Shown here piece by piece: positions 1-64,000 of a stretch of 64,000 bases of DNA. Position numbers and translations under genes: made by a program. Every line of letters starts with the position of its first letter. Position 1 is the stretch's first letter. The notes under the pieces were generated by a model. It worked only from the letters and a program-made list of their open reading frames with translations, made no database searches and was not told the DNA's origin. Origin of the DNA: Photobacterium angustum (GTDB lineage: Bacteria; Pseudomonadota; Gammaproteobacteria; Enterobacterales; Vibrionaceae); assembly GCF_002954615.1 (NCBI RefSeq), contig NZ_MSCJ01000003.1:62001-126000 (forward strand), read 5' to 3'.

Positions 1-1
1 C

Positions 2-2749
2 GATGAGATCAAAGGTTTAGGTACACCTGTTAATAATATCTCGCTTAAAGTGGAAGGCGATAAAGGTAAACTTCACGCTCCAATGACTGCCAATATTGCT
101 GATGTGCCATTTCGTGGTACGGCTGATATTGATGCCACCCAATGGACATCAACCGTTGATGTAAAACTAGGTGCTCAAGACTCGCAATTAGGTGAAATGG
201 CAGGTTGGATCTCAGGGATCCCAGATGCAAAAGGTCATCTTGATAAGGCTCAGCTTCAGCTGACGGCCCAAGGTACAAAACTTCAAGAGTGGATTGATAA
301 TAGCCAGCTCTCACTCGATATCGATAAAGCACATATTGACTGGGGAGCCAAAGCATCTTTTGCTATTGATAAAGCAGCACTAACCTCTGGTATGGAGCAG
401 CCATTTAGCTCTGACATCCAAGGTCAGATCATGGATATTCCCGTTAAGATCACAGCTAAAGCAGGCACACTATCCGATATTATTAACCACCGTAATTGGA
501 TGCCATCACTACACTTTTCCAGCCCTGTTGTTGACATAAAAGCACAAGGTGAATTTGTAAAAACCAATTGGCAAAAAGGCAGTTGGTTAAACCTAACCGT
601 ACACAGTAAAGATGCAGGCAAACTAAGTCCATGGTTGGGTACACGTGCGTCTATGCATGGTAAAATCGATTTCAAAGGAAAGCTAACCAATACCGGTGAT
701 TGGCTAACATTAAATATCCCCACGATGGCGTTAATGCAAAGCCAAGGTAAGGTCGATTTTAAATGGAAGCAAAATACTAAAACGCCATTTTTAACGCTTA
801 ATGCGCAATTTGATACCCTAAATTTCAATCAGCTAGGGCAATTTGTTGATCGCGAAAAAGTGCCAACTGTTGAGCAAACAGTACCAACTCAAGGTGTGAA
901 CCTTGATATGCCGTTACTTAGTAATAAAGTCGTGATTGCCGATGCTGATGTAAAACTTGGTGTCAATAAAATGCTTTGGGCAAATCAGCAAATTGATGAC
1001 ACCCAATTTAGTGGCCAATTACGTGACGGTAAATTAAAACCCGCTCCTTTTAGCGCTCGCTATGCGGGAAGTTTGTACCAAGGTGATATTTCACTGGATA
1101 TCAATAATAACGCTATCCAATCTCAACTACATCTAGGGGTAGATAAGCCGAATATCGGTCAAATTTTAAAACAGTTCAATGTGACCAATGATCTTGGTAT
1201 GACACTCGATAGCGCTAAATTATCTTTGTCGTTATCAGGTCGTACTGTGCTTGAGTTAATGGAGCAGGCTAAAGTCGAAGCACAACTAAACGGCGGTAAA
1301 CTGCGTGTTGCAGATACTTACACAGGCAAAGCCTTTGATGTCGTACTTCGTCAAGGTAAGTTTATTACAGGTCCCGATACCGCAACTCACTTGATTATCT
1401 CTGGCCAAGCTGCAAATAAGCCCGTTAACATTGAGATTGATTCTGTATCACTGAAACAAGCCAATGATGGGCGTAAATCAGTGCCTGTTACCTTAACGGC
1501 TAATGTCGGTGATATTGCACTCAATGCCGAATCTGATGTATCGCTACCCATTAATCCACAAAAGTTGAATTTAACCTTTAAGGCAACAACGCCTAACTTA
1601 GATCGCTTTAATGCGTTTACCGGTCTTGAGCTACCACCGTATGGTCCAGTGACGGTTGCTGCATCCCTTTCAACCGATAACGTCGGCTACCATTTACGTA
1701 ATATGCTGGTTCAAGTAGGGAGCAGTAAATTACAAGGTAACGGTGATTTTTTACCACCGATGAAAGGCCAAGATCGCCCAACCGTATCATTAGATCTTCG
1801 CGCGCCGTTCATTCAAATTAACGATTTTAAAGTTAAAAATTGGCAAGCATGGCTACCAAAAGACAGCAAAGAAAAAACAACACCAGCAAAAACAGTCGAT
1901 AAACCTGTACCTGTTCTTAGCCCTGAAGGTTTAAATAAGCTGAATGCTAATTTCAAACTCAATGTCGGTGAAGTACGCTCAGGTAAAGACTGGTTAGGTG
2001 CAGGAAAACTAGACTGGACATTACATAACGGTTTACTGAGTTTAAACCCGCTGCACATTAAATTACCGGGTGGAAATATTGATATTAAAGGCTCGGTTAA
2101 AGCACAAAAAGAGCTGTTTGATATCCATCTTAATGGATTAGTGAAGAACTTTGACTACGGTATTATTGCTCGTCGAATCGATCCAAAAACCGATATGAAC
2201 GGTAAGATCAGCTTTGAATTTAATCTTAATAGTTTGGCAAATACACCAGATAGCCTAATGAATAACGCTAACGGTTTTATCGGTTTTGCCGCTTGGCCTA
2301 AAGCTTTCCAAGCAAACTTAATTGACTTATGGGCGGTAAGTTTAGCCGATGCTGTATTACCTAAATTTGTTACTAAAGATCATTCCGTATTAAATTGTGT
2401 CGCAGGTGGCTTTAATGTAAAAAATGGCAACATGACGCAACGTGATTTATTGCTTGATACTTCCCGTATTCAAGTACATGGTGCTTTTAATGCAAGTTAT
2501 AAAAATCGTGACTTTAATCTGTATTTATCACCAAAATCGAAAAAAGCCCAGATTTTCAGCTTACAAACGCCGATTGAAGTTCATGGTACTTTTGATAAAT
2601 TCAATTTTAATGTACCGCTATCCGCTATTTTAAAAACATCAGTTCGCTTTACTACTAGCCCTGTCGTCGCACCATTGCAGTGGCTATTTGAAAAGCCAAT
2701 CGCAGCGAATGGCTCGGCTGAATGTGAACGCATTTGGCAACAAAAATAA
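2..2749 (+). CDS. AsmA-family envelope protein, 5' end cut off by window
   Basis: The frame is open from base 2, so the true start lies upstream; about 915 residues are visible. The sequence is a long run of beta-strand-rich segments, ending in a region typical of AsmA C-termini: an NSLANTPDSLMNNANG segment, then a conserved block near the end with the AFNASYKNRDFNLYLSPK motif. AsmA-like proteins are inner-membrane-anchored periplasmic proteins of the VPS13/chorein-like fold, implicated in phospholipid movement to the outer membrane and outer-membrane homeostasis. The N-terminal membrane anchor would be outside the window. The gene is followed by a strong intrinsic terminator, so it is the last gene of its unit. 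The family call is fairly firm; which paralogue it is cannot be decided. Confidence 0.85.
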   Translation, partial: DEIKGLGTPVNNISLKVEGDKGKLHAPMTANIADVPFRGTADIDATQWTSTVDVKLGAQDSQLGEMAGWISGIPDAKGHLDKAQLQLTAQGTKLQEWIDNSQLSLDIDKAHIDWGAKASFAIDKAALTSGMEQPFSSDIQGQIMDIPVKITAKAGTLSDIINHRNWMPSLHFSSPVVDIKAQGEFVKTNWQKGSWLNLTVHSKDAGKLSPWLGTRASMHGKIDFKGKLTNTGDWLTLNIPTMALMQSQGKVDFKWKQNTKTPFLTLNAQFDTLNFNQLGQFVDREKVPTVEQTVPTQGVNLDMPLLSNKVVIADADVKLGVNKMLWANQQIDDTQFSGQLRDGKLKPAPFSARYAGSLYQGDISLDINNNAIQSQLHLGVDKPNIGQILKQFNVTNDLGMTLDSAKLSLSLSGRTVLELMEQAKVEAQLNGGKLRVADTYTGKAFDVVLRQGKFITGPDTATHLIISGQAANKPVNIEIDSVSLKQANDGRKSVPVTLTANVGDIALNAESDVSLPINPQKLNLTFKATTPNLDRFNAFTGLELPPYGPVTVAASLSTDNVGYHLRNMLVQVGSSKLQGNGDFLPPMKGQDRPTVSLDLRAPFIQINDFKVKNWQAWLPKDSKEKTTPAKTVDKPVPVLSPEGLNKLNANFKLNVGEVRSGKDWLGAGKLDWTLHNGLLSLNPLHIKLPGGNIDIKGSVKAQKELFDIHLNGLVKNFDYGIIARRIDPKTDMNGKISFEFNLNSLANTPDSLMNNANGFIGFAAWPKAFQANLIDLWAVSLADAVLPKFVTKDHSVLNCVAGGFNVKNGNMTQRDLLLDTSRIQVHGAFNASYKNRDFNLYLSPKSKKAQIFSLQTPIEVHGTFDKFNFNVPLSAILKTSVRFTTSPVVAPLQWLFEKPIAANGSAECERIWQQK

Positions 2750-2766
2750 GTATTCGTTGTTACAAC

Positions 2767-2799
2767 TAAAAAGACCCAGTGAACACTGGGTCTTTTTCT
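2767..2799 (+). terminator. Intrinsic terminator after the AsmA-family gene
   Basis: A 10-bp perfect stem (AAGACCCAGT / ACTGGGTCTT) with a GAAC tetraloop is flanked by A-run and T-run, 20 bp after the stop codon. Confidence 0.9.
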
Positions 2800-2819
2800 T
2801 TACTTACTACAGAACATTG

Positions 2820-3032
2820 CTATCTATCACTTAAGTACTTGCTTTTATAAGTTGAGGCTTTAGCAAAGATAAAAAGAGGAAACAGAATCAATACCAATCC
2901 TAACGAGTATTCAATCTTACTATTTTCGAGTAATTGATAAGTACATAAAATGAAAACAGATAAAACAAATAAGATATTAAACTTATGTATCAATGGATGA
3001 TTTTTAGATAAGTAAGCATAAGCGCGGATCAT
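2820..3032 (-). CDS. Small two-helix membrane protein, unknown
   Basis: The 70-residue product has two predicted membrane helices, about residues 19-35 and 43-58, with a short charged linker and a basic C-terminus (YKSKYL). No family is recognised. It lies alone, convergent with the AsmA-family gene, and the AsmA terminator sits just beyond its stop. The ribosome binding site is weak (a GAG five bases before ATG). Composition is AT-rich, like its surroundings. It could be a real small membrane protein or a chance open frame; the hydrophobic pattern makes the former somewhat more likely. Confidence 0.4.
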   Translation of the reverse strand: MIRAYAYLSKNHPLIHKFNILFVLSVFILCTYQLLENSKIEYSLGLVLILFPLFIFAKASTYKSKYLSDR

Positions 3033-3379
3033 GAAAACTCGATAATATTTGTAGTCAGTAAGATAATTTGATTATAAAAAATTGCTTTTTTAAAAATAAG
3101 TACTAAATAGATTTTATTCCTACTAACAATCCAAACTATGATTTCCATTCAAAATTAGCGTCACAAATCAATCACTATTAGTGTAACATCGTTATTTTTT
3201 TGACGCTTTTATAGTGACGACTTACTAAACAGCCTTTGACACTATAGAAAAACCGATAAAACATTTATATAAAATACATCTTATGTGCTCATTTGTTGTT
3301 CTAGATTAAGCCTTAACGATCTCTATTTTGTTGTAATAAAGACAACAGATAATCAAAACGACATATAGATATTCTATTT
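3033..3379 (+). other. AT-rich intergenic region upstream of norR
   Basis: This 347-bp gap holds no convincing gene. It must contain the norR promoter. The only clear element is the TGTTGT-N7-ACAACA palindrome near its right end, listed separately. Confidence 0.6.
3329..3347 (+). promoter_or_regulatory. Candidate NorR-type site upstream of norR
   Basis: TGTTGT-N7-ACAACA is a perfect 6-bp inverted repeat whose core is GT-N7-AC, the spacing reported for NorR enhancer sites. It ends 32 bp before the norR start, so autoregulation by NorR is a reasonable inference. A 6-bp palindrome in AT-rich DNA can arise by chance. Confidence 0.4.
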
Positions 3380-4906
3380 ATGCAATCAAATATCGACGCT
3401 GCACTGCTGAATATTGCCCTTAATCTCAGTACTCGACTGGCCAGTGATCATCATTACCAATCTTTAATTGATGGTGTAGAACAAGTCTTTCCTTGTGATG
3501 CTTGCGCTCTATTTGTTCTTGATCAACAAGGTTTTCTTACCCCTGTCGCCGTTAAAGGGTTATCGTCTGCCGTATTAGGGCGACGTTTTTTACCAAGCTC
3601 TCACCCTCGCTTAGCTAAAATTATGGCAAGTAAAACACCTGTACGCTTTGACGCTGATTCGCCCCTTCCCGATCCGTTTGATGGCTTATTAATTAATGTT
3701 GATACAGAAATAAACGTTCACGACTGCTTAGGTTGTAGTTTGTATGTTGATGAACAATTAGTGGGGGTTTTGAGCTTAGATTCTTTAGCAGTGGGTGCGT
3801 TTAATGATATCGATAACCTTGCGATAGAAACATTTGCAGCTCTTGCTGCTGCAACGGTCCGTAATATTGCCCAATTCAATGCGCTGAAATTACAGAATAA
3901 AAAACAAAAGTCACTCAATGAAACCTTGATCCAACAAGCACGATCTCAACACAATGAGATGATTGGATTTAGTTCCGAGATGGATGCGCTAAAAACCAAT
4001 ATATTAACGGTTGCCCAATCCAATTATGCTGTGTTGATCAGTGGTGAAACAGGCACGGGTAAAGAGCTTGTCGCACACGCTATTCATGCTCAGTCCCATC
4101 GTGCAGATAAAGCTATGATCTATGTAAATTGTGCCGCACTTCCAGAAAACCTCGCAGAAAGTGAATTATTTGGACATGTCAAAGGCGCATTTACAGGCGC
4201 GAATAGCCATCGAGCTGGAAAATTTGAACTTGCTGATGGTGGTACACTTTTTTTAGATGAAATAGGTGAATTACCACTTTCGCTACAAGCAAAATTACTT
4301 CGTGTATTACAGCAAGGTGACGTACAACGTGTCGGGAGTGATCGTCATCATTATGTTGATGTTCGTATCATTGCCGCAACTAATCGTCATTTAGAGCAAG
4401 AAATAGAAAACGGTAATTTTAGAGCTGATTTGTACCATCGTCTTAATGTATTCCCAATATTTGTCCCACCACTGCGCCAGCGACTGAGCGATATTCCTGT
4501 GCTTGCAGGCTATTTATTAGAAAAAGTACGCCAACAATTTAATGTACCCAATCTCCATATCCACCCTAAAACACTTGCTCTACTTGAGAAGCAATTATGG
4601 CCGGGTAATATTCGAGAATTAGAACACAGCTTAACGCGTGCGGCATTACGAGCAATTCAACATGGTGAGCAAACAATCACAGAGCACTATTTTGATAACA
4701 CCGCCACAATCGATGATGTAAAAAACACATCATCACTTTTCCCACAACAATCGCAACCGATGCGTGAATTAGTTGAAGATTATCAAAAGTATCTGATCAG
4801 CCATAGTTATGACAAAATGGATAAAAACTGGTCAAAAACCGCACAATTCTTGCAGATGGATCGTGGCAATCTTTACCGGATGGGTAAAAAATTTAATATC
4901 CATTAA
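3380..4906 (+). CDS. norR: NO-responsive sigma-54 activator NorR
   Basis: The 508-residue protein has the three-domain NorR layout. An N-terminal GAF domain (about 15-165) includes the Asp-rich DSPLPDPFD segment near 93-101, where NorR proteins carry the ligands of the mononuclear iron that binds NO. A central AAA+ sigma-54 activation domain (about 192-420) has Walker A GETGTGKE at 222-229 and the GAFTGA sigma-54 contact motif at 269-274. A C-terminal Fis-type helix-turn-helix follows (about 465-508). It would activate sigma-54 transcription on NO stress. It sits directly upstream of hcp, and the intervening DNA has GT-N7-AC sites and a -24/-12 promoter, so hcp-hcr is its likely target. Length and motifs are normal. 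The start is the only ATG near the domain start; its ribosome binding site is poor. Confidence 0.93.
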   Translation: MQSNIDAALLNIALNLSTRLASDHHYQSLIDGVEQVFPCDACALFVLDQQGFLTPVAVKGLSSAVLGRRFLPSSHPRLAKIMASKTPVRFDADSPLPDPFDGLLINVDTEINVHDCLGCSLYVDEQLVGVLSLDSLAVGAFNDIDNLAIETFAALAAATVRNIAQFNALKLQNKKQKSLNETLIQQARSQHNEMIGFSSEMDALKTNILTVAQSNYAVLISGETGTGKELVAHAIHAQSHRADKAMIYVNCAALPENLAESELFGHVKGAFTGANSHRAGKFELADGGTLFLDEIGELPLSLQAKLLRVLQQGDVQRVGSDRHHYVDVRIIAATNRHLEQEIENGNFRADLYHRLNVFPIFVPPLRQRLSDIPVLAGYLLEKVRQQFNVPNLHIHPKTLALLEKQLWPGNIRELEHSLTRAALRAIQHGEQTITEHYFDNTATIDDVKNTSSLFPQQSQPMRELVEDYQKYLISHSYDKMDKNWSKTAQFLQMDRGNLYRMGKKFNIH

Positions 4907-4924
4907 TCAGACCTAATGTTTTCT

Positions 4925-4965
4925 GATGTAATAATAACAACAGTGATCGATGTTTTTATTACATC
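4925..4965 (+). promoter_or_regulatory. Paired NorR-type sites upstream of hcp
   Basis: Two arms, GATGTAATAATAAC (4925-4938) and GTTTTTATTACATC (4952-4965), are inverted repeats matching at 13 of 14 positions. Each contains GT-N7-AC, and the two cores start 24 bp apart. They lie 50-90 bp upstream of the sigma-54 promoter, a normal place for an enhancer. The same structure could also fold as a terminator stem for norR, but it lacks a clear T-run, so the binding-site reading is preferred. Confidence 0.55.
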
Positions 4966-5014
4966 AACATCGCAACAACACTTGATTTATCATTAAAATT
5001 CAGTAGCTTAAATA

Positions 5015-5030
5015 TGGCACAGTTAGTGCT
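5015..5030 (+). promoter_or_regulatory. Sigma-54 (-24/-12) promoter of hcp
   Basis: TGGCACAGTTAGTGCT matches the sigma-54 consensus with the required GG-N10-GC spacing; only the first T of the -12 TTGC differs. It is 65 bp upstream of the hcp start and downstream of the paired GT-N7-AC sites, fitting NorR-activated transcription. Confidence 0.75.
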
Positions 5031-5095
5031 ATCAGTATTAGTAATACGACAACCTTGTCATTTATAACTATATAAACTAATGCTGGAGACTTTCC

Positions 5096-6757
5096 ATGTT
5101 CTGTATTCAATGTGAACAAACAATTCAAACCCCACAGGTAAAAGGCTGTGCATTTGCCGCTGGTATGTGTGGTAAAACAGCAGAAGTTTCAGATCTACAA
5201 GATGTACTTGTTTATACCCTACAGGGGGTATCTTATTGGGCAGAGTTGGCTAAACGTTTTGACATTATTAATGATGAAATTAATCAATGGGCACCACGTG
5301 CATTTTTCGCCACACTAACGAATGTTAACTTTGATCCTGCCCGTGTCATTGAACTTGCAGAGCAAGCGCAAAGTTATAAGGCTCAATTAAAAGATCTTGT
5401 TATCACAGCTTCAACATTACAAGCAGAAGCTTTACCTGTATTACCCGCTGTTGCTCAATTTGAATTACCACTATCAGAGGCTGAAATTCTGGCTATTGCT
5501 CCGCAAGTTGCCGTTAACCGTGGTCACGATACCCTACATGAAGATGTGATTGGCCTACGTTTATTGTGCTTGTATGGCTTAAAAGGTGCTGCGGCATATT
5601 TAGAGCATGCACGTGTTTTAGGGCAAACCAATGATGATGTTTACGCAGAATACCATCAAATCATGGCGTGGTTAGGTACAGATCCTACCGATCTTAATCA
5701 ATTATTAGATTGTTCAATGCGTATTGGCTTGATGAATTACAACATCATGGAAATGCTCGATACAGGCGAGACAACAACTTTTGGTCATCCAGAGCCAACA
5801 CAAGTAAACGTAAAACCTGTACAAGGTAAATGTATTTTAGTTTCTGGTCATGATTTACATGATTTAGAAAAAATCCTTCAGCAAACAGAAGGTAAAGGTA
5901 TTAACGTTTATACAAACGGTGAAATGCTACCAGCTCATAGTTACCCAGAACTAAAAAAATATCCGCATTTAGTCGGTAACTTCGGTAGTGCTTGGCAAAA
6001 TCAGCAAAAAGAGTTTGCGAACTTCCCTGGTGCTATTGTGATGACGTCAAACTGCTTACTTAACCCTAATGTCGGTCAATATGCTGATCGTTTATTTACC
6101 CGTAGTATTGTTGGCTGGCCTGGCGTTGAGCATATTGACGGTGATGATTTTAGCCAAGTGATTGATTGTGCACTCGCATTAGAAGGTTTCAAACATAATG
6201 AAATCGAACATATGATCACGATTGGTTTTGGCCGCAATGCGCTTATGAGTGCAGCGCCTGCTGTGATTGATGAAGTAAAAAAAGGTAATGTTAGTCACTT
6301 TTTCCTTGTTGGTGGTTGTGACGGCGATAAGTCGGAACGCAGTTACTACACCGATTTTACTGCTCAAGCACCTGAAGACTCGGTAATTCTAACGCTTGCA
6401 TGTGGCAAATACCGCTTCAATAAAAACCAATTTGGTGACATTAATGGTATTCCTCGCCTGCTTGATGTTGGCCAGTGCAATGATGCGTATTCTGCTATTC
6501 AACTTGCTTTGGCATTGGCTAAAGAGTTTGACTGTGGCATAAATGAGCTACCACTCACTCTGGTATTGTCTTGGTTTGAACAAAAAGCCATTGTGATCTT
6601 ACTAACGCTATTTGCGCTAGGTGTTAAAGGAATTTATACCGGCCCAACCGCCCCTGCCTTTTTGACCGATAACCTACTTGCAATTATCCAAGATAAATTT
6701 GATATGCGCCCAATCACAACCGTTGAAAACGATCTAAAAACAATCCTTAACGCGTAA
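5096..6757 (+). CDS. hcp: Hybrid cluster protein (hydroxylamine/NO reductase)
   Basis: The 553-residue product carries an N-terminal Cys motif C3-x2-C6-x11-C18-x6-C25, the spacing of the facultative-anaerobe class with a [2Fe-2S] cluster. The ligands of the hybrid Fe-S-O cluster are recognisable in order: His in SGHDLHD, Glu in TNGEMLPAH, Cys in TSNCLLNP, Cys in VGGCDGDK, Cys in TLACGKYR, Cys in DVGQCND, then Glu and Lys in WFEQKA. Hcp acts in the cytoplasm as a high-affinity NO reductase and hydroxylamine reductase during anaerobic nitrosative stress, with Hcr as its NADH-dependent electron donor. The Shine-Dalgarno GGAG precedes the ATG by 9 bases. The gene follows norR and a sigma-54 promoter and is followed by a hairpin before hcr. 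Confidence 0.95.
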
Positions 6758-6766
6758 CATTTTTAT

Positions 6767-6808
6767 CTCCCTCTCATTGATACATATCTAAATGAGAGGG
6801 AGTTTTTT
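6767..6808 (+). terminator. Intrinsic terminator/attenuator between hcp and hcr
   Basis: A 12-bp perfect stem (CTCCCTCTCATT / AATGAGAGGGAG) with a 12-nt loop is followed by six T residues. It lies between two functionally linked genes, so it probably lowers hcr expression relative to hcp. The right arm contains an ATG in frame with hcr, which argues that hcr starts further down. Confidence 0.8.
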
Positions 6809-6827
6809 ATCTTATAAGAGCTTATAT

Positions 6828-7874
6828 ATGTTAGCTAACTGGACAAACACCCATCCTATATCATTAATTTGTATTGATAAATGGCAGGAAACAGACGATA
6901 CCGTCAGCATAAAATTAGCCACTAAAAATACGACAATAACCTTTGATTTTAAACCTGGGCAATTTGTTAATCTTGGTGTAATGATAAATGGTAAAAAAGA
7001 ATTTAGAGCCTATTCTATCAGCTCCATACCTCATGTTTCCTACCTACAACTAACGATTAAGCGTGTTGATGGTGGTGCTGTATCGAACTTTATTATTGAT
7101 CACCTTGGCATTGGTGATGCGCTTGATATTTTAACGCCTACGGGTGATTTTAACTGTGTTGACCATCCACCCAAAAATAAAAAAGCTGTATTGATCAGTG
7201 CTGGATGCGGTATCACGCCTGTCTACTCAATGGCTAAAACATGGTTAACTCACGATAGTAAGTTTGACGTTACTTTTATCCATGCGGCTAAATCACCACA
7301 ACAAACTATCTTTTTTAATCAACTTGAGCAGCTTGCCGATAAGTATCCGCTTTTTTCATTACAGTTATTATTAAAAGACAAACAAGAAACCAACTACGCG
7401 CAAGGTCGACTAAACAAAGAATGGCTATTAAATCTTGCTCCTGATTTATTAGAACGTAGTGTGTATTTATGTGGTCCTAATCAATTTATGGAAGATGTAA
7501 AAAGCTATTTAATTGAACTTGGTTTTGACATGACCCAATTTAATTCTGAAAGCTTTACGCCAAATAACAATAATGAAACAGCAACAACGCAAGATAACGA
7601 TATTCAGCAAGACGTAACACTCAGTGTACCGAGTTTTAACAAAGCTATCGTCGTGCCAAAAGGGAGTAATGTTGCTGCAACGTTAGAAGCACAAGGGTTA
7701 CCTTTGATTGTGGCTTGTCGAAGTGGGATTTGTGGTTCTTGTAAATGTAAAGCAACGCCAAATAGTACTACATCAACAAGTACTGAGACACTAACGAAAG
7801 AAGAAATCGAACAAGGCTATATTCTTGCTTGTTCTTCTACAATTATTGCAAATGCAGAAGTTAGCTTTACATAA
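6828..7874 (+). CDS. hcr: Hcp reductase Hcr (NADH oxidoreductase)
   Basis: From the ATG at 6828 this is a 348-residue iron-sulfur flavoprotein. It has an FAD-binding beta-barrel with the FRAYSISS motif (about 60-67), an NAD-binding lobe starting at SAGCGITPVY (about 121-130), a CGPNQFM segment near 212, and a C-terminal plant-type [2Fe-2S] ferredoxin domain with C-x4-C-x2-C (CRSGICGSC) and a distal Cys in LACSS. It passes electrons from NADH to Hcp. An in-frame ATG at 6792 lies inside the hcp terminator stem. The downstream ATG, preceded by AAGAG at 7-base spacing, is the better start. Gene order hcp-hcr is the usual one. Confidence 0.92.
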   Translation: MLANWTNTHPISLICIDKWQETDDTVSIKLATKNTTITFDFKPGQFVNLGVMINGKKEFRAYSISSIPHVSYLQLTIKRVDGGAVSNFIIDHLGIGDALDILTPTGDFNCVDHPPKNKKAVLISAGCGITPVYSMAKTWLTHDSKFDVTFIHAAKSPQQTIFFNQLEQLADKYPLFSLQLLLKDKQETNYAQGRLNKEWLLNLAPDLLERSVYLCGPNQFMEDVKSYLIELGFDMTQFNSESFTPNNNNETATTQDNDIQQDVTLSVPSFNKAIVVPKGSNVAATLEAQGLPLIVACRSGICGSCKCKATPNSTTSTSTETLTKEEIEQGYILACSSTIIANAEVSFT

Positions 7875-8374
7875 GAAAATGTCTGTGGAAATAAACCACA
7901 GGCATATCTTTAAATTAGCTGAATAAATTCAATATATATTAAAATAATCGTTTGTTATTTGATGGCCAAATAATGCCACCAATAAACTCGACTTTATTCG
8001 TTTATTTATAATCAACTCAACAGCTAAAAATTTTTTTAATTACTATACGTTAATTGCAACTATTACCTACTCACCTTAAATCTATACAAATTTATATAAA
8101 ATCTTTCACAATATCGCTCATTTTGTGACCAAAACACTGTTATTTATTTGTTTAACGGATTTTTTACCCGTATTTTATTTTCCAGAGCAATCTTCAAGTT
8201 TTATTTAGAATGAAGCACTTTATTACAGTGCCTATACGGGTTAGTCAGATTCAAAACTATGAAATAATTAATTCTGAGCTATCTAAATAAAACAAAAAAT
8301 GAATGTACTTGTACTCCTAACACCCAAACCAATTAATTGGCTGGCTTTACAGGTAAAGCAATATAGGATATTCA
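7875..8374 (+). other. 500-bp intergenic region, hcr to putP
   Basis: No gene is visible. A stem TGTCTGTGG / CCACAGGCA (7880-7904) just after hcr has one mismatch and a weak T-run and may terminate hcr. Near putP there is a palindrome CCAATTAATTGG (8329-8340) and a perfect 7-bp inverted repeat GCTTTAC-AG-GTAAAGC (8344-8359), 15 bp before the start codon. These could be operator or leader structures; no regulator can be assigned. Confidence 0.5.
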
Positions 8375-9862
8375 ATGTTTACTTATTATGTCGTTCTCGC
8401 GATCTATTTTTGCATTATTTTTGCTATAGGTATTTTCGCAGCAAGAAAGACGGGAGGTAATTCAGATTATGTTCTTGGTGGTCGTAGTTTAAGCCCTGGT
8501 GTGACTGCACTCGGTGCTGGTGCATCAGATATGAGTGGTTGGTTATTACTCGGCCTTCCCGGTGCAGTTTTTGTTTCAGGTTTAGATCAAATTTGGTTAC
8601 CTATTGGTTTAATCATTGGCGCATGGTTAAACTGGCGCTTTGTCGCGCGAAAGTTACGTATTTATACCGAAAACGTCGGCGATGCGATAACTATTCCCTC
8701 TTATTTCGATACGCGATTTGGTAGTGGTAACCGCACCCTTCGCTTTATGACTGCTGTCGTTATACTCACATTCTTTACTCTTTATGCTGCTGCGGGTTTT
8801 GTTAGTGGCGCTTTCTTAATTCAAACCCTATTTGATATTCCTTACACTACCGCAGTTTGGGCTGGAGCCATATTCTTAATGGCTTATACCGCGATAGGTG
8901 GATTCTTAGCCGTTAACTGGGTTGATTTTTTCCAAGGTTCATTGATGTTCTTTGCACTCATCATTACGCCAATAGTAACTTGGTATAACCTAGATCCAGC
9001 CATTGCATCTGATGTATTACCGACCCATTATTTTTCAGTTATTAGTGAAAATACGAGCGCGATTGGCGTGTTCTCATTACTAGCATGGGGATTAGGTTAC
9101 TTTGGTCAGCCGCACATTCTCGTTCGCTTTATGGCGATTGGGGATGTCAAAGGTATGAGCATTGCTCGTAAAATTTGTATGGGATGGATGATCGTCTCTT
9201 TAGTTGGCGCATTTGCGGTAGGAATTACTGGCGCAATGTACTACTCAGGAGCCGCTCATCACTTTGATAATGAAATGGTATTCTTAGAGCTTGCTAAAGG
9301 CTTATTCCCAACATGGATCGCTGCAATCCTTATTGCCGCTGTATTGTCTGCCGTAATGAGTTCTGTTGCGGCTCAGTTATTAGCCTCATCAAGTGCGATA
9401 ACCGAAGATATCACTCACTTTTTCAACATCAAATTGAGCGAGAAATCACAAGTTGTCCTTGGACGTTTATCTGTTGTTGCCGTTTCGTTAGTGGCTATGA
9501 TTTTTGCTAGTAACCCACAAAGCACGATTTTATCTATTGTTGGACACGCTTGGGCAGGCATGGGTGCTGCGTTTGGACCTGTTGTATTATTCTCGCTATT
9601 TTGGCGTCGTTGTAGCGCCCACGGTGCTATCGCATGTATGGTTGTTGGTGCAGGAGTCGTTATTGCTTGGATAGCTGCACATGCTGCTTGGCCGAACTCA
9701 ACCTTATTTAGCGTATATGAAATCATACCAGCCTTTATTTTGTCATCAGCTGCACTGGTTATTGTCAGCCTTAAAGGTGAACAACCGAGTGAAAAGACAC
9801 TTCGTCATTTCGATGAAGTGAATGAACATTGTGAAAAACTCAAATTGGAACCGCTGAAATAA
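8375..9862 (+). CDS. putP: Sodium/proline symporter PutP
   Basis: The 495-residue protein of the solute:sodium symporter family has about 13 hydrophobic helices across its length and a short polar C-terminal tail. The signature GASDMSGWLLLGLPGA at 49-64 contains D52, S54 and G55, equivalent to the Na+ and proline site residues D55/S57/G58 of the E. coli protein. LGGRSLSP lies just before it. The role is Na+-driven proline uptake across the inner membrane, for nutrition and osmoadaptation. An AGGA precedes the ATG. No putA lies in the window, so the pair is not adjacent here. The gene converges on the Lon-like gene over a shared terminator. Confidence 0.93.
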   Translation: MFTYYVVLAIYFCIIFAIGIFAARKTGGNSDYVLGGRSLSPGVTALGAGASDMSGWLLLGLPGAVFVSGLDQIWLPIGLIIGAWLNWRFVARKLRIYTENVGDAITIPSYFDTRFGSGNRTLRFMTAVVILTFFTLYAAAGFVSGAFLIQTLFDIPYTTAVWAGAIFLMAYTAIGGFLAVNWVDFFQGSLMFFALIITPIVTWYNLDPAIASDVLPTHYFSVISENTSAIGVFSLLAWGLGYFGQPHILVRFMAIGDVKGMSIARKICMGWMIVSLVGAFAVGITGAMYYSGAAHHFDNEMVFLELAKGLFPTWIAAILIAAVLSAVMSSVAAQLLASSSAITEDITHFFNIKLSEKSQVVLGRLSVVAVSLVAMIFASNPQSTILSIVGHAWAGMGAAFGPVVLFSLFWRRCSAHGAIACMVVGAGVVIAWIAAHAAWPNSTLFSVYEIIPAFILSSAALVIVSLKGEQPSEKTLRHFDEVNEHCEKLKLEPLK

Positions 9863-9884
9863 TCTAAAGTGATTTTTCGCTATA

Positions 9885-9935
9885 AAAAAGCCGCATATAT
9901 TCAACTCAACAGAGTCAACATATGCGGCTTTTTAT
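9885..9935. terminator. Bidirectional terminator between putP and the Lon-like gene
   Basis: The 14-bp arms AAAAAGCCGCATAT / ATATGCGGCTTTTT pair perfectly, with A-run and T-run on the two sides, so either strand can use it. Confidence 0.88.
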
Positions 9936-9970
9936 TTAACATTTATAAGCGGCAACAAGAGATAAAGTAA

Positions 9971-12346
9971 TTATCGCCTTAATGCATTTAGCTTAGTTTG
10001 CGCAATACCAAAGACAGTATCATTTGGATATATGCCTTGCTCTGCATCAGTCCCCGTTTGTTTACCCGTGAAGATCTCAATGGCTTGAGAAACATGGTCA
10101 ATCGCCCAAATATGGAACTCACCTTTTTCTACTGCTTCTACAATATCTTTGCGTAGCATTAAATTATGTACGTTAGATTGTGGAATGATCACCCCTTGAT
10201 TAGCCGTTCTTCCTTTGATCGCACACACATCAAAGAAACCTTCAATCTTCTCATTCACCCCGCCAATCGGCTGCGCTTCACCAAATTGGTTCATCGAACC
10301 TGTGATGGCGATATCCTGACGTAGCGGTAAACCAGAGAAAGCAGAAACAATCGCACATACTTCGGCCATTGATGCACTATCCCCATCTACACCACCGTAA
10401 GATTGCTCAAATGTAAGATGTGTTGTTAATGGGATCTTCGCTGTTTTACCAAATACTGATGCTAGATATGCCGAGAGAATCATCACACCTTTCGAGTGAA
10501 TACTTCCGCCCAGTTCAGCACTACGTTCAATATCAAATACTTCACCACTACCGTACGCTATAGTTGCAGTTATTCGGCTTGGTGCCCCAAATCGATAATC
10601 AGACGTTGCTATCACAGATAATGCATTAACCTGTCCGATGGCTTGATGATCAACATCGATGAGAGTCGTCCCTGTAACAAAGCTTTGCATCACATGATCT
10701 TTTAAGCGACTCACACGCTGTTCTTGATTTTGTAATGCTTGCTCAACATGACTACTGCGGATCATGGTCGCGTTAGATGATTTCGCAACGTAATTAGTCT
10801 CACGCAGTAAGTTCGCAATATCAGCAGAATGTAATGACAACTTATGCTGATCATCTGCTTGGCGAGAGCTGTATTCAATGATCCTTGCTATCGCTTTTCG
10901 ATCACAATGGAGCATATCGCCATCGTGAACGATACTGGCAATAAAGCGAGCATATTGCTCTTCAGAGGTATCTGTTCGCGGCATATCATCTTCAAAATCT
11001 GCCGTGACACGAAATAGCTCTTTAAACTCTGGATCGTAATGTTGTAGTAACTGATAGGTTTGATAATCACCAAACAAAATCAATTTTACATTCAATGGGA
11101 TCGGCTCTGGCTCTAATGAAATGGTGCCAGACAATGTCACTTCACGCTCAAGTGAACTTAAATTCAACTTTTGCGCACGCAGTGCACGTTTTAAACCATC
11201 CCAAACATAAGGGCGCTCTAAAACTTTTACCGCATCCATCATTAACACGCCACCATTAGCGCGGTGTAAACTACCTGCACGGATCAAAGAGAAATCAGTA
11301 AAGACGGTTCCTTTGAAGGTCGCATTTTCAACATAACCAAAAATAGAGTGGTAGTTTGGACTCTCTTCAACCTCGATAGGAAACTTACGATCAACATCTT
11401 GATGAACAAGTACATTGATTTGGTAACGTCGCGGCATTTTCTTGTCTAACGATGCATAAGCTAATGCGACTTGCTCTTCACTTTCTTCTAAGAAAATATC
11501 AATATTTTCTAGAATATCGTTATACATTGCTGATAAGTAAGCTTTAATCTCAGGCAGCTTACTGTATTTCGCTTTCAGATCTTTAATGCAATGCGCAGTC
11601 ACATCTTTGGCAATATCCTCATCAAGCTTTTGCTGCTTATCCGAGTACTTTTCTTCCCATTCCGTTAACTGACGAACAATACCACGCAGCTCAACTTCAA
11701 GATCATTGATCGTCTCTTCAAACGTTTGTTGTTCTTTATCACTTAATTCGGCAAATGAATCTTCGGTATGCGGCTCTTCACCATTCATCGCCACCAGCTG
11801 ATAATCACCTTGGGTAGTAATAGTTAAGCCAACACCTCGCTCTTCTGCGCCTTTTTTCATTGTCATTAACGCATTTTCTTGTTTCTGCGCTAATTGTGTT
11901 TTTAACTTTTCTGCTCGGCTAATATAAAGCTCATTATCAAATGCCATTGGAAATGCTTTCACTAAGCGCTTCATGAGCTGTTCAATATCTTTTTTAAATG
12001 CACTACCTTGACCTGCAGGTAGCTTAAGCACCTTAGGGCAACGGGTATCATCAAAATTCGAGACATAACACCAGTCATACAAAGTATTGGCGTTACCATT
12101 AGGATCGTGACGATTTAAGTAACGCATCACCATGGTACGTTTACCTAATCCATTACGACCTATCGCATAGATATTGTAGCCTTTTTCCTTAATCGACATC
12201 GCAAACTCAACCGCCTGTTGTGCTCGCTCTTGTCCTACTATTTCATCTAATGGTGTAAGGTGTTTAGTTGACTTACACTCATCACTCAATTCGTTTAGCG
12301 CTGATACGCGATACAGCTTGTCACTGGTTAGAGGTTTAACTGACAT
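9971..12346 (-). CDS. Lon-like ATP-dependent protease (LonB/YcbZ type)
   Basis: The 791-residue protein combines an AAA+ module with a C-terminal Lon protease domain. The N-terminal ATPase part has a P-loop-like GRNGLGKRT (about 63-71), in which the usual Ser/Thr directly after GK is Arg with Thr next. A long coiled, charged insertion spans about 150-300, and a Walker-B-like GGVLMMDA follows near 370. The proteolytic domain (about 560-760) shows the Ser of the Ser-Lys dyad in VDGDSASMAE and the Lys in GGVNEKIEG. Proteins of this layout are cytosolic proteases distinct from classical Lon and about 200 residues longer than E. coli YcbZ. It is transcribed alone, and its specific substrates are unknown. 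Confidence 0.88.
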   Translation of the reverse strand: MSVKPLTSDKLYRVSALNELSDECKSTKHLTPLDEIVGQERAQQAVEFAMSIKEKGYNIYAIGRNGLGKRTMVMRYLNRHDPNGNANTLYDWCYVSNFDDTRCPKVLKLPAGQGSAFKKDIEQLMKRLVKAFPMAFDNELYISRAEKLKTQLAQKQENALMTMKKGAEERGVGLTITTQGDYQLVAMNGEEPHTEDSFAELSDKEQQTFEETINDLEVELRGIVRQLTEWEEKYSDKQQKLDEDIAKDVTAHCIKDLKAKYSKLPEIKAYLSAMYNDILENIDIFLEESEEQVALAYASLDKKMPRRYQINVLVHQDVDRKFPIEVEESPNYHSIFGYVENATFKGTVFTDFSLIRAGSLHRANGGVLMMDAVKVLERPYVWDGLKRALRAQKLNLSSLEREVTLSGTISLEPEPIPLNVKLILFGDYQTYQLLQHYDPEFKELFRVTADFEDDMPRTDTSEEQYARFIASIVHDGDMLHCDRKAIARIIEYSSRQADDQHKLSLHSADIANLLRETNYVAKSSNATMIRSSHVEQALQNQEQRVSRLKDHVMQSFVTGTTLIDVDHQAIGQVNALSVIATSDYRFGAPSRITATIAYGSGEVFDIERSAELGGSIHSKGVMILSAYLASVFGKTAKIPLTTHLTFEQSYGGVDGDSASMAEVCAIVSAFSGLPLRQDIAITGSMNQFGEAQPIGGVNEKIEGFFDVCAIKGRTANQGVIIPQSNVHNLMLRKDIVEAVEKGEFHIWAIDHVSQAIEIFTGKQTGTDAEQGIYPNDTVFGIAQTKLNALRR

Positions 12347-12475
12347 AATCGATCCCTCTCGTTACGACGTCTACCTTCAGTCTACTAATAAAATATTGAT
12401 TTTTTAGAGACTTAAGCTACAAAAAGTGGCGTTAGTCTCATTTTTTATTGTTTAGCGCTGAAAATTTAGGCACAA

Positions 12476-12535
12476 AAAAGCCTAACATTACTAGTATCAC
12501 TTTTAATATAGTAATACTCAGCAAGTTAGGCTTTT
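12476..12535 (-). terminator. Terminator of the PTPS-like gene
   Basis: Arms AAAAGCCTAAC and GTTAGGCTTTT pair perfectly. An inner stem ATTACT / AGTAAT lies in the loop, and a T-run follows on the minus strand. Confidence 0.75.
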
Positions 12536-12556
12536 ATATTGCGTAATGTAACGCGA

Positions 12557-13435
12557 TTACAAGGTTGCCATTGCTCCTTTACCTACCCCTTCGTAGGCAA
12601 CAACATCAAGGCTATCATCAGCAGGTAAACTTGGTTTTACCTTTTCAGCAATATAGCTGGCAAGTAATTCAACAGTGGTATCAGTAGCTAACATTTCTGT
12701 TTCTGAACGAGCAATCGCCAGTTCAAACTCACCTTGTGGTGCGGTGTAGCGGAAACCATAGTGGGTTTCGTCCGATACCGATTTAGCACACTCACTTAAA
12801 TTCAGTTCAGCGACACTGCATACATCTTCTTCTGAACCTAAGTAAATATCTTGCCAACGTTTCGCCCATTGTTTCTCTAGTTCAGCATTGCGCTCGCCAT
12901 TAACAATAAGCTCAATCGGAGAACGATGACCGTGTGCAATGCGTTGACAGTTACCATCATGTTTTTTCAAACCGTGACTGTAATGATAAAAAGCCCCTTG
13001 AATGGCTTCGTGACGAAGTGTTACTTCAAGACCTTGCACATTCTCAGGTAGATTGTCTTTTAGCACGTGATAAACATGCTCAGTCACACTTTCAATGGTC
13101 ACTGTCTCAGCATCAATAAAACAGAATGCTTGCTCTGGACAATGTAAGTGAATATTTTTATCTTCTCGCAGAAGATCGACTGTCGCATAGCCCGTTTTCG
13201 TCGCGGCAGTGTGAATTGCTGGAGATTGAGCAGGCACAATTAAACGGTGATCGACATATTGATCAACTAATTGTTTGATCTGTTTCTTAACACGACTGAA
13301 ATCAAGCACCATGCTCATTTCATTTAACTCGCCCGACATCACCACATCAAGAATCCAACTTTCGCCAACCATACCGCGCTCGGTACATAGGTATGACGCA
13401 TCAATTACAGTGAGATCTCTGACAAATAGCTTCAA
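12557..13435 (-). CDS. 6-pyruvoyl-tetrahydropterin synthase (QueD-like) family protein
   Basis: The 292-residue protein is about twice the length of a standard QueD/PTPS subunit. The N-terminal half contains the family-typical GELNEMSMVLDFSRVK stretch (about 35-50), followed by a DHRL segment. The C-terminal half contains HDGNCQRIAHGHRSPIE (about 158-174), resembling the Cys and HGH region of the family. It therefore looks like a rearranged or fused PTPS-type fold rather than a clean tandem duplication. Standard members act in queuosine or tetrahydropterin synthesis; no other queuosine gene is nearby, so the substrate is open. It is monocistronic with its own terminator. The family call is fairly good; the function is uncertain. 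Confidence 0.7.
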   Translation of the reverse strand: MKLFVRDLTVIDASYLCTERGMVGESWILDVVMSGELNEMSMVLDFSRVKKQIKQLVDQYVDHRLIVPAQSPAIHTAATKTGYATVDLLREDKNIHLHCPEQAFCFIDAETVTIESVTEHVYHVLKDNLPENVQGLEVTLRHEAIQGAFYHYSHGLKKHDGNCQRIAHGHRSPIELIVNGERNAELEKQWAKRWQDIYLGSEEDVCSVAELNLSECAKSVSDETHYGFRYTAPQGEFELAIARSETEMLATDTTVELLASYIAEKVKPSLPADDSLDVVAYEGVGKGAMATL

Positions 13436-13532
13436 AGTGAAGTCCTTATTGATAATGGTTGTCGTTTCTAGGGGAATGCATTATACGCTGCTGACACAAT
13501 GAGTAAACAAGCAAAATCAGTAAACACTAGAT

Positions 13533-13565
13533 ATAAAAAAACAGCGATGATTATCATCGCTGCTC
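13533..13565 (-). terminator. Terminator of the outer-membrane barrel gene
   Basis: A 9-bp stem (CAGCGATGA / TCATCGCTG) with a 3-nt loop is followed on the minus strand by a run of T residues. Confidence 0.85.
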
Positions 13566-13591
13566 TCATTAATACTAATTATTCAAAAGAT

Positions 13592-14350
13592 CTAGAAACG
13601 GTAGTTCGCCGACATGTAGAACGTCGTAATACTCTTTAGATCAGACTGAGTATTTGGATATACGATCTCCTCACCTTTTGAGCCAGCCCAATCAGTTTGC
13701 TCTTTACGTTGGCTCGCGGTATGACGGGCACCAATTTCTGTCGTGAAATGGTCGGAAATTCGCCAAGCAACACCAGCTTGAATACCAAGCACAGGGTTCG
13801 ATTGTTTATAAGAACCATATTGTTCGCTGGTTGTTTCAGCAATCATGTAACCAACATGCGCACCCACAAATGGGTTAATAGATTTATCTGCTAAGAAGAT
13901 ATAATCAGCACTTAATAAATGAAGAGTGACGTCAGTATCGGCGATCTTTTTATTCTCAAACTCAGATTCACCACTCATTTTCTGGTAACTATAGTAAATT
14001 CGTCCATTACCACCAGCAGTATAAAAACCGATATCAGCGCCAGCAAAACCGCTTGCGTCAGGTGAAGAAGGTGACACCTTATCTGAAGAAGACGTTGCAT
14101 GAACAAGAGAAAAGCTCATATCAGCCATTCCACCTGTTAACCCTACGAAATAGTGCATTGTGTCATCAAATTTTGGCACTTCATCTTCAATTGGTGATAG
14201 GCCATTTTCAGGTGTGGCAACCACAGGCTCTAAAACTAGCGGCTCACTCGGAGTATAAGCTGAATTTTCTGTTGATAATTCTTCTGCGGCAAAAGTTGTT
14301 GAAGAAAAAAGAGCACTAAGTAATACGCTCGCAAGCAATGTCTTATTCAT
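13592..14350 (-). CDS. Outer-membrane beta-barrel protein
   Basis: Starting at the ATG at 14350, the 252-residue product begins with a clear signal peptide (MNKTLLASVLLSALFSSTTFA, cleaved after AFA-type residues). A Pro/Glu-rich linker follows (about 25-60), and then alternating amphipathic strands ending in an aromatic residue (SANYRF), the usual C-terminal signature for BAM-dependent insertion. It resembles small OmpA-like or OmpW-like 8-stranded barrels. An in-frame ATG nine codons upstream would put a charged tail before the signal peptide and is disfavoured. It stands alone with its own terminator. The substrate or receptor role is unknown. Confidence 0.75.
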   Translation of the reverse strand: MNKTLLASVLLSALFSSTTFAAEELSTENSAYTPSEPLVLEPVVATPENGLSPIEDEVPKFDDTMHYFVGLTGGMADMSFSLVHATSSSDKVSPSSPDASGFAGADIGFYTAGGNGRIYYSYQKMSGESEFENKKIADTDVTLHLLSADYIFLADKSINPFVGAHVGYMIAETTSEQYGSYKQSNPVLGIQAGVAWRISDHFTTEIGARHTASQRKEQTDWAGSKGEEIVYPNTQSDLKSITTFYMSANYRF

Positions 14351-14492
14351 AAACCGATCTGTTTCATCCTGTTTCATTGTATTTAAGCGTTAAGCCTACG
14401 AAAGGCTAAAACTTATAATCATTCCAATAGTGGTGTGATTATATACTGAAACGAAAACAAAACTCGATCTTGTTATGAAATTAACACAGTAA

Positions 14493-14523
14493 TAAGTGGT
14501 GGCAATATTCTACGCACCACTTA
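14493..14523 (-). terminator. Possible terminator of the STAS-like gene
   Basis: A perfect 9-bp stem (TAAGTGGTG / CACCACTTA) with a 13-nt loop is followed on the minus strand by a weak T/A-rich tail. It lies 17 bp after the STAS-like stop codon. Confidence 0.5.
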
Positions 14524-14539
14524 CAATATTTTGCTGCAA

Positions 14540-14920
14540 TTATTCTTCTTTTAACCAATTTAATGCATCGATTGAGTTATCAAAATAACGCACTTCACCG
14601 GATAAAAACCAATTCCCTACTTTTGCGCCAACTTCTTGCCAATGTTTATTGCCATATAACGCTACTTTACGAAATTGCTTACCATGCTTTAAGCCTAGCT
14701 TTAGATCATCCCAAGCTGCATGTATATCCCAACCATCGCACTCAGTACCGTCAAAATACACATCAACAATAGGTTTATCGACATCGGCTAATGCTTCATC
14801 AATTTCAGGCGTAATTAGCTGGTAATCTTGATGGGTCAATTTACCTGTTGCTTTTAGTTCAACAAAAAACTCATCACCGTTGTTATCAATTTCGATTTTA
14901 ATGCCATGAGACTTTGTCAT
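14540..14920 (-). CDS. STAS/SpoIIAA-like domain protein
   Basis: From the ATG at 14920, which has a strong GAGGAG site eight bases upstream, this is a 126-residue single-domain cytoplasmic protein. An in-frame ATG ten codons earlier has no such site. It resembles the SpoIIAA-like/DUF3478 group: alternating strands and helices, with the pattern ATGKLTHQDYQ near the start, a central VDVYFDG strand and a C-terminal amphipathic helix ending DALNWLKEE. Members of this group are often about 120 residues and of unknown function; they may bind lipid or act as anti-anti-sigma-like modules. It is monocistronic. Confidence 0.75.
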   Translation of the reverse strand: MTKSHGIKIEIDNNGDEFFVELKATGKLTHQDYQLITPEIDEALADVDKPIVDVYFDGTECDGWDIHAAWDDLKLGLKHGKQFRKVALYGNKHWQEVGAKVGNWFLSGEVRYFDNSIDALNWLKEE

Positions 14921-15026
14921 TTCATTATCTCCTCGATCAGTATTTAACATTATTGGTATGTTGATAAGACTTTATAACAGAACCAATTTTACGATAGTGG
15001 CAATGGTGCAAGATTACTCTGCATGC

Positions 15027-15965
15027 TTACAGGTTGACATAATTTGAGAGGTTTTCATCCCAATACGGCGTTTCACCAATATATTGCTTAAAAAAACTAA
15101 TTGCAGCGACGATCTTTTTAGGCAAATGTTTACGGCTTGGGTACACCGCATAAAAATGCATACCCTGATTGGCTTCCCAATCATTAAGTAATTGAATCAA
15201 CTTTCCGGTTTTGAACTCATCCGTTAAAAGATACGTTGCAAGATATGCAATACCCCAACCAGACACACATGCATCACGAACAGCTTCCGCTAAATCAACC
15301 CGATAGTTTCCTGATACTGTGACACATAAACCTTCTTGATCGCGTAAAAATGACCAGGTGCCATGATTTACCTGTCTATTTTGATAAACCAGACAGTTGT
15401 GATCCTGTAAATCACTGGGGTGAGTAGGTGCAGAATGATGAATAAGATATTCAGGAGATGCCGCAACAATAAAACGGGTATCCGCTAATCGTTGCGCTAC
15501 ATAACCTTCAGGAATATTTTCGATATTAGTGATCCATAAATCCAGCCCTTCATCGACCATATTTGCACGATGATCAAATAAGCTGACTTCAACATGAAGA
15601 TCAGGAAATTGTCGGCGAAGATGCTCTATTGCTGGGATAATATGCATTGTGCCAAAAGATTGAGATAAGCCTAAGCGTAAAGTACCTGATACCTCATCAC
15701 GGATATTTGCCATCATCGCATCAGCATCTAACACCGCTGAGACTAACTGCTCACAATATTTCGCATATTCAATACCTTCATCAGTCAAAGTAAAGCTGCG
15801 TGTCGTTCGCTGCACTAACTTCACCTGCAACTCTGCTTCTAATAAACCCAGCTGTTTACTCACATGCGATGTTGATACCCCGAGTTTATGCGCAGCAATA
15901 GTGAAATTGCCACTTTTTACAAGAGTGTGAAATATTGTCATTCGTCCGGCGCGATCTTGAAGCAC
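15027..15965 (-). CDS. LysR-family transcriptional regulator
   Basis: The 312-residue protein has an N-terminal winged helix-turn-helix (about 9-66, with GNFTIAAHKLGVSTSHVSKQ) and a LysR substrate-binding domain (about 95-300). It starts at GTG 15965, with an AGG 8 bases upstream; the ATG eight codons later is an alternative. It lies divergently from the SMR transporter gene with 187 bp between them. That arrangement is typical of a LysR protein controlling its neighbour and itself. The inducer is unknown. Confidence 0.88.
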   Translation of the reverse strand: MLQDRAGRMTIFHTLVKSGNFTIAAHKLGVSTSHVSKQLGLLEAELQVKLVQRTTRSFTLTDEGIEYAKYCEQLVSAVLDADAMMANIRDEVSGTLRLGLSQSFGTMHIIPAIEHLRRQFPDLHVEVSLFDHRANMVDEGLDLWITNIENIPEGYVAQRLADTRFIVAASPEYLIHHSAPTHPSDLQDHNCLVYQNRQVNHGTWSFLRDQEGLCVTVSGNYRVDLAEAVRDACVSGWGIAYLATYLLTDEFKTGKLIQLLNDWEANQGMHFYAVYPSRKHLPKKIVAAISFFKQYIGETPYWDENLSNYVNL

Positions 15966-16152
15966 TACAATTACCTATCTATTTTTAAGTCCTTAATAGT
16001 TTACTGCAGAACCTACCCACACCGTCATAATTCCTGCTCAGAACAATAATTATTACCTAGTGGTAAAAGTAATTTCCATTAAGGTATGATTATCATTGCG
16101 TTTGAAATAATTATAATACAGCCTCATTTACGAATTAGATTGGAGTGTGGTT

Positions 16153-16482
16153 GTGAGTTGGTTATTTCTTTTATTAGGTGTTTTGGCTGAAGCTACATCA
16201 CATGTCGCATTAAAAGCGACAGACAGTTTTACCAATCCACTACCAAGTGCCGTTGTTATTCTCGGCCATATCACAGCTTTTCTCTTTCTAGCTCAAGCAA
16301 TGAAAAATATTCCAGTAGGTGTTGTTCACGCATCGTGGACAGGTCTTGCTATTGCACTTGTTACAGTACTTTCAAGTGTTATTTATAAACAACACATCGA
16401 TATTAAAGTATGGATTGGGATGGCAATTATTGCAGTAGGTGTTGCTGTAATTAATTTAGCAGGTGTTTCGCACCACCACTAA
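16153..16482 (+). CDS. Small multidrug resistance (SMR/EmrE-type) transporter
   Basis: From the GTG at 16153, with TGGAG seven bases upstream, the product is 109 residues, normal for SMR proteins. An upstream in-frame GTG at 16147 is too close to the ribosome binding site. There are four membrane helices. The essential membrane-embedded Glu of the family is E13 (LLGVLAEATSHVALK), and the LK pair after it is also conserved. The protein should form a proton-coupled dimer exporting cationic compounds or guanidinium-like solutes; EmrE-type and Gdx/SugE-type members cannot be separated safely by eye. Its likely regulator is the divergent LysR gene. Confidence 0.85.
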   Translation: MSWLFLLLGVLAEATSHVALKATDSFTNPLPSAVVILGHITAFLFLAQAMKNIPVGVVHASWTGLAIALVTVLSSVIYKQHIDIKVWIGMAIIAVGVAVINLAGVSHHH

Positions 16483-16515
16483 ATATCCCTTATGTAGCCA
16501 TTATGAGAGGTTATG

Positions 16516-16755
16516 ATGAACCAACAACGTGCTGAAAACTTATATTACTACTTACGTAGTCAAAATAGTTCTCAAAAAGAGATCAATGTTGTTATCAAAC
16601 AATTAAGTCAAAACTACGGTATTAATTTATCAGAGCTTGACCGCCGTTATCGTTCACGTATTGGTTATTCACCAAACCGATATGACATTAATACCTATGG
16701 TACTGCAGGTTCTCGTACAATGAACCAAACTCGTGGCATGCAAAATAATAAATGA
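16516..16755 (+). CDS. Small basic hypothetical protein
   Basis: The 79-79-residue range product begins MNQQRAENLYYYLRSQ. The ATG at 16516 is preferred over the one at 16513 because GAGAGG then has five bases of spacing. It has an N-terminal helical region rich in Gln and Asn, a basic central motif (LDRRYRSRIGY) and a polar, low-complexity tail with GTAGSRTMNQTRG. No signal peptide or membrane helix is seen and no family is recognised. It follows the SMR gene by 33 bp and may be co-transcribed, ending at a strong terminator. The good ribosome binding site and terminator support a real gene. Confidence 0.6.
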   Translation: MNQQRAENLYYYLRSQNSSQKEINVVIKQLSQNYGINLSELDRRYRSRIGYSPNRYDINTYGTAGSRTMNQTRGMQNNK

Positions 16756-16781
16756 GATATAATAACTCAGAATTAATAATT

Positions 16782-16833
16782 AAACAGACAAGCTTATATA
16801 ACAAGCTTATATAACAAGCTTGTTTGTTTTTTA
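16782..16833 (+). terminator. Terminator with repeated ACAAGCTTATATA units
   Basis: The arms AAACAGACAAGCTT and AAGCTTGTTTGTTT pair with one mismatch, followed by a T-run. The loop contains another copy of ACAAGCTTATATA, so a short direct duplication has enlarged the loop. Confidence 0.75.
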
Positions 16834-17010
16834 TAAAGTTAAGATTATCTATAAATTATTTTTATCTTTATTATTCATTTTACCTTTCACTACTACGTTA
16901 CGTTATTTTTCAAAACACGCTATATCACAATATTTCATTCCATAAACCAATATATCAATGTCAATTTTTTGGCGGTAGATTTATCCACATAGATTTCTGA
17001 GGATAAAAAT

Positions 17011-18687
17011 ATGCAAAGAAAAATTACACCTTTAGCACTGATTATTTCTTTTCTATTTGCAGCAACAGCACATGCGGCGAGCAATGATACTGACTATAAA
17101 AACATTCAAATAGGTCAAGATATTAATCGTGCACCCATTGTTTCAAATACAACAAAAACAAATTCAAACACTTTAATTGGTAATAAAATTAGTTATGACG
17201 GTAATGACAATATTATTTTAGGTAACAACTCTAAATTACTTAATAATAGCGGTGGCAATGTTGCTTTGGGTAATAATGCTGATATTCAAGGTAGTAACGG
17301 GGTCGCTATTGGCAACAATGCGAAGACTAATGGCAGTAGTGTAAATGGTGTGGCGATTGGTAGCTCATCCAGTGCTGCTAACGGCAGCTCTATCGCTATT
17401 GGTGATAATGCAACAGGTGCCTATAACGGACTAGCCATCGGTAATGATGCAACTGCAAATGGTAATGCCGCTGTTTCTTTAGGAATACATAGCGATGCAT
17501 ATCAACAAGGTGTTTCTATTGGTAGTAATGCAATGAGTGCCAGTACTGGTGTTGCTCTTGGTGAAAACTCTCAGTCTTGGGATGGACAGATATCAGTTGG
17601 CCGCGCAGGTTCTGCTACACAATCTGCTATTACTCGAAGAATTGAGAACGTGCATGCAGGCGTGGCTCTAACTGATGCAGTCAACGTTAGTCAGTTAACA
17701 AACGTTAAAAATACATTAGGTGGCGAGATTAGTAATAATGCTAAAAACATTACCAACAATACAACTCATATCAATACTAATACTGCAAATATAACCAGCA
17801 ACACTAGCGATATTGCCGGAAACAGCACTCGTATTAATAGCAATATAAAAAATATTGCTATTAATAACAGTCATATAAATACTAATAGTTCAGGTATTGC
17901 CAGCAACGCTAAAAACATTAACAGTAATACAACGCATATCAACACCAATACTTCAAATATAACCAGCAACACTAACGACATTGCTGGAAACAGCACTCGT
18001 ATTGAGACTAATACCTCTGGTATCGACAACAACGCTAAAAACATTACCAATAATACAATTCATATCAATACCAATACTTCAGATATAACCAGCAACACTA
18101 GCGATATTGCCGGAAACAACACTCGTATTGAGAGTAATACCTCTAGTATCGACAACAACGCTAAAAACATTACCAGTAATACAACGCATATCAATACCAA
18201 TACTTCAAATATAACCAGCAACGCTAAAAACATTACCAGTAATACAACCCATATTAATACCAATACTTACGACATCAAACATTTGCGCAATCAATCTATT
18301 AATTACACAAATGAACAAACACAATATTATTACAATAAATCACAACAGTATACGAATGAAAAAGCACAACAAACATTAAATGATGCTGATAACTATACTG
18401 ATCAAAAAGTAAAACAACTATCTAACGAGTTTAATGACAAGCTAAATAAATTAAGGAAAAAAGAAAATGCAGGGATTGCAGCAGCAATGGCAATGTCTGT
18501 TATTACAGTAAAACAAGATCATAAATACAATATAGGGATGGGTCTTGGCTACTATGGTGATCAGGATGCAATCGCAATAGGTACAAAAATTAATACCAGT
18601 AAAAATAGTATTCTAAGCCTTGATACATCATACGATTCAAGTCACGACTTTGGTGTAGCGGCAGGAATGACTTTTGGCTTTAATTAA
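17011..18687 (+). CDS. YadA-type trimeric autotransporter adhesin
   Basis: The 558-residue protein has a full trimeric autotransporter layout. A signal peptide spans 1-23 (cleaved near AHAA). A head of YadA-type repeats (about 60-200) has recurring AIGxxA and SIGxxA patterns. A neck follows near 212-232 (RIENVHAGVALTDAVNVSQL), and then a long coiled-coil stalk of Asn/Thr-rich 14-residue units (about 240-425). The C-terminal four-strand anchor (about 480-558) ends in AAGMTFGFN. Trimers insert their own pore in the outer membrane and display the head for binding to surfaces or host matrix. GAGGA precedes the ATG. It is monocistronic, and the ligand cannot be inferred. Confidence 0.92.
   Translation: MQRKITPLALIISFLFAATAHAASNDTDYKNIQIGQDINRAPIVSNTTKTNSNTLIGNKISYDGNDNIILGNNSKLLNNSGGNVALGNNADIQGSNGVAIGNNAKTNGSSVNGVAIGSSSSAANGSSIAIGDNATGAYNGLAIGNDATANGNAAVSLGIHSDAYQQGVSIGSNAMSASTGVALGENSQSWDGQISVGRAGSATQSAITRRIENVHAGVALTDAVNVSQLTNVKNTLGGEISNNAKNITNNTTHINTNTANITSNTSDIAGNSTRINSNIKNIAINNSHINTNSSGIASNAKNINSNTTHINTNTSNITSNTNDIAGNSTRIETNTSGIDNNAKNITNNTIHINTNTSDITSNTSDIAGNNTRIESNTSSIDNNAKNITSNTTHINTNTSNITSNAKNITSNTTHINTNTYDIKHLRNQSINYTNEQTQYYYNKSQQYTNEKAQQTLNDADNYTDQKVKQLSNEFNDKLNKLRKKENAGIAAAMAMSVITVKQDHKYNIGMGLGYYGDQDAIAIGTKINTSKNSILSLDTSYDSSHDFGVAAGMTFGFN
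17731..18270 (+). repeat. Internal repeats encoding the adhesin stalk
   Basis: The stretch is built of 42-bp units (14 codons, two heptads) of types NITSNTSDIAGNST, RIETNTSGIDNNAK and NITNNTTHINTNTS. These combine into a 126-bp super-repeat, for example between the ATAACCAGCAAC copies near 17959 and 18085. An earlier interval is 168 bp. All lengths are multiples of seven codons, so recombination changes stalk length without breaking frame or heptad register. Confidence 0.9.
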
Positions 18688-18714
18688 ATAATGTTTTTAC
18701 ATGATCTAACAACG

Positions 18715-18757
18715 AAAAAACCGACAATGACTTATTATTCATCGTCGGTTTTTTTAT
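18715..18757. terminator. Bidirectional terminator, adhesin and zinc-ribbon gene
   Basis: The arms AAAAAACCGACAATGA and TCATCGTCGGTTTTTT pair with one mismatch. They have A- and T-runs on both sides and lie between convergent genes. Confidence 0.85.
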
Positions 18758-18771
18758 AAATTAGCTAAAAA

Positions 18772-19131
18772 TCACTTCATACGTTCAATAACCCATGGCA
18801 TTAATTCAACATAGGCGTACCAGCAACCTGCAGCAATGATTGCAGTCCATACTATGCGTGATAACCATTGAGAACGCTGCATATGACGAGAAGGATCGGG
18901 CTCACCACAGTGAGGACAAAAGTGTGCACGACGAGACACAATACCTTCACAAGCAGGGCAATCTGTTAAACGTTTAGATCTCGTTGCTACACCTGCTTTA
19001 CTCGATGATTTTGCAGTTAACGACGACTTTTTTGTAGATTGAGGTCGCTGCTCCGCACGCATTGAAAGCATAACATCACCGTTATCATCATCTACTGCCG
19101 AAAAATCTGTTGTTTTCACGTTGTTCACCAT
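18772..19131 (-). CDS. Zinc-ribbon protein with C-terminal membrane helix
   Basis: The 119-residue protein has a polar Ser/Lys-rich N-terminus (1-55). A zinc ribbon C-x2-C-x10-C-x2-C follows (DCPACEGI ... FCPHCGEP, about 57-77), then one membrane helix (about 92-110, IVWTAIIAAGCWYAYV) and a short tail. The N-terminus would be cytoplasmic. Zinc-ribbon/one-helix proteins of this sort are common and mostly uncharacterised; they may scaffold membrane complexes. It is transcribed alone and convergent with the adhesin gene. Confidence 0.7.
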   Translation of the reverse strand: MVNNVKTTDFSAVDDDNGDVMLSMRAEQRPQSTKKSSLTAKSSSKAGVATRSKRLTDCPACEGIVSRRAHFCPHCGEPDPSRHMQRSQWLSRIVWTAIIAAGCWYAYVELMPWVIERMK

Positions 19132-19435
19132 TCAATCAATTACTACGATAATGATACTAAATAACTATCCAATAAGCATACCTACTAGATAGATAATGAT
19201 ATAAGTTTCATTTTATCGTCACATACAATATTAATGTAATTAATTCATTATTTAATAACGATTAATTGTGACATTTGTATTATTAAACTCATTACTATTC
19301 GACAATATCCATGCATGCTAGCGATATTGTAAGTATACCTTTTACTGCCCTATAATCATAAATAATAGGTTGATACAGCAACTATAACTCTCATTGATTA
19401 CTAATAGTGTTTTCATCAATATAAGGTACTATAAT
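19132..19435. other. AT-rich divergent intergenic region
   Basis: This 304-bp gap lies between the divergent zinc-ribbon and PCuAC genes. It must hold both promoters, but no confident box or structure stands out. Confidence 0.5.
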
Positions 19436-19945
19436 ATGAAAAAATCGCTTATCAACACAACGTTATTTGTTATTTCAGCATTATTTGCATCAGCCACAAT
19501 TGCAGCAAACAATAAACAAGCAGAAATTGAAGTCAATTCTGCATGGTCTAAAGTAGTACCTGAAAGTTCCTCTGTTGCCGCCGCCTTTTTAATAATCGAT
19601 AATCATAGTGCAAAGGATGATCAGCTCATTGCTGCTAGCTCACCAATAGCAGGAAAAACAGAGTTACATACTCACTTACATCAAGATGGCATGATGAAAA
19701 TGCGCCAAGTAGAAAGTATCGATGTAAAAGCAGGTGGAATAACCCAGTTAAAACCGGGTAGCTTCCATATTATGTTTTTTAATTTAAAGCAAACACCTGA
19801 ATTGGGTAAATCATTCCCTTTAACACTTCAATTTAAACATGCTGGAAAGATGACCGTTAAGGTAAATGTCGAGCCCGCTACATTTATGTCAGATGGAATG
19901 AATAACAAAAAAAACAAATCGAAAGAGATGGCTCACCATCACTAA
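19436..19945 (+). CDS. Periplasmic copper chaperone, PCuAC family
   Basis: From the ATG at 19436, with AAGG 10 bases upstream, the 169-residue product has a signal peptide (about 1-24, ending TIAA). It also has a cupredoxin-like PCuAC domain. The copper-binding set is visible: His in ELHTHLHQDGMMKMRQV (H-x-H, then Met residues) and the later PGSFHIMFFNL segment, matching the family pattern H(M)x10Mx21HxM. A His-rich tail (MAHHH) may add metal binding. The family delivers Cu(I) to the CuA site of cytochrome oxidase. No SCO or oxidase gene is adjacent. Its stop lies only three bases from the stop of the convergent dioxygenase gene. Confidence 0.85.
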   Translation: MKKSLINTTLFVISALFASATIAANNKQAEIEVNSAWSKVVPESSSVAAAFLIIDNHSAKDDQLIAASSPIAGKTELHTHLHQDGMMKMRQVESIDVKAGGITQLKPGSFHIMFFNLKQTPELGKSFPLTLQFKHAGKMTVKVNVEPATFMSDGMNNKKNKSKEMAHHH

Positions 19946-19948
19946 TGA

Positions 19949-20833
19949 TCATGTACGAAAAAGCCTCGCTTTAATTTTCTCGAACAAGTAGTGCGCTTCA
20001 TTCAAAGAGCGTACTGCTATATTCAACGGCTTAGATAAACTCAAAAAATGCTGTATATCCGGAATATCATTACAAGGTTGCCTAGAGCAGCCAAGGAAAG
20101 CCAATTGTTGATGATTTAGTCCCGATAAAAAACTCGATTCTATCAACAAACGTTGAAAGCGCCCCCACTGTGTAAAATTTTTTGACAACACCACAGAAGG
20201 AGAAAAAAAGTGATAAAACAGCGCATTTCTTGCTGTCAGATTTGGATAACTTTGTTGATGTAAACACTCAGGATCAAACAAAAATAACGTTCCTGCCTTA
20301 CCAATTACCTTGGTTAATTCATAATCTTCAGTTTGATGATGGTACAACTCCCCCACTTGCCCCTGATGCTGATGCCGATGAGAGCCTGCAACAAACGCAA
20401 ATGCTCCTGACTCTACATCATCAAGATAGCAGCCTAATTTCAATGATCTTGGAATAGACTTAGATTGATAATATTCAGTGCAATACCACTCATCACGATG
20501 TAATGGATGGAAATTGTCTTTAAACGGAAGACTTTGCCAGCCTTTCGCTTCTTGCAAACAGATATCCTTTCCTAAATATTCAACAATAAGGCTATTAATT
20601 AATGGCATTAATGGCAGTTGGCAAAAATGAGAATCTAATATTAATAGCTGTTCGACCATTAATCGTTTTCTATCCGTTTGCGCATACCCTGTCCATGAGT
20701 TAAAAGCAGGACGTTCCAATTGAAATTGAAAGCTCCTTTGCATTTTTCCTAACTCTTCTTTTGTAATACATTCCGGTAGTACAACAGCACCGTTATGTTT
20801 TAACTCGCTCAGTAAATCTAGAAGTTGTGACAT
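19949..20833 (-). CDS. Phytanoyl-CoA dioxygenase (PhyH)-family Fe/2OG enzyme
   Basis: The 294-residue protein has the iron-binding facial triad H112-x-D114 (LHRDEW) and H192 (CLHQQS), with R202 ten residues later as the likely 2-oxoglutarate anchor. The core (GCYLDDVESGAFAFVAGSH, about 134-152) is typical PhyH. Its start overlaps the end of the upstream glycosyltransferase by 41 bp, so the two are translationally linked. It therefore probably hydroxylates a component made by the glycan block rather than a fatty acyl-CoA. The substrate is unknown. It is the last gene of the block. Confidence 0.75.
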   Translation of the reverse strand: MSQLLDLLSELKHNGAVVLPECITKEELGKMQRSFQFQLERPAFNSWTGYAQTDRKRLMVEQLLILDSHFCQLPLMPLINSLIVEYLGKDICLQEAKGWQSLPFKDNFHPLHRDEWYCTEYYQSKSIPRSLKLGCYLDDVESGAFAFVAGSHRHQHQGQVGELYHHQTEDYELTKVIGKAGTLFLFDPECLHQQSYPNLTARNALFYHFFSPSVVLSKNFTQWGRFQRLLIESSFLSGLNHQQLAFLGCSRQPCNDIPDIQHFLSLSKPLNIAVRSLNEAHYLFEKIKARLFRT

Positions 20834-22058
20834 CCGTTAATACCTGAATAAAGTCAGACGCTAATTTTTCACAACCATACTGGTAGTAAAAATCAGAAGA
20901 AGGTTTTTTTACGCTTAATTTATTACGCTCAAACAATTGATGTAAATGTCTTAGTTGCTCTGAATAGATAGCAGATTCTTCTATTGAAACTTCATAAAGT
21001 TGTGCGGCATGTCGCCTTAAAAAATCTAATGTTTCACCATCAGGTAATTCAGCTAAAATAGGCTTGCCACTTGCCACATAATCTATCGCTTTAGTCGCTA
21101 AATGAGTATCCGCTTTACCTTTATCTGGTTTACCTTTCTGAATAAATAACACATCACATTGCGATAAAATATCGTGTAATTTACCTTTCGGTTGAGCACC
21201 AATCATTTCAACCTTATCTGTTAATTTATACTCGCTTATCAACTGCACCATTTCATCTTGAACATCACCAATATTGATAAGGCGAATCGGAAAATCACAC
21301 TGCGCTAATTGCTTAAAAAGACCTTTTGCGCTGCGCCTAAAACCATCCCATGTCCCGCTATAACCAAGGGTCAATACAGAATGATTATCGGAAACATGAT
21401 CAAGGACTTGATCATAACTATTAGGGATATAACGAACACAATGTTGGGGGTATAAAGATTGATAGGTGTGATAATCAGCCATCGACGTCACTATTAAAGC
21501 ACTCGCTTGCTGCATTATTTTTTGTTCAGATTTAACTTCACTTTCATCGGAAAAGTAACTCGCTTGCGACCACGCATCACGAAAATCTAACACCAAAGGA
21601 ACATTGAGCCATTTGGAGAGCAGCCTACCAATTAAAGCGCTACTAAAAGGAGGGCAAGAAACAACAATCACATCTGGTTTAATCGATTTACTTTTTTGCC
21701 ATGCTTTATAAAGAGAAGGGAATACCCAGCCCCAATGCATATCAATTAACCAATACTTTTTAGCAATATCACCGTCTCTTTCTGGTGAGCGCCAATGCCT
21801 TAAGCGATAACATTGCTTGTGAATAATTGTTGGCCACTTCCAACACCAATCAATATTCCATGAAGATACAGGGACGATATCTGAAAGAAGTTCTATCTTA
21901 TTTTTATTATCAACATTAGCAAATCGGTGATGTCGTGCTTCACGAAACACCACGACTCTATGCCCTAAACTTGTTAAAGCCTCACTAAATCGTCGACTTC
22001 TGTTTGCGCCAACATTTAATAACGGTGGGGAAAAATAACTAAAATAAAATATATTCAT
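20793..22058 (-). CDS. GT4-family glycosyltransferase (GT-B fold)
   Basis: The 421-residue protein starts with the acceptor lobe (MNIFYFSYFSPPLLNVGANR). It has an N-lobe VVSCPPFSS segment, a nucleotide-sugar lobe with LTLGYSGTWDGFRR (about 230-243), and the donor-binding THLATKAIDYVASGKPILAE stretch (about 335-354). In the last stretch the canonical E-x7-E is altered. This is typical of family 4 transferases building surface polysaccharide or O-antigen, working at the cytoplasmic face of the inner membrane. It overlaps the upstream acyltransferase by 4 bp (ATGA) and the downstream PhyH gene by 41 bp. Donor and acceptor are unknown. Confidence 0.8.
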   Translation of the reverse strand: MNIFYFSYFSPPLLNVGANRSRRFSEALTSLGHRVVVFREARHHRFANVDNKNKIELLSDIVPVSSWNIDWCWKWPTIIHKQCYRLRHWRSPERDGDIAKKYWLIDMHWGWVFPSLYKAWQKSKSIKPDVIVVSCPPFSSALIGRLLSKWLNVPLVLDFRDAWSQASYFSDESEVKSEQKIMQQASALIVTSMADYHTYQSLYPQHCVRYIPNSYDQVLDHVSDNHSVLTLGYSGTWDGFRRSAKGLFKQLAQCDFPIRLINIGDVQDEMVQLISEYKLTDKVEMIGAQPKGKLHDILSQCDVLFIQKGKPDKGKADTHLATKAIDYVASGKPILAELPDGETLDFLRRHAAQLYEVSIEESAIYSEQLRHLHQLFERNKLSVKKPSSDFYYQYGCEKLASDFIQVLTDVTTSRFTERVKT

Positions 22059-22750
22059 TCATTTCCCCTTAACGTCCTAACGACTTTTCCTGGATTGCCT
22101 GCAAACAGTACATTTGGCGGCACATCTTTAGTGACAACACATCCAGACGCAACAACGGAGCCACGTCCAATAGTGACCGGCTTTACTATATTGACTCCTG
22201 TACAGATCCATACATCATCTTCAATCACTAAATCAGCCATTACTGGTGGCTTATATCGGTCTAAACCTGGGCTATGACCACTATGAGCATTAATACTCGT
22301 TCTCCCTGCAATCATAACGTTATCGCCGATAAGTACTTTTTTTCCTACTGAAATTCCGGTCTGCCAACCAATATAGCAATTTTCACCCATTCTTATTTCG
22401 CAACACCCACTATCAGGATGACCGTGAATACTGAGAGCTCCGTTTAAACAAGTATTATTACCAATATAAATTTTTAGCGGCCCTTGAATTAAAGGAAAAC
22501 CATTTTCTAAGCTCAATCCAGGGCAGTAGTGTTCTAACCGCGCCTGTAACATAGGAAGATATAAAAAAATGTTCAATAAACGTTGTATGGTAAAACTTGC
22601 TAATCGATAAACAAGGTAAATAGGCCGATATATCCATGCTAAATCAGGTAGTTGACCATAAACGAACCATTTTGACACTCGGTATAACAATCGGCTTAAT
22701 GGCGTGTTTTGCTGTTTGATATAAGCACGAATTCGATGCGTTATTAACAT
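22055..22750 (-). CDS. Hexapeptide-repeat acyltransferase
   Basis: The 231-residue protein has an N-terminal amphipathic or helical region (1-70) and then left-handed beta-helix hexapeptide repeats (about 90-215: IYIGNNTCLN, VLIGDNVMI, LVIEDDVWI, VTIGRGSVVASGCVV). The catalytic-type His is in NAHSGHS, and the end DVPPNVLFAGNPGKVVR is characteristic of sugar O-acetyltransferases of the WbbJ/maltose-acetyltransferase group. It would acetylate a sugar of the locus glycan. The neighbours are two glycosyltransferases, and its stop overlaps the next start. Confidence 0.82.
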   Translation of the reverse strand: MLITHRIRAYIKQQNTPLSRLLYRVSKWFVYGQLPDLAWIYRPIYLVYRLASFTIQRLLNIFLYLPMLQARLEHYCPGLSLENGFPLIQGPLKIYIGNNTCLNGALSIHGHPDSGCCEIRMGENCYIGWQTGISVGKKVLIGDNVMIAGRTSINAHSGHSPGLDRYKPPVMADLVIEDDVWICTGVNIVKPVTIGRGSVVASGCVVTKDVPPNVLFAGNPGKVVRTLRGNE

Positions 22751-22786
22751 TAATCACCACCTTTACGGCTTATTTAAAGCACTTTA

Positions 22787-23827
22787 TTATTTAATCAAAG
22801 ATGAATACAATTCGTGAGTTTTCGCAATTTGTATTGTGATATCATATTTTTGTTCTACCTTTTCTCTCGCAGCTAGGCCGACACGTTCAAGTAATTTATT
22901 TTGGCTATAAAGAAACTTTAGCAATTTTTGTACCTGATCTATTTGCTCAAAACACATATACCAACCCTGCTCTTTATCGGTAAATATCTCAGCAAGTCCA
23001 CCAATAGGTTCAGCGATAACTGGTCGTCCTACAGCCATCGCTTCAACAGCAACATATCCGAAAGCCTCCTGCCAACAAGATGGCATCAATACAATATGTG
23101 CCTGTTGTAAATCCTGCTCAATTTGTGCTGAACGTCCATGATAATTAATCGCCCCCTCTTTATATGCTTTGAGCTTAACCTGCTCAGACAGCTCTCCATC
23201 GCCATAAATATCTAATTGTGCAATCATTGCTAATTCTGGTTGAGAAAACAGATCTAATAAGTAGTGGATTCCTTTTTCTGCACTCAAACTTCCAATATAA
23301 AAACAACGTAATTTATTCGTAATTGGCGGTAATTTTTTATAGTTAAATCGCGATAAATTTATACCATTATTAATCAGCACTATTTTTTCAGATGGCATAA
23401 ACGCTTCTAACCATCGCTGAATAAAAGGAGAAATCGCACAAAGACGAGTAATTGGAATACCGAGAACCAATTGCTTCCATCGACGCCACCCTGTTATCTC
23501 TACGTGTTTTGGTGGTGAATTATGCATGGTAAGCACAATGTTCGAACAAAAAATGCGGGCAATGAATGTATAAAGATGACCAATCCCATAAAAATGGAAA
23601 TGAATAAGATGAGGACGATGATGCAGAAGTAAAGCAAACAATTGGGCGGAATTTGCAAAAGAGGAATAGGTATAGTTTTTTGATTTTAAGACAGAATACG
23701 CGTCATCTGAAATAGATCGTGCGAATAAAATGAAGTGTTTATTGGAATGTGGTAGCTGAATTAAAAAATCAAAAAAACTACTACCTTTTTTTACGTCAAT
23801 ATCACAAATTAAGACTATATTTTTCAT
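22787..23827 (-). CDS. GT4-family glycosyltransferase
   Basis: Taking the ATG at 23827 (MKNIVLICDID), this is a 346-residue GT-B enzyme. A longer in-frame ATG at 23944 adds 39 residues without family similarity and is disfavoured. Features are LTMHNSPPKH in the N-lobe, the start of the C-lobe at CFYIGSLSAEKGI (about 185-197), and the E-x7-E motif in EAFGYVAVEAMAVGRPV (about 262-278), which binds the nucleotide-sugar. It is the first gene of the four-gene glycan block, with 36 bp to the acyltransferase gene. It probably adds a sugar to a surface glycan; the donor is unknown. Confidence 0.82.
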   Translation of the reverse strand: MKNIVLICDIDVKKGSSFFDFLIQLPHSNKHFILFARSISDDAYSVLKSKNYTYSSFANSAQLFALLLHHRPHLIHFHFYGIGHLYTFIARIFCSNIVLTMHNSPPKHVEITGWRRWKQLVLGIPITRLCAISPFIQRWLEAFMPSEKIVLINNGINLSRFNYKKLPPITNKLRCFYIGSLSAEKGIHYLLDLFSQPELAMIAQLDIYGDGELSEQVKLKAYKEGAINYHGRSAQIEQDLQQAHIVLMPSCWQEAFGYVAVEAMAVGRPVIAEPIGGLAEIFTDKEQGWYMCFEQIDQVQKLLKFLYSQNKLLERVGLAAREKVEQKYDITIQIAKTHELYSSLIK

Positions 23828-23970
23828 CTTTTGTCTCACGATAAAAAGGTAGTCTTTAAAGCATATCTGAGAATATATTATTCTTTTCTTAAAAAAGAGA
23901 ATTTTCGCGAAAGGTAAACAAACGGCTACCATTGCAGTAGCCAAATACCGATAAAAGTAATGCTAAACCG

Positions 23971-24177
23971 TTAATTAACACCCATTTGATGTTTATATTT
24001 GGTCACTGATTTCTCACAGAAATCTCGCTCATCATCATCGTCAATATTGTTAATAAGTTCAGCAAATGCCTCATAGCCAACCTTACCGTTTTTTACTTTC
24101 CATACGGTATAAGCTGCCTGCTTATCTAATTCAATACGTGTTCTTTCACCATCAGACAGTAACGTAAGGTTATACAT
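23971..24177 (-). CDS. Small acidic conserved-looking protein, unknown
   Basis: From the ATG at 24177 this is a 68-residue soluble protein with balanced charge and an acidic patch (NNIDDDDERDF). No signal peptide, membrane helix or known motif is visible. It looks like a compact alpha/beta domain: strand YNLTLLSD, strand RIELDKQ, then two helices. It lies 143 bp upstream of the glycan block on the same strand, and divergent from deoD. The protein-like composition supports a real gene; the function is unknown. Confidence 0.55.
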   Translation of the reverse strand: MYNLTLLSDGERTRIELDKQAAYTVWKVKNGKVGYEAFAELINNIDDDDERDFCEKSVTKYKHQMGVN

Positions 24178-24371
24178 CAATTATGCTCGCTTTAATTATA
24201 TTGATTCATTTTACCTAAAAACATAAGTAATCAAAATAGCCATGCATCATAATCATTTGGGGTTTCTTACGACAAAATTTGCGTATTTAACCATCAAAAA
24301 AAGAAGTACACCCTCTCTTTTTCAACATAATTAGTAAACAACTTACTATTTTATCTAAAACAGCCTAAATT

Positions 24372-24389
24372 ATGTGATATTGATCGCGA
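24372..24389 (+). promoter_or_regulatory. Candidate CRP site upstream of deoD
   Basis: TGTGATATTGATCGCG matches TGTGA-N6-TCACA at one full half and three of five bases of the other. It lies 84 bp upstream of the deoD start. Nucleoside catabolism genes are often under CRP/CytR, which makes the match plausible. The call is weak. Confidence 0.3.
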
Positions 24390-24472
24390 GAATAATCATC
24401 TCCCTCTCATAAACTGTTTTCATTGGAACACAACAATAACGTTTGTTAATTATTAAAATCTAGGAGCAATAT

Positions 24473-25183
24473 ATGGCTACTCCACATATTAACGCAGAGC
24501 TTGGCGATTTTGCAGAAACAGTGCTAATGCCTGGTGATCCTCTACGTGCTCAGTTTATTGCTGAAACTTACCTAGATGATGTTAAGCGAGTTTGTGATGT
24601 ACGTAGTATGTATGGCTACACAGGCACCTATAAAGGCCAACGTATTTCTGTTATGGGGCATGGTATGGGTATCCCTTCATGCTCTATTTATGTGCACGAA
24701 TTAATTAAAGACTTTGGTGTTAAAAATATTATCCGTATTGGCAGCTGTGGCGCTGTCCATGATGATGTGAAACTGATGGATGTGATCATCGGTATGGGCG
24801 CCTCTACAGATTCAAAAGTAAACCGTATTCGCTTTTCAAATCATGATTTTGCAGCAATTGCGGATTATCACTTATTAGAAACTGCAGTCAATCAAGCACG
24901 AGCACAGAAAGTACCTGTTCGTGTCGGTAATGTTTTCTCTGCTGACTTATTCTACAGTCCAGAAAGCGATCTTTTCGATAAAATGGAAAAGCTCGGTATC
25001 CTTGGTGTAGATATGGAGGCGGCTGGTATTTACGGCGTTGCAGCAGAGTTAGGTGCAAAAGCACTAACTATTCTAACGGTTTCTGATCATATCAAACGTG
25101 GTGAAAAGCTCAGTGCAGAAGATCGTCAAAAGTCATTTAATGAAATGATGAATATCGCACTAGAAACAGCAATTTCTTTATAA
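24473..25183 (+). CDS. deoD: Purine-nucleoside phosphorylase DeoD
   Basis: The 236-residue protein aligns by eye along its length with the hexameric bacterial enzyme. Visible are the start [15 protein letters not shown], phosphate-binding MPGDPLRAQ (20-28), RIGSCGAV (about 87-94), the nucleoside/ribose motif [15 protein letters not shown] (about 178-192) and SDHIKRGE with the catalytic Asp (about 203-210). It cleaves purine nucleosides and deoxynucleosides with phosphate to free base and (deoxy)ribose-1-phosphate in the cytoplasm. AGGAG precedes the ATG. It is alone here, not with deoABC. Confidence 0.95.
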
Positions 25184-25191
25184 ATACCCCT

Positions 25192-25230
25192 TAAGCGGGA
25201 GACATTCTTCCCCGAGGTGTTGACCGCTTA
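25192..25230 (+). terminator. Possible terminator after deoD
   Basis: TAAGCGG / CCGCTTA form a 7-bp stem around a 25-nt loop, 9 bp after the deoD stop, followed by a short T-rich tail. The long loop keeps confidence low. Confidence 0.45.
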
Positions 25231-25483
25231 TTTCTATACAAAGATAAAAACTAAAGGGATGTTAGTTTAATCAGTACCTTCAATTAATAGAAACCAGCTC
25301 GATAATGTAAAATGTGGCGTCTTACACAATCATAGGTAACATATTATTGAAACGTATTGTTCTCTGACTGTGCTGAGTGCTATTTACTCAGCCCCTTCTT
25401 CACAAATCCCACTCCTGCTTAGTAACAACCTTGAGAATATATTTATACTCATTTCTAAGATCTCTCAAAAATAAGGTTTGATT
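25231..25483. other. Intergenic region, deoD to transposase-like gene
   Basis: This gap of about 250 bp has no clear gene or inverted terminal repeats. It must contain the promoter of the following gene; none is obvious. Confidence 0.45.
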
Positions 25484-26974
25484 ATGTCGACATATCTTAC
25501 AACAGCAAACCCCATTGAGCAGTTACCTTTAGCTTTTAATGGCTATCAGTTTAATCACTGTAAGACATTGAGTTGTAAGAACTTTGGTTCACATAATCCA
25601 AATGACTATGTACTACAACAAGCAAACAAAAATCGTCCGACATTGGTATGCCGCGAATGTGGTGCTTTTCCTCCTTTATTGAATAATCAAGATGTTGTAG
25701 AAGAAGCGCTACGTTACCAAACCCAACAAAACGGCGATCTTCCTAAATGCACAAATAACGCCTGTGATAATAAGGATTTTTCAGCACTAACACATAGACA
25801 TTTATATCACGCATTTGGCTTTAGTGGTGACAGGCAGCGTTATCGTTGTAAAGCATGCGACCAAACATTTGTTGATCGTTGGTCTGGTACCAATAATAAG
25901 CATCTCATACAACAAAAGCTCTTGGGCTTATTATTTACTGGTTATCCAGTGCGAGATATTTGTCGTCGCCTAGAGATAAATCCAAAGACATTTTATGATC
26001 AATTAAACCACATCGCAGCAAGGTGTCGCCGCCAACTTGCTCTGTTTGATGAACGCTTGTTTAAGCACCAACATAAAGTACAACTTGCTTCCAATATAAA
26101 AGCGTTGCAAGAGAAAAGTATGAACGGTGTACTATGGGTTGCCAGTGCAGAAGCGCAGTCTGGGTATGTCGTTGCTCAACATATTAATTATCAACAAGAA
26201 ACCGTTGAATCAACAAAAGAGCACCATGATGCTTATCAAGATACCGCTCGCTATATGGCACTCTCTACACCTCATCAAACGCTGACAGAGACATTTATCC
26301 CGCAAGGAATATTAGCGCAAGTAGATACAACCTATCGAAAAATTTTTAGTCGCTCCAATATGGAGAATCCGTTGACTGATGGCAGGCTCATTAATTACCC
26401 AACGAAAGGAACATTGATCCACCCTCAATACACCGTATATAGCCATTACCTTTATTTAAAGCAAATGTTCCAACATAGCGACTATCTTGCGGTTTTCATG
26501 CCTCAAGAAACACTACTTCGCTCTGCCTGTATTTCGGTTTTTATTGATCATATTAAAAATAAACGAATTGATCCTGTTTATGTTCTTGAAGATGAACAAT
26601 GGCTACACGGTGATAAACCTGAAAATGTCGATATAGTCCTACTAGGTTGGTGGCAAGATAGGTGGGCTTTTACTCATTTAGAGAGCGCAAGTAAAGGGAT
26701 CTGCCATCTTGGTGGAGAAACCTCGAAAGATAAACAATGGCTAGAACACGCGACATACCGTGCTATTTCATCTTATCAAAACCGTTTTCAAGACCAATTT
26801 AGCCAACTGATCAACGAGCCAAGACGTAAACTTCGCCCTGCAGGATTATTACCCTTGCTTGATATTTATCGTGCTTGGCATAACCTTTGTCGCCAAGATA
26901 AATACAGATTAACTCCTGCGCAACGATTAGGTCTTGCCTCTTCACCAATAACATTAGAACAGTTGCTGAGCTAA
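25484..26974 (+). CDS. Transposase-like zinc-ribbon protein, probably domesticated
   Basis: From the ATG at 25484, with AAGG seven bases upstream, the 496-residue protein shows paired zinc-binding Cys sets. These are HCKTLSCKN and VCRECG (about 25-60), KCTNNACDN (about 87-95) and YRCKACDQTF (about 124-133). They resemble the InsA-like zinc ribbons of IS elements. A helix-turn-helix follows (PVRDICRRLEINPKTFYDQ, about 153-171). The C-terminal 300 residues look like a divergent RNase-H-type transposase core, but the first strand (LWVASAEAQSGYVV) has no Asp at the expected place. There are no flanking inverted repeats or target duplications visible. A cellular DNA-binding role is more likely than active transposition. 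Confidence 0.6.
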   Translation: MSTYLTTANPIEQLPLAFNGYQFNHCKTLSCKNFGSHNPNDYVLQQANKNRPTLVCRECGAFPPLLNNQDVVEEALRYQTQQNGDLPKCTNNACDNKDFSALTHRHLYHAFGFSGDRQRYRCKACDQTFVDRWSGTNNKHLIQQKLLGLLFTGYPVRDICRRLEINPKTFYDQLNHIAARCRRQLALFDERLFKHQHKVQLASNIKALQEKSMNGVLWVASAEAQSGYVVAQHINYQQETVESTKEHHDAYQDTARYMALSTPHQTLTETFIPQGILAQVDTTYRKIFSRSNMENPLTDGRLINYPTKGTLIHPQYTVYSHYLYLKQMFQHSDYLAVFMPQETLLRSACISVFIDHIKNKRIDPVYVLEDEQWLHGDKPENVDIVLLGWWQDRWAFTHLESASKGICHLGGETSKDKQWLEHATYRAISSYQNRFQDQFSQLINEPRRKLRPAGLLPLLDIYRAWHNLCRQDKYRLTPAQRLGLASSPITLEQLLS

Positions 26975-26986
26975 CAGCAGACATAA

Positions 26987-27033
26987 AAAAGGCTCAATAT
27001 TGCCATCACTGATGCCATTTTATTGAGCCTAAT
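26987..27033. terminator. Terminator between convergent genes
   Basis: GGCTCAATA / TATTGAGCC form a perfect 9-bp stem, with an A-run upstream and an AATT tail downstream. It lies between the transposase-like gene and the RidA gene, which converge. Confidence 0.75.
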
Positions 27034-27074
27034 TAGGATGTTTACAATCTAAAACGCCCTATCTTTATATAATC

Positions 27075-27422
27075 TTATTTTTCAGCTGCAACTACTGATA
27101 TTTCAACCAATAAAGCATCACGTGCCATGCTCGCTTCCACACAAGCACGCGCAGGTGCATGACCTTCAGGAACCCAGTTATCCCATACTGCATTCATTTC
27201 TGCGAACATACTCATATCTTTAATATAAATCGTTGCAGAAAGCATATGCTCTTTATCACTTCCCGCTTGTAGTAATAACGCTTCAACTTTATCCAGCATT
27301 GTCTGTGTTTGCTCTGTAATATCTTTTGTTGCATCAGCACAAACTTGACCACATAGATAAATAGTTCCGTTATATTTTACAATACGGCTCATTCGAGCAC
27401 CTGTTTCCAAACGTTCAATCAT
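27075..27422 (-). CDS. RidA/YjgF-family imine deaminase
   Basis: The 115-residue protein is a standard-length RidA-fold subunit (trimeric, cytosolic). The active-site residues of hydrolytic members are present: Arg and Cys in PARACVEA and the Glu in LLVEISVVA. It should hydrolyse reactive enamine/imine intermediates. It lies 121 bp downstream of an amine-oxidase-type FAD enzyme on the same strand, whose oxidation chemistry gives imines, so a local clean-up role is a sensible inference. Several RidA subfamilies exist; the exact one is not decided. Confidence 0.85.
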
Positions 27423-27543
27423 GATATTTCCTGTTCACTAGAAAGTAATACCTTATTGTAACTTTTTTTGCATAAAAGTCGTCATAGTTCGGTAAGAAAA
27501 TAAAATAATTTGCACTCAGTGCAATTTACACCGTAAATTTCTG

Positions 27544-28824
27544 TTAATTTCCTAACGAATCTTCAATTCTCGCTTTCCAAATCGCCATTGCTAATGCCGG
27601 TTTACGTAGCACTTCTGGTGTTGGGATCCAGCCATGCTTGATCTTAGCAAACACATCAAAACGTTCTGCTGTACCTGACATTGCTTCTGCTATGACTTTA
27701 CCAGCAATATTGGTTAAACCAACGCCATGACCGGTGTATCCATGAGCAACATAAATATCATTTCCCAAGTGATCAATTTGAGGCATGTATGAACGAGTAA
27801 CGGCAAATAAACCGCCCCAGTGATACTCCATTTTCACATCTTTTAACTGTGGAAATACCGTGATCATACGTTGGCGTAGGCGCTCTGCTGAGTCACTGTA
27901 TTCACCATTAAATGGGTGATTTACACCGCCAAATAAAATACGACCATCAGGTGTCGGACGGTAATAATCAAGACTGTTATTTAAGTCTGACATTGCCATC
28001 ATATTTGAAATAGGCTGACGATCACCTAATTGCTCTGTTACTGCAATATAAGAAGCAACAGGCAAAACGACACTTTGTGCTTTACGGTTTAATCCATCTA
28101 AATATGCATTACACGCTAATAACACTTGTTTCGCTTTTACACGACCTTTTGGTGTATGAATAATATGTGGATTGCCTTTTTCAATTTTAGTCGCAGGGGT
28201 ATTTTCAAAGACTGATGCACCTAATGACATTGCAGCACTGGCTAAACCTAAGGTGTAATTCAACGGATGCATATGTGCACTATTTGAGTCAAACAGACCA
28301 CCAAGATAACGATCGGTATGCGCTACTTGCTGAATTTGTTCTTTTTCCCACCAGCTCGCACTCGGGTAATCATAACGACTCTGCTTTAAGTCATACCAAG
28401 ATTTTAATTCTTCTTCTTGGCTCTTTTTCAATGCCAGTTCAATATAGCCTTGTTGAAAATCACAGTCGATATTGAATGTTTCAATACGCTCACGTGCAAT
28501 ATCAACCGCCTCACAAGAGAGATCCCATAATTGTTTTCCCCATTCAGGGCCATAGGTCTCATCAACTTCACGAAGCCCCAAACAGTAACCAACGAGACAC
28601 TGCCCACCATTACGGCCAGATCCCCCCCATGCTAAACGCTGAGATTCAAGAACGACAACCGAAAAACCTTTCTGACGTAATTCGATGGCAGCATTCAAAC
28701 CTGTCATACCACCACCAATAATACACACATCAGCTTCTATCTGTTGTTCGAGTGCTGGTTGCTCAGGTAATGCATTAATTGTTGCTTGGTAATAACTATC
28801 AATATATTGACTACGCATGGACAT
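27544..28824 (-). CDS. FAD-dependent amine oxidase, gamma-glutamylputrescine oxidase (PuuB)-like
   Basis: The 426-residue DAO-family flavoprotein has an N-terminal dinucleotide motif IGGGMTGLNAAIEL (about 35-48) with Glu of VVLES at the end of the second strand. The FAD-contact motif GGSGRNGGQ follows (about 67-75), and GYTGHGVGLTNIAGK near the C-terminus (about 373-387). It would oxidise a primary or secondary amine, releasing aldehyde, ammonia and H2O2. The PuuB assignment rests on overall similarity and the context: RidA downstream and a PotD-like binding protein gene divergent from it. Two start codons, at 28824 and 28818, are both possible. Other DAO enzymes of similar length are a fair alternative. 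Confidence 0.78.
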   Translation of the reverse strand: MSMRSQYIDSYYQATINALPEQPALEQQIEADVCIIGGGMTGLNAAIELRQKGFSVVVLESQRLAWGGSGRNGGQCLVGYCLGLREVDETYGPEWGKQLWDLSCEAVDIARERIETFNIDCDFQQGYIELALKKSQEEELKSWYDLKQSRYDYPSASWWEKEQIQQVAHTDRYLGGLFDSNSAHMHPLNYTLGLASAAMSLGASVFENTPATKIEKGNPHIIHTPKGRVKAKQVLLACNAYLDGLNRKAQSVVLPVASYIAVTEQLGDRQPISNMMAMSDLNNSLDYYRPTPDGRILFGGVNHPFNGEYSDSAERLRQRMITVFPQLKDVKMEYHWGGLFAVTRSYMPQIDHLGNDIYVAHGYTGHGVGLTNIAGKVIAEAMSGTAERFDVFAKIKHGWIPTPEVLRKPALAMAIWKARIEDSLGN

Positions 28825-28939
28825 TCCAATTGCCTATAGATAAGAACAGAGAAAAAATCGCGCGGATAATGTCACGCTATTAATGCAACAACAAGTGATT
28901 TATTACTGTGATAATGGTCATATATCACGCCGATTAACT

Positions 28940-28967
28940 TTGACATGCTTAATGTTAACTCTATTAT
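28940..28967 (+). promoter_or_regulatory. Sigma-70 promoter of the PotD-like gene
   Basis: A perfect -35 TTGACA (28940-28945) and a near-consensus -10 TATTAT (28962-28967) are separated by 16 bp. They lie 41 bp upstream of the start codon in the divergent region facing the PuuB-like gene. Confidence 0.65.
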
Positions 28968-29008
28968 CCGCTACTCACTGACTTACCTGGTCATTTAGGG
29001 AAATAGAA

Positions 29009-30043
29009 ATGAAAAAAGTTTTTAAAGGGGTGACAACACTAGCATTCGCACTTTCAGCATTTAATGTTTCGGCAAATGATGCTGTGCTTAATATTTACAA
29101 CTGGGCTGAATATATGCCAACAGATGTAATTCAAGCATTTGAGAAAGAATACAATGTCACCGTCAACTATTCGACTTTCGATAATAACGAAGCGATGTAT
29201 ACCAAATTAAAACTGCTGGATAACAAAGGTTATGATGTGGTTTTTGCTTCAACTTATTTTATTGAAAAAATGGCGCGTGAAGGCATGTTAGCCAAAATAG
29301 ACAAAACCAAAATGCATCACTTAAAAGATGTTTATCCTGGTTTGTTAGGCCAACAATTTGATCCTAAAAATGATTACTCACTACCGTATGTTTGGGGTGT
29401 AACAGGGATCTCTTATAACTCAGATAGTATTAAAAACGATCAGGTAACGGGCTGGAATGATTTATGGAATACTGATTTCCAACGCCAAGTCATGCTATTA
29501 GACGATGTTCGTGATGTATTTGGTATGGCATTAAAAGCACAGGGCCATAGCATTAACAGCACCAACGAAGCTGAAATTAAACAAGCATACGAGAAACTGC
29601 GCGACTTACGTCCTAACGTTGTCGTTTATAACTCAGACGCACCACATGTCCCTTATGTGACGGGTGAAGCGATGCTTGGGATGCAATGGAACGGTAATGC
29701 TTATTTAGCAAAACAAGAAATGCCAGAGCTAAAATTTGTTTATCCTAAAGAAGGATCAATTCTGTGGATGGATAACTTTATTGTGCCAGAAGGCAGCGTA
29801 AATAAAGATTTAGCCTTTAAGTTTATTGATTTCTTTATGCGTCCAGAAAACCAAGCAAAATTAGTTGAAGAGCTAGGTTTCCCTGCGCCAAATAAGCAAG
29901 CAAAATCATTCTTACCAAAAGAATTACAAAACGACCCGATGATCTTCCCAACAGATGAGGAAGTAAATAAAGGTGAGTTTACTAATGATGTTGGTAGTGC
30001 AGTCAATATTTACCAAAAATACTGGCAGATGCTGAAGAGCTAA
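29009..30043 (+). CDS. Spermidine/putrescine-binding periplasmic protein, PotD/PotF-like
   Basis: The 344-residue protein has a signal peptide (1-22, cleaved near NVSA) and the polyamine-binding-protein pattern: VLNIYNWAEYMPTDVIQAFE at the mature start, a YDVVFAST segment, LPYVWGVTGISYN near the centre (about 124-136), and MQWNGNAYLA (about 222-231). The aromatic and acidic residues of the family amine site are represented. It would capture putrescine or spermidine for an ABC importer, but no permease or ATPase gene is in the window. GGGA precedes the ATG. It is divergent from the PuuB-like gene, suggesting shared control. Confidence 0.85.
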   Translation: MKKVFKGVTTLAFALSAFNVSANDAVLNIYNWAEYMPTDVIQAFEKEYNVTVNYSTFDNNEAMYTKLKLLDNKGYDVVFASTYFIEKMAREGMLAKIDKTKMHHLKDVYPGLLGQQFDPKNDYSLPYVWGVTGISYNSDSIKNDQVTGWNDLWNTDFQRQVMLLDDVRDVFGMALKAQGHSINSTNEAEIKQAYEKLRDLRPNVVVYNSDAPHVPYVTGEAMLGMQWNGNAYLAKQEMPELKFVYPKEGSILWMDNFIVPEGSVNKDLAFKFIDFFMRPENQAKLVEELGFPAPNKQAKSFLPKELQNDPMIFPTDEEVNKGEFTNDVGSAVNIYQKYWQMLKS

Positions 30044-30048
30044 AAAAA

Positions 30049-30083
30049 TAAAGGGCAATAACATGATTTGTTATTGCCCTTTA
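30049..30083. terminator. Bidirectional terminator after the PotD-like gene
   Basis: AAAGGGCAATAACA / TGTTATTGCCCTTT pair perfectly over 14 bp with a 5-nt loop between convergent genes. Confidence 0.85.
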
Positions 30084-30085
30084 TG

Positions 30086-30922
30086 CTAAAGATTCCAGAT
30101 TACTTGTGCACCCAATGTAGCATTAGTTGTTTTAGCTTCCGGTAATGACACTTCGCGAGTCACGCCATCACTGCCAACAAAATGCTTACCGCCATCTTCA
30201 TTACGCTGATCGAAATGATAAGCCGCATAAAGTCCTAAATGAACCCCTGTTAATACTTCAAATGAGACATTGCCACTTAGCGAATAACGATAACCCGATG
30301 GAGAAAACTTAATACCATCATAATTGGTATTTTTTGCTTCACTCCATACAGGGTATCCCACTAATGCTTTTAAACCATAACGCCAAGGCACATTCGCGAC
30401 TGCTGCACTTTCATAAGCAATACCGACATCAAAAAATAAATCAGTGGTATTCTCTTCCACCACGCCATCAATCACTTCAACCCGAGGATCCAATGCTTCA
30501 AAGCTATAACGCTTATAAGTCTGATATGAAAATGAAGGACCCGCTAAAAAACGAAACTCTGGTGTATATTTATAGTGAAGCTGTACATTAGTTGATGCAC
30601 GCGTGTATTCAAATTTATTTTTTTGAAGTGCGACTCCTGATAAATTCCAATTTTCCTCACTCGCATCAGGAGAAAATGTTGCCAGTGCATCTATAGAAAA
30701 ATCAAATCTATCGTTGATAACATAAACCCCCCCCGTGTTTATAACCATGCTGCTTACATCAACAGATGATGTGATATTATCAAATGATTCTTCATAAGTA
30801 ATATTTTCCATTCCTGCCGTAAAATAAGAATATCCATCAAAATCATTCTTAATTTCAGATGCGCTTACATTACCAAAAGATAAAAACAAACCTAATGGTA
30901 TTAAATTCCTTTTAATATTCAT
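30086..30922 (-). CDS. Outer-membrane beta-barrel protein
   Basis: The 278-residue protein has a signal peptide (1-21, ending VSA) and about ten alternating amphipathic strands with many aromatic girdle residues. It ends in LGAQVIWNL, a BAM-type C-terminus apart from the final Leu. It follows the large lipoprotein gene by 60 bp, with a hairpin in between, and the two probably form a unit. It resembles no named porin that can be called by eye. An uninterrupted run of eight G in the coding strand (plus-strand C run 30727-30734) falls near codon 63. Confidence 0.7.
   Translation of the reverse strand: MNIKRNLIPLGLFLSFGNVSASEIKNDFDGYSYFTAGMENITYEESFDNITSSVDVSSMVINTGGVYVINDRFDFSIDALATFSPDASEENWNLSGVALQKNKFEYTRASTNVQLHYKYTPEFRFLAGPSFSYQTYKRYSFEALDPRVEVIDGVVEENTTDLFFDVGIAYESAAVANVPWRYGLKALVGYPVWSEAKNTNYDGIKFSPSGYRYSLSGNVSFEVLTGVHLGLYAAYHFDQRNEDGGKHFVGSDGVTREVSLPEAKTTNATLGAQVIWNL
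30727..30734 (-). repeat. Poly-G tract of eight inside the barrel gene
   Basis: The run encodes Thr-Gly-Gly-Val (ACG GGG GGG GTT). A slip of one base would frameshift the protein early, so phase variation is possible. Eight bases is at the short end for that mechanism. Confidence 0.6.
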
Positions 30923-30936
30923 TATAATTCCTAGAC

Positions 30937-30961
30937 AACGGCCCTATTAAATAAGGCCGTT
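30937..30961 (-). other. Intercistronic hairpin between lipoprotein and barrel genes
   Basis: AACGGCC and GGCCGTT arms, extended by CTATT and AATA, form a stem without a following T-run. It is more likely an mRNA-stability or partial-termination element than a full terminator. Confidence 0.45.
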
Positions 30962-30982
30962 TAATATTAACGTATGAAGTAT

Positions 30983-33547
30983 TTATAATGCACTGGTGAA
31001 ATTATAGATATCAGTACCATCAGCTACTGGAAGTTCATCAAATCCATCATCAATTAATAAAGTTTCATTCTGATTATCAATGACCTTTATATCATCCAAC
31101 ATTACACTATCATAAGCATTAGAATAAGATGTATATGTATCTAATTCTACTGTATATCCGATATATTCTACATATCCTTCATCAGTATAATAATAGCCAC
31201 CGTTAAGATTAACTTTATTCCTATAATGAGTAATTGTTATTGGGTTAATATCATCACTAGTTATCGTAATATCAAATTTCACATTATCATCATCAGTTTC
31301 AGAAACATTAATTGTGAATTTAGCAATTTGATTTTTTAAATACAAATACTCATCAGAACCATTACCACTGAAATATAGCTCTGAATTAAAATTCCTATAA
31401 TTCATTACGTCATTACCATTGATCTTGAAATGAAATTCATTACTTAGCTTTGTGGTAAATTCAATAGTATGGTCTAGGTAATTTGAATTTTTAATAAAAT
31501 CAACATTAAAATTACCATTAAATACTTTTAATACACTATTATTGTTCTCTAATAAAGATGATGTATATTTCTCTTTTGATAAGATAACGCCACTTTCAGA
31601 CCTTACTTTCCACTCAAAAGTACGATCAGCATCATCTGGTTGTTCATGTTCTAAACTGGCACCGTCGACATCTTTTACATCTTTGGAAATAGTTACTTTA
31701 TAATCAACTCCAAACTTAAGAGGCTCACTTTTAGTTTCAAGATTTCCACTTGTATCATAAAGCAAATGAGCAATACGGTTAAACCACACGACCATAGTGT
31801 TAACTGTATTCTCATCACTATCAGTTACACTTAAACCTTCAGATACGCTTTCTTTGTCCATCCACTTATTAAACTTAATCGTACTGGAATAAATATCTTC
31901 TACCGATGAGACGAACTCTGTAATTCTTGGGTAACCGCCAGAGTTACTAGGTTCAACAGGACGAAGTACTTCCATATCTAAAATAGTTAAACTATCACCA
32001 CTAACAGATGCCGTTTCCTTAATGGTTAAATACTCCGACTCATCTTTACCTTGATTAAGTTTAACCACATCAACTTTTCCTGAAACCATTGTTGATGAAG
32101 ACTGATCTAACCCTGTGAAATAAATATAGTCACCAGATAATTTCCAAGTTTCGATATCATATCTTTCATCTGTCCACTCACCATCTAATAAGGTAATTTT
32201 TGTACCATTGGTTAAATGTGTAGCACCAATAATGTCTCTCTTACCATATCCATCATGTTTTTGCTCTTCAATGAAGTACACATATCCTTTTGCGACTTGC
32301 ATTTCTTGATTATAATTCCACCAGCTATCCTCTGGTATTTTTACGCTTTCAATGACATCAGGAGAATATGGCAGAATTCGTTGTAGTTTGGCATACTCAT
32401 TCCAATTACCGTCACCATCACTCTCACTAGAACGATATACACCATAAATATAACCATCATCACCTAAAATGATATTATTAAGCCATCCTGAGTCAAATTT
32501 GTATGCATTAATTTCACGTTTAGATATTGCACCTGCTAATTCTTTACTTGGTTGAGCGAAACCAATTGTTTCATTGTAATAATTTGGTGTGTAAATAACG
32601 GTTTGATAGTCATCTACGGTATACCAACCATTGGACCAGGAATCTGAATTTAATTCAACAGTACTTAAATTTTCAGCATTTAAATCGGGGATCATATTTA
32701 ATTTATCAGAGCGATAAACTAATGAATTACCCTTGGTAACTAGAAAACTACTTATTGTTTCATTATCTTTAGTAATAGGTTTAGAAAGACCATCAGAAGT
32801 CACTTTAACCAATACTTGATTTATTGAATAATCATAGTTTATGTATTTATAATTATCATCACCTAGTACTTCAAAGCTTCTAGATAAGAAATAAACATTA
32901 CCAGCTTGGTCAATTTGTAATGGTTTTAATCGTCCATCATTAACCTCTCCCCAATATCCGGAAGGGGTTTCAGCAATGACGTTTTCAATTAAACAACTCC
33001 AATCACTCGTTTCCGTATCAATTTTAAATATAGAGCAGTTGGTATTTGTTAAAAGATCATAGTTATCATTGTCGTAGCTGTAAAGGTTGACTCCAGCTAA
33101 AGCATATAAGTATTTACCGTCAGGGCTACTCACTGTGTAATCAAACTTAGCGGTACCAGGAAGATTAACCAGTGGCGTGATATCGCCTTGCTCATTTACA
33201 GCAAATAAATTTGTTTTAGCGGTATTATCATCACTAAAAGCAGAATAAGAGTTAAAAGAAATAGCTTTACTTGAAAATGAGCTTGTCTCAGGAATTTCAG
33301 CCAATTCAGATGTAGTCACAACACTAACGGCGCCCGTTAGATTAAACTTGATATCATCTTTAGTATAAACGCCACTAACAGACTCACTGATATCTGGAAC
33401 TTCAACATCTGGAACTTCTAATGAAGGCGTTTGTTCCGTAATATCATTATTTTTAGCTTCATCATCTCCACCGCCACCTCCACCGCACCCGGAGAGTCCT
33501 AACATCATACATAGTGAGAGCAGTGTTTTTTTATGTTGAATATTCAC
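30983..33547 (-). CDS. Large lipoprotein with Ig-like domain
   Basis: The 854-residue protein has a lipoprotein signal peptide with lipobox LSGC, lipidated at C21, followed by a Gly-rich then acidic linker (22-50). Residues about 80-500 form repeated strand-rich segments with YLYALAG, KYLYALAG-type and YIYGVYRSS turns that look like a beta-propeller. A Big_5/SbsA-like Ig domain follows (about 540-640: IKFNKWMDKESVSEGL ... DYKVTISKDVKDVDG). The C-terminal 200 residues resemble a jelly-roll or lectin-like region. It is probably a surface or periplasmic protein of the outer membrane. Its pairing with a barrel gene is notable. Function is unknown. Confidence 0.72.
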   Translation of the reverse strand: MNIQHKKTLLSLCMMLGLSGCGGGGGGDDEAKNNDITEQTPSLEVPDVEVPDISESVSGVYTKDDIKFNLTGAVSVVTTSELAEIPETSSFSSKAISFNSYSAFSDDNTAKTNLFAVNEQGDITPLVNLPGTAKFDYTVSSPDGKYLYALAGVNLYSYDNDNYDLLTNTNCSIFKIDTETSDWSCLIENVIAETPSGYWGEVNDGRLKPLQIDQAGNVYFLSRSFEVLGDDNYKYINYDYSINQVLVKVTSDGLSKPITKDNETISSFLVTKGNSLVYRSDKLNMIPDLNAENLSTVELNSDSWSNGWYTVDDYQTVIYTPNYYNETIGFAQPSKELAGAISKREINAYKFDSGWLNNIILGDDGYIYGVYRSSESDGDGNWNEYAKLQRILPYSPDVIESVKIPEDSWWNYNQEMQVAKGYVYFIEEQKHDGYGKRDIIGATHLTNGTKITLLDGEWTDERYDIETWKLSGDYIYFTGLDQSSSTMVSGKVDVVKLNQGKDESEYLTIKETASVSGDSLTILDMEVLRPVEPSNSGGYPRITEFVSSVEDIYSSTIKFNKWMDKESVSEGLSVTDSDENTVNTMVVWFNRIAHLLYDTSGNLETKSEPLKFGVDYKVTISKDVKDVDGASLEHEQPDDADRTFEWKVRSESGVILSKEKYTSSLLENNNSVLKVFNGNFNVDFIKNSNYLDHTIEFTTKLSNEFHFKINGNDVMNYRNFNSELYFSGNGSDEYLYLKNQIAKFTINVSETDDDNVKFDITITSDDINPITITHYRNKVNLNGGYYYTDEGYVEYIGYTVELDTYTSYSNAYDSVMLDDIKVIDNQNETLLIDDGFDELPVADGTDIYNFTSAL

Positions 33548-33621
33548 GTTATCATCCTTAAATAGCCACTGAATTTAATTACAACTCTAATCAATTCATA
33601 AATATACATAATGATGAATGT

Positions 33622-33657
33622 AAAAAAACGCCTCTAAATTAACATTTAGAAGCGTTA
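33622..33657 (-). terminator. Terminator of the iclR-hutG-like unit
   Basis: AACGCCTCTAAA / TTTAGAAGCGTT form a 12-bp stem with one mismatch, followed on the minus strand by a run of seven T. Confidence 0.75.
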
Positions 33658-33717
33658 GTAGTTTTTTATAAATTTCAGTGATTAATTAAAAATATTTTTT
33701 TGAACTGATACTAATTT

Positions 33718-34761
33718 CTACCACAAATTCCTTGAAATATATTGAATCAGCTTAGCCGCTAATTTCGCAGTTTGATTAGCGTAATCATATTCGGGATTAA
33801 GCTCGGCGATATCAACTAACTTTACTTTTCCGCTTGCCATAATATGCTTAATTGCCCATTCCACCATCGGTAAACCAACCCCCTGCATTTGGGTCATATT
33901 CACACCTGGCGCAATGGATGCAGAAAATACATCTAGACCAATACTTAACTGTATAACATCGACACTATCGATATATTTATCAATTTTGGCTTGCACTACT
34001 TTTTTATTTCGTGACGTTATTTGACTATCAAGCAACCATTCACAGCCCAGATCTTCAGCTAATTTAAACATCGCTTGTGAATTAGCACGATCGCATATAC
34101 CTAAACCAAGGTAATGAAAATCTCGGTGACGCTCTTTGCTATAACATAATGCAGAATGAAAAGCCGAACCTGAACGAACAGACAAGGTTGGTCGCAACTC
34201 AAAATGAGCATCAAAATTGATGATCCCAACACGCGCTTGGCAAGGCTGATAACTCATCGTTGGATCTTCTTGCGTCTCCGATAAAGCAACAACATTTTCA
34301 GGTATCGATTTAGCTACTTGCCATTCGGTATGTATTTTTGCTTTATCATCAGCAAAATCTGATAACGCTTGATAACTTGCAATAGAAATTTCATGACCGC
34401 CCCCTAACACTATAGGGAAATGCCCAGAATGGAGTAAACCATGTACAACTTGCGCTTGCTTATTACTTAATGTTGAGAAGTTTGTATCGTCATCAACCAG
34501 TTCTATATCGCCAGCATCATAAAAGGGCAGTTTTGAATGCGAATGTGTATTGGGAAGAATGCGACGAATACTTGCAGGTCCTTCTTTCGCTCCTTGTCGA
34601 CCTCGATTCCAGCCAATACTGAGATCAGAAATAACACCGAGTAAAACAATCCCTTGTTCTCGTTGATCAGTATAAGGAGAAATTAACGTATGTGAACGAT
34701 GTGGAATACGAGGCTTAACATCATCAGTTTTAAATAATTTTTTTAAATGATCTACAAACAT
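33718..34761 (-). CDS. HutG-like arginase-fold protein with altered metal site
   Basis: The 347-residue ureohydrolase-fold protein is most like formimidoylglutamase. The first ligand, His123 in GGGHEIS, and D184/H186 in NFDAHFELR are kept. The usual third Asp of D-A-H-x-D is Glu188, and in the S-x-D-x-D motif the first Asp is Gly (SIGLD, Gly275 and Asp277). Two of six canonical Mn ligands are therefore changed. An extra stretch of about 35 residues (about 135-172) makes it longer than usual HutG. It lies 34 bp downstream of an IclR gene on the same strand; no hutH, hutU or hutI is near. It may have a changed metal requirement or substrate, or be non-catalytic. Confidence 0.75.
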   Translation of the reverse strand: MFVDHLKKLFKTDDVKPRIPHRSHTLISPYTDQREQGIVLLGVISDLSIGWNRGRQGAKEGPASIRRILPNTHSHSKLPFYDAGDIELVDDDTNFSTLSNKQAQVVHGLLHSGHFPIVLGGGHEISIASYQALSDFADDKAKIHTEWQVAKSIPENVVALSETQEDPTMSYQPCQARVGIINFDAHFELRPTLSVRSGSAFHSALCYSKERHRDFHYLGLGICDRANSQAMFKLAEDLGCEWLLDSQITSRNKKVVQAKIDKYIDSVDVIQLSIGLDVFSASIAPGVNMTQMQGVGLPMVEWAIKHIMASGKVKLVDIAELNPEYDYANQTAKLAAKLIQYISRNLW

Positions 34762-34795
34762 ACGTTTATCTTCCTTTGATCAAAAACGTTGTAAT

Positions 34796-35524
34796 TTAAT
34801 GTTGTGGTGGTAGAGCGCGAGCGGCCTGTAATACACACATGACAATTTTATTTTTACGGCTATTGATACGTTCAGCAGGTGCCATGACACTCACTGCACC
34901 AGCCACTTTATTACCGATAAAAACGGGCGCACTGACACCAGAGACACCTTGGTCGATTTCAGACGTACTAATAGCAAAACCATCTTGTTTAATCAGATCA
35001 AGTTCTGTTAACCATGCGTCTAATTGCTCTTTCTCAGTGATTTCGTAATGATTCAAAATACGTAATTGGCGAGAAAGGGGTAAATACGCCAAAATCACTT
35101 TGGCTGAAGCACCACGGATAAGAGGCTGGCTCTGCCCTTTTTCATAGCTACAACGCAAAGCGTATGGGCTATCAATGCTATCGACACACAAAGCATTAAA
35201 GCCAACAGGCACCATGTAAGCCGACATCTCGCCAGTTTGTTGCTGCAAGCGTTTTAAAATAGGTCGAACACCATCTGGTAATGGTGAATTAATCTGAAAA
35301 TTACGTTGTAATTGCAATGCCGCAGGCCCGGCACTGTATGTATTATGACCGTGATTTTCTTCGATTAAATTCCAATCCCTTAGTAAAGCTAAATAGCGGT
35401 ATAAGCTACTAATGGGCATATTCATTTCTACACTTAACTGCTGAGCTTGCAGAGGGAAAGGTGAAGCTGCAATGTGAATTAATACTTGCAACAGCTTTTC
35501 ATTAGCACTGAGTGAATTTGTCAC
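34796..35524 (-). CDS. IclR-family transcriptional regulator
   Basis: The GTG at 35524 is chosen because GAAGAAG lies eight bases upstream and the winged helix begins soon after; an in-frame ATG at 35578 adds 18 unrelated residues. The 242-residue product has an IclR HTH (about 5-60, LLQVLIHIAASPFPLQ and a QLSVEMNMPISSLYRYL recognition helix) and an IclR effector domain (about 75-240, with SAKVILAYLP and ISTSEIDQGVSGVSAPVF). It probably controls the downstream arginase-fold gene and itself. The inducer is unknown. Confidence 0.82.
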   Translation of the reverse strand: MTNSLSANEKLLQVLIHIAASPFPLQAQQLSVEMNMPISSLYRYLALLRDWNLIEENHGHNTYSAGPAALQLQRNFQINSPLPDGVRPILKRLQQQTGEMSAYMVPVGFNALCVDSIDSPYALRCSYEKGQSQPLIRGASAKVILAYLPLSRQLRILNHYEITEKEQLDAWLTELDLIKQDGFAISTSEIDQGVSGVSAPVFIGNKVAGAVSVMAPAERINSRKNKIVMCVLQAARALPPQH

Positions 35525-35944
35525 GATGTTGGCTTCTTCTTTTTGTATGATAATTACTTTTAACCAATAAAAAACCATTCTGCAAATTAAATTCTTACAC
35601 AGTGAGAATTATGAAAAATAATCATCGACAAATTACCGCAATATAAGAAACCTAATATCAAACATTTTATATTTACTGAATTCTTATCAAGAAACTTTCT
35701 TACCCTATGGGACTTATCTGTCTAATAAATATTTAAATAGCGTTTCAATTTGTTAATTAAAAATCAACGCATTATCACAGTAATAAAAAAGATGTAACTT
35801 TTCCGAGATTCTCACCTTCAATCAAGTGAGAAAAAAGGCGGTTTTCTATGCTAAATAGCAGATCACGCTAGTAATAATAGGAGGGTTACTGGTAAAATCC
35901 TTGCAAAATTGACCGTCACACATAGTAAAAGAGAGTGATTCCTC
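35525..35944. other. 420-bp divergent region, iclR to the YebC-family gene
   Basis: No gene is visible apart from a possible longer N-terminus of the IclR gene. The region is AT-rich and must hold promoters for both directions. AGGAGGG at 35879-35885 looks like a ribosome binding site but is followed by no long frame. Confidence 0.45.
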
Positions 35945-36667
35945 ATGGGAAGAAAGTTCGAAGTACGCAAATTGTCTATGGCAAAAACCCAAGGCGCTAA
36001 GATCAAAGTTTACTCAAAGTACGGTAAAGAGATCTACGTTTGTGCTAAGAACGGTAGCCCTGATCCAGATGCTAACCTAGCACTTCGCCGTCTTATTGAA
36101 AAAGCGAAGAAAGATCAGGTGCCAAGCCACGTTATCGAAAAAGCAATTGATAAGGCTAAAGGTGGCGGCGGTGAAGATTACTCAACAGCACGTTACGAAG
36201 GTTTTGGTCCTGGCAACTGCATGGTTATCGTTGACTGTCTAACTGACAACAACAACCGTACTTTCATGGACGTTCGCCAAGCATTCGTTAAAAACAATGC
36301 AAAAATTGGTAGCCCAGGTACTGTTGGCCACATGTTTGAACACCAAGCAGTATTTGAATTCAAAGGCACAGATGAAGAAGCTGTTCTTGAGAATCTAATG
36401 ATGGAAGATGCTGATGTTACTGACATCACATGTGAAGATGGCGTGATCACTGTTTACGCTCCTCACACAGAATTCTTCAAAATCAAAAATGCACTTGCAG
36501 CAACAATGCCAGAAGTAACATTAGATGTTGAAGAAATTTCTTTCGTTCCACAGACAATGACTGAATTGGCTGGCGACGACATCGCAATGTTCGAGAAATT
36601 CCTTGATGCATTGAATGATTGTGATGACGTACAAAACGTTTACCACAATGCAGAAATGGCTGACTAA
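35945..36667 (+). CDS. YebC/PmpR-family protein, YeeN type
   Basis: The 240-residue protein has the family start MGRKFEVRK and the three-domain pattern. Motifs are [20 protein letters not shown] (about 43-62), [14 protein letters not shown] (about 66-79), RYEGFGPGN and [11 protein letters not shown] (about 82-103), and the end [10 protein letters not shown]. It belongs to the YeeN-like branch (start MGRK, Y(S/A)KYG) rather than the RuvC-linked YebC branch. Members bind DNA or ribosomes and are proposed to regulate transcription or help translation of proline-rich stretches. It is alone, with a strong terminator. Confidence 0.9.
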
Positions 36668-36689
36668 TATTTAGTTTGCTGTTGATATA

Positions 36690-36719
36690 AAAAAGGTCAC
36701 CTAATGGTGACCTTTTTTG
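36690..36719 (+). terminator. Terminator of the YebC-family gene
   Basis: AAAAGGTCACC / GGTGACCTTTTTT form an 11-bp perfect stem with a 4-nt loop and a T-run. Confidence 0.92.
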
Positions 36720-36744
36720 TTTCTGCTGAATTATTACTCTTGGC

Positions 36745-37896
36745 TTAACGACTTGCCTTTCGTGATCGTGACATTAACCAAAATGCTAAAGCACCAAAAC
36801 CTAATGCTTGTAACCATAATTGCTGCCACCAGCCAATCATTTGAGCAAAGGTTGCGCCCATCTGATTTAATCCAAGAAAACCATTAATAGCAGCCGTTGA
36901 CGGTGCTAACTGGGTTAACTCTCGTAGTAATGTTGGCAATTCAGAGGTTGGCCAAATAAAGCCTGCAGTAAACACCAGAGGTAATGAGCTTAATAACACC
37001 ACCAGCGTGACTAACTCAGAACGTGGAATCAACTGCCCTAATACCATTCCCAACATGATTACCGCTAATAAAAAGGCAATCGTCATGGAAAGGAGATCAG
37101 GAATAGATGCCAGTCGATTTACTCCATAATAGGTAAAGGTAAAACCAAAATAGTATGCGGCTAAAACCAAATAAATCACGACAAAGATAAAGGCTCTTAC
37201 TGCCATAATCATCCATACTGGATATTCAGCCCAGTAGCCACTTTTACCTGCCGCTCGTGCTTCATTTTCTGATGCACCTACCATCCCGACACCAATTAGC
37301 AACGTCTGATGTAAGATCAATACAAATACCGCGGGCACTACGTAGTTGATATACCCCATGGTCACATTAAACACCGGACGCATGTTTAACTTCATAGCAC
37401 TGTACTGTTCGGTCGCTTGAACGAAGTTATCACCCTTTAAAACAAGATGGTTTATCTTCGCCTTTACACCTAAATCAGCACCTGCAGCGCTTAATCCTTC
37501 TACAATGGTACCGTATACCAAGAACAACGCCGCATTACCTGAATATGCTAGTGTTGGGCTAGTCCCTAACATCACATCTTTGTAGAAATCATGAGGGATC
37601 ACTAAAATCCCTTCGACTTGACGATCAAGTAACGCTTGTTTAGCCGCATCAATACTACCTAGATGTTGAGTAATATGAACCTGTGGTGTGGCATCAGCCA
37701 TACGGATCAATTCGCGACTCATCTGAGTTTGATCAAGATCGACTACGGCAACTTTCTGATCACGAGGAAGCTCATTGGTATACGGTAGTGGGTATAAAAA
37801 AGAGTAGAAAACAACACCGCCAAACACCGTAAATACCAACGAAACGTTCGTAAAAATGGCTTTTAACTCATGCTTAAATAAACTTAACCAGCTCAT
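36745..37896 (-). CDS. ABC-2-type permease subunit
   Basis: The 383-residue membrane protein has an N-terminal helix (about 17-37), a periplasmic domain of about 140 residues with VVDLDQTQMSRELIRMADATP (about 47-67), and five C-terminal helices (about 175-375). It resembles YhhJ/YbhR-type ABC-2 permeases. Its start abuts the previous gene's stop. It is the last gene of a TolC-HlyD-permease-permease operon. The second permease is similar and also carries the D-L-D-x-S-x-L pattern. No ATP-binding gene is in the operon, so either an unlinked ATPase serves it or it works differently. The substrate is unknown. Confidence 0.82.
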   Translation of the reverse strand: MSWLSLFKHELKAIFTNVSLVFTVFGGVVFYSFLYPLPYTNELPRDQKVAVVDLDQTQMSRELIRMADATPQVHITQHLGSIDAAKQALLDRQVEGILVIPHDFYKDVMLGTSPTLAYSGNAALFLVYGTIVEGLSAAGADLGVKAKINHLVLKGDNFVQATEQYSAMKLNMRPVFNVTMGYINYVVPAVFVLILHQTLLIGVGMVGASENEARAAGKSGYWAEYPVWMIMAVRAFIFVVIYLVLAAYYFGFTFTYYGVNRLASIPDLLSMTIAFLLAVIMLGMVLGQLIPRSELVTLVVLLSSLPLVFTAGFIWPTSELPTLLRELTQLAPSTAAINGFLGLNQMGATFAQMIGWWQQLWLQALGFGALAFWLMSRSRKASR

Positions 37897-39069
37897 TTAT
37901 GCTTCCCCTTTCGCAATTGGGTGATTGCTCAACGCCTTTCGGCGGTGAACTAACATCAGTACCACAGCCATCACAAGAGCCACCATAAAGCACGCCAAAA
38001 TAAACAATTGATGTGCAGCTTGATACCACCCCGTCCCATAATCAACTTGCTGTAATTGCACTTCAATATAATGGCTTACAGGTAATAAGCTACGCCACAT
38101 TTTTGCAATCACAGGCATATCAGTCGCTGGGAAAGTGATCCCCATAAAAGCAAAGGCAGGTGCAGTAAATGCCGCGACGAAACTCATTGCTCGCGGTACT
38201 TCCATCGCAAGGAAATAGATAAAAGCCCCCATGCTCTGACACGCCAGCACCATCAATAATTGCGCGACAATCAAAATATGCCAGTCACCATGCATCGGCC
38301 AATCCAGAGCTACGTACATCCACCACAAGAACAGCAACCCTTGGATAAGGAATAACCCCGTATAAGCGGCTAACTTACCTATTAACTTAGAAACAGGTGA
38401 CGTTTGTAACCACTTCCATAGTCCTTGTGTTCTCGCTTCATGGGCAATAGCTAACACCGTTGTTGCCACAATCAAGATCTGCCAGATAGACGGGATAATG
38501 GCAGAAACCAAAAACTGTCCATAATGACTATTACTGTTAAATAGCGGTGTAATTTGCCCACGAATAGGAACGGCTTGTCCCATCGCTTGCAACGGCACTG
38601 GTGCCCCTGTCGCCATATTCTTAACGGTTTCAACCCCTGCATTGAATGTACCTTCAGCAAGTAACATTGCAGAGTTGATCAATTTACCTATTAAAATAAA
38701 TTGCCCATTATAAAACGTGGTGATCTGTGGCGAAAAACCAAGCTTTGTGTCTTTTTCAAAATTATCTGGGATCACCACCATGGCATAAATTTCATTAGCA
38801 CGCATCGCTTCACTGCCCTGATCTGGGCTCGTGAATTGACGTGTCACAGCCATTGTCGGACTGGCATCCACATAACGAGTAAAATGACGAGACAACTGGC
38901 TATGATCAAGATCGACAACACCAACAGGTAAGTTATGCGCTATACCCGTAGAAAAAATAGCCCACATAGTGAGAAATAACACCGCAGGTAACCACAGTGT
39001 TAATGCTCGTAACCAGCCATCTTTCCATATGTTTCGCCATTCTTGCTTCACATACTGAAAGCTATTCAT
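37897..39069 (-). CDS. ABC-2-type permease subunit
   Basis: The 390-residue protein has the same layout as its neighbour: an N-terminal helix (about 21-42), a periplasmic domain with VVDLDHSQLSRHFTRYVDASP (about 51-71), and five or six C-terminal helices (about 185-375). The two are paralogues and would form a heterodimeric channel. The start lies one base from the HlyD-family stop, and its stop abuts the next start, showing tight co-translation. It is YbhS-like in organisation. Confidence 0.82.
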   Translation of the reverse strand: MNSFQYVKQEWRNIWKDGWLRALTLWLPAVLFLTMWAIFSTGIAHNLPVGVVDLDHSQLSRHFTRYVDASPTMAVTRQFTSPDQGSEAMRANEIYAMVVIPDNFEKDTKLGFSPQITTFYNGQFILIGKLINSAMLLAEGTFNAGVETVKNMATGAPVPLQAMGQAVPIRGQITPLFNSNSHYGQFLVSAIIPSIWQILIVATTVLAIAHEARTQGLWKWLQTSPVSKLIGKLAAYTGLFLIQGLLFLWWMYVALDWPMHGDWHILIVAQLLMVLACQSMGAFIYFLAMEVPRAMSFVAAFTAPAFAFMGITFPATDMPVIAKMWRSLLPVSHYIEVQLQQVDYGTGWYQAAHQLFILACFMVALVMAVVLMLVHRRKALSNHPIAKGEA

Positions 39070-39070
39070 A

Positions 39071-40048
39071 TTACTGCTCTACAATCACGCTCATGCCTAC
39101 GCGCAAGCCATCAATCGGTTGTGTTGGACGAGCTTCCACTTCAAACGTACGCATATCAAAGCCTTTCGCCGTATCAGTTGCACGCCACGTAGCAAAATCA
39201 CCCATTACCGCAACGTGTGTTACTTTAAATAAATAGGTTTTATCACCTAATGCAGGAATAGTTACGCTAAACTCTTTACCTTCTTGGTAATCTTTTAGCT
39301 TATCTTCTCGCACATTAAAGACAGCCCACGCATCGTTAATATCAATAATATTCACTACAGGGAAACCTTGTGGTGCTAGTTCACCATCGTGCAGCAGCAC
39401 TTGTGAAACTTCCCCTTCATGCCAGCTAGAGATCTTGGTGTCAGCAACATACGCTTCCACTTCAGCCACTGCCCCAGCAGCCATTTTCACTTTCTCTTTT
39501 GCTGCACGTTTAGTCTCTACGCGTGCACCTTCTTTAGCCATCTCATACATCTGGTATGCTGCGCTTTCGGTATATTGTGCCGCTTGCCATTGTGTGAAAG
39601 CTTCATCGCGTTTTTGCTCTGCAATCACGCCATCTTTATAAAGGTTATTGACACGTACATAAGTCGTTTTCATCAATTTCGCCGCCGCCGTAGCTTTACG
39701 CCACTGATCTTCCGCAGCTGCAATTTGCTGACGTCGCGCACCTTTTTCAGCTTCTTCTGCCAACGCACCAGCCGCTTGCTCACCCGCTTTTGCTTGTTCT
39801 AACTTGGCATCAATTTCCGGACTTAAAATGGTAAAAATAAGTTGTCCCGGTTTAACTTCATCGCCTTTACGAACAAGTACTTGATCAATACGCCCCGGTA
39901 CTTTTGAAGAAATATTATATTGCTGCGCTTCAATCTGACCTTGCATACGTTCAGGCTGAGGCTGGTAAGCATGCCAGAAGGTGTAACCCAACCAACCCAC
40001 AACAGCAATTACAGGAACCGCTACTGCTATAGACTTCAACTTACTCAT
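39071..40048 (-). CDS. HlyD-family periplasmic adaptor (membrane fusion protein)
   Basis: The 325-residue protein has one N-terminal membrane helix (about 7-26), then a biotinyl-lipoyl-like half (YNISSKVPGRIDQVLVRKGD, about 44-63). A long alpha-helical hairpin follows (about 80-195, rich in Ala, Glu and Lys), then the second lipoyl half and a beta-barrel (WHEGEVSQVLLHDGELAPQG, about 210-229). It ends with LRVGMSVIVEQ. It connects the inner-membrane permeases to the TolC-type outer-membrane channel encoded just upstream (5-bp gap). Confidence 0.88.
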   Translation of the reverse strand: MSKLKSIAVAVPVIAVVGWLGYTFWHAYQPQPERMQGQIEAQQYNISSKVPGRIDQVLVRKGDEVKPGQLIFTILSPEIDAKLEQAKAGEQAAGALAEEAEKGARRQQIAAAEDQWRKATAAAKLMKTTYVRVNNLYKDGVIAEQKRDEAFTQWQAAQYTESAAYQMYEMAKEGARVETKRAAKEKVKMAAGAVAEVEAYVADTKISSWHEGEVSQVLLHDGELAPQGFPVVNIIDINDAWAVFNVREDKLKDYQEGKEFSVTIPALGDKTYLFKVTHVAVMGDFATWRATDTAKGFDMRTFEVEARPTQPIDGLRVGMSVIVEQ

Positions 40049-40053
40049 GACAA

Positions 40054-41481
40054 TTAAACCTCTATACCTTGATATTTCTGATAATTATTGAAGGTGTTCA
40101 TTTCACCGCTTACCGCCAGTAAACGAGTTAAACACATAACATATTGATAGGCCGCAGCAAGTCGCTGGGTTTTAACAGCGGATAAATACAATTCAGCGTC
40201 AACCACATCAAGTGATGTTGATAACCCTTGGCTAAACGCTTTTTCACGTAGGCGAATATTTTCTTTTGCTAATGCAAGACTCGATTGTAAACCGTTATAT
40301 TCTTCTACTGCTTGATTAGCTTCTCGATAGGTTTTCTCAACTAACACAGTCAGATCTTGCTCAGCTTGCGCACGTAAATGATTCACTTGTGTCACCATCG
40401 AATGCGCCGCTTTTACCTTGCCTGAACGACCAGAACTGTCGATAAGCGGGACACTAACACCAATACCTACCGCCCAATCAGGTGCCATTTTAGCGGCAAG
40501 AGAATCGCTTTCGTACAGATTATAATCACCGTACAAATACACCTCTGGGTAATATTTACCTTTCTCTACATCGATTAAGCCATCTGCCTGCTTACGCTTA
40601 GCATCCAAAATATGTAAACCAGGATAACTTGCTAACGTTTTATTTATAAACGCCGACATGGGAGGTAAAGAACTATTAATAAACAGATTGGTAGTAGGTA
40701 CTGTGGTACTCGATTGCTGTAGTAGTCTTGTTAGCGCAACTTGCGCAATTTCTAAATCACGCACTGATTTTTGTGCGTCAACTTTTGCTTTATCGTAAGC
40801 CGCTTCTGCTTGTAGACGTTCAACTTTTGCAATTTGACCTTGTTGCTCAAGTTTAAGCGCATGCTCATAATGACGTTTTAGCCCTGCTTCAACCTCTTTA
40901 CGTGTTTCGACAACATTTTTTGCTAAAACAACGCCAAAGTAAAAGCGGGATAAATCTTCAAACTTGGCCTGTTGCATCATGGCAAGTATGTATTTCGCTT
41001 CTTCTGTTTGCCCTTTAGCAATATCTTGTGCCGCACTAATACGACCACCAGTGAAAATAGGCCAAATAGCACGAACAGAACTGGTTAGCACATCACGATC
41101 CGCAATCGTAGATGTCAGTGCAGAATTAATATCTAGGCCTGTTACTTTAGTAAGATCGGCAATAATTTTTGTTAGTTCTTGACCAGCTGCGGTGGATGAT
41201 GCTGGCATACTGCCAAATAAATCTGAAGGTGACAGTTTTACATCTTGATCCAAACGGGTGTAATTGGCACCAATTGTCACAGTTGGCAAATATAAGTCAC
41301 TTGCCGCATCTTGCATGTGCTCAGCTTGCTCAACACTTGAACGTCCGGCCGCCAAACCATCATTCTTTGTCACGACAGTATGCCACGCATCACTGAACGC
41401 TATTGGTGATGCATAAATACTCGGCGTGATCACTAGCAAAGCGATAGCCAGTGGTTTAACCATAAATGGTTTTATTCTCAT
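40054..41481 (-). CDS. TolC-family outer-membrane efflux protein
   Basis: The 475-residue protein has a signal peptide (about 1-24, ending IYA) and two repeated halves rich in long helices, as in outer-membrane efflux trimers. Typical segments are AARSSVEQAEHMQDAASDLYLPTV-like helix-to-strand turns (about 45-65), YPEVYLYGDYNLYE (about 310-323), and GLSTSLDVVDAELYLSAV (about 418-435). It is the first gene of the exporter operon. The TetR gene is 260 bp upstream on the same strand, with a terminator between. Confidence 0.88.
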   Translation of the reverse strand: MRIKPFMVKPLAIALLVITPSIYASPIAFSDAWHTVVTKNDGLAAGRSSVEQAEHMQDAASDLYLPTVTIGANYTRLDQDVKLSPSDLFGSMPASSTAAGQELTKIIADLTKVTGLDINSALTSTIADRDVLTSSVRAIWPIFTGGRISAAQDIAKGQTEEAKYILAMMQQAKFEDLSRFYFGVVLAKNVVETRKEVEAGLKRHYEHALKLEQQGQIAKVERLQAEAAYDKAKVDAQKSVRDLEIAQVALTRLLQQSSTTVPTTNLFINSSLPPMSAFINKTLASYPGLHILDAKRKQADGLIDVEKGKYYPEVYLYGDYNLYESDSLAAKMAPDWAVGIGVSVPLIDSSGRSGKVKAAHSMVTQVNHLRAQAEQDLTVLVEKTYREANQAVEEYNGLQSSLALAKENIRLREKAFSQGLSTSLDVVDAELYLSAVKTQRLAAAYQYVMCLTRLLAVSGEMNTFNNYQKYQGIEV

Positions 41482-41664
41482 AAGGTAACCCTTTGATACC
41501 AGTTCTTCTTAATGCTTTTTTCATTCTAGAGCAATAACTCTAAAATAAAACAATTTTTTATGTATAGAGCCATCTTGCTTTAACGATAAACCGTATAAAT
41601 ATTATTAAGATAAGGTTAATAATAACAGCATACTCTTTTTGCGTTATGTTATTACTAAAGATAT

Positions 41665-41692
41665 AAAAAAACCCACTGCAAAGCGGGTTTAA
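41665..41692 (-). terminator. Terminator of the TetR gene
   Basis: AAACCCACT / AGCGGGTTT (one mismatch) with a 5-nt loop is followed on the minus strand by a run of T. It separates tetR from the exporter operon. Confidence 0.75.
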
Positions 41693-41740
41693 TATGGGAT
41701 CACATCATAGTATTTATTTAAAAAATACCCAAATAATGAT

Positions 41741-42202
41741 CTATCGAGCTAAACGAATTAACGAGCGCCCTAATAAGCGTTCTAATTCATCAATACTTTG
41801 CTGACCATAACGCTGCTCACAAAGAGTAAACAAGCGTTCAATTCCACGGTGTGCAAACTCATGCGATGTTTCTGCAGAAGAAATATGATGGAAGAGTAAG
41901 CGTAAAATAGCACGGAATTTTTCATCATCAAGCGCAACAGACCAACTTGCAGAAAATGCTGCTAAATCGCCTGTTAAATCAAGCTTATCAACAAACAGTT
42001 GATAGATACGCCCATCAAGTGCGTGCGCAAAGTCTTGTTTCTTTGGGAAGTGATGGCTAATACCAGTACGAGAGATCCCTGTTTGATTACTCAACGTGGT
42101 GTATGACATTTTGTCGTAACCCAAGGTAAGAATTTGATCAATTACAGCATCCATAATCGTTTGGATGGTTATCTCTGTATCTTCTTTACTACGCTTTGGC
42201 AT
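41741..42202 (-). CDS. TetR-family regulator
   Basis: The 153-residue protein has the TetR helix-turn-helix in the N-terminal third (about 12-58, with YTTLSNQTGISRTGISHHFP as the core), and a short helical ligand domain (about 70-153). It is shorter than typical TetR proteins (about 190-210), so the effector domain is compact. It lies directly upstream of the exporter operon and probably represses it. The inducer would be a substrate of that exporter. Confidence 0.83.
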   Translation of the reverse strand: MPKRSKEDTEITIQTIMDAVIDQILTLGYDKMSYTTLSNQTGISRTGISHHFPKKQDFAHALDGRIYQLFVDKLDLTGDLAAFSASWSVALDDEKFRAILRLLFHHISSAETSHEFAHRGIERLFTLCEQRYGQQSIDELERLLGRSLIRLAR

Positions 42203-42422
42203 AATGAGTTGACTCTATTATAATCATTTTATGCAACAGTACGATTTCAATAATTATCCTTCATTGAAATCAGTGGCTAGTATTAGTATTACAAAATGTT
42301 ATTCCCTTAACTAGCGCTAACTCATATTTTTAGCGACATCATGTTGTATCTGGTTAAAAAGCGCCAAATCAAATGTAATTATTTACTTCACAAGCCATTT
42401 TATAAATAGAACCTTTCGCCAA

Positions 42423-43124
42423 TTATCGACCAAACTTTCTCGCTTGTTGTTCAATATTACGATAAAGGATCTGGGTCCAGAACGGTTGATTCACTGACGC
42501 CAGCAGCTTCCCTTTTTTCGGATCATGTGGGCTAATAACCACCTCGATATTATCTAGCCCTGTTCTCTGAGCGAGTAAAAATAGCTCTTCAATACTATAG
42601 TCGCCCATGGCTAAACAGCCCGTTGATGCTTGTTTACCATGAATGAAAATATTACTACCAGGAGACGTTCTGCCTTCTAATTTTGCATATTTACGATCAA
42701 AAGCATTCGGGTAATCTAGCTTCATCGAAAGGTGAAAGCGACTATTGGGATTCAATAAAGAAACACGATAAATACCTTCAGGAACTTGTTTATCACCTTC
42801 CCGTAGTTTAGGTCCTTTTTTACCGCTTATTTTCTCGATATTGTAACGCTTAACGTAAGACCACTTACCTTTCTCTTCTGCCCAAAGTTCTACTGACATT
42901 TCTTCTTTCATCGCAAAGAGTGCAATATTTTGGGGAGGGTAAGATAAACCTGCTTGTTCAAAATAACGCTTAATCCGTGGCTCAACGAAAGGAGAGTAAC
43001 GCTTCATTACATCATCAACGGTTCGTGTACCTGCGGGAGGGTAAGTTGAATACGAATAGGCTGCTTGAGCATCAGTAACAGCGGTGAACATAACCAATAA
43101 TGGCAATAACGCTTTTTTAAACAC
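42423..43124 (-). CDS. L,D-transpeptidase-fold protein, YafK/DpaA-like
   Basis: The 233-residue periplasmic protein has a signal peptide (about 1-21, ending AQA) and a YkuD catalytic domain (about 50-200). The catalytic His and Cys are in FIHGKQASTGCLAMGD (about 159-174), the YafK-type variant of HGx(n)S/TxGC. YafK/DpaA of E. coli detaches Braun lipoprotein from peptidoglycan rather than forming cross-links; a similar hydrolase role is likely here. It is monocistronic and divergent from the leucine-rich-repeat kinase gene. Confidence 0.85.
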   Translation of the reverse strand: MFKKALLPLLVMFTAVTDAQAAYSYSTYPPAGTRTVDDVMKRYSPFVEPRIKRYFEQAGLSYPPQNIALFAMKEEMSVELWAEEKGKWSYVKRYNIEKISGKKGPKLREGDKQVPEGIYRVSLLNPNSRFHLSMKLDYPNAFDRKYAKLEGRTSPGSNIFIHGKQASTGCLAMGDYSIEELFLLAQRTGLDNIEVVISPHDPKKGKLLASVNQPFWTQILYRNIEQQARKFGR

Positions 43125-43381
43125 AAAACCCTCGGTACTTGCAGTGTCATCTTTGGAAATAAACGAAATCAGTAACAGATATCATCAAAAGTAGGCGCTA
43201 GTGTACTGGCGTTTTGCCGTGGCGCAACCGATAGTGTGGACATTTTTACAACAAAATATTGCACATTATTTACACTTCTAGATAAGTCATTAAAATACCT
43301 ATCGCTATTTCGTTAATTGGCATTCACACCACACAAGGTACAATAGGGAAAATACTATTCATATAATTAGGTATACAGATT

Positions 43382-44635
43382 TTGCATACGTTAGAACAAC
43401 TACGCTCTGGTGAACTGGCGCATATTTCCCGACTAAAAATTTCGCAGCAATTAACCACATTTCCTCTCGAAATTCTTTCGCTAGCAGATAGTTTGGAAAT
43501 CCTAGATTTAACGGATAACAAACTGAGCCAGTTACCTGACGACTTTGCCAAGCTAACCAAGCTACGCATTGTGTTTATGTCAAATAACTGCTTTACCGAG
43601 TTACCGAAGATCTTAGGGGCTTGCCCAAACTTAGAAATGATCGGTTTTAAATCAAACCAGATCACTACCGTTGATGAAACATCGTTACCTCAAAAACTGC
43701 GGTGGCTGATTTTAACCGATAATAACATCGCTCAATTACCACAAAGTTTAGGATTACGCCCTCGCCTACAGAAACTTGCATTAGCAGGTAATCAACTCAC
43801 AGAATTGCCAACCACAATGGATCAACTACATAATTTAGAGTTGATCCGTTTATCTGCTAACCGCTTACAAACATTTCCAACTCAACTGCTTAATTTGCCA
43901 AAACTCGCGTGGCTGGCCTTTTCTGGTAATGATTTTAATCGCCATCAGCAAGTAAAGAATACATTGCCTGAAGTTGTACCGAATGATTACACGTTACAAG
44001 AAGTGCTAGGGCAAGGCGCATCTGGCGTTATTTCATTAGCCGAATGGAAAAATAATACCCATCAACTGGCAGCAGATATCGCAGTTAAAGTTTTTAAAGG
44101 TGAGGTGACGTCTGACGGTTACCCGCAAGATGAATTAAACGCTTGTCTCAAAACAGGTCGTCACCCAAACCTTGTACAATCATTAGCACACGTTACAGAT
44201 CCTAAACATTTAGCGCTAGTCATGGCATTAATCCCTGCACACTTTAAAAACTTAGGCTTACCACCAACGTTTGAAACCTGTACGCGCGATACCTTTCCTA
44301 ACGGCTTTACGTTAACCATTGAGCAAATCACAAAAATAGTGTCACAAATGACAAACGTGATTGAACATATGCAAAACCAAGGTGTGGCTCATGGTGATAT
44401 TTATGCCCATAACGTCCTCTTTGATGAGCATGCCAATATTCTGGTTGGTGATTTTGGTGCAGCTTCCATTTACGATGATTTGCCTCCAGAAATACAGCAA
44501 CAAATCAAAACCATAGAAAACCGAGCATTAGGTTATTTCATTGAGGATTTACTCAGTATTAGTGAATCACAAGATCGCACTTCATCGAGTTATCAAACAC
44601 TCAGCCAACAGGCGCATAATTACATTCAGTCGTAA
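43382..44635 (+). CDS. Leucine-rich-repeat protein fused to a Ser/Thr/Tyr kinase domain
   Basis: The 417-residue protein starts at TTG 43382 (AGG ten bases before; an in-frame stop lies just upstream). Residues about 15-195 are seven or so leucine-rich repeats of about 23 residues (LDLTDNKLSQLP, FMSNNCFTELP, LALAGNQLTELP). Residues 203-417 form a protein-kinase domain: glycine loop GQGASGV (211-217), ATP-binding Lys236 in AVKVF, catalytic loop HGDIYAHN (337-344, with Gly for the usual Arg of HRD), and metal-binding DFG (357-359). All main catalytic residues are present. There is no signal peptide or membrane helix, so it is cytosolic. Target and stimulus are unknown. Confidence 0.85.
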   Translation: MHTLEQLRSGELAHISRLKISQQLTTFPLEILSLADSLEILDLTDNKLSQLPDDFAKLTKLRIVFMSNNCFTELPKILGACPNLEMIGFKSNQITTVDETSLPQKLRWLILTDNNIAQLPQSLGLRPRLQKLALAGNQLTELPTTMDQLHNLELIRLSANRLQTFPTQLLNLPKLAWLAFSGNDFNRHQQVKNTLPEVVPNDYTLQEVLGQGASGVISLAEWKNNTHQLAADIAVKVFKGEVTSDGYPQDELNACLKTGRHPNLVQSLAHVTDPKHLALVMALIPAHFKNLGLPPTFETCTRDTFPNGFTLTIEQITKIVSQMTNVIEHMQNQGVAHGDIYAHNVLFDEHANILVGDFGAASIYDDLPPEIQQQIKTIENRALGYFIEDLLSISESQDRTSSSYQTLSQQAHNYIQS

Positions 44636-44644
44636 TCCCTTTGA

Positions 44645-44676
44645 GCGACAATGAAAGCTCTTTTTTATTGTCGCCT
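44645..44676 (+). terminator. Terminator of the LRR-kinase gene
   Basis: GCGACAAT / ATTGTCGC pair perfectly around a 14-nt loop, with a CTTTAT tail. It lies 10 bp after the stop codon. Confidence 0.6.
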
Positions 44677-44973
44677 TTATCAATAACAAAGCAAACATGA
44701 TCGTGGTAACAAATCTGATACAAAGTCATTAATTTATTCTATGGAGGATCCGATTTAATTTCATACAAGTGTTTTAAATAATTGATTGATTTTATACTAA
44801 TAAATGCCCGATTCCGTCACCCTATCTTCACATATCGCCTCTTTATCTTACTGATTTTCCTTACGCAACACCTTGACTAGCACCTAAAATACGCTTTAAA
44901 TTTAACATTATAATAACAAACGATGTCATCGAACGATTTCATCCTTGTAGCAAACCATTTAAGGGAAATTAAT
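44677..44973 (+). other. Intergenic region before the acyl-CoA synthetase gene
   Basis: About 300 bp, AT-rich, with no gene apart from a short in-frame extension of the following gene from an ATG at 44923, which has no ribosome binding site. No confident promoter can be named. Confidence 0.45.
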
Positions 44974-46626
44974 ATGGCTCAACTGCTACCCAATGACATG
45001 ATCCTACAATGGGCAGAAGAACGTCCTACAGATATCTATCTTCGTCAAATTATAAACCGTGAATTTGTTGACTACACCTATGCAGATGTTGCTGATAAGG
45101 CATTGCGCCTAGTCAGTGCCTTTCGTGCGCTAGGGATCCAACCGGGTGAACGTATTGCACTCGTCTCTAAAAACTGTGCGGAATGGTTTATTTGTGATTT
45201 AGCCATGATGCTAGGTAGTTATATCAGTGTTCCTATTTTCCCAACCGCTGGGGCTGATACCATTGAGCATTGCATTACTCATAGTGACAGTAAATTAGTG
45301 ATTATCGGTAAACTTGATAGCCCTGATGCCATTAATAGCGTCACACAAACGTTATCTAATATTCCGACGATTTCTTTTAACTACCCAGGTACACCCGAAG
45401 GGCAATATAATTTTTCTACTCTGATTGAACAACATGCACCAAGCAATGAACGTCCAGCACATACTGATGATGAATTAATGTCGATTGTTTATACATCAGG
45501 TACATCTGGGCTTCCTAAAGGCGCGATGCTGACTTATGGTGCTTTCGCTTGGGCATCACATCAAATAATCAATCATATTGGATTAGGTAAAACAGAGCGG
45601 TTATTTTCTTATCTCCCACTCGCACACATTACTGAGCGGGTTTACATTTTTGGTTCATCCATTATGTCTGGTCTTCAAGTGGCATTTCCTGAGTCTCTTG
45701 ATACCTTTATCGATGATGTAAAAATGCACCGCCCTACTATTTTTGTTTCTGTCCCGCGTTTATGGACGCTTTTCCAACAACGAATTCAAGAAAAACTACC
45801 ACCAGCCAAACTGAATCTGTTACTTAAAATTCCATTTATTTCTGGCTTGATAAAGCGGAAGCTCGCTGATGGTTTAGGGCTTAACGAAGCGCGAGTATTA
45901 GGCTGTGGTTCTGCTCCCGTTTCTGCGGGTTTATTACGTTGGTATGAAAGTATTGGCCTCAATATCACCGAAGCTTGGGGTATGACAGAATCTTTTGCCT
46001 ATAGCACATTAAATCATCCATACCGTAGTGACAAAGTCGGTAGTGTTGGTAATGCAGGCCCAGGCGTTGAACTGAAAATTGCCGCAGATGATGAGATATT
46101 AGTACGTAGTAAAGGCTTATTTGCCGGTTATTACAATAATGATGCTGCAACCAAAGAAAGCTTTGATAGCGAAGGCTGGTTACATACCGGTGATATCGGT
46201 TTTATTGATGAAGATGGTTACCTCACCATCCAAGGTCGTAAGAAAGATACCTTCAAAACGGCTAAAGGGAAATTCGTCTCGCCCGTACCGATTGAGAAAC
46301 GTCTGTTTGAACTTAGTAACGTAGAGATGATGTGTTTAGTCGGCTCTGGAATGCCAGCCCCTATTTTATTAGCACTCCCGCATCACTTCCCTAACTTTGA
46401 TCGTAAACGTTACGAGAAACGCGTTCATCATGTAATAGAAACGATTAATCGCGAGCTAGAGTCTCACGCAAAGATCAAAGGTGTGTTAATGATCAAAGAG
46501 CCTTGGTCAATTGAGAATGGTATTTTAACACCAACCCTAAAAATTAAACGCCATGTACTCGAGCAAAAATACTCGGATATTGGACATGATTGGCCTAGCG
46601 ATACATTGGTACGCTGGGAAGAATAA
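44974..46626 (+). CDS. AMP-forming long-chain acyl-CoA synthetase-like protein
   Basis: The ATG at 44974 is chosen for the GGGA 8 bases before it; a longer in-frame ATG at 44923 lacks a site. The 550-residue protein has the ANL-superfamily motifs: P-loop YTSGTSGLPKGAMLTY (about 173-188), ITEAWGMTESFAY (about 329-341), GWLHTGDIGFIDEDGYLTIQGRKKD (hinge; about 399-423), and NGILTPTLKIKR with the adenylation Lys near 525. It activates a carboxylic acid, most likely a long-chain fatty acid, via acyl-AMP. It is monocistronic with a strong terminator. Chain-length preference is unknown. Confidence 0.87.
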   Translation: MAQLLPNDMILQWAEERPTDIYLRQIINREFVDYTYADVADKALRLVSAFRALGIQPGERIALVSKNCAEWFICDLAMMLGSYISVPIFPTAGADTIEHCITHSDSKLVIIGKLDSPDAINSVTQTLSNIPTISFNYPGTPEGQYNFSTLIEQHAPSNERPAHTDDELMSIVYTSGTSGLPKGAMLTYGAFAWASHQIINHIGLGKTERLFSYLPLAHITERVYIFGSSIMSGLQVAFPESLDTFIDDVKMHRPTIFVSVPRLWTLFQQRIQEKLPPAKLNLLLKIPFISGLIKRKLADGLGLNEARVLGCGSAPVSAGLLRWYESIGLNITEAWGMTESFAYSTLNHPYRSDKVGSVGNAGPGVELKIAADDEILVRSKGLFAGYYNNDAATKESFDSEGWLHTGDIGFIDEDGYLTIQGRKKDTFKTAKGKFVSPVPIEKRLFELSNVEMMCLVGSGMPAPILLALPHHFPNFDRKRYEKRVHHVIETINRELESHAKIKGVLMIKEPWSIENGILTPTLKIKRHVLEQKYSDIGHDWPSDTLVRWEE

Positions 46627-46647
46627 ATTTATATAGAATAGAGTAAC

Positions 46648-46692
46648 AAAAGCCTGATAACGCCTTCCAGCATTAAGTTATCAGGCTTTTTT
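46648..46692 (+). terminator. Terminator of the acyl-CoA synthetase gene
   Basis: AAAAGCCTGATAAC / GTTATCAGGCTTTTTT form a 14-bp stem followed by T residues. Confidence 0.9.
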
Positions 46693-46964
46693 CTTACTCG
46701 TTAAGAAATGACTTAAATAGTTAGCGCTAGTTTTCATCTCCTCGCTAGCGTTATTTTCAATCTAATGAGCACATTCCTTAATCCTCTTTTGTTGCTTATT
46801 AAATAGCGAAAACAATTGCCATTATTTCTTATTAAACACGCGAACTTTGTACAATTTAATTTACAGTATCAATAACTTAGCTGCAAAATTGTCACTTGCA
46901 CTGATAAAGAAAATATTTATCATACAAATATCTTTTTTGTTCTATTAATAATTAAGGATTTACA

Positions 46965-47069
46965 ATGGCTAAGGGCGATATGAAAACATGTAAAGGCAAA
47001 CGTCGTGCACACTCACATGGTAATGCACGTTTAACGACAGAAGGTCAACGAAAGCATCATCAAGCATAA
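46965..47069 (+). CDS. THX-like 30S ribosomal protein, 34 residues
   Basis: The short gene encodes MAKGDMKTCKGKRRAHSHG and so on, 34 residues, highly basic (Lys/Arg/His), with AAGGA eight bases before the ATG and a strong terminator after it. The N-terminal pattern M-x-K-G-D-x-K-T-x-x-G-K-R and the later S-x-G-x-x-R match the THX peptide that sits in the head of the 30S subunit in Thermus and has relatives in many proteobacteria. It was found by reading the sequence, being too short for many gene callers. A ribosomal role is the likely reading, though not proven here. Confidence 0.7.
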   Translation: MAKGDMKTCKGKRRAHSHGNARLTTEGQRKHHQA

Positions 47070-47100
47070 TTTGACCTTAATCGATCTTGCTAATACTCCG

Positions 47101-47139
47101 AAAACTAAGTCCAGTAATCTATGTCTGGACTTAGTTTTT
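47101..47139. terminator. Terminator between THX-like and PNPOx-family genes
   Basis: AAAACTAAGTCCAG / CTGGACTTAGTTTT form a 14-bp perfect stem with a T-run on the plus strand and an A-run opposite, so it serves both convergent genes. Confidence 0.9.
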
Positions 47140-47149
47140 CTGATCGTGT

Positions 47150-47806
47150 TTATTTATACCATCGTTTTCCATAAGCTAAAGAATAATCAGGTTGATCGAT
47201 TCCACTTGCCATCTTCTCATCATCTTGTAATGGGCCAATAACCGTTTTATAAGGAATAATTCCTGCCCAAACGGATAAATCCATATCTCGTTCATCATCA
47301 TTCACACCATTACAGCCAATTTTTACTGACGCCTCTGTTAATGGCATCACGAGTAATTCCGTCGCAGTAAGTTCTTTTTCATTACCTTGTCGTACACATT
47401 CACTTCGTCCCGGTGCGATTTGCTCAATAAAGTGGTTCAGTAACGCATTTTTATATTGGTTATCATCAATAGTATCAAACTGTCCAAAGACCATTGCTGA
47501 GCGATAATGGGCACTGTGATGAAATGCAGAGCGTGCAAGTACCCAACCATCAAATAACGTAAATGTTAAACAACAAGATTTCCCCTTTTTTAACGCGCGA
47601 ATTAAACGGCTATTTTTAGCTCCATGGACATAGATATTATTATCAACTCGCCATACCAACATCGGAATAACAATAGGTTGCTCATTTTGCTCAATAGCAA
47701 TATGTGCAAGTAAGCTTTCGTCAATTATTTGATAGAGCTTTTCTGTCTCGAAAACGGCTTTATTCGGATTTTTCTTTATCGTCGTTCTATCTGTGCTTGA
47801 TAACAT
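47150..47806 (-). CDS. Pyridoxamine 5'-phosphate oxidase-family flavin protein
   Basis: The ATG at 47806 is preferred because GGAG lies 8 bases upstream; the longer form from 47854 has no such site. The 218-residue product has the split-barrel flavin-binding pattern: AHIAIEQNEQPIVIPMLVWR, YVHGAKNSRLIRAL, and CCLTFTLFDGWVLARSAFHHSAHYRSAMVFG. Such proteins bind FMN, F420 or haem and are often reductases rather than true PdxH. It is divergent from a MocR/PdxR-type regulator, a common pairing in which the PLP-binding regulator controls the neighbour. Confidence 0.8.
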   Translation of the reverse strand: MLSSTDRTTIKKNPNKAVFETEKLYQIIDESLLAHIAIEQNEQPIVIPMLVWRVDNNIYVHGAKNSRLIRALKKGKSCCLTFTLFDGWVLARSAFHHSAHYRSAMVFGQFDTIDDNQYKNALLNHFIEQIAPGRSECVRQGNEKELTATELLVMPLTEASVKIGCNGVNDDERDMDLSVWAGIIPYKTVIGPLQDDEKMASGIDQPDYSLAYGKRWYK

Positions 47807-47897
47807 CGCAATCTCTCCTATTGATCCACAATCACACTTCCTTCTGATAGACATAACATCAAACTTTGGTACTGTATGTAAGAGCCAGTTTTGAATA

Positions 47898-49360
47898 GTG
47901 GATGGATCCAGTTTGACTTTAATTGATACCGGAGATTTAACCCTTTGCCATCATCAAGGCTCGCGCCAGCAGAGTTTGTTTAATGCTATTCGCGATAAAA
48001 TCACCCAAGGATATTGGCCGAAGAACAGTAAGTTGCCATCAACTCGTCATCTAGCACAAATACTCGATGTCAGTCGTAATACGATTATTGCCACATACGA
48101 CCAACTTGTTGCTGAAGGTTATATTCGTAGCCAAGCAGGTAGCGGTTTTTATGTCGCAGCCACCCTACCAGATCATTACCTCACGACAACGAGCAGTGAA
48201 GATTCATTTAAACACCCCACAATCAAACAACAAATAATGCCTTTGCTCCTGGCGTGCCAGATCTTGTCGCATTTCCTAGAAAAAAGTGGCAACGTCTTTA
48301 TCAACAACAGTTTGATAGAACACAGTTTCTTGGTTGTAACGATCTACAAGGTGAGTGGGAGTTTAGAGAAGTATTAACGCATTACTTGAAAACATCACGC
48401 TCTGTCGATGTCACCGCCGATAGGATCATTTCGACATCGGGGGCACAACAAGCATTAATCATGGCAATAATGGCGAGCACTCAGCCTAACGACATAGTCC
48501 TTGTTGAAAATCCCGGTTATGCTCAAATGCGTAAAGTGGTCAACTTATGCAATGTAAAAATAGCGCCGCTTTCAGTGACTCCATTCGATGGAATTAACCT
48601 TCAACAGTTATCGAAAACAAAAGCTAAAGCCATTTACATTACCCCCAGTAACCAATATCCATTAGGCACAACACTTAATATCTCTCAACGGATCCAATTA
48701 CTTAAATGGGCAAGCCAACATAATGTGACCATTATTGAAGATGATTACGACAGTGAATTTCAATATGCTCATCGCCCTTACCCTTCCTTACAAGGACTTG
48801 CAGCTCAAACCAATATCAATGTGAATATCATCTATATTGGTACTTTTAGTAAAGTGATGTGCAACAGTATTCGTCTTGGTTATATGGTCGTCCCTCAAGC
48901 TCTTCTTCCTCGTTACCTTGAGATAAAAGATGCTCTCAGCGGTGAAACGCAAGCCCAGCTTCAATTAGCAATGACGGAGTTTATTCATGACGGCCACTTG
49001 CTTCGTCACATTCGGAAAATGCGCCGGCTATACCAAGCAAAACGTCAACAAATGATCCAAAGTATTAAAGACAGTTTTGCCCAGCAATGGGAAGTGATCA
49101 GTCAAGCTGCGGGGCTTCATATTACCGTAAGATGGCACCAGAACGTCTGTGAAAAACAATTTTGTGAAGAGGCTTTTCAGCACAATATTATTGTACGACC
49201 ACTGAGTTATTATGAACTGCCGAATACTATTCGAAACTGGCAGGGTATTGTACTTGGCTTTGGTAATACCTCCATTGATGACATGCCAGTATTGATTGAG
49301 AACTTGAAAACTTGCTTCAACCACCTGTTAACGGAAAACAGACATGATGAATATTTTTAG
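47898..49360 (+). pseudogene. MocR/GntR-aminotransferase regulator broken by a frameshift
   Basis: The N-terminal part (47898-48240) encodes a GntR winged helix (SLFNAIRDKITQGYWP, LPSTRHLAQILDVSRNT). A different frame from about 48212 on encodes the type-I aminotransferase part beginning AFAPGVPDLVAFP and including the PLP-lysine region GTFSKVMCNSIRLGY. The two frames overlap at about 48212-48240, where a one-base loss (or two-base gain) would restore a single protein of about 485 residues of the PdxR/MocR type. Sequence error, true inactivation and recoding remain possible. It faces the PNPOx-family gene, its likely target. Confidence 0.8.
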
Positions 49361-49658
49361 TCAATTACCCGCTAAACTTGATAATGAAGAGTTTACCGAC
49401 TTACTTAAAACCGATTCGGTACGAATAGAGCGCATTGTCTCGCAAGGACATATAACACCAGTAGATGAATGGTACGATCAATCTGAAAATGAATGGGTTA
49501 TCGTATTAGAAGGAAGAGCTGAAGTCAGTTTTACCAATGGTGAAATTAAACGTTTAGAAAAAGGCGATCACCTTTATATTCCAGCTCACCAAAAGCACCG
49601 CGTAAGTTGGACAGAACCAAATATACTGACGATTTGGTTAGCGGTATTTTTTAATTAA
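49344..49658 (+). CDS. Small cupin-domain protein
   Basis: The 104-residue protein is a single cupin barrel. Motif 1 is degenerate (DEWYDQSENEWVIVLEGRAEV, Glu-rich, about 41-61) and motif 2 is present (GDHLYIPAHQKHRVSW, about 78-93, with two His). Its start overlaps the end of the MocR gene by 17 bp, so it is co-transcribed with it. Single-domain cupins bind a metal and act as isomerases, dioxygenases or ligand-binding proteins. The substrate is unknown. The ATG at 49347 is an equally good start. Confidence 0.75.
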   Translation: MMNIFSQLPAKLDNEEFTDLLKTDSVRIERIVSQGHITPVDEWYDQSENEWVIVLEGRAEVSFTNGEIKRLEKGDHLYIPAHQKHRVSWTEPNILTIWLAVFFN

Positions 49659-49682
49659 CAAGATCACCACGCTAAGACAGCA

Positions 49683-50231
49683 TTATGTTAGCGAAAAGCA
49701 GTGCGGACATTCCAGCGGAACTCTTAAAGTGGCATAGTTAATCTTTTGGTGAGATACCACCTCCCATATTCCTCTCGACTTATTTACTAAATAGTAAATA
49801 TTGCCATCATATATACCTTTACACGACTCCTGATTTCCTCGGTATTCAATTCTCCCAACAACATTAATATGACTTTCATCAATATGTTCAAAGTGAGATA
49901 TTTCCAAACCAATAATACGATTAAAATCAGACTGCTTATAAAACCATTGATAACCAACCGATATACCCTTACTTTCAAATCTTTCTTTAAAATCATCATC
50001 AGGATAACCATCAAACAACATCAATAAAAATTCTTTATTATTTATACTTCCATCATCACAACCTCGTTCCATCTGATAAAGAAAAACAGCCTCAGAGATA
50101 TCTAAAGCTTCACTAATTGATATTTTTGATATTTCAAACTTCCCTTCTGGTTTAATTGGATGCCAATTGATAGAAAAAATTACACACCAAAAAACCAGTG
50201 GAACAACCACCTTCCACAATATACTATCCAA
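49683..50231 (-). CDS. Hypothetical secreted or anchored protein
   Basis: The 182-residue product begins at TTG 50231, right after a run of eight G. It has one N-terminal hydrophobic helix (about 5-21, ILWKVVVPLVFWCVIFS) and a soluble alpha/beta domain with acidic segments (MERGCDDGS, GYPDDDF). No family is recognised. It is AT-rich and lies at the edge of a decayed region, so it could be a surviving gene of a former island. The consistent protein-like composition argues against a chance frame. Confidence 0.5.
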   Translation of the reverse strand: MDSILWKVVVPLVFWCVIFSINWHPIKPEGKFEISKISISEALDISEAVFLYQMERGCDDGSINNKEFLLMLFDGYPDDDFKERFESKGISVGYQWFYKQSDFNRIIGLEISHFEHIDESHINVVGRIEYRGNQESCKGIYDGNIYYLVNKSRGIWEVVSHQKINYATLRVPLECPHCFSLT

Positions 50232-50274
50232 GCCCCCCCCTTATTAACCTAGTCACGTTTTACTTAAAAGCATC

Positions 50275-50299
50275 AATAAAGCCTCATCCAGGCTTTATT
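50275..50299 (-). terminator. Possible terminator relic
   Basis: AATAAAGCCT / AGGCTTTATT pair perfectly over 10 bp with a short loop but with no clear T-run. It follows the ABC-ATPase remnant on the minus strand and may be its original terminator. Confidence 0.4.
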
Positions 50300-50338
50300 T
50301 ACGGAAATTAATGATAAACCTCAAAAATACTATCTGTT

Positions 50339-50545
50339 TTACTGGTGACAATAACACTCCTTAAAAATATCACGGCAAATTTTCTGCCACCATAACTCTG
50401 CATAAGTCTCTTCTTTACTAATTAATTCAGAGTGACTTCCCAACTCTGTTACCTGCCCATCTTCCAGTACCAAAATACGATCGGCGTTTTTAATAGAATT
50501 TAAGCGATGAGCGATACTAATCCCCGTTCTGCCTTGGCAGACATC
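50339..50545 (-). pseudogene. Remnant of a type I secretion ABC ATPase, C-terminus
   Basis: About 68 codons encode the last part of an HlyB/RtxB-like ATPase. There is VCQGRTGISIAHRLNSIKNA, including the H-loop His, then RILVLEDGQVTELGSHSEL and an ISKEETYAELWWQ tail. The preceding Walker A, signature and Walker B parts are absent; upstream sequence reads as unrelated. It is therefore a fragment, not a functional gene. A second, more damaged copy lies about 1 kb to the right. Confidence 0.75.
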
Positions 50546-51418
50546 ATAGAAAGCGGATAAAGTAAAATAAATAAATAAAAAGGGGCCAATTATCAAAGAC
50601 TGTTACAAAGCTTGACTCCTTTCTTTCACTAACCATCATATCCGGAGTGATAAACCACATTCCAACAAAAAGGGAAATAAATACCACATAAAACAACATT
50701 TATTAAGGTAACGTTAGTGATTTTTCCTTTTGTGCATTTGTGCATTTGTGCATTTGTACATTTGTACACCACCAAACACCAAAACAGAGCGGAAGCGTAA
50801 ACAAATAGAATAGGAATAAAAAAGAGAGGATTTCAGCATTGTTTGAATAAGTCTTTAAGTTATTAAAAATAGCCAAATCAAGATCAATTTCAACACCGAT
50901 AATTTAAGTATATACAACAAAAAAATACAGATAACCAACTGCCAATAAAGACAACAAGCTATCCTAATAGTTTAGTTTTTTATCATTAAAAAATCATTCA
51001 ACCCAAAATATTGTTAGAACAAAAATATGATGAAATATTAAATAATCACATTTTTAGCCAACAAGTAAAATACAGTAGTTTTAACTGTTCGAGTGAGTGC
51101 AACATTAAATAGGTTTAGATACTATATATTTCAAAAAATTTAATATCATGTCACGATTCATGGTTACTACTACAATTAAGAAGAACAGTTCAACCTTATC
51201 TAATACACATTTCAAAGGCTCTGTTCAGGCTTTAAGTTCAAATGTATAACTAATTGCTTTCTATAATGACTTTAATTTCGTACGTCTTATTTTTCTTCAA
51301 AGGCTTAATACCGTAATCAGCCAGATCAACACAGATGCTGAACAGACCCCATTTCAAAACTATGTCTTCTGCAACCACAATCCTGAATAAATACCTTCGG
51401 TGATATTTATTTCAAAAT
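50546..51418. other. Decayed AT-rich region
   Basis: About 0.9 kb without an intact gene. One short frame on the minus strand (about 51250-51400, ending KNKTYEIKVIIESN) could be the tail of a lost gene of unknown type. The region also holds a small 8-bp tandem repeat. Together with the two ABC remnants, it looks like the ruins of a former secretion or toxin locus. Confidence 0.5.
50732..50768 (+). repeat. Tandem repeat of GTGCATTT
   Basis: Three perfect GTGCATTT units, one GTACATTT and a partial GTACA follow each other. The repeat lies in non-coding decayed DNA. Confidence 0.85.
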
Positions 51419-51520
51419 GACTTCCTTGCTCGGTTACCAGCCGTTTTCCAGAACCAGAATACGATCAGCATTTTTAATGGTATTTTCTCGGTGAGCGATA
51501 TGCTACCCCTGACAACCAGA
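51419..51520 (-). pseudogene. Second, more degraded remnant of the same ABC ATPase
   Basis: Read on the minus strand it gives AHRENTIKNADRILVLENG, then a stop where the first copy reads Gln, then a frame-disturbed EQGSHFE-like tail. DNA similarity to 50434-50541 is evident over the whole stretch, including the shared TTCCAG-ACCA-AATACGATC core. So the ATPase gene or its end was present twice, in tandem or by duplication, and both have decayed. Confidence 0.65.
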
Positions 51521-51769
51521 GAGTATTGATCCTCGCTCTCCTACCTGAGTCCCCCCCCCTCTAGAAGTTGCTCAATAAATGACAAAGCGCCAGTATGTTC
51601 TTCCGTTCGCACACCTATCTGTAGTGAAACAAGATAGTAAATAACGGAAGTCAAATGTCGACTAAAACATCCGATGTATTAGTTGTTCACGGCATATTTT
51701 TGATACGAACAGAGAAAGGGATTTCATACTGAAATTTGTAAATGGTTACTTTCGCAAAACAATAGACAC
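51521..51769. other. Non-coding stretch before the tRNA terminator
   Basis: About 250 bp with no gene. It contains a run of nine C at 51551-51559. A short open frame overlapping the tRNA-Asp gene on the minus strand is an artefact of tRNA sequence. Confidence 0.5.
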
Positions 51770-51798
51770 AAAAAAGCCCCGTCATTTCTGACGAGGCT
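51770..51798 (-). terminator. Terminator of the tRNA transcript
   Basis: GCCTCGTC / GACGGGGC form an 8-bp stem (one G-U pair) with a 6-nt loop, followed on the minus strand by six T. It lies ten bases after tRNA-Asp. Confidence 0.9.
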
Positions 51799-51807
51799 TC
51801 GTTGTTT

Positions 51808-51884
51808 TGGCGGAGCGGACGGGACTCGAACCCGCGACCCCCGGCGTGACAGGCCGGTATTCTAACCAACTGAACTACCGCTCC
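51808..51884 (-). tRNA. tRNA-Asp (anticodon GTC)
   Basis: The 77-nt gene has a paired acceptor stem (GGAGCGG / CCGCTCC), D-arm AGTTCAGTTGGTTAGAA, anticodon loop CTGTCAC, a T-loop with GTTCGAGTC, and an encoded CCA end. It is second in a two-tRNA transcript after tRNA-Ser. Confidence 0.97.
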
Positions 51885-51923
51885 AATTCTTTATGAAACC
51901 CGATAAATCGAATCTCTAGAATA

Positions 51924-52014
51924 TGGCGGAGAGATAGGGATTTGAACCCTAGATACGCTATAAACGTATGCCGGTTTTCAAGACCGGTGCTTTCAACCAC
52001 TCAGCCATCTCTCC
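51924..52014 (-). tRNA. tRNA-Ser (anticodon TGA)
   Basis: The 91-nt gene has an acceptor stem GGAGAGA / TCTCTCC, a class II long variable arm (CATACGTTTATAGCGTA), anticodon loop CTTGAAA, T-loop GTTCAAATC, and an encoded CCA. It is first in the transcript, 39 bp before tRNA-Asp. Confidence 0.97.
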
Positions 52015-52052
52015 GTAAGTGCGGCGAATAATACCTAGCAATCACTCAGCTG

Positions 52053-52102
52053 TAAAGCCTATTTTTAAACAAATTCACCATTCGTTTGAAAAACAGGCTT
52101 TA
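52053..52102. repeat. Large imperfect inverted repeat beside tRNA-Ser
   Basis: The arms TAAAGCCTATTTTTAAAC and GTTTGAAAAACAGGCTTTA pair over about 18 bp with one mismatch and one bulge, around a 13-nt loop. The structure lies between the six-gene operon and tRNA-Ser and probably terminates the operon, although no T-run follows the stem. Confidence 0.6.
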
Positions 52103-52149
52103 GCGCGCGTTTTTACTTAAATATCATCCGCAAAAATTTTTAATTTTAT

Positions 52150-52806
52150 TTATCCTGCTAATTTTTCAGCATTAATCTGTGCTTCAAGTTTTTCTCGACC
52201 TTGAGGCGTTATACGTAAACATTCTTCAAATTGACTAAAACGCTGACTTTCAATCTGATAATAAGCCGCCAGTAAATCAGGTTCTATCCCGACTCGCTGA
52301 CGCGCTTCTTTTAAACTTAAATCCATTAGTTCTGCACAATTAATGGTATCTAATGGCTGACAGTCAGAAACGTATCCAAGATGCGCCGCTTTCTTAAATA
52401 CAGTAATATCATCATCAGAAAATTTATACGGCCCTGGGTATAAATATTTAGCAGCAAACGCGTACATCTTCTTTTCTGCCGTTGACATTCGATTTGATGA
52501 TCCCATCGTAAAACCAATAACAAATGCCTCATCTTTCGGTAGCATTCCCCGCCCTAATAAAAGGTGAATAACATCATGATCTTCTAAGCTAACAGCGCCA
52601 TTAAATAAATTGATCCAAGGGATATCAAACTTAGGATTCTCAATTAATCTCACAATCAACGGTATATCTGCGCTGCCAGCAGCCACTGGAGCTTGAGTCG
52701 CTAAACATTCTCTAATGGTGGCATTTTCTTCTTCTAACGGTACGTACCATTTTTTCCAATGCGTGCCGTTTGCTGGTAGTAAGTTTTTCTTGATTCCATT
52801 TTCCAT
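52150..52806 (-). CDS. Unknown protein, last gene of the TelA operon
   Basis: The 218-residue soluble protein has no recognised family. It has no signal peptide or membrane helix. Helices predominate: a central NGAVSLEDHDVIHLLLGRGM (about 69-88) resembles an ankyrin-like or HEAT-like helix pair, and the C-terminal helix has SQFEECLRITPQGREKLEA. It begins 20 bp after the TelA stop, so it is co-transcribed with the operon and likely cytoplasmic, like TelA. It may be a partner or regulator of TelA; that is inference from position only. Confidence 0.65.
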   Translation of the reverse strand: MENGIKKNLLPANGTHWKKWYVPLEEENATIRECLATQAPVAAGSADIPLIVRLIENPKFDIPWINLFNGAVSLEDHDVIHLLLGRGMLPKDEAFVIGFTMGSSNRMSTAEKKMYAFAAKYLYPGPYKFSDDDITVFKKAAHLGYVSDCQPLDTINCAELMDLSLKEARQRVGIEPDLLAAYYQIESQRFSQFEECLRITPQGREKLEAQINAEKLAG

Positions 52807-52826
52807 CTTAAATTCCTTTTCAAAGA

Positions 52827-54005
52827 TTAAAGTTCAATTAACTGAGACAAATTCTGTTGAATGTCTTTGCCCTTTTCAGCATCTTTAATACGGCTTTCCA
52901 TTTGCTCGGTTAATTGATCCATTTCTAAAATAGATTGCGCCATTTGCGGTAAAGCTTTAACTCGATACTGGCTAATATCATTTAATGCAGCATTAATATT
53001 TGAAAAGGCTTGTTTTAACTTACTGATATCTAATTGGCTCTCAGAAGCTTGTTTTTGGATACTGACCCCTTGATCTCGAAGTTGCTCACTGGTTTGTAAT
53101 ATCAGATCATTAGTAGTGTCATTAACAGCTTGGGTCGCATCTAATAGTTTTTTCTGATGTTGAAGTGCAATCGACATGACTGACGCTGTTTCAAGCGCAG
53201 ATACCGTCACATTTATCGCGCGATCAACACCTCGAATAAGCTCGCGGTTATTTTGCATGATAACTTCAGTGGTAATCACCGCTTGCTGATTAACAGCCAA
53301 TGTTTGCTGCAAATCCATCACACGCTGACGTAATGGAAATAACACCTGCTCTTGTAAAAACTTAACTTTGGTTTCTGTATTTTGGGCTGTCTCGATTGTT
53401 TGATTTACTTTCTCATCAAGCAATTGACCAAAACGAACATAATCTTCAAGCAGAAATGTTAACTCACGATAACGAATTTGATCGGCTTCAAGCGTGATAT
53501 TGTCACGTTGTAATTGTGCTTGACCGCCTCTAAGCGATTGCACAATATCCTTAATCACCCCTTCTGCCGTTTGATAACGTGAAAACCATTTCGCTATAGG
53601 GGTTCCAACAAAAGGAAGAAAGCTGAGTAAACGTCGTATCGTGCCCATGGTAAAGTCAGTACGATTGGGGTTAACCGCATTCACTTGTTGTTGCAAGTCT
53701 AATAAGCTTTTTGCTGTTCCACCACCATCTTGAGCATCATCAACTAACGTATGCAATGGGGTTTTCAATAACTGGCTACATTGAGCTAACTGACGACAAC
53801 TATCTTCACCTAAAGAGGTCATCAAGTTTGTCATGTCTCGTTGCTGCGTTAAATCACGTTCGCCGATAGCTAATAACATTGAAACGGTTTCTTCTACTTT
53901 CGTACTGATTTTATCGTGAGTTTCAGGAACTGATACTGGAATATCTAAGGCTTGTTTTACCGTATCAGGCGTCGCTACTATAAGAGTCGTATTTTCCTGT
54001 GCCAT
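52827..54005 (-). CDS. TelA-family (toxic anion resistance) protein
   Basis: The 392-residue cytoplasmic protein matches the TelA family by layout and pattern: a variable N-terminus (1-60), a conserved helical core with FLPFVGTPIAKWFSRYQTAEG (about 133-153), VKFLQEQVLFPLRQRVMDLQQ (about 219-239), and long coiled coils to about 370. The family is linked to tellurite resistance in some plasmids and to Ter/vWA stress modules, but the biochemical activity is unknown. In this operon it follows a membrane coiled-coil protein by 9 bp, so it may act at the inner membrane. Confidence 0.85.
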   Translation of the reverse strand: MAQENTTLIVATPDTVKQALDIPVSVPETHDKISTKVEETVSMLLAIGERDLTQQRDMTNLMTSLGEDSCRQLAQCSQLLKTPLHTLVDDAQDGGGTAKSLLDLQQQVNAVNPNRTDFTMGTIRRLLSFLPFVGTPIAKWFSRYQTAEGVIKDIVQSLRGGQAQLQRDNITLEADQIRYRELTFLLEDYVRFGQLLDEKVNQTIETAQNTETKVKFLQEQVLFPLRQRVMDLQQTLAVNQQAVITTEVIMQNNRELIRGVDRAINVTVSALETASVMSIALQHQKKLLDATQAVNDTTNDLILQTSEQLRDQGVSIQKQASESQLDISKLKQAFSNINAALNDISQYRVKALPQMAQSILEMDQLTEQMESRIKDAEKGKDIQQNLSQLIEL

Positions 54006-54014
54006 TGTTCATCC

Positions 54015-54824
54015 TTAACGAGTACTGTATTTTTGTGCGCGCTGTGCAAGTAGACGTAACTCTTCCATTGCCGTTTCTAATTCCATTCCTTGCTGCGATG
54101 AAAGAAGCGATATTTGAGAAAGTTGCGTTGTGACACGATCAAGCTCTGTCATTGCTTGTTCGTTTTCGATTAATACGGTTGTGATATGCTGATGAGCATC
54201 TTTATAGATAACAATTCGATGCTGCAAAGCATCTATTTTTTGTTCTAATAAGATTTGAGGCGATGTGATTTGTGTTAATTGGCAATTAAGATCACTGAGT
54301 TGCTGTTGAATATAGTCAATATCAATACCTGAGACGGCTTTAGTATTTACAATCACTGTCTGCAAATTATCTAACGCTCCAACAAAGACCGCTTCAGCCA
54401 TTGTGATATAGCGTGAATACGCTAATTCGTCCTTATTTAAGACCCTATCTAATACCTGCTGGAACGCATTGAATTTTAAACCTAATTGATCAACTTGCTT
54501 TAGCGCATCTTGCTGTTTTATTTGGCTTAGCTCTTGCTTTAAATCAACCAGCGTTTGCTCTCGTTGTTGTAATAAACTGCGATGATACTTCTCAACAATA
54601 GCCTTAGCATGAGAATTATAATTAACCTTATATCCCCACAGTAATTTACTAAAGCATAATGCAGTAGCTGCAATCGTGACTCCCCAGCTCAATAACTCAC
54701 CAGAGAACAATAAGCTATATACGGCTCCAATCGCGCCCACCACACCACTATATATAACAATCGGGTGTTGAATACTGTTTGAAATTACCTGATTTTTAAT
54801 AGCTTGAGGCGACAGAATATCCAA
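54015..54824 (-). CDS. Membrane-anchored coiled-coil protein
   Basis: The 269-residue protein starts at TTG 54824, preceded by AGGAAG. Two membrane helices lie in the N-terminal part (about 22-40 and 46-66, joined by a short turn). They are followed by about 190 residues of coiled coil rich in Gln and Leu (QQREQTLVDLKQELSQIKQQ near 89-108). The coiled coil would face the cytoplasm, where TelA, encoded next, could bind. No family is recognised. Confidence 0.7.
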   Translation of the reverse strand: MDILSPQAIKNQVISNSIQHPIVIYSGVVGAIGAVYSLLFSGELLSWGVTIAATALCFSKLLWGYKVNYNSHAKAIVEKYHRSLLQQREQTLVDLKQELSQIKQQDALKQVDQLGLKFNAFQQVLDRVLNKDELAYSRYITMAEAVFVGALDNLQTVIVNTKAVSGIDIDYIQQQLSDLNCQLTQITSPQILLEQKIDALQHRIVIYKDAHQHITTVLIENEQAMTELDRVTTQLSQISLLSSQQGMELETAMEELRLLAQRAQKYSTR

Positions 54825-54835
54825 TCTACTTCCTT

Positions 54836-56362
54836 TTAATAAGTTTCACTCATCAACGCAATTTCAACGCGCATTAATCTATTGGCATAACGGCGCTGAC
54901 TTTCCCCACTTAATTGAATTAATGGTTCATCACTTCCTTTACCAACAGCATGAATACGACTGGCTTCAAAGCCGAGTTGATTAACTAAATAGCTTTTTAC
55001 TGCCTTTGCGCGTTTGGCTGATAACTCGATATTTAAAGCTTTATCACCACGTAGTCCCGTATGACCTTCAACTAGAATTCGAAAATTCGGGTAATGCGAT
55101 AAACTTTCAGCAGTAAGATTAAGTTGCTGCTGACCGTTTGGTGTCAGTCGCTCGCTACCACTAGAGAAAATAACTGGACGGGTTTTCAACGTGCCTATTT
55201 CACTCATATGTGCCCATTGCTTTGCACTTAATGCAGCAAATACTTCGCTAACTGGCCTGTGTGATGGTTCATTTAAAGCAATATCATTAAGTGTTTGTTG
55301 TACAGTTTGAATGGGAGGGGAATGTATTATCCTATAAGGATCATTATTGGGTAACCATTGTTGTGGCGTTGCTGATGTATCATTGATAATTGTAATAGTG
55401 CTATCGATGGTATCGAATAGTAACTGGGATTGACTAAACCAAGCAGAGACGTTGTCGTTGAGCCCTATCCATCGTACACCGTTAAGCAACTGCTTAACTT
55501 GAGTATTCGGTAAGTCTGTAATACTTTCGAGCTCTTGAACTAATACATTAGGATTATCACGATAATATTTAAGTACCTTAAAATAGGTTGCTAATACGCG
55601 ATCAAGTATTTCAGGCTTATTTTTAATCACGGCTTTATTGGCAAGAAGTACATCAACAATTAAGTTTTTCGTATCATCAGTACTAATAATGGTTTCAAAA
55701 TTACCTTCGGCAAGCGCGGTTGACACGTCAGGCTCCCACAATACAGCAACATCTAATTTGCCTTCGATTAATTGTGATAACGCATCGCTTGAGCCAGCAG
55801 TCGCAACTCGTTTAACGTTGTTAGATTTAAAAAGATTAAGATCGAAGTGAGAAGATATCGCGCTCAGTAAGTGTTCACTGGGTGAATCATGAGTGTAACC
55901 AATCGATAAGGATTTATTCGTTTTCAAATCATTGATCGACGTAACAACATCGGTATTCGCGACAATAGCATCGCCACCATGTGACTCATCAATGACAGCT
56001 ACGATACTGGCTGGGTAACGGTATACTTTACCAGATGTAATATAAGCATCCACACTTGCAACGGCAAAATCTAATTCACCGTTTGCTATACCTTCCATAC
56101 GTTGGGAGTAATCAGCGCCATCATCAATACAAGATAAACGATAACCTTCATTGCGTAATAATCGTCGCATTTCTTTAGAGCATAGTGGGTAATAGCCAAC
56201 CCAGTTATCCATCCCTATTTTTATTACACCTTTGGTATTACGCGCATCCGATGTATCAGCATAAACATGATCATCAATATGGGGCTGTAAAAACTTATAG
56301 CTAATTAACCCCATTACCCCTAGCACTAAAATAAAAAGAGCAAACTTACTATGCTTTTGCAT
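54836..56362 (-). CDS. Solute-binding protein fused to an OmpA peptidoglycan-binding domain
   Basis: The 508-residue protein has an N-terminal membrane anchor or signal (about 7-24) and a periplasmic NMT1/SsuA-type binding domain (about 45-275, with IKIGMDNWVGYYPLC and LDVAVLWEPDVSTAL). A linker follows (about 275-395), then a C-terminal OmpA-like domain (about 398-508). In the last, the Arg of LSAKRA (R451) is kept, but the Asp of the GHTD motif, which contacts diaminopimelate, is Gly436 (GHTG). There is no ABC permease or ATPase in the operon, so binding is probably for sensing rather than uptake. A second fusion of the same kind is two genes upstream. Confidence 0.78.
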   Translation of the reverse strand: MQKHSKFALFILVLGVMGLISYKFLQPHIDDHVYADTSDARNTKGVIKIGMDNWVGYYPLCSKEMRRLLRNEGYRLSCIDDGADYSQRMEGIANGELDFAVASVDAYITSGKVYRYPASIVAVIDESHGGDAIVANTDVVTSINDLKTNKSLSIGYTHDSPSEHLLSAISSHFDLNLFKSNNVKRVATAGSSDALSQLIEGKLDVAVLWEPDVSTALAEGNFETIISTDDTKNLIVDVLLANKAVIKNKPEILDRVLATYFKVLKYYRDNPNVLVQELESITDLPNTQVKQLLNGVRWIGLNDNVSAWFSQSQLLFDTIDSTITIINDTSATPQQWLPNNDPYRIIHSPPIQTVQQTLNDIALNEPSHRPVSEVFAALSAKQWAHMSEIGTLKTRPVIFSSGSERLTPNGQQQLNLTAESLSHYPNFRILVEGHTGLRGDKALNIELSAKRAKAVKSYLVNQLGFEASRIHAVGKGSDEPLIQLSGESQRRYANRLMRVEIALMSETY

Positions 56363-56376
56363 ATATGACCTTTTTC

Positions 56377-57156
56377 TTAATTAAAACTAGCGACATCAAA
56401 CTCTGCAGATTCTGCTAATACATTTTTTAGCCCTGCTAACAGTTTTTCTGGGTTATTAGCCGATTGGTAATAGGTGATCCCTTTTGCATTAAGCGCATGT
56501 TGCTCACCAATGCAAAAGCCTATGGTATGAATGGTAACGGGTGAGTCACGGTAGATACGATTAATCGCAGGTTGTGGATTTTCTCCTTGGCTTGCATCAC
56601 CATCGGTAACAATCACAACGTTATATTCCCCATAACCCAATTGTTTACTGGCTTGACGCTCTAATGCTGCGTAGCTCGAATCTAGAGAGCTTTTTAATGG
56701 TGTTGCACCACCAGCTGTTACATCATAAATCGCTTGTTTTAATGTCGCTCGATTATTATTGCCAAGTGGTACACGCAATGACGCATCTTTATTATCAAAA
56801 ACATATAACCCGACATTGGCTGAATTAGGAATATCGTTAATAAATGTTTGTATTGCTTGCTTTGCCGCGACAATTTTCTTTTGCCCATTACCACAATTAG
56901 TATTATCCATCGAACCGCTACCATCAAAAATTAGTAGGTAGTTAGTCGCCAGCCAATTATCGGAAACGAGTGCATTATCATTATTTAATGCTGGCCAATC
57001 ATTTTTTAATGCGTCAAATCCATATCCACTTGATGCATCTGTTTTGTTTATCTGTGCACTACTGTCTTTTGATCCTGTCGAGTTAACCCCAGAGCTCGGT
57101 TTAAAAAACACCACAGCAAAAGCAATAAGGCAGCAAGAATAAATTATAAATCTCAT
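56377..57156 (-). CDS. Membrane-anchored VWA-domain protein
   Basis: The 259-residue protein has an N-terminal membrane anchor (about 3-19, with two Cys) and a periplasmic von Willebrand A domain (about 72-250). The MIDAS is complete: D78-G-S80-G-S82, T151 (GGATPL) and D184 (VTDGDA). VWA domains with intact MIDAS bind metal and protein partners. It lies between the two SBP-OmpA genes with gaps of 11 and 14 bp, so it most likely binds one of them or a shared partner in the periplasm. Confidence 0.82.
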   Translation of the reverse strand: MRFIIYSCCLIAFAVVFFKPSSGVNSTGSKDSSAQINKTDASSGYGFDALKNDWPALNNDNALVSDNWLATNYLLIFDGSGSMDNTNCGNGQKKIVAAKQAIQTFINDIPNSANVGLYVFDNKDASLRVPLGNNNRATLKQAIYDVTAGGATPLKSSLDSSYAALERQASKQLGYGEYNVVIVTDGDASQGENPQPAINRIYRDSPVTIHTIGFCIGEQHALNAKGITYYQSANNPEKLLAGLKNVLAESAEFDVASFN

Positions 57157-57167
57157 ATCATGCCTAC

Positions 57168-58883
57168 TTATAAAGGTTGGAATACATCAGATTCAGCTTC
57201 TAACTGAATAATACGAAAGACGACACGCATATTTGATCGCCACTCAGATTCAGTTGCAGGAGCACAAGGTTCATTACCACACATCCCTGTTTTTGGATTA
57301 CCAAAACCATGACCAACTAAAGCAAACTGACTCGCATCTAAAGCAATGCCTTGATCGGTAGCGTATGTTAATACGCTTTGTTTAACGCTTTGCGCACGCG
57401 ATAAGCTGATATTGCGGTTGGATTGTTTAATACGGTTTAACACCACACCGGTTTCGCCTTTTTTCTTAGAGCGTAAATATTTCAAAGGATCACTGTGACC
57501 TTCAACAGTGATCACCGCACCACCATAAGTAGAGGCCAATTCAATTACACGCTTAAACTCTGTTTGATATAGCGACGAATTAAAGTTGTTTTGATTAGGC
57601 TGAAAAGCGACTTCAAAAGAAAACAGTTCGCCATCTGCCAATGAATTCTGTTGCTGTTTCTTTGCAACCACTGAAGCGACACGCTCACTGTTAAAACGTG
57701 ATTTATTATTAAACTCAATATCAGCACCTAATTGGGTAAAATCCCAATTTGCTAATTGAGGAAGTGAGGAAGCTGACGTTAAACCGAGTCGCTTTAACGT
57801 CGTTTGGATTTCTTTACTGACTTTCGTAATATTTCTTGGGTACGCCATGTCACTAAACAATTGCTTATTAGCGTTAATATCTAAATGCTCTGCGTCAGCA
57901 TAAAGCCCTTTTATATCTTCTATTGCATCGGGAGAATCAAGCAACAGATCAGCAGAATAAGACAATAACGGTGTCAATTTTGCGTTTTGAGCGTTCGCAT
58001 TATTAAACAAAACCTTCACTTCATCTGTTGCGCTATTTAACGCTTTTACAAAATTCATTACGTCACTGCGATGGCTATTAAAATAATCCGCTCGCACCGC
58101 ATAAACATCCGCTATCACTCGGTTAGCCGTTTTAGTTGACATTAATATCTTCGCGCCTTTAACCGAATCTTCAGATCCAGTACCTACAGCTCCCCCCGAT
58201 GTCAGTGCTAACGCATCAGGTAGAATTACAAATACAGCATCGACATCATTTTCATATAGCGCACTGGCTGGGCTATTATTCGTTCCAGTAAGATCGGGCA
58301 ACCATTTAATGGTGACATCATCAGGTGTTAATCCTGCATCTTTTAATACAGCTCCCATATAATCCACATGCGGACCATACGCTTGAAGCGCAATCGTCTT
58401 ACCTTTTAAATCTGCCACGGTACGAATAGTTGGTTTAACAACTAAAGCATCACCACCTGATGACCAAGATAATTGATGAATAATAATAGGGGTAACAGAA
58501 GGATTGCTGACGAGTAAATCAGAAGCAGCATTAACCATCCCTAATGTTCCGCGAAGGTATGGCGTTTTTCCTGATAGGTAATTCGTGAGCTGATCTGAAA
58601 ATTTATCATTTCGATTTAATCTAAATTTCAGTCCATAACTAGAAAAAAGAGAATTACTTGAGGTGATCGATTGGCTACCATTCGCATAAATCGTATTAAT
58701 ATCTGCGCCCCAAGTAATCACTGGCAGTTCAAAAGTCTGTTCATTAACTTTTGAAACTGGCGTATTAATAAGTTGGGCAAGTGGTATTGGATTTATATAT
58801 TGGGGTTTTGCTGCAGCAAACGTTGAAATCAATACAGCCAACAAAAAAAGCCAATACCGAAAATATCTGATCATCAATCCCAT
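57168..58883 (-). CDS. Solute-binding protein fused to an OmpA peptidoglycan-binding domain
   Basis: The ATG at 58883 (GGGGGA six bases upstream) is chosen over 58991, which would put 36 extra residues before the signal peptide. The 571-residue product has a signal sequence (about 4-25, LLAVLISTFAAA) and a type-2 solute-binding domain (about 45-330, with VADLKGKTIALQAYG and NDVDAVFVILPDA). A linker follows, and then a C-terminal OmpA domain (about 425-570). The diaminopimelate-binding pair is kept: Asp in EGHSDP and Arg in LSRAQ, separated by an unusually long insertion. It is the first gene of the six-gene operon. Confidence 0.78.
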   Translation of the reverse strand: MGLMIRYFRYWLFLLAVLISTFAAAKPQYINPIPLAQLINTPVSKVNEQTFELPVITWGADINTIYANGSQSITSSNSLFSSYGLKFRLNRNDKFSDQLTNYLSGKTPYLRGTLGMVNAASDLLVSNPSVTPIIIHQLSWSSGGDALVVKPTIRTVADLKGKTIALQAYGPHVDYMGAVLKDAGLTPDDVTIKWLPDLTGTNNSPASALYENDVDAVFVILPDALALTSGGAVGTGSEDSVKGAKILMSTKTANRVIADVYAVRADYFNSHRSDVMNFVKALNSATDEVKVLFNNANAQNAKLTPLLSYSADLLLDSPDAIEDIKGLYADAEHLDINANKQLFSDMAYPRNITKVSKEIQTTLKRLGLTSASSLPQLANWDFTQLGADIEFNNKSRFNSERVASVVAKKQQQNSLADGELFSFEVAFQPNQNNFNSSLYQTEFKRVIELASTYGGAVITVEGHSDPLKYLRSKKKGETGVVLNRIKQSNRNISLSRAQSVKQSVLTYATDQGIALDASQFALVGHGFGNPKTGMCGNEPCAPATESEWRSNMRVVFRIIQLEAESDVFQPL

Positions 58884-59012
58884 TGTTTCCCCCATTACAA
58901 CAGTCAAAAACGTAACTACGCTTTTTTGAGTAATAGGTACCATACCGGATAAAAAATACGCGTCAGGCTTGTAGCACGAAACATATGCCAATTTGCGATT
59001 GAATTCATAGTA

Positions 59013-59040
59013 ATTATATAAACTATTTTTTGACTTTCAG
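59013..59040 (-). promoter_or_regulatory. Candidate promoter of the SBP-OmpA/TelA operon
   Basis: On the minus strand a -10 TATAAT (59013-59018) lies 16 bp after CTGAAA (59035-59040), a weak -35. It sits about 130 bp upstream of the chosen start of the first gene. Confidence 0.35.
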
Positions 59041-59330
59041 TTTTTCTAGATAACGCGCATTGAATGCTCATTCACTAAAAACAATGAAACTTGCTTATAC
59101 ATATGTATTTTAATGTCATTCATTCACTACCAATGTAATTGTTGTGCGTTTTGTTTGAGTCATGTCCGTATATTGTTAACTCAACGTCAAATCAACCCGC
59201 GCAATAAAACACCTTTCAATTCCATGACATTTAGCTTGTGAATGCATCATATTCTCCCCATCAGCAGTTAGTGACATTCAAGAGTTAGAGTATTAGCTCT
59301 TGAAAAACCAATAAAAATATAAAGGAAATT
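59041..59330. other. Divergent intergenic region
   Basis: About 290 bp between the operon promoter and the barrel gene. It must carry the promoter of the latter. No other structure is clear. Confidence 0.45.
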
Positions 59331-59903
59331 ATGATGAAAAAGATTCTATTACCATTAGCACTTGTTCTTACAACAGCATCTGGCGTAGCACTTGCCGATC
59401 AGACAGGTCCATACGTAGGTGCAAGCCTTGGTAATGCAACAACGGATCTTAAAGCTGACCATTGGGAACATAACTACGACGAAAATGTAGTTGCATACGG
59501 CTTATACGGTGGTTACAACTTCACTGAAAATCTTGGTCTTGAAGCAACATTAGGCCAAACTGGCGAACAAGATAACATTAAAAAAGGTTACGCGACTCTG
59601 ACTCCTCGCGTAATGATGCCACTTAATGATCAGTTATCCCTATTTGCAAAAGCAGGTGTCGCTTACGTTGCTGTTGATGGCGATTACGATGGCATCGGCA
59701 ATATGAACCGTCACGATATTGATGTTGATGGTTTTGGCTGGACTGCAGGTGCGGGTGTTAACTTTGCTGTTGCTGAACACATCGATCTTCGTGCTGGCAT
59801 TGATTATCTATCAACAGATCTTGAAAAAGCGGATAACGACAAAGATTTAAACATCGACTCAGAAACAACGATGTACTACGTAGGTGTTAACTACAATTTC
59901 TAA
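59331..59903 (+). CDS. Outer-membrane OmpA-like beta-barrel (porin family)
   Basis: The 190-residue protein has a signal peptide (about 1-22, ending ALA) and eight amphipathic strands (GPYVGASLGNA first, YYVGVNYNF last, with the C-terminal Phe signature). It matches the small 8-stranded OMP_b-brl type without a peptidoglycan domain. AAGG lies upstream of two adjacent ATG codons, 59331 and 59334; either may be used. It is divergent from the SBP-OmpA operon, so they may be co-regulated, but this is not shown. Confidence 0.82.
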   Translation: MMKKILLPLALVLTTASGVALADQTGPYVGASLGNATTDLKADHWEHNYDENVVAYGLYGGYNFTENLGLEATLGQTGEQDNIKKGYATLTPRVMMPLNDQLSLFAKAGVAYVAVDGDYDGIGNMNRHDIDVDGFGWTAGAGVNFAVAEHIDLRAGIDYLSTDLEKADNDKDLNIDSETTMYYVGVNYNF

Positions 59904-59927
59904 TGTAGTGTGATCATCTCTAATTGA

Positions 59928-59961
59928 AAAAAAGCCATTAACAGACGTTAATGGCTTTTTT
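59928..59961 (+). terminator. Terminator of the barrel gene
   Basis: AAAAAGCCATTAAC / GTTAATGGCTTTTT pair perfectly over 14 bp with a 4-nt loop and a T-run. Confidence 0.92.
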
Positions 59962-60372
59962 CATTATTGCAGTAAAACACGTTAGATATTTTTACCCAAT
60001 CTCATTTTTGTGGAATTTTTATTCGTTTACCTCTCTAAAAATGAGCATATGATCAACCTTAAGATCATCCGCTCAGCATTTAAAACCAAAGTTATTCTAG
60101 TTAGGAGCAACATCTCGCGGTTAACTTCAATTTAACCCACTTTTATTGGGATCCAAACAGGATTTATTCGCATTTTGAATTGACAAAAACACTGAAAAAG
60201 TCAATTATCAATTCATCAAATGCTCTTACATAAACCATTCGCTCACAATGTGTGTAAATGGCTTTGTATGAACAGGTTAAGAATAAGTAATAAATTCTTT
60301 TGAGCATGACAGCATTTCACGTTATAAATAGTGGCTGGCATGGCATGAGCCCTATAGATAAGGTCAATAGAT
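59962..60372 (+). other. 411-bp region upstream of tal
   Basis: No gene is visible. There is an inverted repeat AATTGAC-N15-GTCAATT at 60178-60206. The tal promoter must lie here but cannot be fixed by eye. Confidence 0.45.
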
Positions 60373-61323
60373 ATGAGCACAAAATTAGAACAACTACGCG
60401 CACTAACTACTGTTGTAGCAGATACTGGCGATATTAAAGATATTAAAAAATACCAACCAGAAGACGCAACAACTAACCCATCTTTGATCTTAAAAGCGGC
60501 ACAAATCGCTGAATACGCACCACTTATCGATGCTTCTATCGCTTATGCAAAATCACAAGGTGATGATAAAGCACAACATGTACAAGATACTTGCGACATG
60601 CTTGCAGTAAGCATTGGTAAAGAAATTCTTAACGTTGTACCAGGCCGTATTTCAACTGAAGTTGATGCACGCCTTTCTTACGATACAGAAGGCAGTGTTA
60701 CTAAAGCACGTCAACTTATCAAAATGTACAACGATGCTGGTATCAGCAACGATCGTATCCTAATCAAACTAGCTTCTACTTGGGAAGGTATCCGTGCAGC
60801 GGAAATCCTAGAAAAAGAAGGTATCAACTGTAACCTAACGCTTCTATTCTCTTTTGCGCAGGCTCGTGCTTGTGCTGAAGCTGGCGTATTCCTTATTTCG
60901 CCATTCGTTGGTCGTATTATGGACTGGTACAAAGCGAAAGAAGGTCGTGATTTTGCACCACAAGAAGATCCAGGTGTGATTTCTGTAACGAATATCTATA
61001 ACTACTACAAAGAACACGGTTACAATACCGTAGTTATGGGCGCAAGCTTCCGTAATACTGGTGAAATTCTTGAACTAGCAGGTTGTGACCGTTTAACGAT
61101 TAGTCCACAACTTCTTCAAGAACTAGAAGAAGCACAAGGTGACGTTGTTGAGAAATTAAAAGCAACAACTGATCTGAAAGATCGTCCAGCAGCAATGACA
61201 CATGCTGAGTTCCTATGGGAACATAATCAAGATCCAATGGCAGTTGAGAAACTAGCGGAAGGTATCCGTAACTTCGCAATTGACCAAGGTAAACTTGAAG
61301 CTATGATTGCAGAGCGTCTTTAA
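60373..61323 (+). CDS. tal: Transaldolase
   Basis: The 316-residue protein is a normal-length class B transaldolase. The start [20 protein letters not shown] and the motifs [13 protein letters not shown] (about 27-39), [14 protein letters not shown] with the Schiff-base Lys132, and [27 protein letters not shown] (about 154-180) are all typical. It exchanges a dihydroxyacetone unit between sedoheptulose-7-phosphate and glyceraldehyde-3-phosphate in the cytosolic pentose phosphate pathway. It lies 77 bp before tkt, and the two together make the non-oxidative branch. Confidence 0.96.
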
Positions 61324-61342
61324 TCGCTTAATTAAGTATTCC

Positions 61343-61366
61343 AGAAAGCGGCCTTTGCCGCTTTCT
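61343..61366 (+). terminator. Hairpin between tal and tkt
   Basis: AGAAAGCGG / CCGCTTTCT pair perfectly over 9 bp with a 6-nt loop, but no T-run follows. It is probably a partial attenuator or mRNA-processing stem, not a full stop. Confidence 0.5.
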
Positions 61367-61400
61367 TAAGTTTAAATCTCATATATTTGGTGGAAACACT

Positions 61401-63395
61401 ATGGAACATAAAATGTTAGCGAATGCGATTCGTGCTCTAAGCATGGATGGTGTACAACAAGCAAATTCTGGTCACCCTGGCGCACCTATGGGTATGGCAG
61501 ATATCGCTGAAGTACTTTGGCGTGGTCACATGAATCACAACCCACAAAACCCACAGTGGGCTGATCGCGACCGTTTTGTATTATCAAACGGCCACGGTTC
61601 AATGCTTATCTATTCGCTACTTCACCTTACAGGTTACGATCTTTCTATCGATGATCTGAAGAATTTCCGTCAACTTCACTCTAAAACACCGGGTCACCCA
61701 GAATATGGTTACGCACCAGGTGTTGAAACAACAACAGGTCCTTTAGGCCAAGGTATTACTAATGCGGTTGGTATGGCACTTGCTGAAAAAGCAATGGCTG
61801 CACAATTTAACCGTGAAGGTCATGACGTTGTTGATCACTACACATACTCTTTCCTTGGTGATGGCTGTCTAATGGAAGGTGTTTCTCACGAAGCATGTTC
61901 ACTAGCAGGTACATTAGGTCTTGGTAAACTGATCGCATTCTGGGATGACAACGGTATTTCTATCGATGGTCACGTTGAAGGTTGGTTCACTGATAATACG
62001 CCTGAGCGTTTTGAATCTTACGGCTGGCATGTCATTCCTGCTGTTGATGGTCACGATGCAGCAGCAATTAATGCAGCAATTGAAGCAGCTAAAGCTGAAA
62101 CAGGTAAGCCAACACTGATTTGTTGCAAAACTATCATCGGTTTTGGTTCTCCAAATAAATCTGGCTCTCACGACTGTCACGGTGCTCCACTAGGCGCAGA
62201 TGAAATTAAAGCTGCACGTGAATTCCTAGGTTGGACTTACGGCGCATTTGAAATCCCAGCAGAAATCTATGCTGAGTGGGATGCGAAAGAAGCAGGTAAA
62301 GTGAAAGAAGCTGCATGGGATGAGAAGTTTGCCGCATACGCTGCTGCTTACCCTGAACTAGCTGCTGAATTCAAACGTCGTATGAACGGCGAGCTACCAG
62401 CAAACTGGGAACAAGTGACATCTGAAGTTATTGCAGATCTTCAAGCAAACCCTGCAAATATTGCTTCTCGTAAAGCATCACAAAACGCACTTGAAGCATT
62501 CGGTAAAATTCTACCTGAGTTCATGGGCGGTTCTGCAGACCTTGCACCATCAAACCTAACTATGTGGTCTGGCTCTAAGTCAGTAACACCAACAGATGCA
62601 TCTGGCAACTACATTCACTACGGTGTACGTGAATTTGGTATGACTGCGATGATCAATGGTATCGCACTACACGGTGGTTTCGTTCCTTACGGTGCAACAT
62701 TCCTAATGTTTATGGAATATGCACGTAATGCAATGCGTATGGCTGCACTGATGAAAATTCAGAACATTCAAGTTTACACGCACGATTCAATCGGTTTAGG
62801 TGAAGATGGTCCTACACACCAACCTGTAGAGCAGATTGCATCTCTACGCCTAACACCAAACATGAGCACATGGCGTCCATGTGACCAAGTGGAATCAGCT
62901 GTAGCTTGGAAATACGCAATCGAGCGTAAAGACGGCCCAACATCGCTAATCTTCTCTCGTCAAAACTTAACACAACAAGATCGTGACGCTGCACAAGTAG
63001 CTAACATCGCTAAGGGTGGTTACATCCTTAAAGACTGTGAAGGCAAACCTGAGCTAATCTTAATTGCAACAGGTTCAGAAGTAGGTATTGCAGCAGAAGC
63101 TTACGCACAACTAACTGCTGAAGGTCGCAAGGTACGTCTTGTTTCTATGCCTGCAACAGAGCTATTTGACAAGCAAGATGCAGCATACCGTGAAAGCGTA
63201 TTACCTTCAGATGTAACAGCACGTATTGCTATTGAAGCAGGTATTGCTGATTTCTGGTACAAGTATGTTGGTTTCGATGGTCGTATCATCGGTATGACAA
63301 CATTTGGTGAATCAGCACCTGCTGATGAACTATTCAAAATGTTTGGTTTTACAACAGATAATATTGTTGAAACAGCAAAAGAATTATTAGCATAA
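61401..63395 (+). CDS. tkt: Transketolase
   Basis: The 664-residue protein shows the transketolase motifs in order: [20 protein letters not shown] (about 20-39), [12 protein letters not shown] (about 65-76), and the thiamine-diphosphate/Mg site [13 protein letters not shown] with [10 protein letters not shown] (about 154-190). The second domain has [12 protein letters not shown] (about 375-386), [16 protein letters not shown] (catalytic Glu near 411) and [16 protein letters not shown] (about 460-475). It transfers two-carbon units between sugar phosphates. GGTGG precedes the ATG. Together with tal it forms a two-gene unit with a strong terminator. Confidence 0.97.
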
Positions 63396-63410
63396 CCGCT
63401 TAATAATCAT

Positions 63411-63441
63411 AAAAAGCCGAGCTTTAAAGCTCGGCTTTTTT
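63411..63441 (+). terminator. Terminator of tal-tkt
   Basis: A 15-bp perfect palindrome (AAAAAGCCGAGCTTT and its complement) ends in a T-run. Confidence 0.93.
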
Positions 63442-63492
63442 CTTTCATCAAATCATAATATGTACTAAATGTTACATATTCAAAGCTATTGA

Positions 63493-63699
63493 TTAGAGAT
63501 CATTAACCTGTAGTAACTCTTCTCCATTCACTTCAAAACGCAACTTTAAGTGCCCTTCATTTGATAAATCTTTAATTAATTTAATCTCTTTTCCTGCAAA
63601 TCGCCGGCTTATTAATTCATGTATATCATTGATTAAATTGATTTTATCTTCAGTAGATAACACTGATTGTGATGTGGTTTTATAGGTGTTAAAAAACAT
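63493..63699 (-). CDS. Small hypothetical protein
   Basis: The 68-residue product is soluble and charged, with a helix (TEDKINLINDIHELISRRF, about 16-34) followed by strands ending LKLRFEVNGEELLQ. No signal peptide or known motif. It is convergent with tkt, whose terminator is only 51 bp away. It is probably a real small gene by composition, but its function is unknown. Confidence 0.5.
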   Translation of the reverse strand: MFFNTYKTTSQSVLSTEDKINLINDIHELISRRFAGKEIKLIKDLSNEGHLKLRFEVNGEELLQVNDL

Positions 63700-63986
63700 A
63701 ATTTAAGCTCTGATTAAACCTTTAAGCACCCTATGTCAAAGTTGCATATTTTGACATTTTTATTTTGTTTATAAATGTAACGATTAATTAATTTATTACG
63801 TTGAGCATTTAGCACTTAAAATGAATAAAGCTAATTTAATATACCCATTTCGTTATATCAGCAATTACCAAAAATAAAACTTTTGATTATAAAAACGTGT
63901 ATTGTTCAAATTTAAAATAAGCGTAAATTTAAATCCATAGACAGACACCAACTTATTTTTAACGCTGTTTATCAAAGGATTTAGTT
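63700..63986. other. Very AT-rich intergenic region
   Basis: About 290 bp separating the small hypothetical gene from the gene that begins at the window edge. No gene or clear structure is visible. Confidence 0.5.
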
Positions 63987-64000
63987 ATGGCACATTTTAA
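63987..64000 (+). CDS. Start of a further gene, cut off by window
   Basis: ATG GCA CAT TTT begins at 63987, preceded by AAAGGA at seven-base spacing. Only four full codons (Met-Ala-His-Phe) are visible, so nothing can be said about the product. Confidence 0.5.

What the first reader, a model, noticed from the sequence alone, without database searches (positions are those of the whole stretch)
52150..58883. Six-gene envelope operon: two SBP-OmpA fusions, a VWA protein, a membrane coiled-coil, TelA and an unknown protein
Seen: six minus-strand genes with gaps of only 9-20 bp. Two encode solute-binding domains fused to OmpA-like peptidoglycan-binding domains, and no transporter permease or ATPase is present. 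Between them is a VWA protein with a complete MIDAS. Downstream are a two-helix membrane protein with a long coiled coil, a TelA-family protein and an unknown soluble protein. Known: TelA and VWA domains recur in tellurite/Ter-type stress modules, and OmpA-like domains bind peptidoglycan. Inference: the operon may be a trans-envelope sensing or stress-defence assembly. The binding domains would be tethered to the wall, the VWA protein would relay in the periplasm, and the coiled-coil/TelA pair would respond in the cytoplasm. I do not recognise it as a described system.
Basis: partly seen in the sequence, partly recalled or inferred. Interest (0 to 1): 0.8.

Follow-up and report, generated by a model that had tools for sequence, protein, structure and literature searches.

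The report
Wall-tethered binding-protein and TelA envelope system
Six genes in a marine Photobacterium are one branch of an apparently undescribed envelope system, found scattered in bacteria and large phages, whose relatives mostly also carry ABC transporter genes that this branch appears to have lost.

Summary
In detail: six co-directed minus-strand genes (gaps 9-20 bp) encode SBP-OmpA1, VWA, SBP-OmpA2, a two-helix coiled-coil membrane protein, TelA and a sixth protein. They belong together: the first five recur in that order in 12 of 18 bacterial loci from several phyla, and similar sets occur in viral contigs and a 595-kb phage record.

Main correction: of 14 non-Photobacterium genomes with SBP-OmpA1, 12 encode a third binding protein, and in 9 an ABC permease and ATPase were seen too. 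Four of four Photobacterium genomes tested lack that binding protein and any close permease. They carry instead the "unknown soluble protein", whose motif (HDxxHx11E) and predicted fold are Coq4-like.

Best reading: a wall-tethered solute-sensing and envelope-protection complex, ancestrally coupled to a NitT/TauT-type ABC importer, here uncoupled. Function is inferred, not shown. The system is rare in the genome samples (2 of 398 Pseudomonadota). Seven paper searches and look-ups in three huge-phage papers showed no description. No TerD was found in the operon, the coiled-coil protein is not demonstrably XpaC, and no defence evidence exists.

The parts
57168..58883 (-). SBP-OmpA1 (571 aa): signal peptide (by eye), NMT1/SsuA/TauA-type binding domain, C-terminal OmpA-like peptidoglycan-binding domain
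   Evidence: GHSD Asp (D465) and R496 invariant in 16 of 16 rows
56377..57156 (-). VWA protein (259 aa) with N-terminal membrane anchor or signal (by eye); complete MIDAS
   Evidence: MIDAS invariant in 19 of 19; lipobox-like Cys in several homologues (read by eye)
54836..56362 (-). SBP-OmpA2 (508 aa): N-terminal TM anchor (by eye), NMT1-type binding domain, OmpA-like domain with the Arg but without the canonical Asp
54015..54824 (-). Two-TM protein with long helical/coiled-coil C-terminal part (269 aa, TTG start; topology by eye)
   Evidence: no Pfam family above cut-off
52827..54005 (-). TelA (PF05816), 392 aa, predicted cytoplasmic
52150..52806 (-). U6: Coq4-like protein (218 aa) with invariant HDxxHx11E motif
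59013..59040 (-). Promoter-like site upstream of the first gene (CTGAAA-16-TATAAT); consensus match only, and the region has fewer such sites (13) than its shuffles (mean 25.4)
51808..52014 (-). tRNA-Ser(tga) and tRNA-Asp(gtc) directly downstream, bounding the operon (not part of the system)

Best explanation
The six genes are the Photobacterium branch of a conserved multi-protein envelope system. SHOWN: a core of SBP-OmpA1, VWA, SBP-OmpA2, two-TM coiled coil and TelA (a different coiled-coil protein in the large-phage sets) keeps its order in bacteria of several phyla. It is usually accompanied, in the operon or elsewhere in the genome, by a third NitT/TauT-type binding protein, and often by an ABC permease and an ABC ATPase with intact motifs. 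Photobacterium lacks the third binding protein and any close permease, and carries a Coq4-like protein, as do Oceanobacter and two viral contigs. INFERRED: the SBP-OmpA proteins are held at the cell wall and bind a small, probably anionic ligand. The VWA protein, through metal-dependent contacts, joins them. The complex signals through the two-TM coiled-coil protein to TelA, which helps the inner membrane withstand envelope stress. In most relatives the ABC module imports the ligand or uses ATP to reset the complex. In Photobacterium binding is uncoupled from import, so the complex works as a sensor or stabiliser, with the Coq4-like protein binding a lipid or metal cofactor at the membrane.
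For: Conserved order. SBP3 in 12 of 14 other bacterial genomes and 0 of 4 Photobacterium. Permease. Oceanobacter keeps the ABC module at a second locus. ATPase motifs. Ligand-binding kin are taurine, sulfonate and nitrate SBPs. Wall-binding residues in OmpA1. MIDAS in 19 of 19. Coq4-like fold and motif. TelA and XpaC as envelope-stress genes in Gram-positives (passages read). Tree.
Against: No expression, interaction or phenotype data. OmpA2 lacks the canonical wall-binding Asp in 12 of 12 rows, so its tethering is doubtful. TM2 is not demonstrably XpaC. TelA has no solved relative by sequence and is not universal: 4 of 19 genomes or records gave no TelA match, among them the L025 genome and LR756511. 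In the Methylococcales the set is split (L018/L031, L019), and in L086 TelA lies upstream of SBP-OmpA1, so one fixed complex is not proven. A Lactococcus study ties a telA locus to tellurite sensitivity. Co-occurrence does not show physical assembly.
Confidence: 0.45

Rival explanations
1. A specialised nutrient importer: an NitT/TauT-family ABC uptake system with wall-anchored auxiliary binding proteins that hand a scarce sulfonate, nitrate-like or vitamin-precursor ligand to SBP3 and the permease. TelA, VWA and the coiled coil are assembly factors. The Photobacterium copy is a decaying or repurposed remnant.
For: SBP3, permease or ATPase beside the core in 7 of 18 bacterial loci and SBP3 somewhere in 12 of 14 non-Photobacterium genomes; SBP kinship to TauA, SsuA and nitrate SBPs; intact ATPase motifs.
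Against: Uptake does not need VWA, TelA or OmpA domains (established knowledge). In Photobacterium the other genes stay intact (SBP-OmpA1 83% identical between species) although no SBP3 or close permease is left. The two U6-bearing viral contigs also show no SBP3, though they are fragments.
Confidence: 0.25
2. A phage-phage or phage-host conflict device: carried by large phages to seal or alter the host envelope against superinfection or to keep an infected cell intact, and by bacteria as envelope-based defence.
For: Core present in phage record LR756511 and in viral contigs up to 494 kb; scattered distribution. Al-Shayeb 2020 states that huge phages encode membrane or surface proteins that may affect infection by other phages (one passage seen).
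Against: No PADLOC match except OmpA-domain hits to ZorB and weak hits of TelA to JetA (2e-4) and PtuB (0.083). Window neighbours on one side are an outer-membrane barrel, transaldolase and transketolase, not a defence island. No phage-challenge data.
Confidence: 0.15
3. A tellurite or toxic-anion resistance operon, as the TelA name suggests.
For: TelA, PF05816, E 1.9e-64; anion-type binding proteins. In Lactococcus cremoris lower levels of ORF53-TelA-TelB-TelC went with higher tellurite sensitivity, which its authors call the first functional link for that locus there (PMC13109727, passages).
Against: No TerD domain in the operon. In Listeria the TelA mutant is reported as 2-fold more sensitive to tellurite against 4-fold for nisin (passage citing Collins 2010). 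The other parts have no known tellurite role.
Confidence: 0.08
4. A stator-like machine akin to Mot/Zorya: wall-bound OmpA protein plus membrane coiled coil.
For: OmpA domain of SBP-OmpA2 matches MotB/ZorB models.
Against: Matches are confined to the shared OmpA fold. No MotA/ZorA-type match among the six proteins.
Confidence: 0.03

Closest known systems
NitT/TauT-family ABC importers (SsuABC, TauABC, NrtABC)
   Same: SBP domains of the NMT1/SsuA/TauA type; in relatives also a BPD_transp_1 permease and an ABC ATPase (for the phage copies)
   Different: Three SBPs, two of them fused to OmpA domains; VWA, two-TM coiled coil and TelA added; this window's branch has no permease or ATPase in the operon
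xpaC-telA (yaaN) envelope-stress pair of Firmicutes
   Same: TelA next to a small two-TM helical protein; in viral contig L029 that partner is PF10112 (XpaC family), and L036 has a close relative of it
   Different: The window's two-TM protein is not detectably PF10112; SBP-OmpA and VWA genes are not part of the Gram-positive pair (recalled)
Ter-type stress modules (TerD, TerY-VWA)
   Same: TelA and VWA domains occur (recalled)
   Different: No TerD here; the VWA here is membrane-anchored and predicted periplasmic
Coq4 (ubiquinone biosynthesis; Alr8543, PDB 6E12; 3MSQ)
   Different: No Pfam match at E 0.1; about 60% of the residues aligned, at rmsd 5.1; sits in an envelope operon and alone in viral contigs
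Zorya ZorAB / MotAB
   Same: OmpA-like wall-binding domain on a TM anchor
   Different: No MotA/ZorA partner among the six

Membership tests
NitT/TauT ABC importer | NMT1/SsuA/TauA-type binding domain | tested here: met
   (PF09084 E 1.1e-8 and 5.7e-8, above cut-off)
NitT/TauT ABC importer | Permease and ATPase encoded with it, in the window or its genome | tested here: not met
   None among the six genes. Best-scoring permease in G000 is 29% identical and lies in what looks by eye like a nitrate-assimilation locus. The ATPase was not searched for genome-wide. In relatives the feature is met in 9 of 14 genomes.
TelA (PF05816) | Pfam model above gathering score | tested here: met
   218 bits vs 30
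XpaC-TelA pair | Partner is PF10112 | tested here: not met
   Window protein no match; profile comparison probability 1.2% (with only 3 rows on the XpaC side); met only for the viral protein in L029
Ter system | TerD-type domain in the operon | tested here: not met
Coq4 | HDxxHx11E metal motif | tested here: met
   (motif as given in PMC9774615, passages read)
Coq4 | Coq4 fold | tested here: inconclusive
Coq4 | Sequence match to a Pfam family or to a Coq4 chain of known structure | tested here: not met
   so filed as Coq4-like, not as a member
Zorya / Mot stator | MotA/ZorA-type membrane subunit | tested here: not met
OmpA-like peptidoglycan binding | Canonical Asp and Arg (roles recalled) | tested here: inconclusive
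   SBP-OmpA1: both in 16 of 16. SBP-OmpA2: Arg 12 of 12, canonical Asp 0 of 12, a different Asp four residues on in 11 of 12

The most novel reading that the evidence does not exclude
A new kind of ATP-coupled, wall-tethered sensing machine shared by bacteria and some of the largest phages. Solute-binding domains nailed to the peptidoglycan report on the periplasm through a VWA adaptor to a TelA-type membrane-guarding coiled coil, with an ABC transporter (or, in Photobacterium, a Coq4-like lipid-binding protein) as an exchangeable output module. Large phages carry it to keep the envelope of the infected cell sound.
Probability: 0.2. Interest if true: 0.85.

Novelty: new variant of a known kind. 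Interest (0 to 1): 0.62.

Why it matters
TelA and the two-TM helical proteins are stress genes without a known mechanism. A conserved, compact system that fixes their partners (wall-bound binding proteins, a MIDAS protein, an ABC module) gives concrete complexes to test. Its presence in large phages suggests that the envelope function matters during infection. The apparent exchange of an ABC module for a Coq4-like protein separates sensing from transport and can be tested by deleting single genes. The 218-aa family (448 proteins; no Pfam assignment in the 120 rows shown) now has a fold hypothesis.

Tried and rejected
Ter link: no TerD in the operon. XpaC identity of the two-TM protein: rejected as unproven. 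PspA identity of the phage coiled-coil protein that replaces TelA: no PspA match in Pfam for 3 of 3 members, so 'PspA-like' is only an impression. Coq4 by sequence: nothing in Pfam or PDB. U6 in the phages collection by tblastn: no match, although 28 viral-contig loci have it. Terminase checks of the viral records: PF17289 hit only LR756511 of 10 records, and its terminase matched only itself and LR756504 of 11. The viral status of the IMG/VR contigs therefore rests on that collection's classification; neighbours in four of them (L029, L036, L037, L040) match PHROGs such as HNH nuclease, DNA ligase or protease, none a structural hallmark. L069 and L086 carry bacterial-type operons with TelA and TM2, and L069 groups with a Desulfobacterales protein, so they may be bacterial DNA. 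Clean empty site: G001 keeps the divergent outer-membrane gene, transaldolase and transketolase but has other genes, and no tRNA in the 13-kb stretch, where the operon would be, so no insertion point can be named. Genome sampling is thin. Two further Photobacterium genomes (G755, G767) have TelA of similar score but were not tested for SBP-OmpA1.

A structure of the two-TM protein and a plain Foldseek run with the Coq4-like model were never obtained: the machine was busy.
Full report
WHAT IS THERE. A tRNA-Ser and a tRNA-Asp follow at 52014-51808. A divergent outer-membrane barrel gene, transaldolase and transketolase lie on the other side. The genome is a Photobacterium: a P. angustum record has SBP-OmpA1 at 100% identity. 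Pfam finds TelA (218 bits), VWA, NMT1-type SBP domains and OmpA domains; the two-TM protein has no family above its cut-off and the last protein none at all. In SBP-OmpA1 the OmpA hit is below the cut-off, but the wall-binding Asp and Arg (roles recalled) are invariant in 16 of 16 rows. In SBP-OmpA2 the Arg is kept in 12 of 12, the canonical Asp in 0 of 12. The VWA MIDAS is complete in 19 of 19 rows.

CONSERVATION. A pattern scan of the species-genome collection with SBP-OmpA1 gave 17 loci; one more came from a sample of Pseudomonadota (G048). Scanned with family profiles, a VWA gene lies downstream of SBP-OmpA1 in 17 of these 18; in the other (L028) the contig ends inside SBP-OmpA1. SBP-OmpA2 comes next among the families in 14 of 18. 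Of the other four, L023 and L028 end too early; L018 has its SBP-OmpA2, two-TM gene, TelA and SBP3 on another contig of the same genome (L031); in L019 no SBP-OmpA2 was seen. The two-TM gene follows in 13 of 18 and TelA in 12 of 18 (four of the 12 are Photobacterium). L025 lacks TelA, 4 of 19 genomes or records gave no TelA match (the genomes of L019, L023 and L025, and LR756511). The complete five-gene order is seen in Gammaproteobacteria, Desulfobulbaceae, a deltaproteobacterial MAG and a Spirochaetales MAG; Schekmanbacteria, Desulfobacterales and Nitrospinota show parts of it (titles). A protein search returned 1716 relatives of SBP-OmpA1 among the 8000 candidates scored. Yet whole-genome samples show rarity: 2 of 398 Pseudomonadota genomes at E 1e-25, one being the window's own; 1 of 297 in the phylum of G434, being G434 itself; and 4 of 24 Photobacterium genomes with full-length SBP-OmpA1. 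The same four of those 24 carry TelA scoring like the window's (E about 1e-64); five others of the 24 carry only TelA proteins of other score classes. Two other TelA loci from Photobacterium (G764, G752) show different neighbours.

THE MISSING TRANSPORTER. In 7 of the 18 bacterial loci the core is joined by parts of a third binding protein, an ABC permease or an ABC ATPase: all three in L015, L020, L027 (ATPase cut by the contig end) and L030; permease and ATPase in L016 (its SBP3 on another contig, L076) and L019; SBP3 alone in L024, at a contig end. Oceanobacter (L021) and Schekmanbacteria (L025) have all three at a second locus, L070 and L077. L033, another contig of the L028 genome, has SBP-OmpA2, two-TM, TelA, SBP3, permease and ATPase in a row. 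So permease plus ATPase were seen in 9 of 14 non-Photobacterium genomes; the other five were not searched genome-wide for them. Across 26 genomes or records carrying system genes, SBP3 was found at E 1e-20 or better in 16 (12 of 14 non-Photobacterium bacteria, G440's copy with stops inside; plus G741, G744, G745 and LR756511). The ten without it are the four Photobacterium, two small MAGs (G433, G437), three viral contigs (G443, G740, G742) and Lak-A2. For the permease, the best-scoring match in the four Photobacterium genomes is 29% identical, against 55% in Oceanobacter. Walker A, signature and H-loop patterns are present in 12 of 12 ATPases checked; my Walker B pattern gave a chance first match in L009, whose ORF does contain ILLLDEP, and Lak-A2 has DEY at that site.

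PHAGES. The 595-kb record LR756511, which has a terminase match, carries SBP-OmpA1, VWA, SBP-OmpA2, a two-TM protein, a coiled-coil protein in TelA's place, SBP3, permease and ATPase in that order. IMG/VR contigs of 494 kb (L037) and 436 kb (L040) and a shorter one (L082, repeated in L084) have the same set; in L037 the second SBP-OmpA is reduced to its OmpA part. The two-TM proteins of L040 and L082 match the bacterial TM2 profile (8e-10 and 8e-12). L029 and L036 (49 and 76 kb) have SBP-OmpA1, VWA, OmpA-only, U6, a two-TM protein (PF10112 at E 2.4e-25 in L029) and TelA. Prevotella phage Lak-A2 has a reduced set: one SBP-OmpA, permease and ATPase, with a two-TM coiled coil beside them by eye and a TelA gene elsewhere; 11 other Lak records matched and were not examined. 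In a tree of 24 SBP-OmpA1 proteins (midpoint root), six viral proteins (LR756511 and contigs of 65-494 kb) form one clade (100/100); L029 and L036 fall on the bacterial side, as does L069, beside a Desulfobacterales protein; the window groups with P. lucens, Motilimonas and Oceanobacter (100/99). I infer that the large-phage sets are old and that at least one other acquisition took place. Motilimonas (ABC-type, no U6), Oceanobacter (both) and Photobacterium (U6 only) suggest that the ABC module was lost on the way to Photobacterium (inference).

MECHANISM. Shown: family membership, order, co-occurrence, conserved active residues. Inferred: location and action. SBP domains related to taurine, sulfonate and nitrate binders at the cell wall; a MIDAS protein at the membrane; a two-TM coiled coil and TelA on the inside. 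In Listeria a TelA mutant is reported as 4-fold more sensitive to nisin and 2-fold to tellurite, and xpaC rises in an Enterococcus liaR mutant (passages read in PMC12791056 and PMC10269926). Against this, a Lactococcus study links a telA-containing locus to tellurite sensitivity (passages, PMC13109727). On balance I favour envelope sensing and protection over tellurite chemistry. The retention of intact SBP genes in Photobacterium without SBP3 or a close permease argues that binding has a use besides import.

LITERATURE. Seven full-text searches on the system (listings only, in some cases capped) gave no title that describes the set; one more was on Coq4. Look-ups in the main text of the huge-phage paper PMC7162821 found no 'transporter', 'OmpA', 'TelA' or 'tellurite'; two Lak papers mention no OmpA or tellurite, and their 'transport' hits concern other proteins or sample handling. 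Supplements were not readable. The Ter-system paper of Anantharaman and colleagues was not held and is only recalled. Subscription journals and preprints are not covered, so 'undescribed' is provisional.

VERDICT. A real, conserved and apparently undescribed multi-gene envelope system built of known families, of which the window shows a variant without ABC module and with a Coq4-like protein.

Noticed in passing
window 47898-49360 (+): A MocR-type regulator (GntR helix-turn-helix plus aminotransferase domain) is split over two overlapping ORFs in different frames, while related Photobacterium records (L012-L014, L017) have one ORF of 481-526 aa there; a frameshift or sequencing error.
   Followed up: partly
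L016:604-2073, L024:1422-2891, L027:4260-5738 (all -): A related, divergently transcribed gene lies next to SBP-OmpA1 in three loci; the L027 copy is an AAA ATPase with an AAA_lid_3 domain. It might act on TelA-type coiled coils.
   Followed up: no
L041-L048, L050, L051, L053-L068: The Coq4-like gene occurs without the rest of the system in 26 of 28 viral-contig loci, some on contigs over 100 kb; its role there is unknown.
   Followed up: no
L073 and L074 (other Photobacterium genomes): Other TelA genes sit in different settings: one beside two small proteins that look TerD-like by eye, one beside a 1632-aa protein.
   Followed up: no
L036:10286-13449: The viral contig with the U6-type set also encodes a CsgG-like protein and a subtilase downstream.
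   Followed up: no
window 50339-50596 (-): Short ORF that by eye looks like the C-terminal end of an ABC exporter, probably a gene remnant; Pfam gave only a sub-threshold unrelated match.
   Followed up: no
L034:8394-9515 (Prevotella phage Lak-A2): Lak-A2 carries a TelA gene about 80 kb from its SBP-OmpA/ABC set.
   Followed up: partly
L086:3450-13436: In this 359-kb contig TelA lies upstream of SBP-OmpA1, and SBP-OmpA1 is spread over two overlapping ORFs.
   Followed up: no
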